Shown piece after piece: positions 1 through 64,000 of a stretch of 64,000 nucleotides of DNA. The position numbers and the translations under genes were made by a program. This DNA comes from Elephas maximus indicus (lineage: Eukaryota > Chordata > Mammalia > Proboscidea > Elephantidae), in assembly GCF_024166365.1 (NCBI RefSeq), contig NC_064820.1:148448001-148512000 (forward strand), read 5' to 3'. The number at the start of each line of letters is the position of its first letter. Position 1 is the first letter of the stretch. Under the pieces are notes generated by a model. That model made no database searches, was not told where the DNA came from, and worked only from the letters and a program-made list of their open reading frames with translations.

Positions 1-315
1 TGGAACAACTGATTATCCAAATGAAAAAAATATGTATATATAGATCCCACCTCAAATCATATAAATTAATTAACTGAGAAAGAACCATAAGCCTAAATAC
101 AAAAGCTGAAGCTATAGAACTTCTAGAAAAAATTATAGGGGGAAATCTTCACAATCTTGGGGTACACAATGATTTCTTATGCAAAATATCAAAACCACAC
201 ATGAAAACAATTGATAAATTTGTTTCATCAAAATAAAAATCTTCTGCTCCTAGTACGACAGTGCTAAGAAATTGAAAAGGCAAAGCATAGCTGGGAGAAA
301 ATATTCACAATAGGT
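1..315 (+). mobile_element. L1 fragment, ORF2 3' part, left half
   Basis: Degenerate L1 ORF2 C-terminal coding sequence on the + strand, full of stops. It is interrupted by the L1 at 316-2128 and resumes at 2129-2235 with the usual next stretch of ORF2. The bases at 305-315 are the left copy of the target duplication. Confidence 0.75.
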
Positions 316-2128
316 TTTTTTTGTTTGTTTGTTTTTTAAATTGTGCTTTAAGTGAAAATTTACAAATCGAGTAAGTCTCTCATACAAAAATTTACATACA
401 CCTTGCTATTTACTCCTAGTTGCTTTCCCCCTAACAAGACAACACAGCCCTTCTCTCCACCTTGTATTCCCGTGTCCATTCAGCCAGCTTCTGTCCCTTT
501 TGCACTCTCATCTCGCCTCCAGACAGGAGATGCCAACATAATTTCATGTGTCTACTTGAGCCAAGAAGCTCACTCGTCACCAGTATAATTTTCTATCCCA
601 TAGTCCAGTTCAATCCTTGTCTAAAGAGTTGGCTTTGGGAATGGCTCCTTTCTTGGACTAAAAGAAGGACTGGGGACCATGACCTCCAGGGTCCTTCTAG
701 TCTCAGTCAGACCATTAAGTCTGGTCTTTTTACCAGAATTTGAGGTCTGCATCCCACTGTTTTCCTGCTCCATCAGGGATTCTCTGTTGTGTTTCCTGTC
801 AGGGCAGTCATCAGTTGGAGCCAGGCACCATCTAGCTCTTCTGGTCTTAGGCTGATGTAGTCTGTGGTTTATGTGGCCCTTTTTGTCTCTTGGGCTCATA
901 ATTACCCTGTATCTTTGGTGTTATTCATTCTCCTTCGGTCCCGGTGGGTTGAGACCAATTGATGCATCTTAGATGGCCGCTTGCTAGCATTTATGACCCT
1001 GACGCCACTCTCCAAAGTGGGATGTAGAATGTTTTCTTAATAGATTTTATTATGCCAATTGACTTAGATATCCCCTGAAACCATGGTCCCCAAACCCCTG
1101 CCACCGCTACAGTGGCCTTTGAAGCATTCAGTTTATTCAGGGAACTTCTTTGCTTTTGGTTTAGTCCAATTGTGCTGACCTCCCCTGTATTGTGTGCTGT
1201 CTTTCCCTTCACCTAAAATAGTTTTTATCTACTATCTAATTAGTGAAAACCCCTCTCCCTCCCTCCCTCCTCCATCTCATAACCATCAAAGAATATTCTC
1301 TTCCCTGTTTAAACTGTTTCTCAAGTTCTTATACAATATTTGTCCTTTTGCAGCCGACTAATTTCACTCAGCATAATGCCTTCCAGATTCCTCCATGTTA
1401 TGATATGTTTCACAGATTCCTCATTGTTCTTTATCGATGCTTAGTAGTCCATTGTGTGAATATACCATAATTTATTTCTCCATTCATCTGTTGATGGTCA
1501 CCTTGGTTGCTTCCATCTTTTTGCTATTGTGAACAGTGCTGCAATGAACATGGGTGTGCATATATCTGTTCGTGTAAAGGCTCTTATTTCTCTAGGATAT
1601 ATTCCAATGGCACTCTAGTTTTGATTTGCATTTCTCTAATTCTTATTTCTCTAGGATATATTCCAAGGTTACTGTAGTTTTGATTTGCATTTCTCTAATG
1701 GCTAATGGTCATGAGCATATCCTCATGTATCTGTTAGCTACCTGAATGTCTTCTTTAGTAACGTGCCTGTTCATATACTTTGCCCAATTTTTAACCGGGT
1801 TATTTGTATTTTTGTTGTTGACTTTTTGTGGTATCATGTAAATTTTAGAGATCAGACGTTGATGGGAAATGTTATAGCTAAAAACTTTTTCTCAGTCTCT
1901 AGTTAATCTTTTTATGAAGTCTTTGGATGAACATAGGTGTTTGATTTTTAGGAGCTCCCAGTTATCTAGTTTCTCTTCTGATGTTTGCGCATTGTTAGTA
2001 AAGTTTTGCATACTGCTTATGCCATGTATTAGGGCTCCTAGAGTTATCCCTATTTTTTCTTCCATGATCTTCATCATTTTAGATTTTATATTTAGGTCTT
2101 TGATCCGTTTTGAGTTAGTTTTTGTGCA
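316..2128 (-). mobile_element. 5'-truncated L1 with target-site duplication
   Basis: Minus-strand L1. Its poly(A) appears as T-rich DNA at 316-338, followed by the 3'UTR and then the ORF2 C-terminal region, which is broken by stops and frameshifts. The flanks carry the same 11 bases (TCACAATAGGT) at 305-315 and 2129-2139, so the insertion boundaries are exact. It sits inside an older + strand L1. An imperfect tandem duplication of about 60 bp lies near 1582-1700. Confidence 0.85.
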
Positions 2129-2139
2129 TCACAATAGGT

Positions 2140-2235
2140 GTTTTTTGGCAAAGGACTTATACCCAGCATATATAAAGAACTCTTACAACACAACAATAAG
2201 AAGACAAACAACTTTATGAAAAATGGGCAAAAAGG
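2140..2235 (+). mobile_element. L1 fragment, right half of the interrupted ORF2
   Basis: Continues the L1 ORF2 reading of 1-315 after the inserted minus-strand L1, ending near the GGGCAAAA motif typical of this part of L1. Confidence 0.65.
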
Positions 2236-2279
2236 GGTTCCAGCACAAGCACGTTAGCATAGATCATTCCTCCCATTGA

Positions 2280-2408
2280 TGATAACTTTAAAAGATGAAC
2301 AACAAAAAACTCCAACTACCTGAGAATTCTAAAAGGTAGACAAAAACAGATTATGGAGAAGGGTCAAAACTTGGGCAGGTGACCCATGCAGGGGAAAGTT
2401 TCCCAGGT

Positions 2409-2452
<44 letters not shown>

Positions 2453-3625
2453 CCTCTCCCTGTTGCAGAGCAGCAAGGCAGTGGTGGCAACAAGAACAGT
2501 TAAAAGTCCAGGAGCTACTCCATCTTTCTGATCAGTGGGGACACCTGAAGGATAGAGGGTGTGGGGGAGAATCCAGAAGAAAAGATAAAGAGAAGATGGT
2601 CCCCTAATTCTATAAATGCACACAAGTCTCAGCCTAACCCTTGAGTTACGCATGAGTGGGACAAACCTAAACCAGTATAGCAAAGCTTTGGGACCTAAAA
2701 TGACACTTAAACCTCACAAACACATCTTTTAGCCTAATTGCTAAATAATGCATGTTCAGGACAGACCCAAACCAAAACAGCAGGACTTAGAGAACCGAAC
2801 TGAGGTTTGAATTACCGCATATAGAAGGCAAGACAAAACCCGCAGTTTGACGCTAACCTGCAGTTTTCTTTGCCTGCTAAAGCAAAAGCATCTCTAGAAG
2901 ATTATAAAGAGGACCCAAAGTCTACACAATATAACATTTACGATGTCCAGAAAAATCCAAAATTACCCAATGTACAAAGAGGCAGGAAAATGTCACCAAC
3001 TCTCAAGGGAAAAGACAATCAATAGACGCCAAGCGGAAGGTGACCCATGTGCTGAGATTATGAGACAAAGGTGTTAAGTAAGCAATTGTAACTGGGCTCC
3101 ATGAGGTCAAGGAAAACACACTTGGAATGAATAAAAACATAGAGGTTCTCAGCAGAGAAACAGAAACTATAAAAAGAACCAAATGGAAATGTTAGAACTG
3201 AAAAACACAAAATCTGAAGTAAAAAATTCACTAAATGATTTTAAGAGCAGAATGGAAACGACGATGGAAAAAAATCAGTAAACTTGAACATAGATCAATA
3301 GAAATTGTACAATCTGAAGAACAGAAAGAAAAGATTAAAATTAGCAGAGGGACCTATGGGATAATATAAAAAAAAAACTAACATACATGTCCTTGGAGTC
3401 CCAGAAGGAGAAAATAGACTGGAAGAAAAAAAAATTTGAAGAAATAAAGGTCGAAGGCTTCCCCAATTTGGTGAAAGACATAAATTTACACATTTGGGAG
3501 ACTCTGCAAACCCCAACTAGGCTAAGATCAATGAAAACCATGCCTAGACACATCATAATCAAATTGCTGAAAACCAAATATAAGGAAAAAATAACCCGAA
3601 CAGCTGTAGATTAAAAAAAAAAAAA
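2280..3625 (+). mobile_element. Old L1M fragment, 5'UTR to ORF1
   Basis: Ancient eutherian L1 (L1M type). The 5' region contains a CTGT microsatellite, and an ORF1 remnant runs from about 2940. It retains the RNA-binding landmarks VLGVPEGEN and RHIIIKLLKTK in broken form. Stops and short deletions make it a pseudogene. It ends in an A-run at 3614-3625. Confidence 0.7.
2409..2448. repeat. (CTGT)n microsatellite
   Basis: About nine perfect CTGT units followed by CT-rich DNA, inside the old L1M 5' region. Confidence 0.95.
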
Positions 3626-3631
3626 TTACAT

Positions 3632-4280
3632 ATATGGTAGCAATGATTGTGGTATGTCCATAGAATAGAACACTAAAACCCAACCAAACCAGTTGTCGTA
3701 AACTTGATTCCCACTCGTAGCAAACCTATAGGACAGAGTGGAACTGTCCCGAAGGATTTCCAAAGCTGTAAATTTTTATGGAAGCAGAGTGCCACATCTT
3801 TCTCCTGTGAGCGGCTGTTGGGTTCCAACTGCCGATCTTTCTATCAGGGGCCAAGCGTTTACCACTGCACTACCAGGGCTCCATGAATGGAACGCTACTC
3901 AGCAATAAACAGTAACAAGCTACTGACACTGGCAACAACATGGATAAATCTCAAAATCACCATGCTGAGTAAGGGAAGCCAGGTGAAAGTACATACTGTA
4001 TGATTCTGTGGGTGCCAAATTCTCTATTTACATAAAATTCTAGAAAATGAAAAATAATCTATACTGACAGAAAGGCAACCAATGGTTGCCTACAGATGGG
4101 AATGTAGGGAGGGATAGAATACAAAAGGGCATGGGGAAGCTTTTGGGATTGATAGAAATGTCTGGTATCCTCAATGTGGTGATGGTTTTCCCTGGTGTGT
4201 ACATATTATCAAAATTGATCAAGTTGTATGCTTTGAATATATGTAGTTTATTGTACTTTAATTACGAACTCAATAAAGTT
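3632..4280 (+). mobile_element. L1M 3' fragment interrupted by a SINE
   Basis: Degenerate L1 3' coding sequence and 3'UTR on the + strand. It is split by the AfroSINE at 3676-3883: the text before it ends in the motif for the final ORF2 residues and resumes right after it. Confidence 0.65.
3676..3883 (-). mobile_element. AfroSINE (complete, minus strand)
   Basis: tRNA-like head at the right end (complement of TGGAGCCCTGGTAGTGCAGT), then the body and the RTE-like tail at the left. The A-box and B-box regions are recognisable but mutated. Confidence 0.85.
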
Positions 4281-4433
4281 GTTCAAATGGGCAAAATATC
4301 TGGACACTTCACAAATGAAGATATACAAATCTATATATCCATGTTGGCAATATGCACATCAAAAGCTGCTCAACATCATTAATCATCAGGAAAATGCAAA
4401 ATAAAACCATAATGATATACCATTGTACACCCA

Positions 4434-4637
4434 CTGTTGTTTTGTGCTGTTGAGTCAATTTCAACTCATAGTGACCTGATATTACAGAGTAGAACTGCCC
4501 CATAGGGTTTCCTAGACTGAAATTTTAAAGGAACCGAGCACCAGGTCTTTTTTCCTGCAGAGCTGCTGGGTGGGCTGAAACCACTGGCCTTTAGGTTAGC
4601 AGTTGAGCACTTAACCATTGCACCACCAGGGTTCCTT
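4434..4637 (-). mobile_element. AfroSINE (minus strand)
   Basis: Full-length copy with tail at the left and tRNA-like head at the right, ending at the ACCAGGGTTCCT end. It lies within L1M. Confidence 0.88.
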
Positions 4638-4662
4638 ATACACACACTGAAACAAACAAACA

Positions 4663-4712
4663 AAAAAAACCCATTGCTGTCAAGTCAATTCTGACTCATA
4701 GCGACCCTAACA
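4663..4712 (-). mobile_element. AfroSINE 3' tail fragment
   Basis: Only the RTE-like tail remains (complement of GGTCGCTATGAGTCAGAAT and the adjoining bases). Confidence 0.7.
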
Positions 4713-5228
4713 CCTGCTACCCCCCCGCCAAAAAAAATGGCTAAAATTAAAAAGTGATGGCAAGAACATGGAGCAACTGGAACTTTCAAAATGGCTGTTG
4801 GGAATGTAAAAATGGTACGGCCACTTTGGAAACAGTTTGGCAGTTCCTTATTTAGTTAAGGATACACCTACTGTATGATCAAGCTGTTCACACCCTAGAT
4901 ATTTAGTCAAGAGAAATGAAAACTATGTCCATACAAAGACTTGTAAATAACTATAAAAAACAACTTTATTCATAATGGAAACAATTGAAATGCCTATAAA
5001 TAGGTGAATGGTTAAACAAATTGTGTTATATCCATACAATGGCATAGTACTTATTAGTAAAAAGGAACAAACAATATGCCACAACATGGATGAATCTCAA
5101 AACAGTGTGTTGAGTAAAAGAAGGTACATACTGCATAATTCCATTTGTATGAAAACCTAGAACAGGCAAAATTAATCTGTAAAAAAATAAAATAAAGTAA
5201 ATCAGTGGTTGCCTGGGGTTGGGGAGAA

Positions 5229-5251
5229 GTGTGTGTGTGCGTGTGTGTGTG
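5229..5251. repeat. (GT)n microsatellite, interrupted
   Basis: Short GT run with one GC interruption, directly after the L1M 3'UTR. Confidence 0.9.
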
Positions 5252-5358
5252 GTGGGGGTGGAGGAGGGCCGGGAATCTACCTGAAAAGAGGCACTACGAT
5301 ATATTGATTTTGGGGTTTAACCAAAGTGTATAGATTGGCCATTTTTTCAGCTATGTAA

Positions 5359-6118
5359 ATTGTTGTTGTTAGGTGCTGCTGCCTTGGTTCCGACTTGTAG
5401 TGACCCTGCGTACTGGTCCCTCCTGACAAGACATCCAAAGTATGTGATGTAAGACACAGTTTTGTCGTCCTTGCTTCCAAGGAGCATTCTGATTGTATTT
5501 CTTCTAAGACAAATTTGTTCTTTTGGCAGTCCATGGTATATTCAATATTCTTCACCAGCACCACAATTCAAAGGCATCAATCCTTCTTCTTCGGTTTTCC
5601 TTATTCATTGTCCAGCTTTTGCATGCATATGAGGCGATTGAAAACACCATGGCTTGGGTCAGGTGCACCTTAGTCTTCAAGGTGATATCTTTGCTTTTTA
5701 ACACTTTAAAGAGATCTTTTGCAGCATATTTGCCCAATGCAATGTGCCTTCTGATTTCTTGACTCTTGCTTCCATGGGTGCTGATTGTAGATCTAAGTAA
5801 AATAAAATCCTGGACAACTTCAATCTTTTCTCTATTTATCACGACACTGCTTATTGGTCCAGTTGCGAGGATTTTTGTTTCCTTTAGGTTGAGGTGTAAT
5901 CCATACTAAAGGCTCCAGTCTTTGATCTTCATCAGTGAGTGTTTCTAGTCCTCTTCACTTTCAGCAAGCAACTTTGTGTCATCTGCATAATGCAGGTTGC
6001 TAATGAGTCTTCCTTCAATCCTGATGCCCCACTCTTCTTCATATAGTCCAGCTTCTCAGATTATTTGCTCAGCATACAGACTGAATAGGTGTGGTGAAAG
6101 TATATAACCCTACACACA
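5359..6118 (-). mobile_element. RTE-clade LINE, 5'-truncated, minus strand
   Basis: Begins with the 3' tail (GTT repeat and the GGTGC motif) and runs into the reverse-transcriptase C-terminal region. The minus strand reads LTQAMVFSIASYACKSWTMN, typical of the RTE/BovB family. It is broken by stops and frameshifts. Confidence 0.88.
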
Positions 6119-6490
6119 CCTTTCCTGAGGAATGTAAACTATACCTCAATAAATTTGATTTTTTCATGGTGACTATATAACTTGAATTTAAATGATTTAC
6201 AAAACTACAGAGATTAAAACAGTATGGTATTGGTACCAAAAGAGGCAAGGAGATGAATAGAACAATAAATAAATTTTAAAAGCCAGCTTGAGTTTGAGAT
6301 AGTTAAGATTTTAGAATGTGGTTTTTTTGATATTTCAAATTGGGTTAGGGGAGAAATAAATTATTCACAAATGATGTTGAGTCAATTGACTAACCATTCA
6401 AAATATAAAATTAGGGCCTATCTTTAACCACTTAGAAAAAACAAATTCCATGTGTATTAATAAAGTTAAGTATGTAAAAAAGAAAAGTTA
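6119..6490 (+). mobile_element. L1 fragment
   Basis: AT-rich DNA with an L1 ORF2 landmark (complement-free reading of ACAGTATGGTATTGGTACCA). The rest is too decayed to place. Confidence 0.5.
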
Positions 6491-8549
6491 ACTTAAATGG
6501 CCCAGCAATAGATAGGCTCCAGGGTCTGTAGCACAGGGTGGGGAGGTGGAGGGAGCCCTGCCTGGGCCCAGAAAATCCCTGCTCTGGGGAAGCCTGAGGT
6601 CCAGGGATGTCCAGGCCCTGTGGCCTTGATGGTGTGCTGGGGCTCTCCTGCCTGAGCCCTAAGGCTCTGAAGCCCTCTTCTCCAGGCTGGTTCACTTTCC
6701 TATCCTAGCTCTGAGCCCCAACTCTTCAGTCTGTAAAATGGCATAACAGTGGTGCACTCCTTGACTTGGAAGTTTCTAGTGAGAATTGCATGAGATACCA
6801 CGTGGAAATTGCCCAACCAATAACTGACACTTAGTGGGTACCAACAAATCATGATCTCCTTTCTTCTGAGCATGAACACCAGACCTGGGAAGGAGCTGGG
6901 GATGGTGGTTCCTAGGGAGATTGGGCATTTAGCATAATTCATCCTTCCATAACTGTCTTGCTTGCCCTGGCTTCATGCTCACAAGTGACTTGGTGGAGAA
7001 CCACAGAGGAGAGGTAGCTGAAATGGGGTGGGGGTGGGTAGAGTAGAGACCCATGTCTGTGCCGCAGCCCTGAGGAGTCTGAGGCTGATGCACCGAGGTA
7101 AGGATAGGCCTCCTGATCCCAGACACCATGCAACATGCTCCAGTTCCCCAGATTTATCAAAACAGATCCTTGAGACCCCTCCTCACCTTCACCAGAAGCG
7201 AAGGAAGATGCAGGGTCATTCTCAGAGTCTCTGGGTAGGTGTTCCTGGGAAAGCTTACTGGCCCGAAATCATGGAGAGATGATCTGATTCCGGAAGATGT
7301 TGGCATCCCTTTGTTTCCCCTGTGTTACTTGGGGAGATCTGGATCAAGCTGAATTAAGAGACAGGTAATGATCCCAGGTGTCAGGTGCTTGAGTAGAGGA
7401 CTCCATGGTAACAGAGCCATCTGGCTTTCTTGTTGGCACCAGGCCTTATGACTTCATAGTGGAATCTTCTCCCAACAGGCAGAGGGGGATTTGCTGGGTG
7501 AAGAAGAGGCAAGGAGAAAGAAACCTGCCAAGCAATGCTTTGTCCTTCAGCCCAAATTTGAAGATTAAGCTTAATCTTGTCATGACTCGGGGCTCCTGGA
7601 GACTCCAAACTGGATGCCAGAGGGGGTGTTACCTGGAGAATGTGCAAGTCAGTGTGCACGCACCACTTTGCTGGGGTGTTGGTGGCGGAGCACTTGTCTT
7701 CCTTCCGCCCAGAACTCGGTGGTGAAGAAGTCAGGACCCAGCGGGGTACGCCTGAGGTGTGAGAGAGGCACTGACTTATCACAAGGAACATCTACCCTGA
7801 GCCAGTCACTGCTGGATGGCTGAAAGGGTAAGGCCTTGGACCAGGGCACAGCCCACAATGTGGATATGGTCATGGGAATGGGCCTCTCCCTGAAAGCTGC
7901 TCACCAGGTAGTACAGGGAGGGCCATATCTTCCTTTGCAGAACCCCCTCGTCCATACAACCAGCCACCCAACACAGGTTTTGGAGGGGGCAAACTTGGGC
8001 TCAACCCTGGTGCTGCACTTAGCCTCTCCCTTGCTTCCTCAGCACAGCAGAGTTGAAAAGGCAGTTCTGCCTTGCAGGGCCTCCTAAGGATTAAATGAGA
8101 AAGGACCACAGAGTGCCCACGAGGTGTCTGGGAAATGGCAGGCACTCAGCAAAGAGGCATTGTGCATATTTGACTCTGATGGCCATAAGCAGGGCACCTG
8201 GGACTCTGAGGAGGCAGTGCCTGATCCATGCTCCCTAGGAGCACATAGTTCGTGGGGAGCACACTCCTCCCGGAGGGTTAGGACTCATGATGGGGACTGT
8301 GATAATCACGCTATACACAGCGTGTTAGGGGCAATTACAGACCATGGACAGATGGGGGAGATGATAAGAGAAGGGCATGGGCAGGGGCATGTGCGGTGGA
8401 GGCTCAAGGCCGACAAGTTCCAGTGGGGATCAGGAAGGCTGGGGTCCCCAAGTGGAACAACCCTGAGTGCTTGCTCACTCAGGGTCAATTGTCCCCACCA
8501 CATACTCATGGGCCCTGGGCCTGGCCCAGACAGGCAACGTCTACAGGTA
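6491..8549. other. Unique intergenic DNA
   Basis: GC-moderate DNA with weak MIR-like pieces (6700-6835, 8050-8150) and no recognisable repeat over most of its length. Open frames up to about 180 codons occur, but none has splice signals or family resemblance that I can support. Confidence 0.6.
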
Positions 8550-9895
8550 AGGAATGGGCTGACTTTTCACCACCAGATATTCTACAAATTCTTCTGGGAA
8601 AGAAAACTTACTCCTCACGTAAAATGTTACAACCACTTTGGAAATCAATTTAGCGCTTCCTTAAAAAGCTAGAAATAGAAGTACCATATGATCCAGTAAT
8701 CCCAATCCTTGGAATATATCCTAGAGAAATAAGAGCCCTTACATGAAGATATGTGCACACTCATGTTCATTGCAGCACTGTTCACAATGGCAAAAAGATG
8801 GAAACAACCTAGGTGCCCATCAACAGATGAATGGATAAATAAATTATGGTGTATTCACACAGTGGAATGCTATGCATCGATAAAGAACAATGATGAATTT
8901 GGGAAATATAACATGGAGGAATCTGGAAGGCATTTTGCTGAGTGAAATTAGTCAGTTACAAAAGGACAAATATTGTATGAGATCACTATTATAAGAACTC
9001 AAGAAAAGGTTTCAACACAGAAGAAAACATTCTTTGATGGTTACGAGGGTGGGGAGGGAGGGAGAGGGGTAATTATCTTAGGTGAAGGAAAAGACAACGC
9101 AAAAGCTAAGACATATCCTGAATACAACCAAACACTTAAAGGGGCAGAAGAGCAGGGGCAGGGGTCTAGGGACCATGGTTTCAGGGGACATCTAGATGAA
9201 CTGGCATAACAAAGTTTATTAAGAAAATGTTCTTCAAAAGATGGCAAGCAGCCATCTAAGATGTATCAGTTGGTCCCAACTCACCTGGAGCAAAGAAGAA
9301 TGAAGAACACCAAAGACACAAGAAAAATAAGAGCCCAAGAGACAGAAAGGGCTATATAAACTACAGACTCCATCAGCCTGAGACCAGAAGAACTGGATGG
9401 TGCCTGGCTACCACCAAGGACCACCCTGACAGGGAATACAGCACAGAGTCCCTGATGGAGCAGGAGAAAAGTGGGGTGCAGGACTCAAATTCTAGTAAAA
9501 AGACCAGACTTAATGGTCTGAGACTGGAGGACCCCCACAAGACATGGCCCCCAGACTCTGTTAGCCCAAAACTAAAACCATGCCCAAAGCCAACTCTTCA
9601 GACAAAGATTAGGCTGGACTATAAGACATGAAATGATACTTGTGAAGAGAGTGCTTCTTGGCTTAAGTAGATACATGAGAATAAATGGGCAGCTACTGTC
9701 CGGAGGCGAGATGAGAAGGCAAAAAGGGACAGGAGCTTGTTGAATGAACATGGGAAATCTGGAGTGGAAAGGAGGAGTGTGCTGTCATATTACAGGGAGA
9801 GCAACTAGGGCCACATAACAAAGTGTGTGTAAATTTTTATATGAGAAACTAACTTGAACTGTAAACTTTTACTTAAAGCACAATTAAAAAAAAAA
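8550..9895 (+). mobile_element. 5'-truncated L1, 3' end
   Basis: ORF2 C-terminus (broken reading of [20 protein letters not shown]), then a full 3'UTR and an A-rich end at 9885-9895. Its 3'UTR matches those of the L1s at 316-2128 and 39707-47235, so it is the same lineage-type L1. The exact left edge is uncertain. Confidence 0.82.
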
Positions 9896-10080
9896 TTATT
9901 CCTCAACTCCCACCCCTCTGCCACCCAAAGGACATGGCTTCTCCGTCTCTTCAACATAGAGTCTGGCAAGAACCTAGCTCCTGACCAAGGCCAGTTTAAT
10001 AGTTTCTTTATTTCTCTTGCCTTCCTTCCCTCCCATCCTTTTTTCCTTTCTTCCAATATTTAGTATCTACAACATATAAG

Positions 10081-10373
10081 GCCTATGGTTCAGTGGTAGA
10101 ATTCTCACCTTCCATGCAGGAGACCTGGGTTCAATTCCTGGCCAAAGCATCTCAAGTGCAGCCACCACCCGTATGTCAGTGGAGCTTCTAGACTAAGATG
10201 GACTAGGAAGAAAAGCCTGGCAATCTCCTTCTGAAAATCAGCCAATACAAACCCTGTGGATCACAATTATCCGCAACAATCATGCGGATGGTGTAAGACT
10301 GAGCAGCATTTGGTTCTGTTGTGCATGGGGTCACCATGAGTCAGGGGCCTACTTGATGGAAGCTAATGACAAC
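10081..10373 (+). mobile_element. SINE with a tRNA-Gly-like head
   Basis: The first 69 bases resemble a glycine tRNA: GGTTCAGTGGTAGAATTCTC (A-box), an anticodon loop CTTCCAT (TCC), and GGGTTCAATTCC (B-box). A body of about 150 bases follows, then an RTE-like tail (GGGGTCACCATGAGTC). This head differs from that of the common AfroSINE copies here, so it is a separate SINE family sharing the tail. Confidence 0.78.
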
Positions 10374-11266
10374 ATTCTAAGCCCTAAGGATACTGACATA
10401 TGGATCTTGCTTTGGTGGAATTTATAGACTAGTGGGACAAGTAACCATGAAGAGACATTTTCATAGCAGAGGAGAGGGTGCTCTGAATGAACAGTATCAA
10501 GGTATGGAAGCAAAAAATAAGGTTGTATTACTAAGCCAGGGAGGTCAGGGAAGTGACATTGAGCTAAGAGCTGAAGAAGTCATCAGCCAGGAAGAAAAGA
10601 GAGGGAAGAGATTCCAGGTAGAAGAATTAGCATATGCGAAGGCACTGCGACAGGAAGATGCTTGGCAAGTGAGGAGAGAAGGTCTGGGTGGGTGGACAGG
10701 ACAGAGGGAAGGAAATACAAGATGGGCCGAAAGTCAGCAGATCAGACCAGTCATTTGTTAAAAAAATATCATTTGAGAGCCTACCATGTGCTAGGCTAGT
10801 GCCAGACAGACAAGATCTTACACGCATGGAGCAGACAGGCCTCGGACCAAGAAGAGCATTTCAGCGGAGGAGAAGTGAAAAATAAAGTGATGCAATGTTA
10901 CCCGGGGTGGCGGGACACTGGGGGCTGGGGAGGAAGACTCCTGTGTGCTGACAGTCAAGGAGAGGACGTGGATTAAGGCCCTGAGGCAGGACCAAGTTTG
11001 GCTCACCAAGAATGGCATGGAGGCCTGCGTGGAGGCAGCGCAGTGAGCAGGGGGAGAAGGATACAAGATGAGGTTGCAGTTATTGGCAGGGCCAGAGTAA
11101 CTGAGGATCCTGTGTAACCTAACCACAGGATGAACCCATTGCTGGGTTTTAACAGAGGAGGTCTGGGTTTCAGAAAAACCGTTCTGGCCTCCAATGTAGG
11201 CAGGGAGCCAGAATGGCTGGGGAGGGTCAAGGAGAGGTGACACATGGAATACCCCTCTCTTTCCAG
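10374..11266. other. Unique intergenic DNA upstream of the candidate gene
   Basis: No confident repeat apart from a short MIR-like piece at 10750-10815. It ends at the acceptor of candidate exon A. Confidence 0.5.
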
Positions 11267-11713
11267 ATATCCCAACAGAGCTTCAGGCCTGAACGCAGAG
11301 CCTCATCCTCTCAGAGCCTTCAGGAGGAGGCCCCAGAGTCCCTTCCTCAGCAAACTCAGGCCACTAGTTCAAGGGAGGCCCTCGGCTCCCATGGCCTCTT
11401 AGAAGAGGTCACCGTGGCCTTAGAGTACCTGCCTTTCTTCCACACCAATGGACCACTGCTGACTGAGGAGGAGAGGACCCCACAGCCTGAGGCTTTTAGG
11501 GACCAAGAAGGAGGCCAAGGTATTAGACAGGTGCCCTTCCTGGAAGACTCCACAACGCTCAGTGGATTCTTCCCTTGTTACCGCTCAGAAGAAGAGATTT
11601 TTCCCAGTCTGGCCTTTCCTGGCAGATGCTGTGGAGGATTTCAAGACATACACACCGGGAGGGAGGCACAGGCTGGCTGCTTCTGCAGGATAACATTCAG
11701 TAACGAATGCTCT
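11267..11713 (+). CDS. Candidate exon A of an uncharacterised gene
   Basis: I do not recognise this protein. The segment is open for 149 codons between a good acceptor (CTCTCTTTCCAG) and a consensus GTAAGT donor, in phase 0 at both ends. The product is acidic and Gln/Ser-rich in its first third, with no transmembrane segment. It contains LEYLPFFHTNGPLLTEEERT and a later SGFFPCYRSEEEIFPSL. The second motif resembles GFVPYYRTPEE in candidate exon B, which argues for a real repeated motif. No repeat family is recognisable across it. An in-frame ATG at 11213 also lies just upstream of the acceptor, so this could instead be a first exon. Chance remains possible, because one 540-base open frame in GC-rich DNA is not compelling alone. 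The matching splice phases with exon B and the motif similarity raise the odds. It lies 11.6 kb upstream of the SLC25A48 promoter region, on the same strand. Confidence 0.4.
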
Positions 11714-11864
11714 GTAAGTTGGGGGAGGGGGTCACAGGAGGGTGGGGAACAGTAGCACCAGTCCTCTACCTAGCATCCCCCAGACTCTGTCCCAGGGCCC
11801 CAGACCCCAGTGGGCCACTAGCCAGTCCCCTGAGGTCTGCTAGGACTCTCAGGATAGTGTCATA

Positions 11865-11975
11865 GGATAAGGGCTCAGAGGCTGGAGCCAAACTACCTGA
11901 GCTCAGTCCCAGCTCAGCTACTTCCTAGTAGGGTGCCTGGGGCATGTGTTTACTCCGAACCTCAGTTTTCTTCAG
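11865..11975 (+). mobile_element. MIR fragment
   Basis: Recognisable MIR core (GGAGCCAAACTACCTGAG and CCTCAGTTTTCTT), decayed. Confidence 0.65.
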
Positions 11976-12589
11976 GGCTTTGAACCAGTTCTTTGTGGTT
12001 CAGTTATGGCCGAGGAAGCAAAACCAGAATAGATCTGAATTTTTAAAATTTGGGTGAACCAGAGCAGTAACTGGAATTGGAAAAACCCCACTAGAAATCT
12101 AATCTCCCTCTTAGAAAACAAGGGCAGCATACTCGTTGCATAGCAACTAAATCTCTTGCCCTTTGGAGTTTGAGGAGAGTCAGAAACAGCGGTGCTCTGC
12201 TCAAAGATGGTGGCTGACCACAGTGCTTTGAATGTGTGTTGCTTTACACAGCCCTGCCAACAATCCAATCTCACGCATCAGGCTCCTGAAAGGGCTCATT
12301 ACACCTCTTCCTGAGTCTCCCATTCCAGGGCTTTGACTCGCAATTTTCCCCATTCCGTTGTCATCCCAGATCACCCGAATTCTAACAATTCGGGCCTGTT
12401 CTGGTTTCGCTTCATTGGCCATGTCTGAACTGGTTCGAAGTCCTGTTTCTTTATATAACAGAGAGAATTATAGTAGCTATTCTTAGAGTTATTGTGAGAA
12501 TTACACACACTAATGCACCTAAAGGGGTCAGCCCATAAAAATAAAAGGAGCTCACACTTGCTGTCCTGATGACTTGCTAGACACCCAGA

Positions 12590-12765
12590 GAAATGTTTTC
12601 AGGCATCATCTCACTTAATCCCAATAATAATAATCCTTTGATTTGAGGTAGGTCTCATTACTATTTCCATTTAATGGATGAGTCTCAGAGAAGTTAAGTG
12701 ACTTGGCCAAGGACACATAGCTGGAAAATGGCAAACCTTGGATTTGAGCCCCAAAGCCTGTTCTC
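12590..12765 (-). mobile_element. MIR, minus strand
   Basis: Complement of the MIR core: AGAGAAGTTAAGTGACTTGG and AAGGACACATAGCTGG are preserved. It lies between candidate exons A and B. Confidence 0.8.
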
Positions 12766-13034
12766 TGTAACATTATTAAAAACCCCAACCAGTACCTCGA
12801 AGCTGGACATCAGTTCCTATAAGGATGTTGAAGAAGGTGAGATCTGTGGGTTCTAGTCCCAAACACACCCCTCCAGCTAGAGGACCTTATTGGCATTGCT
12901 GAGTACTGTCCCATCTGTAGAACAGGCCCAGGCCCACTGTGGTGTTTTGGGTATAGGCCAGTCCTGGGTATCTGGGCCAAACCTGGGAAGGCAGGGCTTG
13001 CACCTGGCTGACCATCTTGTCTCCTTCCAACCAG

Positions 13035-13299
13035 ACGGCTTCGGCAGGCCTGCGCCTCACTGCCTCGTCCTCACACTCACTGGCCTGCTGTCCCCGCCTG
13101 CTGGTCTCTGCAGAGCACTCCCGTGACAGATGCCTGGATGCTCCTCTCTTCAGCGATGCCATCTTCACGGGTCATGCCCTTTGTGCCTCAGGATTTGTGC
13201 CTTATTATAGGACTCCTGAGGAAGGACTGCGCACCAGCCCTGGGCCTCCTGCATCTCCGCCGGGGACCCTGAGACTGACAGGAGAGTGGTCCAGGCCTG
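13035..13299 (+). CDS. Candidate exon B of an uncharacterised gene
   Basis: Preceded by a pyrimidine-rich stretch ending CCTTCCAACCAG, in phase 0, which fits the phase-0 donor of candidate exon A. It is open to a TGA at 13314-13316. It encodes a Ser/Leu/Cys-rich start, then DAPLFSDAIFTGHALCASGF followed by VPYYRTPEEG, and ends in a Pro/Gly-rich tail. Two endings are possible. Translation may stop at 13316, making this the last coding exon. Alternatively, a weak GTGCAG donor after 13299 leaves phase 1, which is exactly what the candidate exon C acceptor needs. I list the spliced end. I cannot name the family. Confidence 0.35.
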
Positions 13300-13327
13300 G
13301 TGCAGCCACACTGTGAGGACATCCTCC

Positions 13328-13431
13328 CTGCCACACCCCTCCTCAGTGAGTCTACACACAGCCAAGAAAGAGCCAGGCACTATCTGCCAGGCCGCACCTG
13401 GGCCCACCTCCACCTGTCCTTTTCCTGGCTG
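13328..13431. repeat. Local duplication, copy 1
   Basis: About 105 bases resembling 14271-14384 at roughly 75% identity by eye. They share CCTCAGTGAGTCTAC, then AGCCAGGCACTATCTGCCAG against GGCCAGGTGCTGTCTGCCAG. It is not a repeat family I recognise. Confidence 0.6.
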
Positions 13432-13808
13432 CGCAAGAGCCACTGAAGAACTGGTCATTGAGAGGTGAGGGTCCCATAGCTCAGGCAGTTCACCTCTGAG
13501 GCCTAAGGTGACCTGGGAACTGAACTTGCAGGCCTTAGTTCTTCCCTGCCATAGTGCCCCAATGCCACTGTGAGGGGCGTCCCACCTCCCTAACCAGCAG
13601 GCTCTCCCATCCCCTCAGTCCACAGACAGGCTCCACCTCAGCTGTTCCACTCTACAGGTCTGGGGTTTGGCTTTCTCCTGGAGGAGCAGAGGGGAGAAGC
13701 TCAGCCTTGTGCCCCACATTCAGCCCCACCCTTCCACCTCCACTCCTCGTCCCCAACACCAGGAAGTGGCCCATCTCATCCCGGGCTCCTCCCACCTTGT
13801 TTTCCTAG

Positions 13809-13966
13809 CTGGAAAAACTACCCAATGTGAAGTGGAGAATAGCAGCCCCCAGTGGTGGTTCCACAAAAGGAATGTCTACTTTGTCCAGCACTCAGGCCTT
13901 CTGACTGGTCCTTCTGTAGCCTGCCCCAAGCTCGAGAGAGAGAGCAGGGTTTGCCTGAGCAACTGA
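13809..13966 (+). CDS. Candidate terminal exon C of an uncharacterised gene
   Basis: Follows the acceptor TTTTCCTAG. Entered in phase 1 it reads GKTTQCEVENSSPQWWFHKR, then NVYFVQHSGLLTGPSV and a charged tail to TGA at 13964-13966. A polyadenylation signal lies about 30 bases after the stop, a typical short 3'UTR. A second strong acceptor at 13657 (CTCTACAG) could start a longer version in phase 0, in the same reading frame. No repeat is recognisable in the exon. The peptide is not one I know. Confidence 0.33.
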
Positions 13967-13997
13967 GGGGTGCAAAGGGCCACAGACTGGTTTTGTA

Positions 13998-14003
13998 AAT
14001 AAA
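13998..14003 (+). terminator. AATAAA polyadenylation signal of the candidate gene
   Basis: Canonical AATAAA, followed 10-20 bases later by a likely cleavage region (TTACAAAGG) and a GT-rich stretch. It sits directly after the stop of candidate exon C and before a MIR copy, so it is not the tail of a recognisable retroelement. Confidence 0.4.
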
Positions 14004-14044
14004 TTGTTATTACAAAGGTCAGAGTTGGTGCCCTAATTTGCTGC

Positions 14045-14262
14045 TTTAGAATAATACTTGCAGCTTCCATTTGTTGAAGTTTCACTGTGTACAAGGCACC
14101 TTACAAAGATCATATCCATTAATATTTAGAGGTAGGTTCTGGTATCTCCTTTCTACAAATGAAGAAACAGCTTCAGAGAGGTTAAGCAGCTTGCCCAAGC
14201 TCACACAGCTGACAAGCAGTGGAGCCGGGATTCACTGCCAGGTCTTCCTGAACTCCGGGCCT
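14045..14262 (-). mobile_element. MIR, minus strand
   Basis: Good-quality MIR: GAGAGGTTAAGCAGCTTGCC, CTCACACAGCTGACAAG and the following core. It starts just after the polyadenylation signal of the candidate gene. Confidence 0.85.
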
Positions 14263-14270
14263 GTGTGCTT

Positions 14271-14384
14271 CCCCACTTCCCCACTACCTCCCACCTCAGT
14301 GAGTCTACTCAGCAAGAAAAAGGCCAGGTGCTGTCTGCCAGGCCTCCTTTGGACCTAGGTCTGCTCTCTTTCCTTCGCTGCCTC
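14271..14384. repeat. Local duplication, copy 2
   Basis: Partner of 13328-13431, in the same orientation, lying after the MIR that follows the candidate gene. Confidence 0.6.
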
Positions 14385-15705
14385 TCTGCTACTCTTTACA
14401 CCCCTGCCTCTGCCCCCTGACATTTACAGCAGGAGGTGGGGGACAGTGACACAGCACACATCTACTAGGGCCCTACCTTCTTGGGCTCTGTGGACACAAG
14501 TTGTCTGTTGCCTCAGGTCTGACTTCCATCTCCATGCTCCTACTCCACCTTGGCAGATGGCCCATGGCTGAGGCCAAGTATGGTGATGATGGTGTGTGCT
14601 GACCCTGCCCACTCCCAATAACAGACAGGGAATGTTGGCTCCTGCTTGAAACAGTTCTTTGGCAACCAGTCGTACATGTAGGCCCCACATTCAGAGCCAT
14701 GCTGTCCTGTGGGGCTGGTCTCATGACCCTTCCTTGGTTTGTTCCTTTGATATACACCCCTCTGACAGCTGGATTCCTTCCCTCCTACTGGGGAGGACTG
14801 TTAGTCCAGGACACTCTCCTCTGCTCACCATTCTTCTTCCTGAGTGTGGGGGAAGTTGAGAAAGAGGATGGGGAGAGAAATTCCACAATGGTGGCCTGCT
14901 CATCAACACTCCCTTAATTGACTTTCCTTCTTCCCTTGTCTTCTCCAATCCTCCGTCAAACTACTGGGATACATAAATTACTTGCACCCAAATCTTCACC
15001 TTAGGGACTGCTTTGGAGGAACACAAATGACATCTGGCATTCCTGGGACTCTGAGTCCTTTATCTCTACAACTGGCCCACTGATAAGCTCAAATGGACAC
15101 CCATTTGCACTTGTGGTCAACCAGTTCCTTTGGCCCACCACTTGTCCACTATTGCCTAATTATGCTACTAGGTCCATAATTAACCCCACACCATGGGTCT
15201 GTTAAGTGGCTCAAGCCTGGCTAATGAGAGTATTGCAGCCTCTGGCAATGGTGATTGGTTCAGTTCCTGAGTCCTCCTCATCCCCCTCCCCCCTACTTCC
15301 ATGTCCCCAGCCCTTTCCTCCCCCCTCACTCACAGGGATTTGGAAACCACTGGGTGTGTGTCCTGGGGTGAGGGTGTCCTGACTTATCTCAGATGGTCAG
15401 ATGGGTGTGTGTGTGGCGGGGGGAGGGCACAGAACTTTGGAGGGAGGCCTCAGCTTCCCACCAGTGAGCCCACCAGGTCCTGGTAAAGAGCAAAGGCTGA
15501 TTTGCTAGGAGCCCAAATGTGCCTCAGAGTGGACTGTAGGGGCTTGCCAATGTGAGACACAGCTGGGGCCCGATGTGGGCCCTTTGTCCTTTCACAGAGA
15601 GCAGCAGGAGGGTTGAGGATTGTCGCTGACCTGCAGGTCCCACCGCCCACAGGATCATGGTCTATCCACTCACCTGCTGCTCCAGGCTCTCAGTAATCAC
15701 TTTAC
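14385..15705. other. Unique intergenic DNA
   Basis: No gene or confident repeat seen. Pyrimidine-rich and G-rich patches occur near 15280-15320 and 15410-15430. Confidence 0.5.
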
Positions 15706-16085
15706 TGCAGATTGAATTGTATCCTCCCAAACACTGAGGTCTTGGCGCCTGTTCCTGTGGATGTGATCCCATTTGGAAATAGGGTTTTCTTTTGTTATGT
15801 TATTGAGGTCATACCAGTATAGGGTGGATCCTAAACCTAATTACTGCTGAGTTATAAAAGGATCGGAATAGACACAGAGACACATGGGGGAAGACAGACA
15901 CTACGTGAGGATTACTGCAGGCCAAGGAACCAAGGAATGCTGGGGCTACCGATTAGAAAGGAATCAACATGGCTGAAACCTTGATTTGGACTTTCAGCCT
16001 CCAGAACTGTGAGAAAATAAATTTCTGTTCTTTAAATCTGTAGAGTTGTGGTATTTCTGTTATGGCAGCACTAGTAAACTAAGGC
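15706..16085 (+). mobile_element. MaLR-type solo LTR (MLT1/MST-like)
   Basis: Starts with the degraded TTGAATTGTATCCTCCCAAA, has TTTGGAAATAGGG in the middle, and ends with AACTGTGAGAAAATAAATTT and GGCAGCACTAGTAAACTAAG, the standard MaLR LTR landmarks. The AATAAA inside it is the LTR's own signal. Confidence 0.8.
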
Positions 16086-16498
16086 AGACTGCAGCCCAGC
16101 ATCCTCTCCCTCAGCAAAGGAGCTGGGCTCTGGGCAAGCAACACTGCCCACTGCTCCCCTTGTCTCTCCCACCTGACACTAGTTCAGGCTGTCCCCTCTG
16201 CCTGCTCTGCCCTCTTCACGACCTCCACAGGTCAAAATCCAGCTCAACACCACCTCTTTCCCAAGGCTTCTGAGTTCTGTCCTCAAGACTTTCTCTCCAA
16301 TGTACCTCTAGCCTCTGTGCTCTTTAGGGTCAAGGATGGGCCCAGGCTCACCAGCCTGCCCCCAGAGCCCTGCAGCAAGTGTGTAATAAATGCACGATGG
16401 AGGAGACCCACTGTATGGCAGAGGATGGCGTGAACATTCCCCAGCGCAGACTCCACTCACACTGTCAGCATCACAAACGTCTTGGTATTCCAGAACGC

Positions 16499-16785
16499 TT
16501 AGCCCACAGTAGGCGCTCAGCAGGTGCTTCTAGATGTGACTTCAATAGCTAAATGGCTCCGCCTTCCTTACCTCTCTTCTTACCCAGAAACTGTTCAGCT
16601 CCAGATCCCCTCACCAAGGTTTCCTGTTCTTTGACTCATCAGGCCTCTGTTTGTCCTCAGGACAAACCCACTTGAGTCCATCCACTGAGAAGAAAAGGCC
16701 AAGGAGGACCAGCCATTTCCTGTCCTCAGATGTCCACAGCGCCAGTCTTGGCCCACAGGACCCTATTGGGGAAGAAAGGACACAG
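16499..16785. repeat. Low-copy duplication, copy 1
   Basis: About 285 bases matching 19126-19412 in the same orientation at roughly 80% identity. CAGCAGGTGCTTCTAGATGT is shared exactly, as is much of the rest. I cannot assign it to a known family. Confidence 0.75.
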
Positions 16786-16866
16786 GGCATCCCAGGCATT
16801 CCAGGGAAGGTGTTTTCTCCCCTTGGTTAAAGAGTCATCTGCTCCAGGAGCCCTAAAAATTTGAAT

Positions 16867-17079
16867 GTAGTTGTTGTTGTTGTTAGGTGCTGTCAAGTTG
16901 ATTCTGAATCATAGTGATCCCATGTGACAGAGTAGAACTGCCCTCTAGAGTTTCCTAGGCTGTAATCTTTACAGAAGCAGATCGACAGGTCTTTCTCCCA
17001 CAGAGCCACAAGGTGGATTTGAACCACCAACCTTTTGGTTAGCAGCTGAGCCCTTAACCATTGTGCCACCAGGGCTCCT
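16867..17079 (-). mobile_element. AfroSINE (complete, minus strand)
   Basis: Starts with a GTT repeat and TTAGGTGCTGTCAAG, and ends with the head complement CCACCAGGGCTCC. The complement shows A-box TGGCACAATGG and B-box GGTTCAAATCC, both intact. Confidence 0.93.
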
Positions 17080-17211
17080 TATGAATGCAGTAGGCAAATG
17101 TTCATAGCATCTCACTGATGGAGGAGAAACTGAGGCAGAGAAGTTAGGACAGTGTGCCGAGGGTGTGGGGGGCAAGGCCTTTCGAAAAGTTGCTTCCACT
17201 TTCTGAGTTGT

Positions 17212-17440
17212 AGCACCTTGGCTAAGAGGTTGGGCTCATGAGTCAAACAGAGAGTATAAATCCTTAATGTGCCACTTATTGGCTGTGTGGCTTTGGAAAA
17301 ATTGCTTAACCTCCCTAAGCCTCATTCTTCTCCCCTGTAAAACAGAGAATTGCTCACAGAATTAAATGAGGTGATGTAGGTGGAGTATATAACACTGTGG
17401 CTGGCTGTGGTGAGGCCTTGATAAGTGAAGGCAGGTAAAG
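17212..17440 (+). mobile_element. MIR
   Basis: Landmarks GTGCCACTTATTGGCTGTGT, AAATTGCTTAACCTCCCTAA and TAAATGAGGTGATG in the right order. Confidence 0.85.
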
Positions 17441-19125
17441 AAATTGGGGGTATCACCTCTCATTACTGGGCTGCTCTCCACTCCATACACACTATCAGCT
17501 CCCAAGAAGCAGCAGGTGGGTCCCCATCAAGGTTCCTCAAAGGCTCACTCTGACATTCCCAGGCTTCTCTGAGCCCACCAGTTCAGTCATCCTTGTTATT
17601 CTACAAGTATACACTGAGCCCAACTCTCCATCAGCCCAATGCCAGGGAAAATGCATCAGAAGACTCCACACGTGGGCCACCAAATTTGACTATCCGCTTG
17701 AGAGCTCCAAGTGTTATGCAGCAGTGCCCTCTGCTGGCACATCTTGGCAAGACACCAACAACGGGTGGGGCTTTGGGGAGTCCAGATTTCCTTGGACACC
17801 ACCTAGGAGGTGACCCACTCCTGCCCTCCAAAAGACAGATGAGGGAATTTAAGGCCTGCACTTACCCAGAGTGCCCCGTGCATCAGCAGAAGTACCAGGG
17901 CCACGGCCCAGGCAGCCCAGGCAGCCTAGCCGACCAGCTGCTTTGCCCTGTGACTCCACGACTACCTGCTTCTGTCTTTTTTCTCTTGATTTTCAAATCT
18001 CAAATGGAATAGGTGATGGGCCAAATACAGACTGAATGTGTTCTGACAATGTTTTCTCAAGAACTTTCAGTAAAGGAAGGAATCCTGCTCTAAATGAGAA
18101 GCTAAATCGCACCTTGAAAATTACTACATGCTCCTTTTCCTTTCCATCAGAGTCATTGGAGGAATCTCAAAACTCCCCCAAAACCCCTGTTGCCATTGAG
18201 TTTATTCCGGCTCGTGATGACCTCAGACCTTCCATTTTGTGAGGCAAATGCAGGAGTGATGCGGTAATACAAATGACCAAGGAAGAAAGAAAATACATTT
18301 GTTTGTTCCTGTTTCATTCTTTCATTTTGCATTCAATCATCAGCAATCACTGTGCTGTGGTAGAGGCCAAGAAGGCAGCCATGATGGACAGGTTGGATGG
18401 GTCCTACATTATGGACATTGCACGACAACTGACCTTGAGAGGGTGTAACAAAGTCCTGACCTCAACTGAGGGGTCTGGAGGGAACCCCCTATGCTGTGGA
18501 TGTTTTTTCTGAGACCTAAGGAGGGTAAGTGGTGGCCTTGGAAAGGGTGGGGAGAAGGAGCACCAAACAGGGGCCCCGAGGTAGAAAGGAGCCTGGTACA
18601 TTTGGTGGCCCCAAAAAAGCGAGGATTCTGTGACAGGCCAAGAAATGCCCAGGGAGAAGCTCACTCAGCCCTTTGTCTCTGGACTCTGCTCCATGGTCCC
18701 CTTCATTTAAGGCTCAGCTGTGCCAAGCTCCACAGGTCTACAAGAGCAGTAAGGTGTAGGGGTTGGCCATGGGAGAAGGGGCCAAGAACAGTGCTCCTGG
18801 CAAGGGAATAGCATGTGCCAGTCTCGCACGTGAAGAGAATGTGGTGCACAGAGGAAACACTGCCTGGATGGGGTTCCGGGTTGAGGAGACAGCTGGCAGT
18901 AGGAGGTGAGATGTAGACAGGCAGCAGGTCTAGCACCACAAGCTTTATCTCACTAAACTGGGAGATTGGAACTCCACTCTGAAGGCCATAGGGAGTCATT
19001 GAAGGTCATCAAACATTGCAGGGCCTGAGCAGACTCTGGGCTTCAGAAGCTAGAATCCTAGCACACTCCCAAACACAAACTCCTCTCTCACTGTCTGAAT
19101 TCCAAACTTCTCTGTATCCCAGGTC
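17441..19125. other. Mostly unique intergenic DNA
   Basis: Contains a small AfroSINE tail fragment at 18178-18232 (minus strand). An open frame of 139 codons at 17593-18012 has no splice or family support. Otherwise nothing is recognised. Confidence 0.5.
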
Positions 19126-19412
19126 ATTAGCACATGGAAGGTGTTCAGCAGGTGCTTCTAGATGTGACTCCAACAGCTAGAATGGCTCCTTTTGTCTCCT
19201 TCACCTCTCTTCTCATCCAGAAACCCCTCAGTTCTAGATTCTCCTGCCCAGGTTACTGTCCCCTGACCTATCAGGCCTCCATTTGTCCTCAGGATCACCC
19301 ACTTGTGCTCATCAGCTGAGAAAAAAGGCCAAGGAAATCCAGCATGGCCTCAGATGGTCACAGAGCCAGCCTTGGCTTATAGGACCCTGCTGGAGAAGAA
19401 AGGAAGCAGGAT
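19126..19412. repeat. Low-copy duplication, copy 2
   Basis: Partner of 16499-16785, about 2.6 kb downstream in the same orientation. Confidence 0.75.
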
Positions 19413-19785
19413 CTCAATGATGGACAGAGGACTGGGGCAGGGGGACCTGGGGCCTTTGTCTGCCATGACCCAGGCTGACTGCACCAGGAGCCTGGGCTGA
19501 GCCACATCAGGAGATGTCAGAGGGCAGGGTTTTAAGGTCGTTGAGGAGATAGAACTTCCAGAATTTGATGTCTGATGGCATGAGGTGTGGGACAGGTCTT
19601 GCGGGAGAGAGGAATCAAGAATGACATCAGGCTGGATGGAGGTGCCTTTCCCTAAGTTGAAGGGGCACCGAAGAAGGAACATTTTTCAGGAGTTACACAC
19701 AGAGTTCATTAAGGGTTGTTGTTATGGGTTGAATTGTGTCCCCCCAAAATATGTGTTGAAATTCTAACCCCTATACCTATGGATG

Positions 19786-19949
19786 GAGCTGTGGCGGCAC
19801 AGTGGTTAAGAGCTAGGCTGCTAACTAAAAGGTCGGCAATTCGAATCTACCAGCCACTCCTTGGAAATCCTATGGGGCAGTTCTACTCTGTCCTAAAAGG
19901 TCGCTATGAGTTGTGGTTTACTCGACGGCAACAGGTTTGGTTTGGTTTT
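19786..19949 (+). mobile_element. AfroSINE with 14-bp target duplication
   Basis: GAGCTGTGGCGGCACAGTGG head, GCAATTCGAATC B-box region and GGTCGCTATGAGTTG tail. Direct repeats TATACCTATGGATG (19772-19785) and TATACCTGTGGATG (19950-19963) bound it within the LTR. Confidence 0.92.
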
Positions 19950-20072
19950 TATACCTGTGGATGTAATTCCATTTGAGAATAGGGTTTTCTTTGTTGTAAT
20001 GATTAGACCATATCAGGGTAGGATATGTCTAAAAACCTACTCACTTTTGAGATATAACAAGAGCAGATTAGG

Positions 20073-20262
20073 CAACAAAACCCATTGCTGTCAAGTCGAT
20101 TCCAACTCATAGCACTCCTATAGGACAGAGTAGAATTGCCCCCTAGGGTCTCCAAGGCTATACATCTTTACGGAAGCAGATTGCCACATCTTTCTCCTAT
20201 GGAGTTGCTGGTGGGTTCAAACCACTGACCTTTTGGTTAGCAGCTGAGTGCTTTAGCAAGCA
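20073..20262 (-). mobile_element. AfroSINE (minus strand)
   Basis: Tail CCATTGCTGTCAAGTCGATT at left, body, and head truncated at the right (ends near GCAGCTGAGTGCTTTAGC). It is inserted in the MaLR LTR. Confidence 0.88.
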
Positions 20263-20510
20263 AACACAAACTGGGGAAAGATAAGTGCCTCGTGGAGATC
20301 ACCAAGGAACCAAGGAATGCTGAGAAGGATGCTAGAGAAACTGAGACAAGGATTTTCCCCCAGCATGGTCCAGGAGAGTCTTGCCCTAGACTGCTGCCCT
20401 GAATTTGGACGTCTAGCCTCCTAAACCGTGAGAAAACAGATTTCTGTTCATTAAAACCACCTACTGTGGCATTTGTGTTACAGCAGTACTAGGAAACTAA
20501 GACAGCCGTG

Positions 20511-22959
20511 CTGAGTTAGAGACGACATGGGGCCATCCAAGTGGGGATGTTGAGTAGAGAAAAGTGAGGTCTGGGTTGGGAACAGCGGTCTGGAGGCTGT
20601 GAGCTAAGATGGTGGGTGGGGATGGGTGAGGGTCGTGAAGCAGGCCATGAGGAACCCCAGAAAATAAGGCACCAAGAGATGAGATTAGAATAGCTAGAGA
20701 AGGAGGAGAAAAATCAGGTGGCAGCAGGCTTCCAGAAGACAAGGAAGAAAGGGCAGGGTCATCTGCCACAGGGAGGGCGGGCATGAGAAGCTGGCCAGGG
20801 CTTTGCTGCTCAGGAGTAGCAGGTGGGCATGGCTAGGGGTTTGTGGGCCTGGCTGAGAGAATGCTTGAGCTTTTGGGGACCATGGGACTAGACAGACTCA
20901 GGGTGCAGGAAAGGGACTCCAGGCCTGTTTCCACCTCCCCTTGGGAGCCTTCCCTGACTGCCCTGGCTCACAATAGACTCCCTGTCCAATGCTCTCACGG
21001 CCGTCTCCATGTGGCATTGATTTCTCTGACAAAGACCTTCCCGAAAGCAGAGATGGGCACAAACTAGGTGCTCAGGAAACTTCTGTTGCCCGAGACAGCG
21101 AACGAGAAATGAGAAAGTAGTCATTTGTTATCAAATGATATTAGCATATCCCGTCTGCATGACCCGACTAAAGCGGAAAATGCTCTGAGAGATTGCCTTT
21201 GGGGAAGAAATGGAGGGAGAAAGGAAACAGAGCTCTTTCTGGCCTTGGCACTAGCTTGCCTGTCTCCATCCAGGGTGTTGATATCTGTGTGCCTCAGTTT
21301 CTTTACCTGTGTAATGGGGAAAATAGCTGTCCTGCTGTCTCCCAATGGTAGAATATAAATGTGTATGGCAATACTACAAACGGAAGCCAGGAATAAGTAA
21401 TTGCTCAGACTCCTTCTCCGAGATTCAGCATTCTGCTGGGGCCCACAGCCAGGTGGTCTGGGATTCTCTGACCTGGCCCACAGGTGCCTCTGGACCTGGG
21501 TCCTCCCCATGCTCCCTCAGGTGATGTGTCTTAAGTACAGATTCGTGGCACACATTTACGCGTGGAGTGCAGTGGTTCACTCTAGAAATGACCCCATTTC
21601 TTCTGCTTTGTTCCAGCTCATTAGCAGTTCAAGCAGCAGCTTTCTGGGCTTGGGAGGCCAGCCCAGGGCTGCTGGAGACACTGCCCGCCAACTCAGGACC
21701 ACTTTAATTGGTGCTGACACAGGACTGAGAGGACAACAAGCTCCTGGCACTCATTAGATGGTCCCCCAAAAGAGTGAGACTGGGGAAGTGGAGATGTGCT
21801 CCAGCTGTGAGTCCACTAAGCACCACTCTTTGTAATGTTAGAGATCTGATTCTCTTCATTTTTCCTGACCGTCCCAGAGTGCATCCCAGGCATGGCAGGG
21901 CAGGGCTTGGGAGTTGGCAATGATGGCAACTCTGAAACCTCAAGGCCAAGTAGTCACCCTGTGCAGCAGGGAGCTGAGGCTCAGGAATGAGCTATGACTT
22001 TTCCATTCCTTCTGAGGGACTTGCAAGACTCCACCCTCACCAGACCTGCAGCTCCATCTGGGCTCTTTCCTCAGAGGACTGGTTTTCTGTGCGCCCAGGG
22101 GTACCATGAGGTCTGCAGGATGGCCTCTCTCCGCTTCAAGCCCCCGCTCCTCAATAGGCCTCTCTGGTCCTTTTAGGATCAAGCACCCATGGTCAGATGC
22201 CTTCTTGCTTTGGAAGAAGAAAGCCTGGTCAGCTGCTACTGCACACTGCCCTGAGTAACATGACGTGGAGGTGCCAACCAGGAGCAAAGCAGGCCCGGGA
22301 GAGATCCCTTCCTCCAGACCATACCAATCACCACTCTCAGCAATCCTGGGATGTCTGGGCTGGGACCCAAGGCTGAATACCTGCTGGAAACTAGAAGGAT
22401 ACTACTGAAGGACATCAAGTCATCACCCTTCTGGTATGGGGTGGAGGGCTGGAAAGAGAAAGCCAGGAATCTCCTGTCAGAACAAAAGCCTCTTGCACAC
22501 ACCAGGCCACATCCTCCAGTGAGGATGAAGCTCCAGCTGGGGCCTGACTGCATGCAGCACTTGCCTCCAGAGAGGGAGTTTGAGGAAGAAAGGACCCCCT
22601 CCCTTCTGCCTTCCAGGCTGGCTCATGATAGACAGTACAGGCTGTGCCAGGAAGCTGGGTGAGCTAGGCCTGAAAGTTAGATATGACTCTGGGCCACCAG
22701 GCACTTGTCCTGGGCCTAGGGCACTGGGTGGACATAGTTGGGGTGGGCAAAAAGACATGTTTGCCCAAGAGTGGGGTATGGGAAGAGAGAGTCCACAGCT
22801 GCCTGGGCCTGAAGGCGCAGGCACAGGGGAACGTGAACAACCCACCAAAGGCCAATTCAGGAGGGGTGGCTGCATGGGATGGGGGGCAGGATAAGAGAGG
22901 GTTGTGGGGAGAGACCAAAGAGGACCAGAGCAATCTCTGTGTTGTTCCTAAAATTACTC
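20511..22959. other. Mostly unique intergenic DNA
   Basis: A short MIR-like piece lies at 21285-21345. No gene is supported. Several open frames of about 100 codons on both strands in this GC-rich stretch are best read as chance. Confidence 0.5.
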
Positions 22960-23055
22960 CACCACTTTATGACTGTGGAAATGACACTCCCTGACTTGAT
23001 GGGGTCCCATTTAACCTCTCTAAGCCTTAGTTTCCTTATTTATAAGATGAGTGTG
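22960..23055 (+). mobile_element. MIR fragment
   Basis: TTTAACCTCTCTAAGCCTTA and TTTCCTTATTTATAAGATG match the MIR core. Confidence 0.6.
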
Positions 23056-23097
23056 TCAGTCAGGGTTCAACAAGAGAAACAGAAGTAGTAAACCAAA

Positions 23098-23302
23098 ACA
23101 AAACGAGACAACCAAACCTGTTCCTGTTGAGCTGGTTTCGACTCATAGCGACCATAGAGGACACAGTAGAACTTCTCCATAGGTTTTCCAAGGTTATAGT
23201 CTTTACGGAAGCAGACCACCACATCTTTCTTCTGCAGAGCAGCTGGTGGGTTCAAATGGCTGACCTTTCAGCCAGCAGCCAATTGCTTAACCACTGCTCC
23301 AC
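23098..23302 (-). mobile_element. AfroSINE (minus strand)
   Basis: Tail GAGCTGGTTTCGACTCATAG at left; GGTGGGTTCAAATGGCTGAC (B-box side) and TTAACCACTGC at right. Confidence 0.88.
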
Positions 23303-23324
23303 TCTGTATCATACTTATATCTAT

Positions 23325-23933
23325 ATTGTTGTCGTTGTTAGGTGCCCTTGAATCTGTTCGAACTCAGAGCAACCCTATGTACAATAGAGTGAAATACTGC
23401 CCGGTCCTGCACCATCCTCACAATCGTTGTTATGCTTGAGCTCATTGCTGCAGCCACTCTGTCAATCCACCTCACTGAGGGTCTTCCTCTTTTTCGATGA
23501 CGCTCTACTTTACCAAGCATGATGTCCTTCTTCAGGTTTTGGTCAATCCTGATTACATGTCCAAAGTATGTGAAATAAAGTCTCACTATCCTTGCCTCTA
23601 AAGAGCATTTCGGCTGTACTTCTTCCAAGACAGATTTGTTTGTTTTTCTGGCAGTCCATGGGATATTCAATATTCATCACCAACATCATAATTCAAAGGC
23701 ATCAATTCTTTTTCAGTCTTCCTCACTCATTGTCCAGTTTTCCCATGCACATGAGGTGATTGAAAATATCGTGGCTTGGGTGGCTTGGGTGAGGTAAAGT
23801 TTAGTCCGCAGAGTGACATCTTTGCTTCTGAACACTTTAAAGAGGTCTTTTGCAGCAGATTTGCCCAATGTAATACATTGTTTGATTTCTTGGCTGTTGC
23901 TTCCATTGGGATTGATTGAGGGTCTATCAATCT
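23325..23933 (-). mobile_element. RTE-clade LINE, 5'-truncated, minus strand
   Basis: 3' tail (GTT units, then TTAGGTGCCCTTGAATC) followed by the C-terminal ORF. The minus strand reads RKRGRPSVRWIDRVAAAMSS, a hallmark of the RTE C-terminus. Frameshifted. Confidence 0.88.
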
Positions 23934-24132
23934 AAAAGTTTAAGATCTACATATTATATATATTATGATGATGTGTAAATATACAAGACAAATACTGAAT
24001 ATATCATCATTTCCCTCATCTATGATGTAAGGATGATGATAGCACTCACCTCCCAGAGTTGCTGTGCGGACAAAGCTTAGGCACAGTGAGTAGCATATTA
24101 ATTGCTTAGAAAATTTTGGACATTATTGATAG

Positions 24133-24325
24133 CTAACATTTGAAGACTAAGATGCGCCTGACCCAAACCATGGTGTTTTCAATCGCCTCATATGCATACA
24201 AAAGCTGGACGATGAATAGGAAGACCGAAGAATTGACGCCCTTGTTTTGTTTTGTTCTGTTCTGTTGTACATAGGGTCGCTATGGGTCAGAACTGATTCC
24301 AGGGCACCTAACAACAACAACAACA
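24133..24325 (+). mobile_element. RTE-clade LINE 3' piece with internal deletion
   Basis: Reads from the RTE segment GTGTTTTCAATCGCCTCATA and, after AAGAATTGACG, jumps directly to the 3' tail (GTTGTACATAGGGTCGCTAT, ending in AAC repeats). Several hundred bases of C-terminal ORF are missing. Confidence 0.8.
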
Positions 24326-24330
24326 CTTAT

Positions 24331-24484
24331 TTGGGAGCTCTGGTGGCGCAGTTGTTAAGAGCTCGGCTGCTAACCAAAAAGTTGGTGGCTTGATACACCA
24401 GCTGCTCCTTGGAAACCCTATGGAGCAGTTCTACTCTGTCCTGTAGGGTCTCTGTGAGTCCTAATTGACTTGATGGCAACAGGA
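24331..24484 (+). mobile_element. AfroSINE
   Basis: GGGAGCTCTGGTGGCGCAGT head, TGGTGGCTTGATACACC (mutated B-box) and the usual tail ending GATGGCAACAGG. Confidence 0.9.
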
Positions 24485-25199
24485 ATACTTATTTAGAGCT
24501 GACTTCCAGCCTGACCTTTGGCATTCTGCTTTCCACGCATTATTTCAATTATCCATTAATAGATAGAGTTCTGAACTTGGGGGCTATAGAGAAACTAGGG
24601 GTGGGGGAAGAGTCCCTAAACTCTAAAACTGGTTTGGAAAATCATATGTGGTGTGTATTTTATATTGAAACTGTCAACGGCTTTCAATCAGAAAGAACTT
24701 CTGATTTAGAATCAGACATGAGCTAGAATTCTTTCAGTGCTGTTTTAGCTTAAGCTTGGGTGTTTCTTCACAGGGAAATAATCACATTACAGAAAGACCT
24801 AGGAGTTTCTAATGAAACACTTCCTGCCCTCTCTGGGCAAAGTTTTCCTCCCTACCTCTTGTAATGAATTTTGCAAAAATGTCGTTCAGGTGTGGGACAC
24901 AATGTGCGCGATTACAGGCACAGGCTGGCTCTTTGGCCTCACAGACGCTGAGGCTCAGCAGTGGTCAAGGGAGAGGAAGACAGGGAAAAGGGTTAAGGAA
25001 ATTCATTTGGTGGCCCCAGCCTCTCTGGGCCTGGGATGTACCGCCTTCGCCCAGGCTGCTCGCTGCGCCTTTAAAGTCCACTGGGAGTGTGATGTCAGAG
25101 TCCTGCAGGCACTTGGAGAGGTGAGCACAGCAGCGATCACAGGGGGTGACTGACTTGGTGACTGGATTTGGAGCAGTATCTGCAGTGTGCCCAAGTCAC
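24485..25199. other. Unique DNA upstream of the SLC25A48 promoter
   Basis: No repeats recognised. It contains a CRE-like TGATGTCAG near 25091 and the TTTAAAG box at 25070-25076. These may be promoter-proximal elements, but this is inference. Confidence 0.4.
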
Positions 25200-25860
25200 C
25201 ACTTTTCTTCCTGGAGCGCTCGGCGCGGACCATGCCCGGCGGACACTGAGCGGGCATTGACCCTGCTCTGGGAGGACGAGGCGCCGCGCGGCACTGGCCA
25301 TGGGCAGCTTCCAGCTGGAAGACTTTGCGGCTGGCTGGATCGGAGGTGAGTGCGCTTCAGGAACCCTCTGGGCCAGAAAGACAAAGAGGGACCGGGCCTA
25401 GCGCTGCGCTGGCCGAGTTTGCACACACTGCTCTGTGTTAGGAAGCTTTGCGCCGGGTGCACTTCCACCACGCGCCCTGGCGTGCGCGCCGCCTGCTGCT
25501 GGGAGTCCCCCGACGCGGCGCGTCCTCTTGGGTGGTCTTCCCAGCTTGCAGTGGGAGCTTAACTCTGAAAACTTCACAGCGATTCGACCCGAGCTTCCGA
25601 TTTGCCCCAAAGTTAGAACCCATTGAACTTGATCCGGTAATGATTAAACCGCGCCTCAGAGCAGACAACCAATGGAGCGTCCAGGCGTGCACACACCCTT
25701 CGGTGACTCGGTTCGCACCTGAATTTGGGGACGCGGCTCGCTGGAACTTGTGTGTAAGGGTGGCAGTTGGCTGCTGGCCCCAGGGCTCGGGGTGGGGTGG
25801 TGGGAGGCCCCTAAGAAGATCCTCAACGGAAGGGAGCAGAGCGCACAGTGCTGGGAGTGC
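25200..25860 (+). promoter_or_regulatory. SLC25A48: CpG-rich promoter and 5'UTR region of SLC25A48
   Basis: CpG density rises sharply around the SLC25A48 start codon (dense clusters near 25215-25295, 25450-25530 and 25650-25830) in a window where CpG is otherwise scarce. This is the pattern of a CpG-island promoter. A TTTAAAG box at 25070-25076 could be a weak TATA-like element for a start about 30 bases downstream, but CpG promoters often lack one. The transcription start cannot be fixed from sequence alone; the 5'UTR probably begins somewhere between 25095 and 25290. Confidence 0.6.
25300..25345 (+). CDS. SLC25A48: SLC25A48 coding exon 1 (start codon exon)
   Basis: First coding exon of a mitochondrial carrier of the SLC25 family, an inner-membrane transporter. 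SLC25A48 has been linked to choline import into mitochondria (established knowledge, not visible here). The exon encodes MGSFQLEDFAAGWIG plus the first base of a Gly codon. This N-terminus, read on into exons 2 to 4, is what I recognise as SLC25A48. The start is chosen because the ATG sits in a strong Kozak context (GCC before, G after), inside CpG-rich DNA, and opens the first transmembrane helix of the carrier fold directly, as expected in a family without a cleaved presequence. The exon ends with a GTGAGT donor in phase 1. The protein is about 310 residues in other mammals; about 45% of it is encoded in this window. Confidence 0.93.
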
Positions 25861-26699
25861 TGGTAGACTGCCAGCTAAGAGAAACTTTCCCTTTCTTTAG
25901 CGGCTATCATCCATCGCCTCCCCTCAAGGCACTGTTGGCCCGAGCCTGGGATGGGTTTGTTTGGGCAACAGTTGCATTTATTTTCCGGCTTCTCTATTCT
26001 TCTCTTTCCAATACATCTATCCCTCCTCCTTTCTCTGGTATTTGGTGGTGGTGATGGGAGGGGGAGCATTTGAGGGACTTTACTTGTTGTAAAAAAAAAC
26101 TTACCATTCCTTTAGCCCCATCCAAGAGAGTCGTCAAAAAAAGGATGTTAACAAATGCAACCCCCTCTCCAAAGAAAAAATAAAAATACTGGGGTGCTAA
26201 GGCAGCGGCTACTGCTGGCATGTTTGTGCCCCACAGAATATTCTAGGCATGAAAGAGGCCCCAGAGATTTGCAAGGGAGAAAAAGAAAAGAAAAGAGCAA
26301 CAAACTAGGTATGATAACAGGCCCTTCCCCTCCGGTACCCCCTCCCACATAGGTAATCAGCCCCCCAACCCCCACACGGAGGAGGCAGCAGGGCTTGGCT
26401 CTCACACCTTCTGGGCAGAGTAACCAGAACAACCTCAGAAGGACTGGCTTGATTTGGAGGGTGGGATGAGTCAGATCAGCTCAAGGCCTCAGATTACAAA
26501 GAGACCCTCCCCAGTGAGGGTCCTCCCCAGGATCCTCCCCAGCTCACAGGCAAGTAGAAGATTGTACCTTATTCAGAGCTTGTCCTTTCTTTGAGGATGT
26601 TAGCCTGCCTTTTGTTTTTCCTTTGCTCCTACGAAATGATGAGCGTTCTAACAGCAAATACTAGGTCCCAGGTGCTGTTGCAAGTGCTATATGTATTTT
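25861..26699 (+). other. SLC25A48 intron 1, unique 5' part
   Basis: After the CpG-rich zone the intron is largely unique, with A-runs near 26090 and a purine-rich patch at 26270-26300. No exon is recognised. Confidence 0.5.
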
Positions 26700-27165
26700 T
26701 TTTCTTTAAACAACTTTAATCAAGGTATATTTTATGTACCATAAACTACATTCAAGTGTACAATTCAATGATTTTTAGTAACTTTACTGAGTGGTATAAC
26801 CATCACTATACATCTATTTTAGAACACATTTGTTCCCCTTATAAAATCCCACATGCTCATTTACAGTTAATTCCTGTTCCCACCTCCAGCTCCAGGCAAA
26901 TACAAATCTGCTTTCTGTCTCTATAATAAATTCACCTTTTCTGGACATTTTAAATAAATGGGATTATACAACATATGGTCTCTTAAACCCTGGTGGCATA
27001 GTGGTTAAGTGCCACGGCTGCTAACCAAAGGGTCGGCAGTTCGAATCCATCAGGCGCTCCTTGGAAACTCTATGGGGCAGTGCTACTCTGTCTTATAGGG
27101 TCGCTATGAGTTAGAATCGACTTGACGGCACTGGATTTGTTTTTTTTGTGTCTGGTCATATATAT
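26700..27165 (-). mobile_element. L1M 3' end interrupted by an AfroSINE
   Basis: Minus-strand L1M 3' region (ATAAACTACATTCAAGTGTA, and GGGATTATACAACATATGGT at the break), split by the SINE at 26985-27147. Confidence 0.65.
26985..27147 (+). mobile_element. AfroSINE
   Basis: AACCCTGGTGGCATAGTGGT head, GGCAGTTCGAATCC intact B-box, GGTCGCTATGAGTTAGAATC tail. Confidence 0.92.
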
Positions 27166-27169
27166 TACT

Positions 27170-27290
27170 TTTTGAAATTATTTTAACAACCTCAGTGAGG
27201 TAGGTATTATTATTATATGCCCATTTAACAGATGGGGAAATGGAGACAGAGAAACGCAGTGATTTGCCTAAGGCCATGCATCTGGAAGGC
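27170..27290 (-). mobile_element. MIR fragment
   Basis: CCTCAGTGAGGTAGGTATTA and ATGGGGAAATGGAGACAGAG on the complement of MIR. Confidence 0.7.
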
Positions 27291-28238
27291 TGGCACCACA
27301 GGCTGCCATCTTTTCCCATGTGCTCATTTATAACCTCTTAGGAGCAAATATTAGCTGTTTTCTTTCTTAATGAACTTGCATGACACATTTCACCCTTACA
27401 TCCTTCATGTTTGGTTCAAAATCTTACAGGTGTCTGAGGACCCAAGGTCTGGAAACCACTGACGTGAAAATCCCATCTTTATCTCGAACCTCTCACTTTC
27501 AGATGGGTTGGCTAATGAGCAGGCAGAAAGATAGTTGGCTCAGGGTGGACCCGGGGCTGCTGCCCTAGGCTGAGGGATACCTGCACTCACTATGGGAGAA
27601 GCCGGGTGAAGCCGTCAGAGCTCAGTCCTTCCCCTGCCGCGAGGGGTTCCTGTAGAGTGAGACTTTTGGCCACCAGGAAGCTCCAGATTCCCACTGCCCA
27701 TCTCCTGTCTACCTCTGCCAGGTTCTGTGGGAAGGAGGGGATGAGAAGGGTCTGGAGGTTTTAAACCAAGGGGAAATTTATTCTGAAGGTAGCTGGTTTC
27801 TTTGTCCCCTGTAGATATCTAATATGCCAGGACCCCTTAGCTGCCCTGGCCTAGCTAAATCACCTTTGCTGACAGACATTTCCTTCCTCAGCAGTGGGAA
27901 GGAGAATTTGTCTTGGAGAGCAGCTTCCGTCACTGACTTCTATAACAAGGACTTCATAATCTGGGTGACTTCAGGGTGGCCTTGCTTCCCTCCAGAATTG
28001 TACAGGCTTTTTGAGCAATGTGTGGATGGGCATCCAGCGTGTGCTTCACCTTTTCAAATGGGTCCTCTTAAAAACAAGCAAACAAACTCAGCAGTGACAG
28101 CACCCATTTTTGAGCATCCTACATCTGCACCTGCAGGCTCTCCGCTAAATACATCGGTTATCTCATTTCATCCTTACAGTGGAAGAATGAGGTACGTGCG
28201 ATTATAATGCCCACTTCACACTCTACATATGCACTAGA
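27291..28238. other. SLC25A48 intron 1, unique DNA
   Basis: No repeat or exon recognised in this stretch. Confidence 0.5.
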
Positions 28239-28243
28239 GTAGG

Positions 28244-28759
28244 TGCCCTAGTCATCTAGTGCTGCCATAACAGAAATACCACAAGTGGATGGCTTTAACA
28301 AAGAGAAATTTATTTTCTCACAGTCTAGTAAGCTACAAGTCCAAATTCAGGGCATAGGCTCCAGGAGAAGGCTTTCTCTCTCTGTCGGCTCTGGAGGCAG
28401 GTCCTTGTCCTCAATCTCCCCCTGGTCGAGGAGTTTCTCAGGTGCAGGGACCCCGTGTCCAAAGGACATGCTCTGCTCCTGGTACTGCTTTCTTGGTGGT
28501 ATGAAGTCCCCAATTCTCTGCTTGCTTCCCTTTCCTTTTATCTCTTGAAAGATAGAGTGGTGCAGGCCACACCCCAGGGAAACTCCCTTTTCACTGGATC
28601 AGGGAGGTGACCTGAGTATGGGTGGTATCACAATCCCACCCTAATCCTCTCAACATAAAATTACAATCACAAAATGGAGGACAACCACACAATACTGGGA
28701 AGCATGGCCTAACCAAGTTGACTCATATTTTTTGGGGGGACACAATTCAATCCATGACA
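28244..28759 (-). mobile_element. MaLR-type solo LTR with 5-bp target duplication
   Basis: Complete 516-bp LTR bounded TG...CA and flanked by GTAGG at 28239-28243 and 28760-28764. The minus strand starts TGTCATGGATTGAATTGTGT and ends with the AATAAA region and GGCAGCACTAG. Its interior matches the LTR at 63242-63738. Confidence 0.9.
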
Positions 28760-29050
28760 GTAGGCATGGAGAAGTTAAGTAACCTGCAGGTAAGTGAACA
28801 GTTTCTGAGTTTTCCCTTCACTCCCCTCTTTTGGGCTACTTGCGTCCTGGGGCAGGACCCAGGTTTTACTGGATTTTTTCTGCCTCTCTTGGTACCTAGG
28901 ATGTTGCCTAGCATGATGGGGGTCTCCAGCAACTGGCCACTGACTGAGTGAATGAATGGGTGCTCCTGAGTCCTCTGTCCTGTCCCATGAGCCAACTGGT
29001 GCAAGACAGGAGGCCAGGAGCTGAGTGACCAAGTGTTCTTTCATCCACAG

Positions 29051-29094
29051 GTGCAGCCAGTGTCATTGTTGGCCACCCTCTGGACACAGTCAAG
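29051..29094 (+). CDS. SLC25A48: SLC25A48 coding exon 2 (44 nt)
   Basis: Short internal exon preceded by a CCACAG acceptor and followed by a GTACAG donor. It completes the split Gly codon and encodes AASVIVGHPLDTVK (residues 17-30). This is the end of helix 1 and the first part of the carrier signature Px[DE]xx[KR]x[KR]: P25, D27 and K30 are here, and R32 is supplied by exon 3. These residues form the matrix salt-bridge network in the carrier family (family knowledge). Entry phase is 1 and exit phase is 0, both consistent with the neighbouring exons. The exon is only 44 nt, its donor departs from the GTRAGT consensus, and a 35-bp minisatellite starts about 105 nt downstream, so its inclusion may be variable (inference). 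Confidence 0.93.
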
Positions 29095-29200
29095 GTACAG
29101 TACCACATTGTCCATTGCCTCTTAGAAAGGGGCCTGCCTCCAGGAATGCACCTGCTGTTTCTCGTCCCCCAGAGAGTCTCCAGCCCAGACAGGCTTTCTG

Positions 29201-29410
29201 TGGCCAGCCCATGGAGGTCAGGGTGCGAGGAGGTGTGGCCAGCCCATGGAGGTCAGGGTGCGAGGAGGTGTGGCCAGCCCATGGAGGTCAGGGTGCGAGG
29301 GGGTGTGGCCAGCCCATGGAGGTCAGGGTGCGAGGGGGTGTGGCCAGCCCATGGAGGTCAGGGTGCGAGGAGGTGTGGCCAGCCCATGGAGGTCAGGGTG
29401 CGAGGGGGCC
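29201..29410. repeat. 35-bp minisatellite, six copies
   Basis: Six 35-bp units start at 29201, 29236, 29271, 29306, 29341 and 29376, each beginning TGGCCAGCCCATGGAGGTCA. Units differ mainly at one A/G site (A in copies 1, 2 and 5; G in 3, 4 and 6). It lies 106 bases downstream of SLC25A48 exon 2. Confidence 0.97.
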
Positions 29411-30515
29411 TGGCTTGGAGTGGCCCTACCTTCATTACCTGGCAGAGATTTTGTTTTTGTGAATGCTCACTCCTGCCTCCAGGTTGACATGAACTGGTGG
29501 GGAAGGGCCAAAGGGCTGGTGAGTGTCCTTCTCTAAGTCCCTGTGGAGCTGAGGAATCATGAAAGGCTTCAAGTGTGAGGCGGCATTTGAGGCACAAATT
29601 TAAGGCCGGGTTCCAGGTGATAGAAAAGATACCCAAGCACAGGAAACAGCATGGACAAAGGCACTGAGGTGGGGAAGCTGGGTGGGGGCCATGCTTGGGA
29701 TGGGCCAGCATTGCCAGGTTTGCTGAGGTATCATCGGGTGTCTGACAACAGCTGTGGGTCAGAATCCAGGAAGGGTCAGTTGGCAGTCAGTGCTCAGAGG
29801 CTTTGGATGTCAGGTTAGGAGTTTGGACATGGGTTGGGAATGGGAAACCATTTCAACTTGATGAAGTACATGGGGTCTGAGGACTCCGGAGCTGATAGGG
29901 CAATCTGGCATTGGGATCACCCATCCCCCTTGTTCTACAGATGTAAAAACTGAGGCCCAGAAAGGGGAAGGGGCTTGTCTCAGATGACATGAGTCAGGAG
30001 TCAACTCAATGACAACAGCAACAACAATGCCTGATTCAACATGGCCAGGTTTTCTGATCAAAGCTCAGCTGCATTTGGACCAGCTAGACTGGGCTCAGTG
30101 GGCTGGCTTTGTGGAGCGTCTGCCTCTCTCTCATGACCACCCTGATAGGGCTTCTTGCCTTAATCCAGCATGATCCCTGCCATGTCAGGCTGCCCACTGA
30201 CTGTCCTGTCCAGCCTTTGGCATGCATGTTGGCTTATGCCAGCCAGGGTACGCTTGCTCTGTTAGCTCAGTGGGGTCTGTGGCTTGGACCAGGCAGTGGC
30301 CCAGCTCTCAGCATTGAGCTCCAGATGCCTCTCCTCTCTCCCCTTGAGAACTTGTCCTTCATTTGTCAAGTGGGGAGAGTGTGCCTGCCTCATAGCATTT
30401 GAGAGATTCAGTGAGGTAAGTTACGTGAGATGCCCAGTGTTTTCCCAAGTATGCAGTAGGTACATACTAAATGCTAGCTCCAGCTATGATTGAAAAAAAA
30501 AAAAAAAGATTGGGA
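29411..30515. other. SLC25A48 intron 2, mostly unique
   Basis: Small MIR-like pieces at 29925-30000 (minus) and 30350-30480 (plus), and an A-run at 30494-30507. No exon recognised. Confidence 0.5.
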
Positions 30516-30712
30516 GCCCTATAAACAAACAAACAAACATACAAAGAAACCCTGCTGCTCTTGAGTCAATTCTGACTCACAGTGTCTCCATGTGTTACAG
30601 AGTAGAACTGCTCCATAGGGTTTTCTTGGCTGCAATCTTTATGGAAGCAGATCACCAAGCCTTTCTTCCATGGTGTCACTGGGTGGGTTCAAACAGCCAA
30701 CCTTTAAGTTAG
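30516..30712 (-). mobile_element. AfroSINE (minus strand)
   Basis: AAAC-type simple tail at left, GAGTCAATTCTGACTCACAG, and GGTGGGTTCAAACAGCCAAC on the B-box side; head truncated. Confidence 0.88.
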
Positions 30713-31411
30713 TAATCATGTACAAACTGTTCGCACCATCCAGGGACCTTATAGGAGACCCTGTAGATCTAGGCTTTGCTGCTGGCCTCGGTGCCAGCTT
30801 CCCTGGGCACTCAGGAAGGCTGGCAGACCTTAGCTCTATCGCTTTGAAAATTATTCTGTGATCTGGGTTTTACTCTTGCGTTGAGTTCCCTCATGTACCA
30901 TTTGCTTGAGTGACTGATCACTCAACCTTTACTGGGAACGTGATCCCTCCTGGGAAGGGGTCAACCATTTTATAGATTCGTTGCCCAGGAGCAACCTGGA
31001 CAGAGCTGAGGCCCAAGGGAGAGAGTGACCTCATACCAGCCTTAAACAGGGCAGAGAGAGAGGCCTGCACCACCCCTCCCCAGAGCCACATCGTTGTCCT
31101 GCTTGGGGAACCTTTCCCACTCCAAGGCCGACCTCTATGGTTCTGCTTAACAAAGAGACCAGGCAGGCCCAGTTCTCGACTGGCTACATCTCCCAGGGAC
31201 CCTTCTCCACCGCCCAGTTTAAAATTGCAGTTTCCTTCCTAAAACCCATCCCTTATCTTCCTCCTTGTTGTCACCATCTGACATATGTATTTACTTGGGA
31301 ATCATTTCTTATTGGCTGTCTCACTTGACCCCACTAGGTTGTAAGTTCCACGAGGGCAGGGGCTTCGTTTTGCTCACTGCTGAATTCTCTGAGACTGGAA
31401 CAGTGACTGCT
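30713..31411. other. SLC25A48 intron 2, unique DNA
   Basis: No repeat or exon recognised. The end resembles a decayed MIR or L2 tail (GTAAGTTCCACGAGGGCAGG), which I cannot place firmly. Confidence 0.4.
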
Positions 31412-31612
31412 ATACATAGGTACAAACAGTTAATGTATACAGCTGCTAAATGAAAGATTGTGGTTCAAGCCCACCCAGAAATACCTCAGAAGAAAGGCCT
31501 GACAATCTACTTCCCAAAATCAGCCATGAAAGCCCTATGGAGTGCAGTTCTGCTCTAACACACGTGAGTCACCATGAATCAGAGTCAGCTTGATGGCAAT
31601 TATTGTTTTTCT
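31412..31612 (+). mobile_element. AfroSINE-related SINE, diverged variant
   Basis: Head GTACAAACAGTTAATGTATA, B-box GGTTCAAGCCC, a longer body with GCCTGACAATCTACTTCCCA, and tail GAGTCACCATGAATCAGAG. It resembles the copies at 39374-39586 and 52008-52202 in having the longer body. Confidence 0.82.
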
Positions 31613-32086
31613 TCTTCAGTAAATATTGGTTGAATAAATGAATACATTTCTTGGATTATAAAAGTAATGTTTATGAGCAATTACAATACAACATATACAA
31701 TATATCCCACATATATTTTCTATGGCTATATATGTCTATAAGCACATTTAGAAGGATGCCTATCAAACCGTTAGCCATGCTATCGACCACAGTTAGCTCA
31801 GGGTGGGGCAGGAGGAGGTGGAGGGCTGCAGGATAGGGTGATTCAAAGGGGGCTTCAGCCTAACACATAATGCTGAAATGTTTTTTATTAAAAGAACACA
31901 TGGGGTGGCCAATAGTCGAAATCGACTCAATGGCAACTAACAACATTTCTATATTATTTGTGCACTTAAAATTTATTTTTAAAATTGTATAAGCTAAAAA
32001 TAAAAGTAACATCTGTTTATTATAGGAAAGCTGGGAAACGTAGAAAAGTTCAATATAAAAAATCAAATTCACCCATGATTTTCGCC
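31613..32086. other. AT-rich intron 2 DNA
   Basis: Mostly AT-rich, with a SINE/RTE tail fragment at 31900-31946 (AAATCGACTCAATGGCAACT) and possibly a decayed LINE piece at 31985-32070. Confidence 0.4.
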
Positions 32087-32104
32087 TCCAAGACCCTCAT
32101 TTTT

Positions 32105-34804
32105 TCCCACCCTAAGGCACATTCTGGGGGTATTTTTTTCTTCTTTTTTTTATTATTCTACTTTAGATGAAGGTTTACAGAACAAACTATCTTCTCATTT
32201 CACAATTAGTACACATATTGTTTTCTAACATTGGTGACCAACCCCACGACATGTCAACACTATACTTTCTCGATCTTGGGTTCCCAATCACCAGCTTTCC
32301 TGTCCCCTCCTGCCTTCTAGTCCTTGCCGCTGGGCTGGTGTGCCCCTTTAGTCTCGTTTTGTTTTATAAGCCTGTCTAATCTTTGGCTGAAAGGTGAACC
32401 TCAGGAGTGACTTCAGTACTGAACTAAAAAGTTGTCTGAGGGCTGTACTCTCAGGATTTCTCCAGTGTCTGTCAGGCCAGTAAGTCTGGTCTTTTTTGTG
32501 AGTTAGAATTTTGTTCTACATTTTTCCCCAGCTCTGTCTGGAACCCTCTGTTGTTATCCCTGTCAGAGCAGTCAGTGGTGGTAGTCGGGCACCATCTCTT
32601 TGTGCTGGACTCAGTCTGGTGGAGGCAGTAGTACTTATGGTCCATTAGTCTTTTGGACTCATCTTTCCCTTGTGTCTTTGGTTTTCTTCATTCTCCCTTG
32701 CTCCCAATGGGGTGAGTCCAGTGGAGTATATTAGAGGGCCACATGTAGGCTTTTAAGACCCCAGACACTACTCACCAAAGTAGAATGTAGAACATTTCCT
32801 TTACAAACAGTGTTATGCCAATTGAGCTAGATGTCCCCTGAGATCATGGTCCCTAGCCCTCAGCCCAGTAATTCAGTACCTCAGGGAGTTTGGATGTGTC
32901 TGTGGAGCTTCCATGACCTTGCCTTGGACAAGTTGTGCTGGGTTCCCCAGTATTGTGTACTGTCTTACCCTTCACCAAAGTTACCACTTTACTATTTAGT
33001 GTTTTTCCAACCCCACCCCTGCCCTCCCTTGTAATCATCAAAGATTGTTTCTTTTTGTGTGTAAACATTTTCATAAGTTTTTATAGTAGTGGTCTCATAC
33101 AATATTTGTCCTTTTGTGATTGACTTATTTCACTCAGCACAATGCCCTCCAGATTCATCCATGTCGTGAGATGCTTCTGAGATTCATCATTGTTCTTTAT
33201 TGTTGTGTAGTGCTCCATTGTGTGCACGTACCACAGTTTGTTTATCCATTCATCTGTTGATAAGCATCTAGGTTGTTTCCATCTTTTTGCTATCGTGAAC
33301 AATGCTGCAATGAATATGGGTGTGCATATGTCTATTCATGTGACAGCTTATTTCTCTAAGATGTAGTCCTAGGAATGAGAATGCTGGCTCATATGGTATT
33401 TCTGCCTCTAGCTTTCTAAGGAAGTGCCATATTGTTTTCCAGAATGGATGTACCATTTTGCATTCCCCCCAGCAGTGCCTAAGAGTCTCCTCACGCATTT
33501 CCAACATTTGTTATTTTCTGGGTTTTTTTTTTTTTTTGATTAGTGCCAGTAATGCCAGGGGTGAGATGGTATCTCATTGTGGTTTTGATTTGCGTTTCTC
33601 TAGTGGCTAGTGATCCCAAGCATTTCCTCATGTGTCTGTTAGCCCCTTGAATGTCTTCTTTAGTGAAGTGTCTGTTCATTTCCTTTGCCCATTTTTTAAC
33701 TGGATTATTCGTCTTTTTGTCGTAGAGGTGTTGGATTTTCTTGCAGATTTTAGAGATTAGACCTTTGTTGGATTTGTAATAGCCAAAATTTTTCCCCAGC
33801 CTGTAGGCTTTCTTTTTACTTTTTTGGTGAAGTCTTTTGATGAACATAAATGTTTAATTTTTAGAAGATCCCAGTTATCTAGTTTATCTTCTGGAGTTTG
33901 TGTGTTGTTAGTTATGGTGTGTATCCTGTTAATGCCATGTATTAGGGCCTCTAGGGTTGATCGTATTTTTTTTCTATGATCTTTATAGTTTTGGTTTTAT
34001 GTTTAAGTCTTTGATTCATTTTGAATTAGTTTTTGTGTATGGTGTGAGACATGGGTCCTGTTTTATTTTTTTGCAGGTGGACATCCAGTTTTACCTGTAC
34101 CATTTGTTAAAAAAGACTGCCTTTTCCCCATTTGATGGACTTTGGGCCCTTGTTGAATATCAGGTGACTGTAGGTGGATAGATTTACATCTGTGTTCTCA
34201 ATTCTGTTTCATTGGTTAATGTGTCTGTCATTGTACCAGTACCAGGCTGTGTTGACTACCATAGCTGTATGGTAGGTTCTGAGGTCTGGTAGTGTGAATC
34301 CTCCTACTTTATTCTTTTTCTTCAGTAATACTTTACTTATCCGGGGCCTCTTCTCTTTCCATATAAAGTTAATGATTAACTTTTCCTTCTATAAAGAATG
34401 CTGTTGGTATTTGGATTGGGATTCCATTGTATTTGTAGATTGCCTTGGGTAGAATTGACATTTTCACAATGTTGTATCTACCTAACCATGAACATATGTT
34501 TTTCCATTTATGTAGGTCTCTTTTGCTTTATTGCAGTAGTGTTTTGTAGTTTTCTTTGTATAGGTCTTGTACATCCCTGGTTAGATTTATTCCTGAGTAT
34601 TTTATTTTTTTAGGGGCTATTATAAACGATATTGTTTTCTCGATTTTCTTTTCATCGTTCTCTTTATTGATGTATAAGAATCCAACCGATTTTTGTGTTT
34701 ATCTTGTATCCTTCTACTCTGCTGAATCGTTCTATTAGTTCCAGTAGTTTTCTCATGGTTTGGGTTTTCTATGTAAAGTATCATATCATCCACAAATACG
34801 GACA
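32105..34804 (-). mobile_element. 5'-truncated L1 with 18-bp target duplication
   Basis: Minus-strand L1. The 3' end lies at the left and the element is truncated at the right inside the reverse transcriptase (minus strand reads SVFVDDMILYIENP, the catalytic DD motif). TCCAAGACCCTCATTTTT occurs at 32087-32104 and 34805-34822. Between the left duplicate and the L1 poly(A) lie about 30 bases of other DNA. Reading frames are broken. Confidence 0.92.
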
Positions 34805-34822
34805 TCCAAGACCCTCATTTTT

Positions 34823-35090
34823 ATGAGCGTACTCTCCCAGGACCTTCTCCACCTGTCTACAAAGTTGAGCTCAGGGTCTTTGTGTGGAGTGTTAGCCCGT
34901 CTCTCTGGGCCTTAGCACCCTATGAGATACTAGCTTCTGTGGGGCAGGGGCATGCTTTCCCTCCCCTTTGGCTCTCATGGCTCTTTTCTACTAGGGCACT
35001 GGCATGCCGTGGGTCCTGAGAATGTGTTTTGACTTGATTTAGCAATTATAGGAGGGACATCTTCTCCCTCCACCCCCCCTTAATCCACAC
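34823..35090. other. Unique intron 2 DNA
   Basis: Nothing recognised between the L1 and the next L1M. Confidence 0.5.
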
Positions 35091-35249
35091 CTCTCCTCCC
35101 CCAGCCCCTGGTAACCACTAATCTACTTTCTGCCTCTATGTTGTCGTATGTTCCAGATATATCATAAGTGGGATCATATAATATTTGTCCTATTGTGTCA
35201 AGCTTCTTTCACTTAGTATAAGGTATTCAAGTTTCATCCATACCTTAGC

Positions 35250-36727
35250 ATGGATAATGACATGGGCAAAGACCTGGAGATAGAAAACCAAAAGGGAAGA
35301 ACAAGCTCAGCATTTCTCAAACTGAAAGAACTGAAGAAAAAATTCAAACTTCGAGTTACAATACTGAAGGATTCTATGGGAAAGATATTAAATGACACAG
35401 GAAGCATCAAAAGAAGATGGGAAGAATACACAGAGTCACTGTACCAAAAAGAATTGGTCACTGTTCAACCATTTCAGAAGGTAACATGGAATCAGGAACC
35501 AATGGTGCTGAAGGAAGAAGTCCAAGTTGCACTGAAAGTACTGGCAAAAAACAAGGCTCCGGGAGTTGATGGAATATCAGTTGAGATGTTTCAGCAAATG
35601 GATGCAGCACTGCAAGTGTTCCCTCATCTATGCCAAGAAATTTGGAAGACAGCTACCTGGCTAACTGACTGGAAGAGACCCATATTTATGCCTATCCCCA
35701 AGAAACGTGATCCAACCGAATTCGGAAATTATTGAACAATATCATTAATATCACACGCAAGCAAAATTTTGTTGAAGATCATTCAAAAGCGGCTGCAGCA
35801 GTATGTTGACAGGAAACTGCCAGAAATTCAGGCCAGATTCAGAAGAGGACGTGGAACCAGGGATATCATTGCTGATGTCAGATGGATCCTGGCTGAAAGC
35901 AGAGAATACCAGAAGGATGTTTACCTGTGTTTTATTGACTATGCTCAGTCATTTGACTGTGTAGATCATAGCGAATTATGGATAACATTGCAGACAATGG
36001 GAATTCTGGACTCAATTGTGCTCATGAGAAATCCATACATGGATCAAGAGGCAGTTGTTCGAACAGAACAAGGAGATACTGCATGGTTTAAATTCAGAAA
36101 GGTGTGTGTCAGTGTTGTATCATTTCAGCATACCTATTGAATCTGCATGCTGAGCAAATAATCTGAGAAGCTGAACTACATCAAGAAGAATGGGGCAACC
36201 AGATTGGAGGAAGATTCATTAACAACCTTCGTTATGCAGATGACACAACTTTGCTTGCTGAAAGTGAAGAGGGCTTGAAGCACTTACTGATGACGATTAA
36301 AGACCACAGCTTTCAGCACGGATTAAACCTCAAGATAAAGAAAACAAAAATCCTCACAACTGGACCAATAAGCAACATCATAATAAATGGAGAAAAGATT
36401 GAGGTTGTCAAGGATTTCATTTTTCTTGGACCCACAATCAACACCCACGGAAGCAGCAGTCAAGAAATCAAACAATGCATTGCATTGGGCAAACCGGCTG
36501 CAAAAGAGCTCTTTGATGTATTGAAAACCAAAGATGTTACCTTGAAGACTAAGGTGTTTTCAATCGCCTCATATGCATATGAAAGCTGGACAATGAATAA
36601 GGAAGACCACAGAAGAATTGACTCCTTTGAGTTGTGGTATTGGCGAAGAATATTGAATATACCATGGACTGCCAAAAGAACAAACAATCCTGTCTTGGAA
36701 CGCTCCTTAGAAGCAAGGATGGCGTGA
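35250..36727 (+). pseudogene. RTE reverse-transcriptase ORF, broken
   Basis: Remnant of the RTE polyprotein. Segments at 35250-35735, 35769-36140 and about 36230-36727 cover consecutive parts of the reverse transcriptase and C-terminal domain of a self-copying LINE. The catalytic YADD is preserved, but stops and frameshifts separate the parts and the endonuclease end is missing by truncation. The + orientation matches SLC25A48, so it is transcribed as part of intron 2. Confidence 0.9.
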
Positions 36728-36966
36728 CAATGTCTCACATACTTTGGACATGTTGTCAGGAGGGATCAGTCCCTGCAGAAGGACATAGTAGAGGGTCATC
36801 GAAAAAGAGGAAGACCCTCAATGAGATGGATTGACACAGCAGCTGCAACAATAGGCTCAAGCATAGCAATAGTTGTGAGGATGGTGCAGGACTGGGCAGT
36901 GTTCCGTCGTGTTTTGCCTGGGGTCGCTATGAGTCGGAAATGACTCGACGGCACCTAACAGCACAG
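35253..36966 (+). mobile_element. RTE-clade LINE (BovB/RTE1-like), 5'-truncated
   Basis: Longest RTE copy in the window. It encodes, in three broken frames, the reverse-transcriptase domain: NKAPGVDGISVEMFQ, then a CFIDYAQSFDCVDH block (fingers/palm), and a YADD catalytic box at 36233-36244. The C-terminal region follows, with RKRGRPSMRWI-type sequence in disrupted form. It ends in GGGGTCGCTATGAGTCGGAA and ACTCGACGGCACCTAACAGC. In-frame stops at 35733 and 36138, plus frameshifts, make it dead. Flanking direct repeats are at 35182-35252 and 36967-37028. Confidence 0.93.
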
Positions 36967-37254
36967 TATTTGTCCTTTTGTGTCAGACTTCTTTCACTCG
37001 GTATAATGTTCATCCATGCCTTAGCATGTGTCACAACCTAACTTTTTTTACAGCTAACTAATATTCCATTAGATGTATATACCACATTTTGTTTATCCAT
37101 TCATCTGTTGATGGACACTTGGGTTGTTTCCACCTTTTGACTATTGGGAGTAGTGCTGCAATGAACATTTGTGTGCATGTGTCTGAGTCCCTGCTTTCAG
37201 TTCTTTTGGGTATATAACCTAGGAATGGGATTGCTAGGTCCTACGGTAATTTTT

Positions 37255-37463
37255 AAGGAGCCCAGCTGGCACAATGGTTAAGCACTCAGCTGCTAAATAA
37301 AGGGTCAGTGATTTGAACCCACCAGCAGCTCTGCAGAAGAAAAGGCCTGATAATCTGTTGCTGTAAAGGTTTCAGCCCAGGAAACCCTATCGGGCAGCTC
37401 TATTCTTTCCTGTAGAATCACTAAGAGTTGGAATTGACTTGAAAGCATGTAAAACAACAACAT
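37255..37463 (+). mobile_element. AfroSINE with 10-bp target duplication
   Basis: Head AGGAGCCCAGCTGGCACAAT, body, and tail ATCACTAAGAGTTGGAATTG with AACAACA end. GGTAATTTTT flanks it at 37245-37254 and 37464-37473. It is inserted in the L1M. Confidence 0.93.
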
Positions 37464-37690
37464 GGTAATTTTTGCTTAACTTTTTGAGGAACTGCTGAAC
37501 TGTTTTCCACAGATGCTGAACCATTTTACCTTCTCACCAGCAGTACATGAGGGTTCCAATTTCTCCAAATTCTCTCCTACCCTGTTATTTTCCTTTTTTA
37601 AAAATAGAAATCCTAGACAATATGAAGCGGTATTTCGTTTTGGCTCTGACTTGCATTTTTTTAATGACTCGTGATGTTGATGGGCTGCAC

Positions 37691-38787
37691 ATCTTAAAAG
37701 GAAGTGGAAGCCCTGAAATCAGGCCAGGGGGATGTTCTAGGCAGTTTTGTGGAATTACTCAGACCCTCTGTGTCTGTCAACTGCTATCCCTTGTCACCAA
37801 AGCCAGCCTTCATTAGAGACTTCTACCCTCTCCCCATCCAGCCCTCATTCAGCCAGTTCCAAAGGGGCCACTGTGCCAGGGGCTGTGTGAGGCTCTGGGG
37901 ATTGGAGAGACATAGACAGATTGCCCTGCCCGATTGGTGCAGCCCCACAAACACCTTAAGTTAACAGATGAACAAACAACCCAATTGCAGCATTTAAGCC
38001 CAGACCCAAAAGATGATCTGGAGCTGGAGGAAGAGCCCTCCAGGGTGAGGAACAGCACGTGCACAGATCTGGAGGCAGGAAAGAATTGGTGTTCCAGGGC
38101 CTGGGAATGTGCCATGTGTCAGGCACATAGGGTGAGAGAAGGGAATGGCATGGGGGAGTGAGAAGCAGGCTGGACCTCTGGACTCCAACAAAGAGTGTAG
38201 GTCATATTCTAAGTCAAATACGAGGCCACTGGAGGGCTTTGAACTGAAATGAGTTGATAGCATATCTGGGAAAGATCACGCTGACTGTTATGTAGGCACA
38301 ATGTGAAGGGAGTGAGGAGACCAGGTAAGAGATGATGGTGGCCAGGACCGAGGTGGTAGTGGTGGAGGTGAGAAGAAAAGGTGGCTCCTGAGGACATCTG
38401 GAGGGTGGAGTTATGGACAACGGAAAGGGCAGAGCCAATAGTTGCCCTTGTTCGTGTTGTGATTTAGCTTCTTGTACTTGAGAGAATCCCACATCCCCAA
38501 ATAACCACTATTTTTGCACAAGTTGTTTGTTCTTCTCTCAGACAAGAAGGTCTTCGGTCATATCCAGCAAAGTGTGGCTGGGTTGTTAGAGGGAGGCTGT
38601 GTATGTGGAGGACAGAAGGGATTGTGGCCAGGATGGAAACCTGCCTCCTTACTGGCCATGTGATCTTCACAGGGCCGTCCCCTCTGGCCCTCAGCACCTG
38701 AATGACCCTCGGAGCTCAGCGTCTTCTTGGGCAGTGGGGGTGTGAATGGTCTTGGCTTCCCCTCATTGCTCTTGCCTCTCTCCGCAG
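37691..38787. other. Intron 2, unique DNA before exon 3
   Basis: GC-moderate unique DNA, ending in the pyrimidine tract and acceptor of exon 3. No further exon recognised. Confidence 0.5.
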
Positions 38788-38859
38788 ACTCGCCTGCAGG
38801 CCGGCGTGGGCTATGGGAACACACTCAGCTGCATCCGCATGGTGTACAGGAGGGAGAGT
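38788..38859 (+). CDS. SLC25A48: SLC25A48 coding exon 3 (72 nt)
   Basis: Symmetric phase 0/0 exon with a pyrimidine-rich acceptor ending TCCGCAG and a strong GTAAGT donor. It encodes 24 residues (31-54), beginning TRLQAGVGYGNTLSC and ending YRRES. It supplies R32 of the first carrier signature followed by LQ, and then the matrix loop of the first repeat. Because it is 72 nt and in phase 0 at both ends, skipping it would keep the frame but delete half of the signature. It lies 9.7 kb downstream of exon 2, across an intron rich in L1 and RTE insertions. There are no in-frame stops and the residues match my memory of the mammalian protein closely. Confidence 0.93.
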
Positions 38860-39373
38860 GTAAGTGCCCCCTGGGCAGGTATGAGTGCCAGCCGCCAAGG
38901 CACCCCACAGACGGCCAAGTCCAGGCCTGCGCCGGGGCCAGAGCCTTCACACCAACATGTCAGCCAGAGGTCTTCTCTTCCCCTACCATACTCGGCTTTT
39001 GTTTCCCTGCTCATTGCACACCACACTTCCAATATTACACATTACCTGAACTTATCCCTGTCACCTAGTGCAACAGTATTAGGGGAAAAATGGTTTTATG
39101 TAAACTTTCTGGGAAGTTCTGAGGAATTTAGAACCACAGTGTGGAAAATTCCTGCAAAAACAGGGCGACCTGTCAGTTTTTCAAAACTGAATGAGTGGCT
39201 AGTAAACTGTGAGCTCACAGGCTTCCCTTTATCTGGGTGGTCAGGCTGGCTGAAGCCAGCACTTCCCATCCTAGTTGCCACCTGGACAGCTGGCTTGCTC
39301 TACAGGTGACCAGGGGACCCAAGGCTCCTCTGCTCAAAGGGGAAAAAAACAAAAAACAGAATACTATTTTGCA
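38860..39373. other. Intron 3, unique DNA after exon 3
   Basis: Unique. The frame stays open in one reading past the donor for about 150 codons (38746-39309), but the GTAAGT donor and known gene structure argue against read-through. Confidence 0.5.
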
Positions 39374-39586
39374 GGAGTCCCTGGGGGATGGGGGTACAAA
39401 CAGTTAACGTGCTTGTCTGCTAACCAAAAGGCTGGAGGTTCGAGTTCACCCAGAGGCAACTTGGAATAAAGACCTGATGATCTACTTTCAAAAAAATCAG
39501 ACCTTGAAAACCCTATTGAACACAGTTCTACTCTGACACACATGGGGTCTCCATAAGTCAGAATCTGTTTGACGGCAACAGGTTAT
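39374..39586 (+). mobile_element. AfroSINE-related SINE, diverged variant
   Basis: GGAGTCCCTGGGGGATGGGG head, GGAGGTTCGAGTTCACCC B-box, and tail GGGGTCTCCATAAGTCAGAA ending GACGGCAACAGG. Confidence 0.88.
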
Positions 39587-40603
39587 GGGTCTATTTTGCA
39601 GAAGATGTATCAGGTCCCTTTCTTGAGAATTAGAGTGTGCTTCAGGAAGACTTCTTAAGGCTCCTCTTTTGGGAATTTAAAATAATTGTTAAAATATTGG
39701 ATAAAATGGAGGCAGAGCCAAGATGGTGGAACAGTCGGATGCTTCCCTCGAGCCCTCTTTACAACAAAGACCCAATAAAACAAGTGAAACGAGTATATTT
39801 ATGACAAGCTAGGAGCACTGAGCATCAAAGGCAAGCTTAGAAAACAGAGGGGCAGTGGGAGGAAGAGACGGTTCAGAACAGGAGAGGAGTTACCGGACCT
39901 GAATTGAGGGGAGCCCTCAGGGACCATTCCCAGGAGCAGTGGCTGGCTGGTACTTGCATTTGGCAGCAGTTTCCTCAGGGAGAAGCAGCCAGCCACATGG
40001 CCTACTCACAGCTCCAGAACCAGAGAAGAACGGTGCTCTCGGCAAAACCTAAGTACTTCCATGTATTTTACCGTGCCTCCCCACCCCTCAAGCCAGCTTC
40101 AGCAGCTGAATTCCCTGGGCCTGAGATAAGCACCTAGAGCCATCGTCCCGGCCTTGGAGAAGGAAAAAATTTGCAACTGGGGGAAAAGATTATTTGCCAG
40201 CTCCACTAACCAGGGGAGCTCAGGACAGAAGCGGCTCCTGTCCAGGCATAAACCATCCATGGACCTTAAGCATCTTTCCCTTCTGCATGGACCTGTGTGG
40301 GCCTATTTCAGAGAATAGGCCCTTGTTGGCAGACTCCAACCATTTCAGCTGTGAGGTGGAGAGGTGGGTGTTTGATGTTTGACATTGCTTTGCTTATTAA
40401 ACAGGGTCCTCACCTTCCCACACCAGGGTCCTAAGGACTGGTAGTTCCACTCAGGTCACCAGCCACCCACGACAGAGGTCCAAGGATAATTGGTACCTCC
40501 CAGTCCTTACAACCAAAAACATTGGGTGCCCATGGTCTGTCTGCAGAACCGACCCACCTGCACCCTGTAGGGACACCCAGGGGGTCAGTTCTCAGCCCCC
40601 TGC

Positions 40604-40878
40604 CTTGTTCACAGTGTGACCCCCTGCTGCAATCAGATACCGGTACGTACACCAATCACCTCTGCCCCTCTAAGACTGTAGGACAGAGCCTGTACCACAC
40701 ACTTGATGATCAGCTACCTGGACACCTGAGCTGAATTCATACAAGAAAATTGATGGACTCCCAGACGGATATACCTGATAACAGCTCTAGCCATCTGGGG
40801 ACAAGACGTCAGAGCTCCAAAGGTGAAAATAATCAAGCTAGCTCACTTAAGGAACCCATTTGGGCATATCAAAACAAA
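40604..40878 (+). repeat. Inverted repeat, left arm (275 bp)
   Basis: Lies in the L1 5'UTR just before ORF1. Its reverse complement is at 41364-41638, same length, with three differences found by eye, all transitions (about 99% identity). The spacer is 485 bases. This copy is in the normal L1 position. Confidence 0.95.
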
Positions 40879-40935
40879 GCAAAGCAAGAAGCTATGACAC
40901 AGTAAGCAAGCATAAACTAATACAATAACTTATAG

Positions 40936-42100
40936 ATGGCTTGGAGACAACAGTCAATATCAAGTCACGTAAAGAAACAGACCATGATCACTTCAACAAG
41001 CTCTCAAAACAAAGAATCCAGGGATCTTCTAGATGAAAGTGCATTCCTGGAATTACCAGAGGCAGAATACAAAAGATTAATATACAGAACCCTTCAAGAC
41101 ATCAGGAAGGAAATGAGGCAATATGCAGAACAAGCCAAAGAACATGCAGATAAAGCAACTGAAGAAATAAGAAAGGTAATTCAGGAACATAATGAAAAAT
41201 TTAATAAGCTGGAAAAATCTGTAGACAGATAAAAAAAAGAAATTCAGAAGATTAACAATAAATTTACAGAAGTAGACAACTGAGCAAGTAGAAGCCAGAA
41301 TTTCTGAATTTGAAGATAAATCACTTGGCACTAATATATTTGAAGAAAAATCAGATAAAAGAATTTGTTTTGATATGCCCAAATGGGTTCCTTGAGTGAG
41401 CTAGCTTGATTATTTTCACCTTTGGAGCTCTGACGTCTTGTCCCCAGATGGCTAGAGCTGTTATCAGGTATATCCGTCTGGGAGTCCATCAATTTTCTTG
41501 TATGAATTCAGCTCAAGTGTCCAGGTAGCTGATCATCAAGTGTGTGGTACAGGCTCTGTCCTACAGTCTTAGAGGGGCAGAGGTGATTGGTGTATGTACC
41601 GGTATCTGATTGCAGCAGGGGGTCACACTGTGAACAAGAAACCTTAAGAATCATGTGGGACTCTATCAAGAGAAACAGCCTATGAGTGATTGGAGTACCA
41701 GAACAGGGAGGGATAACAGAAAATACAGACAGAATTGTTGAAGATTTGTTGGCAGAAAACTTTCCTCATATTGTGAAAGATGAGAAGATATCTATCCAAG
41801 ATGCTCATCAAATTCCACATAAGGTAGATGTTAAAAGAAACTCACCAAGACATATTATAATCAAACTTGCCAAAACCAAAGATAAAGAGAGAATTTTAAG
41901 AGCAGCTAGGGATAAATGCAAAGTCACCTACAAAGGAGAGCCAATAAGAATAAGCTCAGACTACTCGGCAGAAACCATGCAGGCAAGAAGGCGATGAGAT
42001 GACTTATTTAAAAAATGGAAAGAAAAAAATTGCCAGCCAAGAATCATATATCCAGCAAAACTGTCTCTTAAATATGAAGGTGAAATTAGAACATTTCCAG
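40936..42100 (+). pseudogene. L1 ORF1 remnant, split by the inverted duplication
   Basis: ORF1p is the RNA-binding trimeric chaperone of L1 retrotransposition. The N-terminal part starts MAWRQQSISSHVKKQTM at 40936 and leads into the coiled coil to a stop at 41230. After the inverted arm, the RNA-binding part resumes (DSIKRNSL, a TGA where Arg is expected, then VIGVPEQGG, 41650-41720) and runs through PRHIIIKLAKTKDKERILRA. The TGA probably arose from a CpG CGA codon. The protein cannot be made. Confidence 0.9.
41364..41638 (-). repeat. Inverted repeat, right arm (275 bp)
   Basis: Reverse-complement copy of 40604-40878 placed inside ORF1, replacing the segment between the coiled coil and the RNA-recognition part. 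Normal L1 ORF1 text resumes at about 41641. Confidence 0.95.
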
Positions 42101-42599
42101 GTAAACAGAAGTTTAGGGAATTCGTAAAAACCAAACCAAAACTACAAGAAATACTAAAGGGAATTCTTTGGTTAGAAAATCAATAATATCAGGTATGAAC
42201 CCAAGACTAGAACACTGGGCAGGGCAATCAGAAATCACCCCAGACAGGGAAATAAAAAAAACAAAGCAAGGTTAAAAAAAAAAAGCTCAAAACAGGGTAA
42301 CAGCAATGTTATTATATAAAAGAAGACAACATTAAAATAATAAAGAGGGACTAATAAATGTAATCATAGATCTTCCATATGGAGAGGAAGATACGGCAAT
42401 ACAAAGAAATAAAAATTAGTTTGAAATTTAGAAAAATAGGGGTATTAATAAGGTAACCACAAAGGAGACAAACTATCCTACTCATCAAAATAAAATACAA
42501 GAAAAAAATAGAGACTCAGCAGAAAGAAAATCAACAACAACGAATATGAGGAAAGGACAATATATAACCTACTCAGCACAAAAAGTCAAGTGGGAAAAA

Positions 42600-45530
42600 G
42601 AAACTGTCAACACACAAAAAAAGACATCAAAATGATAGCACTAAATTCATACCTATCCATAATTACCCTGAACGTAAATGGAGTAAATACACCAATAAAG
42701 AGACAGAGAGTGGAAGAATGGATTAGAAAACACTATCCGTCTATATGCAGCCTACAAGAGACACACCTTGGACTTAGCGACACAAACAAACTAAAAATCA
42801 AAGGATGGAAAACAATATAGCAAGCAAACAACAATCAAGAAAGAGCAAGAGTGCCCATATTAATTTCTGAGAAAACAGACTTTAAAGTTAAATCCATCAT
42901 AAAGGATAAGGAAGGACACTACACAATGATTAAAGGGACAATATACCAAGAAGATATAACCATATTAAATATTTATGCTCCCAATGACAGTGCTTCAAGA
43001 TACATAAGACAAACTCTATCAGCACTGAAAAGTGAGATAGACAGCTCCACAATAATAGTAGGAGACTTCAACACACCACTTTTGGTGAAGGACAGGACAT
43101 CCAGAAAGAAGCTCAATAAAGACACGGAAGATCTAAATGCCACAATCAACCAACTTGACCTCATAGGCATATACAGAACACTCCACCCAACAGCAACCAA
43201 GTATACTTTCTTTTCCAGTACAAATGGAACAGTCTCTAGAATAGACCACATATTAGGTCATAAAGCAAGCCTTAGCAGAATCCAAAACACTGAAATATTA
43301 CAAGCATCTTCTCTGACCATAACACCTTAAAAATGGAAATCAATAACAGAAAAAGCGGGGAAAAGAAATCAAACACTTGAAAACTGAACAATATCCTGCT
43401 CAAAAAAGACTGGATTATAGAAGACGTTAAGGGTGGAATAAAGAAATTCATAGAATCCAATGAGAATGAAAATACTTCCTATCAGAACCTTTGGGACACA
43501 GTGAAAGCAGTGCCCAGAGGTCAATTTATATCAATAAATGCACACATCCAAAAGGAAGAAAGGGCCAAAATCAAAGAATTATCCCTACAACCTGAACAAA
43601 CAGAAAGAGAGCAACAAAAGAACCCCTCAGGCACAGGAAGAAAACAAATAATAAAAATTAGAGCAGAACTAAATAGAAAACAGAAAGACACCTGAAAGAG
43701 TTAACAGACCAAAAGCTGGTTCTCTCAAAAAATCAACAAAATTGATAAACATTGGCCAAACTGACAAAAGAAAAACAGGAGAGGAAGCAAATAACCCAAA
43801 TAAGAAATGAGATGGGCGATACTACAACAGATCCAACTGAAAATAAAAGAATCATATCGGATTACTACGAAAAATTGTTCTCTAACAAATTTGAAAACCT
43901 AGAAGAAATGGATGAATTCCTAGAAACACACTACCTACCTAAACTAAAACAAACAGAGGTAGAACAACTAAATTGACCCATAACAAAAGAAGAGATTGAA
44001 AAGTAAAAAGAAAATTACAGACCTATATCCCTCATGAAGGTAGATGCAAAAATCCTCAACAAAATTCTAGCCAATAGAATTCAACAACATAGCAAAAAAA
44101 ATCTACCATGACCAAGTGGGATTCATACCAGGTATGCAGGGATGGTTCAACATTAGAAAAACAATTAATGTAATCCACCACAGAACTAAAACAAAAGACA
44201 AGAATTTATATGATTTTATCAATTGGTGCAGGAAAGGCATTTGACAAAGTTCAACACCCATTCATGATAAAAACCTCTCAGCAAAATAGGAATAGAAGGA
44301 AAATTCCTCAGCATAATAAAGGGCATTTATACAAAGCCAACAGGCAACATCATCCTAAATGGAGACAGCCTGAAAGCATTCCCCTTGAGATTGGGAACCG
44401 GACAAGGATGCCCTTTGTCACTGCTCCTGTTCAACATGGTGCTGGAGGTCCTAGCCAATGCAATTAGGCTAGATAAAGAAATAAAGGGCATCCAGAATGG
44501 TAAGGAAGAAATGAAATTATCTCTATTTGCAGATGACATGATCTTATACACAGAAAACCCTAAGGAATCCTTGAGAAAACTACTGAAACTAATAGAAGAG
44601 TTCAGCAGAGTATCGGGATACAAGATAAACATACAAAAATCAGTTGGATTCCTCTACACCAACAAAAAGAACATGGAAGAGGAAATCACCAAATCAATAT
44701 CATTTACGGTAGCCCCAAGAAGATAAAATACTTAGGAATAAATCTTACCAGAGATGTAAAAGACTTATACAAAGAAAACTAGAAAACACTTCTGCAAGAA
44801 ACCAAAAGAGACCTACATAAGTGGAAAAACATACCTTGTTCATGGATAGGAAGACTTAACATTATAAAAATGGCTATTCTACCAAAAGCGATCTACACAT
44901 TTAATGCAATTCTGATCCAAATCCCAAGGACATCCTTTAATGAGATGGAGAAACAAATCACCAACTTCATATGGAAGGGAAAGAGGCCCCCGATAAGTAA
45001 AGCTTACTGAAAAAGAAGAACAAAGTGGGAGGCCTCATTCTACCTGATTTCAGAACCTATTATACCACCACAGTAGTCAGAATAGCCTGGTACTGGTACA
45101 ACAACAGATACAGAGACCAATGGAACAGAATTGAGAACCCAGACATAAATCCATCCACATGTGAGCAGTTGATATTTGACAAAGGCCCCAAAACAGTTAT
45201 ATTGGGAAAAGATAGTCTTTTTAACAAATACTGCTGGCATAACTGGATATCGATTTGCAAAAAAATGAAACAAGACCCATACCTCAGTCCATGCACAAAA
45301 AGAAGCTCGAAAAGGATCAAAGACCTAAGTATAAAATCTAAAACAATGAAGATCATGGAAGAAAAAATAGGGACAATGTTAAGAACCCTAATACAGGGCA
45401 TAAACAGTATACGAAACATTACTACCAATGCAGAAGAAAAACTAGACAACTGGGAGCTCCTAAAAATCAAACACCTAAGCTTATCCAAAGATTTCACCGA
45501 AAGAGTAAAAAGATTACCTACAGACTAGGA
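42600..45530 (+). pseudogene. L1 ORF2 remnant (endonuclease, RT, C-terminus)
   Basis: ORF2p is the endonuclease/reverse transcriptase of L1. The endonuclease starts near 42620 (ITLNVNGVNTPIKRQR, QETHLGLSD) and reaches SRIDHILGHKASLSR at about 43240. The reverse transcriptase lies in later broken frames, with [17 protein letters not shown] carrying the catalytic FADD at 44526-44537. The C-terminal part includes [17 protein letters not shown]-type sequence to about 46230 in further broken frames. Numerous stops and deletions show it is inactive. Confidence 0.9.
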
Positions 45531-47235
45531 AAACTTTTTAGCTATGACACTTCCAATCAGCACCTGATCTTTAAAATCTACATGATACTGCAAAAAGACA
45601 AGTGACCCAATTAAAAAATGGGCAAAAGATATGGACAGACACTTCACTACAGAAGACATTCAGGTAGTTAACAGATTCATGAGGAAATGCTCATGATCCT
45701 TAGCCTTTAGAGAAATGCAAATCAAAACTACAATGAGGTTTCATCTCACTCCAACTAGTTTAGCGTTAATCCAAAAAACACAAAACAATAAATGTTGGAG
45801 AGGCTGTGGAGAGATTGGAACACTTATACACTGCTGATGGGAATGTAAAATGGTACAACCACTTTGGACATTGATTTGGCGCTTCCTTAAAAAGCTACAA
45901 ATAGAACTACCATACGACCCAGCAATCCCATTCCTTGGAATATATCCTAGAGAAATAAGAGCCTTTACATGAACAGATGTATGCACACCCATGTTCATTG
46001 CAGCACTGTTTACAATAGCAAAAAGATGGAAGCAACCAAGGTGCCCATCAATGGATGAATGGATAAATAAATTATGGTATATTCACACAATGGAATACTA
46101 TGCATCAATAAAGAGCAGTGATGAATCTGTGAAACATTTCATAACATGGAGGAACCTGGAAGGCATTATGCTGAGTGAAATTAGTCAGTTGCAAAAGGAC
46201 AAATATTGTATAAGACCACTATTATAAGAACTCAAGGAATAAACAGAAGAAAATATTCTTTCATGGTTACAAGAGAGGGGAGGGCGGGAGAGGGGTATTC
46301 ACTAATTAGATATTACATAAGAACTACTTTAGGTGATGGGAAAGACAACACACAATACAAGAGAGGTCAGCACAACTGGACTAAACCAAAAGCAAAGAAG
46401 TTTCCTTAATAAACTGAATGCTTCGAAGGCCAGCGTAGCAGGAGCAGGAATTTGGGGACCATGGTTTCAGGGGACATCTAAGTCAATTGGCATAATAAAA
46501 TCTATTAAGAAAACATTATGCATCCCACCTTGGAGAGAGGCATCTGGAGTCTTAAACGCTAGCAAGAGGCCATCTGAGATGCATCAATTGGTCTCAACCC
46601 ACCTGGATCAAAGGAGAATGAAGAACACCAAGGACACAATGTAATTACGAACCCAAGAGACAGAAAACCCAGACACAGAAAGAGCCGCATAAAACAGAGA
46701 TAACATCAGCCTGAGACCAGAAGAGCTAGACGGTGCCCTGCTGCAACTAATGACTGCCCTGATAGGGAACACAACAGAGAACCCCTGAGGGAGCAGGAGA
46801 GCAGTGGGATGCAGACTCCAAATTCTCATAAAAAGACCAGACTTAATGATCTGGCTGAGATTGGAAGTACCCCGGTGGTTACGGCGCCCAGACCTTCTGT
46901 TGGCCCAGGACAGGTACCATTCCCAAAGGCAACTCTTCAGACATGGATTGGACTGGACAATGGGTTGGAGAGGGATGCTGGTGAGGAGTGAGCTTCTTGG
47001 ATCAGGTGGACACTTGAGACTATGTTGGCATCTCCTACCTGGAGGGGAGATGAGAGGGTAGAGGGGATTAGAAGCTGGTGAAATGGACACGAAAAGAGAG
47101 AGTGGAGGGAGGGATCGGGGTATCTCATTAGGGAGAGAGCAATTGGGAGTATGTAGCAAGGTGTATATAAGTTTTTGTGTGAGAGAATGACTTGATTTGT
47201 AAACTTTCACTTAAAGCACAATAAAAAAAAAAAAA

Positions 47236-48055
47236 TCCAACATTCAACAGGGAAATATGCTCAACCTCATTAGTCATTAGTGAAATGCAAACCAAAGCTA
47301 CAAGGAAATACTACTTCATGCCCATAAGATGCCTATAATAATAATTTTAAAAAGGAAAATAAGAAGTATTGGTGAGGATTTGGAAATTGAAACACTCATA
47401 CATTGCTGGTAGGAATATGTAAAATGGTATAGTTGCTGTGAATAACAGTTTGACGGGTCCTCAAAAAGTTAAATCTAGAACTAGTATAAAAAAAATACCA
47501 AACCCATTGCTGTTGAGTCAATTCTGACTCATAGCGATCCTATAAGACAGAGTATAACTGCCCCATATGGTTTCCAAGGAGCAGCTGGTGGATCCGAACT
47601 GCCAGCTTTTTGTTTAGCAATCAAATGCTTAACAACTGCACCACCAGGGCTCCAGAACTACCGTACCCATGGCCATTGAGTCAATTTCGACTCATAGCAA
47701 CCCAGCGATTTCAGATTTATGTATATATTCCAAGGAATTGCAAGCGAGGGCTCAAATATTCGTACACCAATGTTCATTGGAACACTATACACAATAGCTG
47801 AAAGGTGGAAACAACCCAAGTGTCCATCAACAGATGAGTGGATGAACAAAATGTGGTATAGACTATACAACAGACTATTACTCAGCCATAAAGAGAAATG
47901 AAGTCCTGATGCATGCTACAACATGCATAAACCTTGAAAACATTACGCCAAGTGAAATTAGTCAGTTACAAAGACAAACATTTTTTGATTCCACTTATAT
48001 AAAATACGTAGTATAAGCAAATATATACAGACCTAAGCCTATTTTTTTAAGCCTG
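47236..48055 (+). mobile_element. L1M 3' fragment with SINE insertions
   Basis: Decayed L1 ORF2 C-terminus and 3'UTR on the + strand (CTCAACCTCATTAGTCATTA; CAAGTGTCCATCAACAGATG). Split by SINE copies at 47493-47704. Confidence 0.65.
47493..47655 (-). mobile_element. AfroSINE (minus strand), internally deleted
   Basis: CCATTGCTGTTGAGTCAATT tail at left, a body shortened by about 40 bases, and the ACCACCAGGGCTCC-type head end at right. A second tail-only fragment follows at 47660-47704. Confidence 0.85.
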
Positions 48056-50249
48056 TTAGTGGTTACAGAAGGTGTGCAGGAGGGAGCGGAAAGAGACCTC
48101 ATTGCTTAGGGTACACTGAGCTTTTGTTAAAGGCGATGGAAAATCTGGCAATGGATAATGGTGACGCTTGCGTAACATGATGAACACAATCAAAGTCAAT
48201 GAATTGCACATGCAAAGAATGTTGACACGACAAATGTTTTGTTACATATATATATTTACCACAATTTTAAAAAATTACTGTGGTCCACCAACTCTGGCAT
48301 TGTTATGAAAGTCAAAATAATAGAGAATGCAATGCCCTCTTTGAAACAAACACTAAGATTCCCTTTGCATGGAAAGGGAATTATTTTGAAATTTTATCCA
48401 GTAGGAAAATAGATTAAAGCATTGTATATAGTTTTGTTTCTATTTAATTAACGTGGAATATGAAATGAGTCGGACCATGAGTGTTTACTGAAAGTACAAA
48501 GAAATAGACAAAAACATGGGCTCTGCAGCTCCTTCTGGGAAGTCAGTGTATCTCTCATTTTTCTGCAACTAAAATAATCATCGCAGGCTCTATTTTATAC
48601 AATCTAAGGTGCCGGTTATGTATTACTTTGCCCACGTTGCTTACAAAACCTAAAGTCCCCCTTCTTCCCTTTCTTCTACTCTCATTTACAAGAGTTTATA
48701 AGAAATACACACCATCATTATACGTCTAGACCGAAACTACCGCTATGTAATCATAGTATTCATCATCATGAAATTACCAACTATATTTACACTGTAGTAA
48801 TAGCTTAACAATTAGCTTTTTTTTTTTTTTTTTGGTAGAAACATCACAAACATTTCGTTAAATCCCCAAAGAGTGGGAAAGCAGATGTAGGGGCCGCTGC
48901 TGTTTTATAATCACATGCTATCATTCTGCCGCCAGTGGCTTCGGGATGTATTTTCAATGCGGTCAGTAGGGTTCAGATGATTTATTACATTATAGTGATT
49001 ATTGCCAGTAGAATATTTGAATGCCAAGTTCTTATTTAAAAACATAGGCCTTCGGACTTGAATGTGTGATCATAAATGAATGTGAAATCTCATCCATTAT
49101 TGCGTTCTGAGCACTAGAATGGAGATAACCATGTACTTGGCTAAATCTACTTTTGACCTGGTCTGTGGCCACAGAGATGAGCAGAACCCAAAACAATTAC
49201 TTAAATGAAATTAAATAGTCAATGCAAACAACTCTTTTCACCTCTATTTTCATGGAATTGTCTTCCTCAATTATTTTTGTTTCATATAAATAAAAGGTAT
49301 GCTTCATGAAAGATAATTATGGGAGATATTTTAATGATCTGAAATGGATATAGATTTCCTTTTAAACTTTAGTACAACAAATCATGGTTAATATTTATTA
49401 AAGACTTACTCTGTATGTTAAGCATATTATACTTACTGTATCATCAAACTAAATGTAGCACTACCTCCCTTTTCAGACAGGTTAAGTGACTTGCTCAAGA
49501 TTACACAGGAAGCAAATAGCAAGTAGGATATTAACTGTCTAAATGAAGATACCCAAGGCCCTAAAATGCCAAGAAACCCTAAAACAAATGAATGAGTCGA
49601 TCAACTCAATGAAGTATTTAACTTTCTAATTTTAAACATATAAATACACTAATTTTAAACATATAAATACACTCCTTTGTGGTTTTTCCTGCATGGATTT
49701 GTTCCAGGTCTCTAGACACTCTTTGCATATTATTTGAGCTCATGAATGTAAATACATAACTCATCATACTGGCTTGGACCAGAGTCTATCCAGCAAAGGA
49801 TTCTATCTCTGACAGAAGTTTCAAAGGACATTTTGTGAAAGAATATGGTTGTACTGCACGGTACTAACCTTAAAATACTGTGCCAAGTTGCAAAAATTCT
49901 AAATTTTCCTCAGTTATCTGGAAATCGACCATTGAAAAAGAAAACTACCTTGGAAGTATATGCAAAGCCAATGCAGTGTTACAGTAGCTAATCATATCCG
50001 CAAGGTAGCTCTGGGTTTACCGGGCACCAAAGGAACCTTATATCTGGTAGTTACCGAAACACTTTAATGACTGAAAATGAACAGATTAGATAATTCAATA
50101 ATTAAAAAAAAAAAAAAGTCTTTCTACACTTTCTTTTGTTTTGCGTCGTTAATGAGACCATGTTCTTCTTTCAGAAAATAAATCTAAATTGCCAGCATAA
50201 ATATAACAAAGCAGACATACATTTCTGAATGTTATTATTTTTTCCAGAT
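48056..50249. other. AT-rich unique DNA in intron 3
   Basis: About 2.2 kb with almost no recognisable repeat. The exceptions are a T-run near 48817-48834, an A-run near 50104-50117 and a weak MIR at 49385-49530. It contains many TAAT/ATTA cores. No exon recognised. It differs in composition from the surrounding GC-richer intron. Confidence 0.5.
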
Positions 50250-50253
50250 TGTT

Positions 50254-50668
50254 ATGGACTGTATTGCATCCTTCCAAAATATGTGTTGTAAATTCTAACC
50301 TCTACACCTGTGGTTATAATCTCATTTGGGAATGAGTTGTCTTTGTTATGTTAATGAGACAGATTAATGTAGGGTGTAACCCAGTAAACCCAGCGCTGTC
50401 CAGTCGATTCTGACTCAAAGTGTAGGGTGTATCTGGAGTCAATCTCTTTCGCGGTATAAAAGAGCTTAAACAAGCAAGTGAAAGAAGCAGAGAGAGGAAG
50501 AGAAATGCCAAGGCACAAGAAGATTGCCCAGGAGCAGGAGCTCTAAAGAGACAAGGACCTTCCCCCTAGAGCCAACAGAGAGAGAAAGACTTCCCTTCTC
50601 CCAGGTGTCCTGAATTGAGACTTCTAGCCTCCTAAATTGTGAGAAAAATAAATTTCTGTTTGTTAAAG
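50254..50668 (+). mobile_element. MaLR-type LTR, 3' end truncated
   Basis: Starts TGTTATGGACTGTATTGCAT and shows GTCTTTGTTATGTTAATGAG. It ends with CCTAAATTGTGAGAAAAATA and AATTTCTGTTTGTTAAAGCC, running into an A/T-rich junction. A small AfroSINE tail piece lies inside at 50382-50421. Confidence 0.82.
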
Positions 50669-50699
50669 CCAAAAAAAATTTTTTTTCAGATAAAATAAC

Positions 50700-51952
50700 C
50701 TACTTGTTTTAATAAATGGCCAGGTGTCAGCCCTGTGGCAGATGGCTCTTCCCCACGCCCTGGAAATGTGGCCCCACTGTTTGCCATGTTGCTACAGGCT
50801 CCATCCTAAGAAGTGCCTCAGAGCGTGGAAGCCTCCTGCTTGTACCTAGGATGTGTCTTGCTTCAGCTTGTTGTTTTAATTCTACTGATCGGCTGCTTTA
50901 AAAACAAAGGCGAGTGCTGCGAACTTAGGACTTGGTGTTCCAGGGAAATCCTGTGTGATTCTCAGTCCTCTGAAAGGCAGCCGTTGATCTCTTTTTTGGC
51001 ACACATCCCCAGCAGTGTCTGCCAGCCACGTCCCAGGTGTGGGGTTTCTGTGGGGACTATGGCACTTCTCTGAGACACAGCAGCTCAAGGCTAAGCCATG
51101 CCCCACGTTATCTAAAGGACTTTGTGGTAGAGGAAGATCCTGAAGCAGGGAGCGTGTGTGTGTGTGTGTGTGTGTGTGGTGTGGGGTGTGTGTGTGTGTG
51201 TGTGGTGTGTGTGTGTGTGATGTCCTGCCCCTGGCAAATAGGGTAACGCCCCACGCCAGTCAGAATTAGCAGTTTGTACAGCCTGGAGTATGTACAATGA
51301 CTGGCACAGGGGCCAAAGCGTTCATGCTGTCCTGAACTCCCCCAAAACCTGTGGAATTTTCCAGTTTTCAGCATGCCTGTGGTGTTCACTGAGAAGGCAG
51401 TATAGAAAGAACCCTGACCTCAGCCTCCAGTGTCCTGTGTGTGCATAAGCCTCCTCCTGCTTACCTGCCCAAGCTCCCCTCTCCAACTACTTTAGTCAGG
51501 AGACACCCAAGCTCAGAGGCACCCACTTCCAGGCTGGCCCAGGTGGCCCCTTGGGGGCCATGGTGCCCTCTCCCCACCCCTTTACCAGATGTATCAACTG
51601 TATTGTAATTACCTGTCAGTTTGTATGCCTCCCCACACCCCAGTCCCCAGACTGTGAGCTCAGTGAGGGTAGAGGTCCTCTCTATTTTTGTTTCTCAGGG
51701 CAGGGCCCATGGCAGGTGCCTGGAGAAGGCTTTTGTTTGAGAAGCAAATGGGGAGGGGGTGTGAGGGACTTGGCCTGCCGACTGTCCCAGTAGGGCCTCC
51801 ATGGGCACCCCCTTGCCACTGTAGTGGCAAGTCAGGTTTCCAGGCGTGATTAAAACACTGTCTGGGCACCTCGCTGCAAGGGCCAGAATGCCATGCAGAA
51901 GCCGGTTCCTCCTCAGGTGGGAACGCCCTGCTGCTTAATCTAGAGCAGCCCT
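50700..51952. other. Intron 3, GC-rich unique DNA
   Basis: Unique, apart from the (GT)n tract at 51154-51219. No exon recognised. Confidence 0.5.
51154..51219. repeat. (GT)n microsatellite, interrupted
   Basis: About 66 bases of GT with GGTGTGGGG and GG interruptions. Confidence 0.95.
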
Positions 51953-51954
51953 GA

Positions 51955-52600
51955 CTAGATTCCTAGAGCTGCCGCAACCAATTACCACAAACTAGGTGGC
52001 TAATGAAGGATTCCCTGAGTGGTGCAAATGGTTAAGCGCTTGAACGGATAATGGTTTGAATTCATCCAGAGGTGCCTCGGAAAACAGGCCTGGCAATCTG
52101 CTTCTGAAAGGTCACAGCCTTAAAAGCCCTATGAAGAAGTTTTACTCTGACACACTGGGGTTGCCATGAGTGGGAATCAACTTGATAGCAACTAACAACA
52201 ACTGTTGGCTTACAACAATAGAAATTTATTCTCTCACAGTTCTGGATGTTAGAAGTCCAAAATCAAGGTGTCGGCAGGGCCCCACTCCCTCTGAAGGCTC
52301 CAGGGGAGGATTCTTCCTTGTCTCCTCCTAGCAGAAGTCAGCATTCTGTGGCTTCAGGCTGCATCACTTCGGTCTCTGCCTCCATCTTCACATGGCCTTC
52401 TTCCCTCTGTGTGTCTGTGATTCTGAATCTCTCCTTATGAGGATACCAGTTATTGGGTTTAGGGCCTACCCTCATCCAATATGACCTCATCTTAACTCGA
52501 TTACATCTGCAGAGACCCTACTTCCAGATAAACTTACATTCATAGCTAAAGAGTTAGGATTTCAGCATATCTTTTGGGGGGACACAACTCAACCCGCAAT
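51955..52600 (-). mobile_element. MaLR-type LTR interrupted by a SINE, minus strand
   Basis: Right end carries GGGGGGACACAACTCAACCC and left end CTAGAGCTGCCGCAACCAAT, the complements of the LTR start and end. The SINE at 52008-52202 splits it, with TGGCT retained on both sides. Confidence 0.85.
52008..52202 (+). mobile_element. AfroSINE-related SINE inserted in an LTR
   Basis: TTCCCTGAGTGGTGCAAATG head, GGTTTGAATTCATCC B-box, and tail GGGTTGCCATGAGTGGGAAT ending in AACAACAAC. Confidence 0.9.
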
Positions 52601-52864
52601 AAGCTCCTTACCCCCTGCCCCCACTCCTTGTGTCTTCCTAGCGTGTCAACATCCTCTCCTAGTTTCCTCACTGACACATTGGCTTCCATATATGGGGTGT
52701 CTCCCCTTTAGCCCGTGGGCTCCTCAAAGCAGAGTCTTGGCTGGGTGCCCTGGAGGAACGTGAGGGGCAGCAGGGGAGCTCGTTCCTGGCCTGCAGGCAA
52801 AGGACTGTCCCATCGTTGTAGCAGCCTTGGATCCTCACACTTCTTCCCACTGGGTTTCCCACAG

Positions 52865-53123
52865 GTGTTTGGCTTCTTCAAGGGCATGTCCTTCCCCCTC
52901 GCCAGCATCGCCGTCTACAACTCGGTGGTGTTTGGGGTCTTCAGTAACACACAGAGGTTCCTTAGCCAGCGCCGCTGCAGGGAGCTCGAGGCCAGCCCCT
53001 CCCACACCCTGTCTGACCTGCTCCTGGCCAGCATGGTGGCCGGCGTGGTCTCCGTTGGGCTGGGCGGGCCCGTGGACCTCATCAAGATCCGTCTGCAGAT
53101 GCAAACACAGCCCTTTCGAGAAG
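52865..53123 (+). CDS. SLC25A48: SLC25A48 coding exon 4 (259 nt)
   Basis: Largest exon in the window, with acceptor CCCACAG and donor GTAAGA. It encodes residues 55-140 and the first base of codon 141 (exit phase 1). It starts VFGFFKGMSFPLASIAVYNS, the second helix of carrier repeat 1, and passes through a short polar linker rich in Arg, Glu and Ser (roughly residues 88-105). It then gives helix 3, ending in GGPVDLIKIRLQMQTQ, which is the second carrier signature (P123, D125, K128, R130). Residue 55 is Val where I recall Met in human, a conservative change. The frame is open throughout. The next exon should begin by completing an Ala codon; I do not find it before the window ends, so this is the last coding piece visible. 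Confidence 0.94.
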
Positions 53124-53315
53124 GTAAGAGGCCAGGGGAGGAGGGGCCTGGTGTCTAGGGGCTTGTGACCCTCTCCTGGTTTGCCTGATCTGGGATGCGT
53201 TGTTAACATCCTTTTTGTTGAGCAAGGCATCTATTTTGTCACATTAACAGTCTGTAATTATTATTATTTTTTTTTAATTATTATTTAGTCTGTAGTAGTA
53301 GCTACTGAGTTCCTT

Positions 53316-53588
53316 AGAAGCCAGGATGGTGAGATGCCATCTCACTTACTTTTGACATGTCATCAGGAGGGACCAGTCCCTAGAGAAGGACATCATGCTT
53401 GGTAAAGCAGAGGGTGAGCAAAAAAGAGGAAGGCTGTCAATGAGATGGATTGACACAGTGGCTGCAAGAATGGGCTCAAACATAGCAACGACTGTGAGGA
53501 TGGCGCCGGACCAGGCAGCGTTTTGTTCTGTTGTACATAGGGTAGCTGTGATTTGGAACTGACTTGACAGCACCTAACAACGACAACA
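53316..53588 (+). mobile_element. RTE-clade LINE 3' fragment
   Basis: C-terminal RTE sequence (minus-free reading of GACATCATGCTTGGTAAAGC; RGRLSMRWIDTVAARMGSN) followed by the 3' tail ending CAGCACCTAACAACGACAAC. Confidence 0.88.
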
Positions 53589-53589
53589 G

Positions 53590-53790
53590 TAGCTACCATT
53601 GGTTAGTATTTATTATGTGCCAGACACCCTGCTAAGAGCTCTGCATCAGTTCTCTTAATTAATCTTCATAATAATTCTTCGAGGCAGGTACCATTACTAT
53701 CTCCATTTTACATGTGAGAAAACTGAGGCCCCCAGAAATTAAGTTATTTGCTCAAGGACACACAATTCATGCTGAAAAGTCAGGTCCAGC
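53590..53790 (-). mobile_element. MIR, minus strand
   Basis: TATTATGTGCCAGACACCCT, GAGGCAGGTACCATTACTAT and GAGAAAACTGAGGCCCCCAG are in order. It directly abuts the RTE tail. Confidence 0.88.
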
Positions 53791-54106
53791 TAGATAATTT
53801 GTGGTATATAATGAAAAATGCAAATGCAAGGACCCTTTGTTCAAAAATTATTAAAAATTTTAGAACAACGGCACCAGAACCTTAAACCAAGCGTGGGGCT
53901 CTAGGCGACTGCACAGGTCTCATCCCCATGAAGCCCAGAGCAAGCTTCATGGGGACTCAAACCCATATCTGTCTTTTTCTAAAGCCTCACACTGGACTGG
54001 CCACAGGGGCAGGAAGGGGGCCGCCCCTCTCCTACCCTTCCCAATACTCCAGTTAGAGCTTCATTTCTTGGTGTGAAACGGAGCTACTCTCTGTACCATC
54101 AGCCAA

Positions 54107-54293
54107 AAAAAACCCAAACCCAAGGGCAACGAGTCAATTTCTACTCATAGCGACCCTATAGTGACCCTATAGTGACCCTATAGGACAGAGTAGAACTGCC
54201 CTATAGAGTTACCAGGGTGTGGCTGACAAATTCAAACTACCAACTTTTTGATTAGCAGCCGAGCTTTTAACCACTGGACCACCAGGGCTCTGC
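54107..54293 (-). mobile_element. AfroSINE with internal 11-bp triplication
   Basis: Tail at left, head complement ACCACCAGGGCTCT at right. The motif GACCCTATAGT is present in three tandem units near 54152-54184 where other copies have one. Confidence 0.9.
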
Positions 54294-55116
54294 ACCATCA
54301 GCCAGCCACGTCCCCATTTTCTCCTGTCTGAGAAAAGGTTTTCTACAGCTGTTCCTGGGAGTGATTTTGATAAACGAGAATGGAAAGAACAGGAGGGCGC
54401 TGTCAGTGTGAAGTAAAGGTAGCCAGCGCTAGAGGAAGGAAGAACTGGGGTTTTAGAAGACCTTTTTCAATTCCTTGAGGTTTCATCTCAGCTGTACCAT
54501 TAATTTCACTCTGTAGCCTCAGACAAGATGCTGCCCCTTCCCGGGCTGTGGTTTCCTTTTCTATATAATGGTAGGGCTGGATTCAGGGTCTCTAGGGTCC
54601 CTTCCTGTCACCTCAGACATCTGAGTGGGGCTGACAGTCTCATGCTTGCTTCTTGGTCTTTGTGAGTAAGACCCCTCTCCCTGGCGGCCCATTGGAATGG
54701 CTTCATGTGACCCCTGTGCCCACAGAGGCTGGGGTTCACTGTGCCCACAGCCAGATCCAGAAAGCTCACCCAGGACTATCCTAGCCCAGCACCCCAGCCT
54801 CATTCTAGGTGCCTGATTCTGGTCGCTTTTCCTCCGAGCTGATGCTCCCTGGGGCAAACGGGGCTGGGACTGGCTGCTCCAAGGTTGGGGATGAAGCCTG
54901 CTGGAGCACTCAGTGCCCAGGCCACCAGACTGCCTGCACTTGGGGAGATGCAGGACAACACACTGTCTGCTGCTCCAGAGGGTTGCAAAGTGCACCCCCT
55001 TGGGGGCCACCTGGGATGCCAGGCAGGAGGTGTCCCACCTTCACCTCCTTAACACATTGAGTAGCAGTATCTCGGTACAAGTTAGTTTGATCAAAGTGTC
55101 ATACCTTTGAGTTGTT
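54294..55116. other. Intron 4 unique DNA
   Basis: No exon or repeat recognised. The open frame of 149 codons on the minus strand (54561-55010) has no supporting feature. Confidence 0.5.
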
Positions 55117-55320
55117 GACGCTGGGTGCCGTCGAGTCGATTCCGACTCCTAGCGAGCCCATGTAACAGAGTAGAGCTGCCAGATAGGGTGTCCTAGGCTT
55201 TAATCTTTACAGAAACAGATCACTAGGCCTTTCTCCCACAGAGCCCCTGGGTGAGTTCAAACTGCAAACCTTTTAGTTAGCAGCCAAGCAGTTAAGTGTT
55301 GCACCACCAGGGCTCCTTAC
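55117..55320 (-). mobile_element. AfroSINE, well preserved
   Basis: Complete copy that keeps CpG sites (GGGTGCCGTCGAGTCGATTC), suggesting a relatively recent insertion. The head complement GCACCACCAGGGCTCC is intact. Confidence 0.93.
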
Positions 55321-56569
55321 ACCTTCAAGGAATGTTTGAAACTTGCTGATCTGCTTTTACCCCAGAAGCAAAGACATAGAGGAGTGGAGGGCCTCATGCG
55401 TAGGCTCAGGAGTCCCAACACCTATGCTAAGTTCTTTGCTGTAGACTGCCTACTTCAGAGAATCTTGTCTTAGTCTCTGATGAAGAGGAAATCTGGTCCC
55501 AAAAAACGCTCTGCAGTCCTAAGGTTGGAAGAGTCTCTGTGATAAGGCTCCTCCATTCCTCTGGGCTACTCTGCCTCCTTCACAACCTGGGTGCCTCACC
55601 CCTGAACAGGGAGGAAATAGGGGAAGGTGTGTGTGTGTGTGTGTGTATGTGGGTGGGTGGGTGGAGATGGGGAGGGGGACTCCGCCAGCCTGCACATACA
55701 GGAAGGAGAGCCTGCAGAGTCTGGGACATTTGGAGGCAAATTAATTGGTGAGCTTTCTTGACAGTGTTTGGCTGCTGCCCTTCCTTACCCACCCCTACAT
55801 TGCCCTTCAGAGGTGACTGACTTGGCAGGCCACGACCTTAGCGATAGTGGGTCCAAGGCCAGGCTGGAAGCCTCTGAAGACTGGAGGGAGGGTGGGAGGC
55901 AGCCAGGGGAGTAGCCAGACCTAAGAAGGACCCCAAAGCTAGATGTGCATCTTCAGCCAACTTAGTAGCTGTCACTGCTGTTTCGTACACATTGTGTGCC
56001 AGACACTGAGTGAAGAGCTGTTCACGCGTCATCTCTTTAATAGCCACCACGACAGTGTGAGGCAGGCATGATGGTTATCCCTGTTCATTTATCCAGCAGA
56101 TATAGTTATGCACCTACTGCGTGCCAGGTACAGGGCCAGGTGCTGGGACCACAGTGGTGAGTAAAGACTCAGCCCTGCCCTTCTTCCAGTGCTCCATCCA
56201 GCAGATGGACAGACAGGAGCTAGGTCACTGCACATGGAGGGACAGAGAGGGAGTGGAACAGGTGCTCAGCAGGCTGGGGTCAGGAAAAGTTGGGGGCAGG
56301 CTAGAGTTGGAGGGGAGCAGGGCAGCAGACCCTGAGCACTGAGGGTCACCCAGGCTGCCTTACCTGGGCTGTGATGCCTGCGGCATGTCCCACCCTGGCT
56401 AGGACTCTCCATGTGTGCCCATCTGAGAAGTCTGGATCCTTCTAAGACCTTTCCTCTTTGATAAGTTCTCTGAACAGTGAAACGTGGGGACTAGTGTGCC
56501 CTCCTTGCCCCGCTCCCCGACCCCCTCACCACCATGGGAGACACTGACAGTGTCTCAAGAGGGACATGA
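55321..56569. other. Intron 4 unique DNA
   Basis: Contains a GT/GGGT simple repeat (55627-55665) and a weak MIR on the minus strand (55960-56130). No exon recognised. Confidence 0.5.
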
Positions 56570-56735
56570 CTTCCTGACCCTGCTCCTGTATTGTATTGAC
56601 ACGATAGCAGAAACAACTGACTGAAACATACCAACCATCACGAAGATTACACAGGTCTCGGCAACGTTTCGTTCTGTTACACATAAGATCACCATGAGTT
56701 GAACCGACTCAAGAGCAACTAACAACTCCTGTATT
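56570..56735 (+). mobile_element. RTE-clade LINE 3' tail fragment
   Basis: GCAACGTTTCGTTCTGTTAC, AGATCACCATGAGTTG and the AACTAACAACT end are the RTE tail. The upstream part is strongly decayed. Confidence 0.65.
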
Positions 56736-57084
56736 AGAACCTGCCCATTGCAGGTTGTCAACTCATCCTTGGTGCCAGGAGAAAAACGGTTCTCTTCAAT
56801 AAACCCTTTGAGGCAGCAAGAGAAAAAGAACATGTGTTTGCTCTGTCCTTCCCCAGTGTACCAGGGAACTGGCCTTTGGAAAGCACAGAGAAGGTTCTTA
56901 GTGAAAGGCAAATATTTCTCAGTGCTGCAAAGCTCAAAGTCATTAGCGCCTGGTCCCAGAGGCTTAGCTACGGGAACAAAGACAAAAACGGTGTACCTGA
57001 GTGAGGGAGAAGCGTGGGAACCTAGACTGGAGGATCCACACGCTTTGGTGATTGAGGTCAAGCCAGTAACAGTCACACAATGAG

Positions 57085-57235
57085 GGCTGAGTAGCAGTAT
57101 TTATTTGGCCATTATTATATGCCAGGCACTATGCTAAGAGCTATGCATGTGTTAATCTTCCTAACACCCTAAATGGGAGCCTGAGGTCACTGCCCTAGTG
57201 CCCTGTGGACTGAGACTCAGGCCCAGATAGTGTGA
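57085..57235 (-). mobile_element. MIR, minus strand
   Basis: TTATTATATGCCAGGCACTA and GCTAAGAGCTATGCATGTGT preserved. Confidence 0.75.
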
Positions 57236-58440
57236 CTTACAGCCCACTGATTTTGCTTCTGCCCCAGAATTTTGCAGAAGTTGAGGCTGAGACAACTTTG
57301 GTTAATGTTGGACCACCTAGCCCTTTGCGCAAAATTACCATGCATGGAAGTGGTTTCTTCTTGGTGTTTTTTAAGGAGCAGGGGAGGAGGGTATTCTGGG
57401 AGCAAGTCTCCAAAATGTTGTTCAAGTAATGGATGTGGCTCTTGGGTTCCAAGGTCTGAAATCTGTGGCTTTGGGCTGCCCCTCCCTGCATGGTCCACCC
57501 TTCTCACCTCCCACCCCAGCTGCTTGGGGGAAGGTCTTTGGTGACTACAGGCAGGATGAACTACTGGGGAAGGGGCGGAGGGGGTGGGGGTGGGGGTGGG
57601 GAAGGGCAGGCAAAGGGTCACCAGGCAATACTTTCTGCCGGGGAGCTCTCCAGAAAATGAGGAGGAACATGATTTGGCTTTTACTTGTTCCTCAGGAACC
57701 CTCTAGACCAGAGGTAGAAAACGCAAATGCTCACTTAGACCAGGGAGGTAACACAACGGAGCAGAGGTACCTAGAAATTGTACCCTTTCCCATTGCTGCT
57801 CTTGAAACCCACAGCTCTCCAAACCTGTTTTGTTTTTCTTCTTTTGACTGAAACATGGACATATTTCACTTTCTGCATAATCCTGATATCAGAAAAGCTG
57901 TAGTATTCGTGCAACGTGTCACCTTTGGTGTCTGAGAGGCAAGAGGGAGTGGAGACTGCAGCTATCTGTGCCTTGTCCAAGAAGGTGTCTGCAGCCCTGC
58001 TCCAGCTGCCTGTTGCGTTGTGGCCTGATGTGGTCAGAGCTGCTGATTTTCAAGAAAAGGCAGAAAGCTACTTTTCTGTGAGAACTTTCAATTGGAAATT
58101 GTCAGGTAAATCAATTAAAAACAAACAAACAAAACAGTATGCAGCTCAAAGCTGTGTGGCCTAGACAGAACGTGGTGGGGTTGAGTGCAAACTGTGGTCT
58201 CTGCTCTGGGCCAGGCCCTGAAAAGGCAGCCTCAGGCAGGGCCTGTGGAACTGCTTGCGGCTTGTGGCTTTACCACAGAATTGCCAGTACACTTCCTGGG
58301 TTGTAACCAAGGCAGCAAGGACTGCGCCCACATTCAGAAGCAGGGTGCTGGAGGCCTCCGGCTTCTCTGCTTTGAGGCATATGATGAGCTGAGGTGAGAG
58401 CCCAGCTCCTCTGGTTAAGTTACTTGAAAATGTCCTAGCG
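57236..58440. other. Intron 4 unique DNA
   Basis: GC-moderate. A G-rich run lies at 57565-57605. No exon of SLC25A48 and no repeat recognised. Confidence 0.5.
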
Positions 58441-59420
58441 GTGAGTTCATGACAATTGTGCATTAGTTGTGACTGATGTTTTGTTTTGTTTTTATTATAG
58501 TGATATATGTACAAAAAAATGTTTCACAAATTTCTACATGTACATTTCAGTGACATTGGGTACATTCTTCAAGTTGCGCTACCATTCTTGATGTCTTTTT
58601 CCAGTTTAACCCATCGCCGTTAACATACATTCAACGTATTTTAAGCAAAAGCCCCCGTTTTTCCCCTCCCTCCCACCCCTGGTAACCACTAATTACCTAC
58701 GGTTTCTGTATATTTGTTTATTTCATGTAAGTGATATCATACGGTATTTGTCCTTTGGTGTCTGATTTATCTGTTCAGCATCATGTCCCCTCGGTTCATC
58801 CATGTTGTGACTTGCATCAAGACTTCATTCCTCTTTACGGCTGAGTATGTGCAGCGAAACCTGGGAGAGCCGGAACTTGTTTTTCCAGGTCTCACAAGTT
58901 TTCTGCCTTTGACAACGTGCAGTCTTACCACTTTTTTTATTGCTCTCTACTCAATGGAAAATATTTGAGTTTTCTTTCTCTGATGGGTTTCTGCCTTACA
59001 CAGGTTCCAGCTTTCACAGGTTTTACTGTACTGGCAAAAGCGTGTATCAAGGCGTCATTTCTCCTGCTGTTTGAGTACTAGTCCATTGTATGTATATATG
59101 AGTACTAGTCCATTGTATGTATATGCGGATGGACATTTCAGTTGTTTCCACCTTTTGGCTATTGTGAACAGTGCTGCAATGAACACTGGTATGGGTATGC
59201 CTGTTCGCATCGCTGCGTTCAGGTCTTTTTGGAGTGGGATTGCTGGGTCATAAGCTAGTTCGGTTTTTTGAGGAACCACCAAACTTTTCCACAGTGGCTG
59301 TACCAACTTAAATTTTAGCAGCAATTGATGACGGCTCCTGCTATCTGTGATTTTTAAACATTGGGTTTTCATGAAAAAAAAATTGTTTTTAAAATGTACA
59401 AGATATAGGACATTGAAAGT
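58441..59420 (-). mobile_element. L1M, minus strand, with an inserted short element
   Basis: Left part: TGGTAACCACTAATTACCTA and the ATTTGTCCTTTGGTGTCTG region. Right part: GCTATTGTGAACAGTGCTGC and AGTGGGATTGCTGGGTCATA. An unrelated segment at about 58848-59045 splits it, and a 27-bp tandem duplication lies at 59073-59126. Confidence 0.72.
58848..59045. mobile_element. Short element with inverted ends in L1M
   Basis: About 200 bases with no L1 content. Ends 58856-58879 and 59001-59024 are inverted copies (19 of 24 match). Flanking 32-base direct repeats at 58816-58847 and 59046-59077 are imperfect. It could be a non-autonomous DNA transposon, although such a long target duplication would be unusual. 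I cannot name the family. Confidence 0.45.
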
Positions 59421-59667
59421 AGAGGGAGAAAATGCTTGTCGTCCCAAACACAGCTGCTGTTAACACATTGGTGGGTTTCCTTTTTCCACCCTATGTATGT
59501 AGATTAAAGATTTTAAGAGCTTGTATTCACGTTATATAGATAAATGAATATCCTGTTTTTAACTTAATGCTATAAAAGGAACATTTTTCATATTATTAAA
59601 ATGGCACATAAAATTATTTAAAATAGAAGTATAATATTTAAAATAGATGTGAAATGGTCCATCAAAT

Positions 59668-59692
59668 ACACACACACACACACACACACACA
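59668..59692. repeat. (CA)n microsatellite
   Basis: Twelve uninterrupted CA units. Confidence 0.95.
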
Positions 59693-59734
59693 TACATGCA
59701 TATCGAGACAGCCAATGTCATGTCGTTGAGAATT

Positions 59735-59850
59735 CAGTTTCTGGGGTTAGAATACCTGCTTCAGTTTTACGTCCACCACAGCTGAGCAACTTGCGATGAC
59801 TCACCTCGCACCAGCAAGCTTCCGTTCACTCATCTGGAAATCAGGCATAG
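59735..59850 (+). mobile_element. MIR fragment
   Basis: Weak MIR resemblance (TTAGAATACCTGCTTCAGTT, GAGCAACTTGC, CTCATCTGGAAATC). Confidence 0.5.
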
Positions 59851-59934
59851 CAATAGTAGCTATTTCGTGGCTAGGATGGAGTGGGGTGCTGTACTGTATT
59901 CACTCTTTGTGTTTTGTTCTCTTGTAATTTGTTT

Positions 59935-60220
59935 TTCATACGCTTTATTTTTTACAGCAGTTTTGGTTTATAGGAAAATTGTGCAGAAAGTGCAAGGGGT
60001 TCTCGTATATCCCCTCTCCCCCTGCGGTTACTCTCATTAACATCTTGCATTTGTGTGATACATAAAGTTCTAAGCACAAAGCCTGGCACATTGAAAACTT
60101 TAAAAAAATATTAAACTTATTATTTAACAAATTTCCTGCTGGTGAACACTTAGTTTGTTTATAGTTTTCCCTTTCTTAAAATAATGATATAATCAGCAAC
60201 TTTGTCCATAAAATGCTGCT
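59935..60220 (-). mobile_element. L1M 3'UTR fragment
   Basis: TTTTACAGCAGTTTTGGTTT and AAAATTGTGCAGAAAGTGCA are landmarks of the L1M 3' region. The same landmarks recur at 61345-61640. Confidence 0.6.
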
Positions 60221-60284
60221 TTCTTTTAGGGTTATTTCCCCAACCGTGTGGGCACTTTGAGTCACAAGTGGCCAAAGGGTATGA

Positions 60285-60708
60285 CTGTTGTATTGATTTT
60301 CTGTGGCTGCTGTTGGTGGCTTAAAACAACAGAAATGTATTCTCTCACCATTCTGGAGGCTAGAAGTTCAAATTCAGGGTGCCAGCAGGGCCATGCTCTC
60401 CGAAGGCTCCGGGGAAGATCCTTCCTTGTTTCTTCCAGCTCTGGTAGCCCCCGGTGTTCCTTGGTTCATAGAGGCCTAACTCCAATTTCTTCCATCTTCA
60501 CAGGGCCATATTCCCTCTGCATCTGTCTGTCTGTCTATCTCTTCTTTTCTTATATGGACATCAGTACCATTGGATTAGGGCCCACCCTACTCCAATATGA
60601 CCTAATGTTAATTTAAGGTGCTATTTCCAAATAAGGTTACATTCACAGGTACCAGGGGCTAGGACTTGGACATATCTTTTTGAGAGGCACAAATCAACCC
60701 ATAAAATC
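60285..60708 (-). mobile_element. MaLR-type solo LTR, minus strand
   Basis: Left end CTGTGGCTGCTGTTGGTGGC; interior GAGGCTAGAAGTTCAAATTC and TTAGGGCCCACCCTACTCCA; right end GGCACAAATCAACCCATAA. The landmarks are in order for a complete LTR. Confidence 0.85.
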
Positions 60709-61340
60709 CATTTTTAAGATTTTCAACATATATTGTAACGTTATTATCTAAAAGGGCTTTACCAAATTGCACCAGTGCTCACGGAAGTTACAGGGAATTT
60801 CCATTTGACACTGATCACCATTGCATATTAAATGCCAGTCATGCCCCTTGTAAACGCTTCCAACTTAACAGGCTTTCCTCTGGGGCCTCTGCCACTTGGC
60901 AAGTGAGGGAACACTGGCCAGGTTTCAGTCAGATGTGCCCTTCTTATTAAGGCACCTGGGAAGGTACTCTCCCTTTTTAAATTATGATCGCACTTTGCGT
61001 AGGCATGAGTCACATTCGGCACCCTGCTGGGCCAGACCTGGACGTTGGGGTTGTGGTCCCGTGAGGCTTGCCTGGGCCGAGACACATCCTGGAGGCCAAT
61101 GGCCAATGACACTCCTCCCTCTCTGGGAGCTTTCAGGCCTCTGTTTTCATTACAAGCCTAATTAATGTGCAGATCACAAAGCCCCAGCACAACAGGAGGG
61201 CAGAGTTTGGGGACTCAGAGGAGGACTCAGCGTTAACTCTGTGCTGACCATCCAAGTAGCCTCACCAGCCCCAGCCGGAGGCCAAGGGCTGACTATCATC
61301 CCTGTGTGAACTCACTCTGTGTGGTTTGTTTTCTTGTATT
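60709..61340. other. Intron 4 unique DNA
   Basis: No exon or repeat recognised. Confidence 0.5.
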
Positions 61341-61900
61341 GGTTTTTAATAATTTTTTTTTGATAGAAGTTTTAGGTTTATAGAAAAATTGTGCAGAAAG
61401 TACAAAGAGTTCTCATACACCCCTCCTCCCCCCACCCCCCCGCAATGTCTCCCATTAACATCTTGTATTTATGTGGTGCATTTGTTGCAACTGATGAGCT
61501 CATACTGATATATCATTATTAGCTAAAGTCCATAGTTTACATTAACATTAGGGTGCCCTCTTTGTGTCACATAGCATACTGTCATGTAGCCACCATTACA
61601 GTATCGTACAGAAGAGTTTCACTTAAAATACTCATTATCTTTTTATTGTCCATGGAATCGGTATTAGTAATTTGTGCCTTCTCTCTTTTTCTCTTGGTTA
61701 GCTTGGCTGGAGGTTTAGCACTTGTATTCATCTCTTCAACGAACCAGCTTTTGGTTTCATTGATTTTTTTTTTTTCCATTTATTTTCTATTTTCAGTTTC
61801 ATTGATTTCTGCTCTAGTTTTTATTATTTCTTGTCTTTTGATTACTTTGAATTTTACTTGGTCTTCTTTTTCAAGTTTCCTAAGGTGGAAGCTGGTGGGA
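61341..61900 (-). mobile_element. L1M 3'UTR and ORF2 fragments
   Basis: 3' region at 61345-61640, then an ORF2 fragment at 61650-61900 (minus strand reads ETKSWFVEEMNTSAKPPAKL, L1-like). Both are decayed. Confidence 0.6.
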
Positions 61901-62494
61901 ATACTAGAGGCAGGTAGGTAGTTTTGGAGGCTAAGAAGCCCTGACTCAGAGCAGTGGGCTTGGGAGCAGAGAGAAGTGACAGATTTTAAGAGGCATCGGT
62001 AATATAGAACCATTCAAGAGGCATTGATGATATAGAACCACCAGGCTGAGCATGAGAAGCAAGCAGGACAGAGTAAAGTGTCAAAAATGACACAAGGTTT
62101 CAAAGTTGGATAACTGTGAGGGAGGTGGGATCTCTCACTTAGAGAATTAAATGGCAAACGTGTAAGACTAGCTTGGCATGGAGCAGGTGATCAGTAAGTA
62201 CTTATTGTCACTGCTGCCGCTACTGCTTTGGAGCCTGGGTGGGAGGGCAGACTTGAGTGAGAACAAGTGAGTTTGGCTTGGTTCATGTTGTGTGAGGTGC
62301 CTGTGGGACTGGAGCCGGAAGTGTCAGAGCTGGAGGTATAAACATGGGTGTGATAGACATAGAAGTGATGGTGAGAGCTGTGACATTATATGTGAATGCT
62401 GAGGAGTGCCACAAAAAAGGAGAGGGTAGACAGCAATGAGGAGACCCAGCAAAGGAGTTTGGGAAGGAGCAGAGTTTTATCATGACTCAGATAG
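61901..62494. other. Intron 4 unique DNA
   Basis: Contains an imperfect 29-bp tandem duplication at about 61988-62043. Otherwise nothing recognised. Confidence 0.5.
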
Positions 62495-62680
62495 CTGTAG
62501 CTGACAATGATTGAGCACTGTGCCATATGCACTCTGCTAATACATATTCCATTATTTAATCATCACAGCAACCCTATGAAATAGGTGCTATTATTAGCTA
62601 CATTGTACAAGTGGGGAAACTGAGGCTTGGCTTATGCAACTTGCCCATGCTTACACAGCTGTTACACAGTGAGGCAGGGA
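62495..62680 (-). mobile_element. MIR, minus strand
   Basis: CACAGCAACCCTATGAAATA, GGGGAAACTGAGGCTTGGCT and CTTACACAGCTG preserved in order. Confidence 0.88.
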
Positions 62681-63092
62681 ATTACCCCAGGCTGTCCAAC
62701 TTCATTGAAACAGAGTCGTGAGAACTGGTGTCACCATCTAGGATGTAGGAGAGTGAGGAGGGGCGATTTACTGAAGTTGGGGCAAAATTGGGAGAGACTA
62801 AGGAGTGGACAAGGAAAGGCTTTTTTTTCCAAGTTGGGAGAGAAGAAGAAGGAAAGTGAAAATGCAGAGAGATTTTTGAGAGCAAGAGGAAGAAAGTTGA
62901 GACAATTCACATCAGAAAACCTGGCTTCGCCCTGTCCAAGATAATCTTAATAGAATAAAAAGGACAGAAAAGCATAGCCAGGGTTTGAGGAGAAGAAAAA
63001 GGTCCTCATTTTTTGGATACACCAAGAGGGGACAAGCTGGACTGGACTGTGAGCAGCATAAAGGGCCAGCTGTGGGGTGGATCTGGGCAAGT
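62681..63092. other. Intron 4 purine-rich unique DNA
   Basis: A/G-rich, without recognised repeat or exon. Confidence 0.45.
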
Positions 63093-63926
63093 TGTTGTGG
63101 TTAGTTGCCAGGGAGTCAGTTACAACTCATAGCAACCCTATGTAGTACAGAAGGAAATAGTGGTCCTGTGCCATCAATCACCATCATTGCTGTGTTTGAA
63201 CCCATTATTGCAAACACTGTGTCAATTCATCTAGTTGAGGTCGTTATGGATTGAATCGTGTCCCCCAGAAATTTCAGTGTCACCTTGGCTACTCCATGAT
63301 TCCCAGTGTGATTGTCCACCATTTCTTCATCTGATGTGTTGTAAATCCTACCTCTAGGATGTTAATAAGGTGGGATTAGCGGCAGTTATGTTAATAAGGC
63401 AGGACTCAACCTACAAGATTAGATTGTGTCTTAAATCAGTCCTAAGATATAAAAGAAAGAAGCAAGCAGAGAGATGTGGGCAGCTCATACCACCAAGAAA
63501 CAAGTACCAGGAGAATTGTGTCCTTTGGACCCTGGGTCCCTGTACTGAGAAGCTCCTCGACCAAGGAAGATTAATGACAAGGACCTTGCCCCAGAGCCAA
63601 CAGAAAGAGAAAGCCTTCACCTGGAGCTGGCACCCTGAATTCAGACTTCTAGCCTCCTAAACTGTGAGAGAATAAATTTCTCTTTGTAAAAGCCATCCAC
63701 TTGTATTTCTGTTTTAGCAGCAGAAGATAACTAAGACAAGGGTTTTCCTCTTTTTTGCTCACCCTCTACTTTCCAAAGCCTGAGGTCCTTCTCCGGAGAC
63801 TGCTCCCTCCTGATAACATGTCCAAAGTACGTGAGACAAAGTCTCACCATCCTTGTTTCTAAGGAGCATTCTGGCAGTACTTCTTCCAAGACAGATTTGT
63901 TCATTCTTCCGGCAGTCCATGGTATA
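63093..63926 (-). mobile_element. RTE-clade LINE split by an LTR, minus strand
   Basis: 3' tail at 63093-63150 (GTTGTTGTGGTTAGTTGCCA), C-terminal part to 63241, then after the LTR the ORF resumes at 63739 (TTTTCCTCTTTTTTGCTCAC) and runs to about 63926. Confidence 0.88.
63242..63738 (+). mobile_element. MaLR-type solo LTR inserted in an RTE
   Basis: Starts CGTTATGGATTGAATCGTGT (first base mutated from T) and ends GATAACTAAGACA; about 497 bp. The interior matches the LTR at 28244-28759, including AGCAAGCAGAGAG, GCTCCTCGACCA and AGAGCCAACAG-type blocks. Possible 5-bp flanks (GAGGT and AGGGT) are imperfect. Confidence 0.88.
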
Positions 63927-64000
63927 CAGGCAGTCCCCAGGTTACAAACAAATACTGTTGCAAGTCTGTTTTTAAGTGGAATGAGTACTTAAGTCAGAAT
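63927..64000 (+). mobile_element. Start of an unidentified dispersed repeat
   Basis: Begins ACAGGCAGTCCCCAGGTTAC within the RTE text and continues AAGTCTGTTTTTAAGT. It resembles the end of a Tigger-like DNA element, but too little is in the window to say. Confidence 0.35.

Follow-up and report, generated by a model that had tools for sequence, protein, structure and literature searches.

How did an L1 in the intron of a mitochondrial-carrier gene come to hold a segment of its own 5'UTR twice, once in place and once inverted within ORF1? The arrangement lies in a stretch of 64,000 nt from Elephas maximus indicus, referred to here as the window. An initial annotation, made from the letters alone, had proposed a fairly recent template switch or palindromic repair, had set aside the twin priming usual for inverted L1s, and had named an assembly artefact as a further option. 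The features of the locus are listed in Table 1.

Table 1. Coordinates of the inverted repeat, the L1 that carries it and the surrounding gene.
Feature	Position	Strand	Remarks
Stretch analysed (window)	C2:148448001-148512000		64,000 nt, Elephas maximus indicus
Further carrier-gene exon	about 29051-29092	+	Ends read by eye
Upstream exon, host gene (SLC25A48-like)	38788..38859	+	Open frame between AG and GT; 24 aa, no Pfam match
Host L1	39709..47235	+	5' end near 39709 from relatives; 3' end taken as A-run 47223-47235
Left arm	40604..40878	+	Resident copy (donor), L1 5'UTR
Spacer	40879..41363	+	5'UTR end, possible ORF1 start (ATG 40936), 5' part of ORF1
Right arm	41364..41638	-	Inverted copy within ORF1; TTT and AAG at ends common with target
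L1 ORF1 remainder after insertion	41686..42186	+	RBD-like and dsRBD-like domains, stop between
Downstream exon, host gene	52865..53122	+	Mito_carr (Pfam) E 9.4e-11; ends read by eye

Geometry of the Inverted Repeat

Direct comparison showed that the arms are reverse-complementary over 275 of 275 nt, free of gaps, around a spacer of 485 nt, exactly as the initial annotation had described them. They differ by three transitions, which in left-arm numbering lie at 40647 (G/A), 40726 (C/T) and 40848 (T/C). The complementarity breaks off immediately at both the outer and the inner ends. The arms were the sole inverted pair reported between 38000 and 48000 (seed 12, length 25), and they topped the four inverted pairs less than 5 kb apart in a self-comparison of the whole window (E 1e-10). 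Thus, the pair is far beyond chance.

The locus was compared with 57 L1 loci from the same genome, which represent the best-scoring copies rather than a random sample. With the arm as query, 40 of 6090 candidates were scored and gave 38 other places, 28 of them retrieved for the set; with the spacer as query, 40 of 3495 candidates were scored, and 29 of the 39 other places were retrieved. In 56 of the 57 best-scoring relatives, more than 80% of the left arm could be aligned, in agreement with its normal place in the L1 5'UTR. The right arm splits ORF1 at a point ahead of the RBD-like domain (PF02994, frame 41686-41997), also as proposed.

The Host L1 and Its Surroundings

The L1 lies in sense orientation between the second and third of three + strand exons. 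The closest PDB chains to the product of the downstream exon are uncoupling proteins. The initial annotation had placed the L1 in sense in intron 3 of SLC25A48. The orientation and the mitochondrial-carrier exons on the + strand are borne out, whereas the gene name, which we take to be SLC25A48, and the number of the intron are provisional assignments that fit the exons. Just downstream of the first exon there is a 35-bp minisatellite (29199-29405; 5.9 copies, 98% match), and a stretch near 39361-39600 is presumably a SINE of the Afrotherian type, which it resembles.

The remainder of ORF1 consists of two separate open stretches, matching PF02994 (E 5.1e-21) and PF17490 (E 1.9e-17), and pieces of the endonuclease and reverse transcriptase were recognized by Pfam downstream of these domains. 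When its three frames were aligned with LINE-1 ORF2p chains, ORF2 had 10 clear in-frame stops (counted by eye) and several frameshifts, and roughly 65 codons were missing internally. Judged by its reading frames, the host L1 is long dead. Its 3' part is 87-89% identical to 39 other genomic places scored (the best 39 of 10175 first-look candidates), and the spacer is 85-91% identical to 39 other L1 places scored (the best of 3495 candidates). A search for a target-site duplication of the host L1 yielded nothing beyond one 9-nt exact word, and an Rfam search gave no match at gathering score. Near 41281, about 26 nt of ORF1 that most relatives carry are missing from the window L1; a gap of at least 6 nt relative to the window is absent there from 3 of the 57 best-scoring relatives.

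The spacer had been said to contain the start of ORF1. The ATG at 40753, in the left arm, is an unlikely start, since the relatives have in-frame stops at 40903 (54 of 57) and 40918 (56 of 57). The next in-frame ATG past those stops, at 40936, is located in the spacer and is a possible start of ORF1, with a frame length that varies widely among the relatives, themselves decayed; the claim is therefore retained for a candidate ATG rather than for an established start.

The frame that opens at 40753 closes after three codons in 43 of the 57 best-scoring relatives. A T-to-C change at 40762, present in both arms and in one of the 57 best-scoring relatives, removes this stop, and 40753-40905 in the window is an open upstream frame of 50 codons within the L1 5'UTR.

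The Empty Site and the Junctions

The right arm is absent from the paralogous L1 copies of this genome, which were taken to represent the ancestral state. The empty site was read in the first 28 loci fetched, 24 of which were readable on both sides. It holds only 15-17 nt in 20 of the 24, and 5, 12, 19 and 32 nt in the remaining four. In L005, a relative placed close to the window sequence in both trees described below, the site reads AGAA-TTT-TTAAAAAATG-AAG-AAACC, and its counterpart in the window is AGAA-TTT-[copy]-AAG-AAACC. At the corresponding two ends, the donor strand bears TTT and AAG.

When the 24 sites were read by eye, the AGAA-like end was followed by TTT in 11 relatives and by only TT in nine, and the first junction match was therefore counted as 2-3 nt (TT/TTT). 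The empty site ends in AAG in 19 of the 24 (also by eye), and the match at the other junction is these 3 nt. About 9-10 nt of the target were lost.

Template and Uniqueness of the Copy

Six substitutions are common to both arms, each of them found in at most five of the 57 best-scoring relatives, and both arms have a 1-nt deletion that is absent from all 56 readable relatives (one was unreadable at this position). A tree was calculated from 58 sequences, comprising both arms and 56 relatives, with one relative dropped for gaps. The split that unites the left and right arms had a bootstrap of 100, with a stem of 0.0237 and tips of 0.0077 and 0.0036. The rare substitutions, the private deletion and the bootstrap support demonstrate, at the level of sequence comparison, that this L1 itself served as the template.

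Artefacts of the library or the assembly can take the form of inverted repeats, in this case a fold-back chimera. However, the arms differ at three sites, and by the majority of the relatives the left arm has the derived state at 40647 and 40848 and the right arm at 40726. (The polarity at 40647 is given with reservation, as the 57 relatives have A in 42, C in 12, T in one and gaps in two.) Furthermore, the sequence rejoins the original template with bases lost, and the contig spans 236.6 Mb. An artefact is thus very unlikely, and the inverted copy probably is none; the caveat of the initial annotation is weakened by the arm differences and by the return to the template with lost bases, and keeps a small residual weight.

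The initial annotation had suggested a search for other L1 copies with this arrangement (a source subfamily) as opposed to this locus only. The genome (3.40 Gb, 64 contigs) was searched with junction patterns of 27-32 nt at up to three mismatches (one pattern had one mistyped letter, and counts of repeats are lower bounds). Each junction pattern gave a single match, the window itself, and the control pattern gave none in either junction search. No internal inverted repeat comparable to that in the window was found in any of the 57 fetched relatives; four had other inverted hits of at least 40 nt, which were self-overlapping except for a 47-nt pair (79%) in L027. These results strongly indicate that the inverted arrangement is specific to this locus as far as searched. 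A strongly diverged copy could escape a threshold of three mismatches over such patterns, but none was found, and we consider a source subfamily exceedingly improbable.

Timing of the Copying Event

The arms have diverged by 3/275, or 1.1% (95% interval 0.2-3.2%), compared to a terminal branch of 0.055 (5.5%) for the remainder of the L1's 5' half in a tree of 54 sequences, for which 53 of the 57 relatives were kept. The length of this branch is uncertain because its neighbour in the tree, L026, is itself on a long branch (0.34). The 10 stops in ORF2 correspond to a divergence of 6.5% (unweighted) or 8.4% (transition-weighted), although some of these stops might predate the L1 insertion.

For arms as old as the insertion, the expected number of differences is 16.5 at 3% per copy (P for three or fewer, 6e-5) and 27.5 at 5% per copy (P 4e-9). 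Private substitutions were scored, as a milder measure, at columns with at least 90% agreement among the relatives. Their rates were 3.1% in the 5'UTR and 2.8% downstream, against 2.8% and 2.4% for the left and right arms, respectively, and 1.4% for the spacer. The downstream rate leads to a P of 1.5e-4, and P is 1.5e-4 or less for the 5'UTR and downstream rates alike. However, the spacer rate, the lowest, predicts 7.7 differences (P 0.05), which weakens the timing. With an arm divergence of 1.1% against a terminal branch of 5.5%, copying most likely took place well after the insertion of the L1, unless arm-to-arm gene conversion erased differences and thereby rejuvenated an older event. The description of the event as fairly recent thus holds.

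These numbers also bear on an origin during retrotransposition itself, either by template switching of the reverse transcriptase or by a variant of twin priming, in which case the arms would be alike by conversion or by chance. Template switching has been proposed for the L1 reverse transcriptase (PMC13174262). A source element carrying the private changes would also explain their presence in both arms, and at the spacer rate the three differences fall only marginally short of expectation (P 0.05). The divergence of the arms is nevertheless well below both the terminal branch and the values derived from the stops, and the 5'UTR and downstream rates speak against arms of the same age as the L1. 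Twin priming inverts the 5' segment of an L1 at insertion without duplicating it internally, whereas here the left arm stays in place and is also copied, so that the earlier rejection of twin priming stands. Overall, we regard an origin during retrotransposition as unlikely.

A Model for the Event

A local template switch, in the course of either DNA replication or break repair, very probably produced the copy after the L1 had inserted. The fixed points of the model are the donor copy, the local template, the junction matches and the lost bases, all of which can be read from the alignments. The growing strand would have quit its template in ORF1, after ...AAAAGAATTT, and used the 2-3-nt match to re-prime about 485 nt back, on the reverse strand of the 5'UTR. 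About 270 nt would then have been copied in reverse, and the original template rejoined through the 3-nt match AAG, about 9-10 nt beyond the point of departure. In four-point notation, and in the ancestral order, this would be a 3-2-1-4 event, for which the nascent strand would merely have to fold back on itself. The polymerase step and the identity of the moving strand are inferred, and the mirror event on the opposite strand would be equally consistent.

A template switch would cover all of the features described above, namely the inverted copy, the kept donor, the small skip on return, the lack of a second locus and the late date. The reading proposed initially holds, with private changes in both arms, short matches at both junctions and lost target bases, even though junction matches as short as 2-3 nt could have arisen by chance. 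The explanation requires no function, there is no sign of one, and the event is an ordinary kind of small mutation.

Predicted Hairpin

The arms are predicted to pair end to end, with an MFE of -636.9 kcal/mol over 1035 nt, and a 275-bp stem could form from a transcript of either strand. In the + strand stem, two of the three arm differences would pair as G-U and the third would be a C-A mismatch. The long duplex that would make the transcript a candidate target for A-to-I editing, as the initial annotation had suggested, is a prediction from this fold. Other inverted pairs in the window are longer but less alike; for example, 328-1607 (antisense L1 3' end) could pair with 45935-47234 (sense L1 3' end) over 1306 columns at 84%. 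The 275-bp hairpin is therefore one of several sequences in the region that could form a duplex, and among them its arms are the closest together and the best matched. That a late mutation gave the carrier-gene intron a near-perfect 275-bp hairpin that is edited, altering splicing or level in this species, appears highly improbable.

Comparison with Known Systems

Short-range template switches (PMC7954356, PMC8794818) likewise involve a reverse-complement copy of nearby sequence and a return to the original strand, and 3-2-1-4, which gives one inverted repeat, is one of the two majority patterns in the four-point model (PMC7954356). The elephant copy is much longer, however: the gold-standard set from great apes has a median of 12 and a maximum of 128, a point against the template-switch model. 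Fold-back inverted duplications that enclose a disomic spacer (PMC3907307) share the inverted copy, the single-copy spacer and short inverted matches at the boundaries, but are large and have dicentric intermediates. Templated insertions, in which patches come from distant regions (PMC5110952), fit worse than a local copy. The L1 twin-priming inversions named in PMC12350158 resemble the present case in having inverted L1 sequence inside an L1. The elephant L1 differs from the inversion-only outcome of twin priming in that the segment is duplicated and the donor kept.

The second copy in the elephant L1 reverse-complements a nearby segment that stays put, as in a local inverted duplication. Because the L1 relatives supply the ancestral state, the donor, the junction matches and the relative age can be read, making this a clean single case of a short inverted duplication. 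The inverted copy is real in this assembly, mechanistically clear and ordinary. It is one further example of a kind of mutation that is common, and it illustrates that an intron can acquire a long hairpin in a single step; the view of L1 biology is unchanged. In the human long-read study (PMC12350158), 277 inverted duplications were found outside mobile-element insertions, with a median of 284 bp, and most showed microhomology of 1-15 bp, which was taken there as a sign of a replicative origin. Compared by size and microhomology, the elephant copy is alike, with 275 bp and matches of 2-3 and 3 nt that fall in this range (TTT and AAG against L005), although it comes from another mammal, lies within an L1 and is known from one assembly. 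By this analogy, it is of the same kind as the human germline inverted duplications, a common class.
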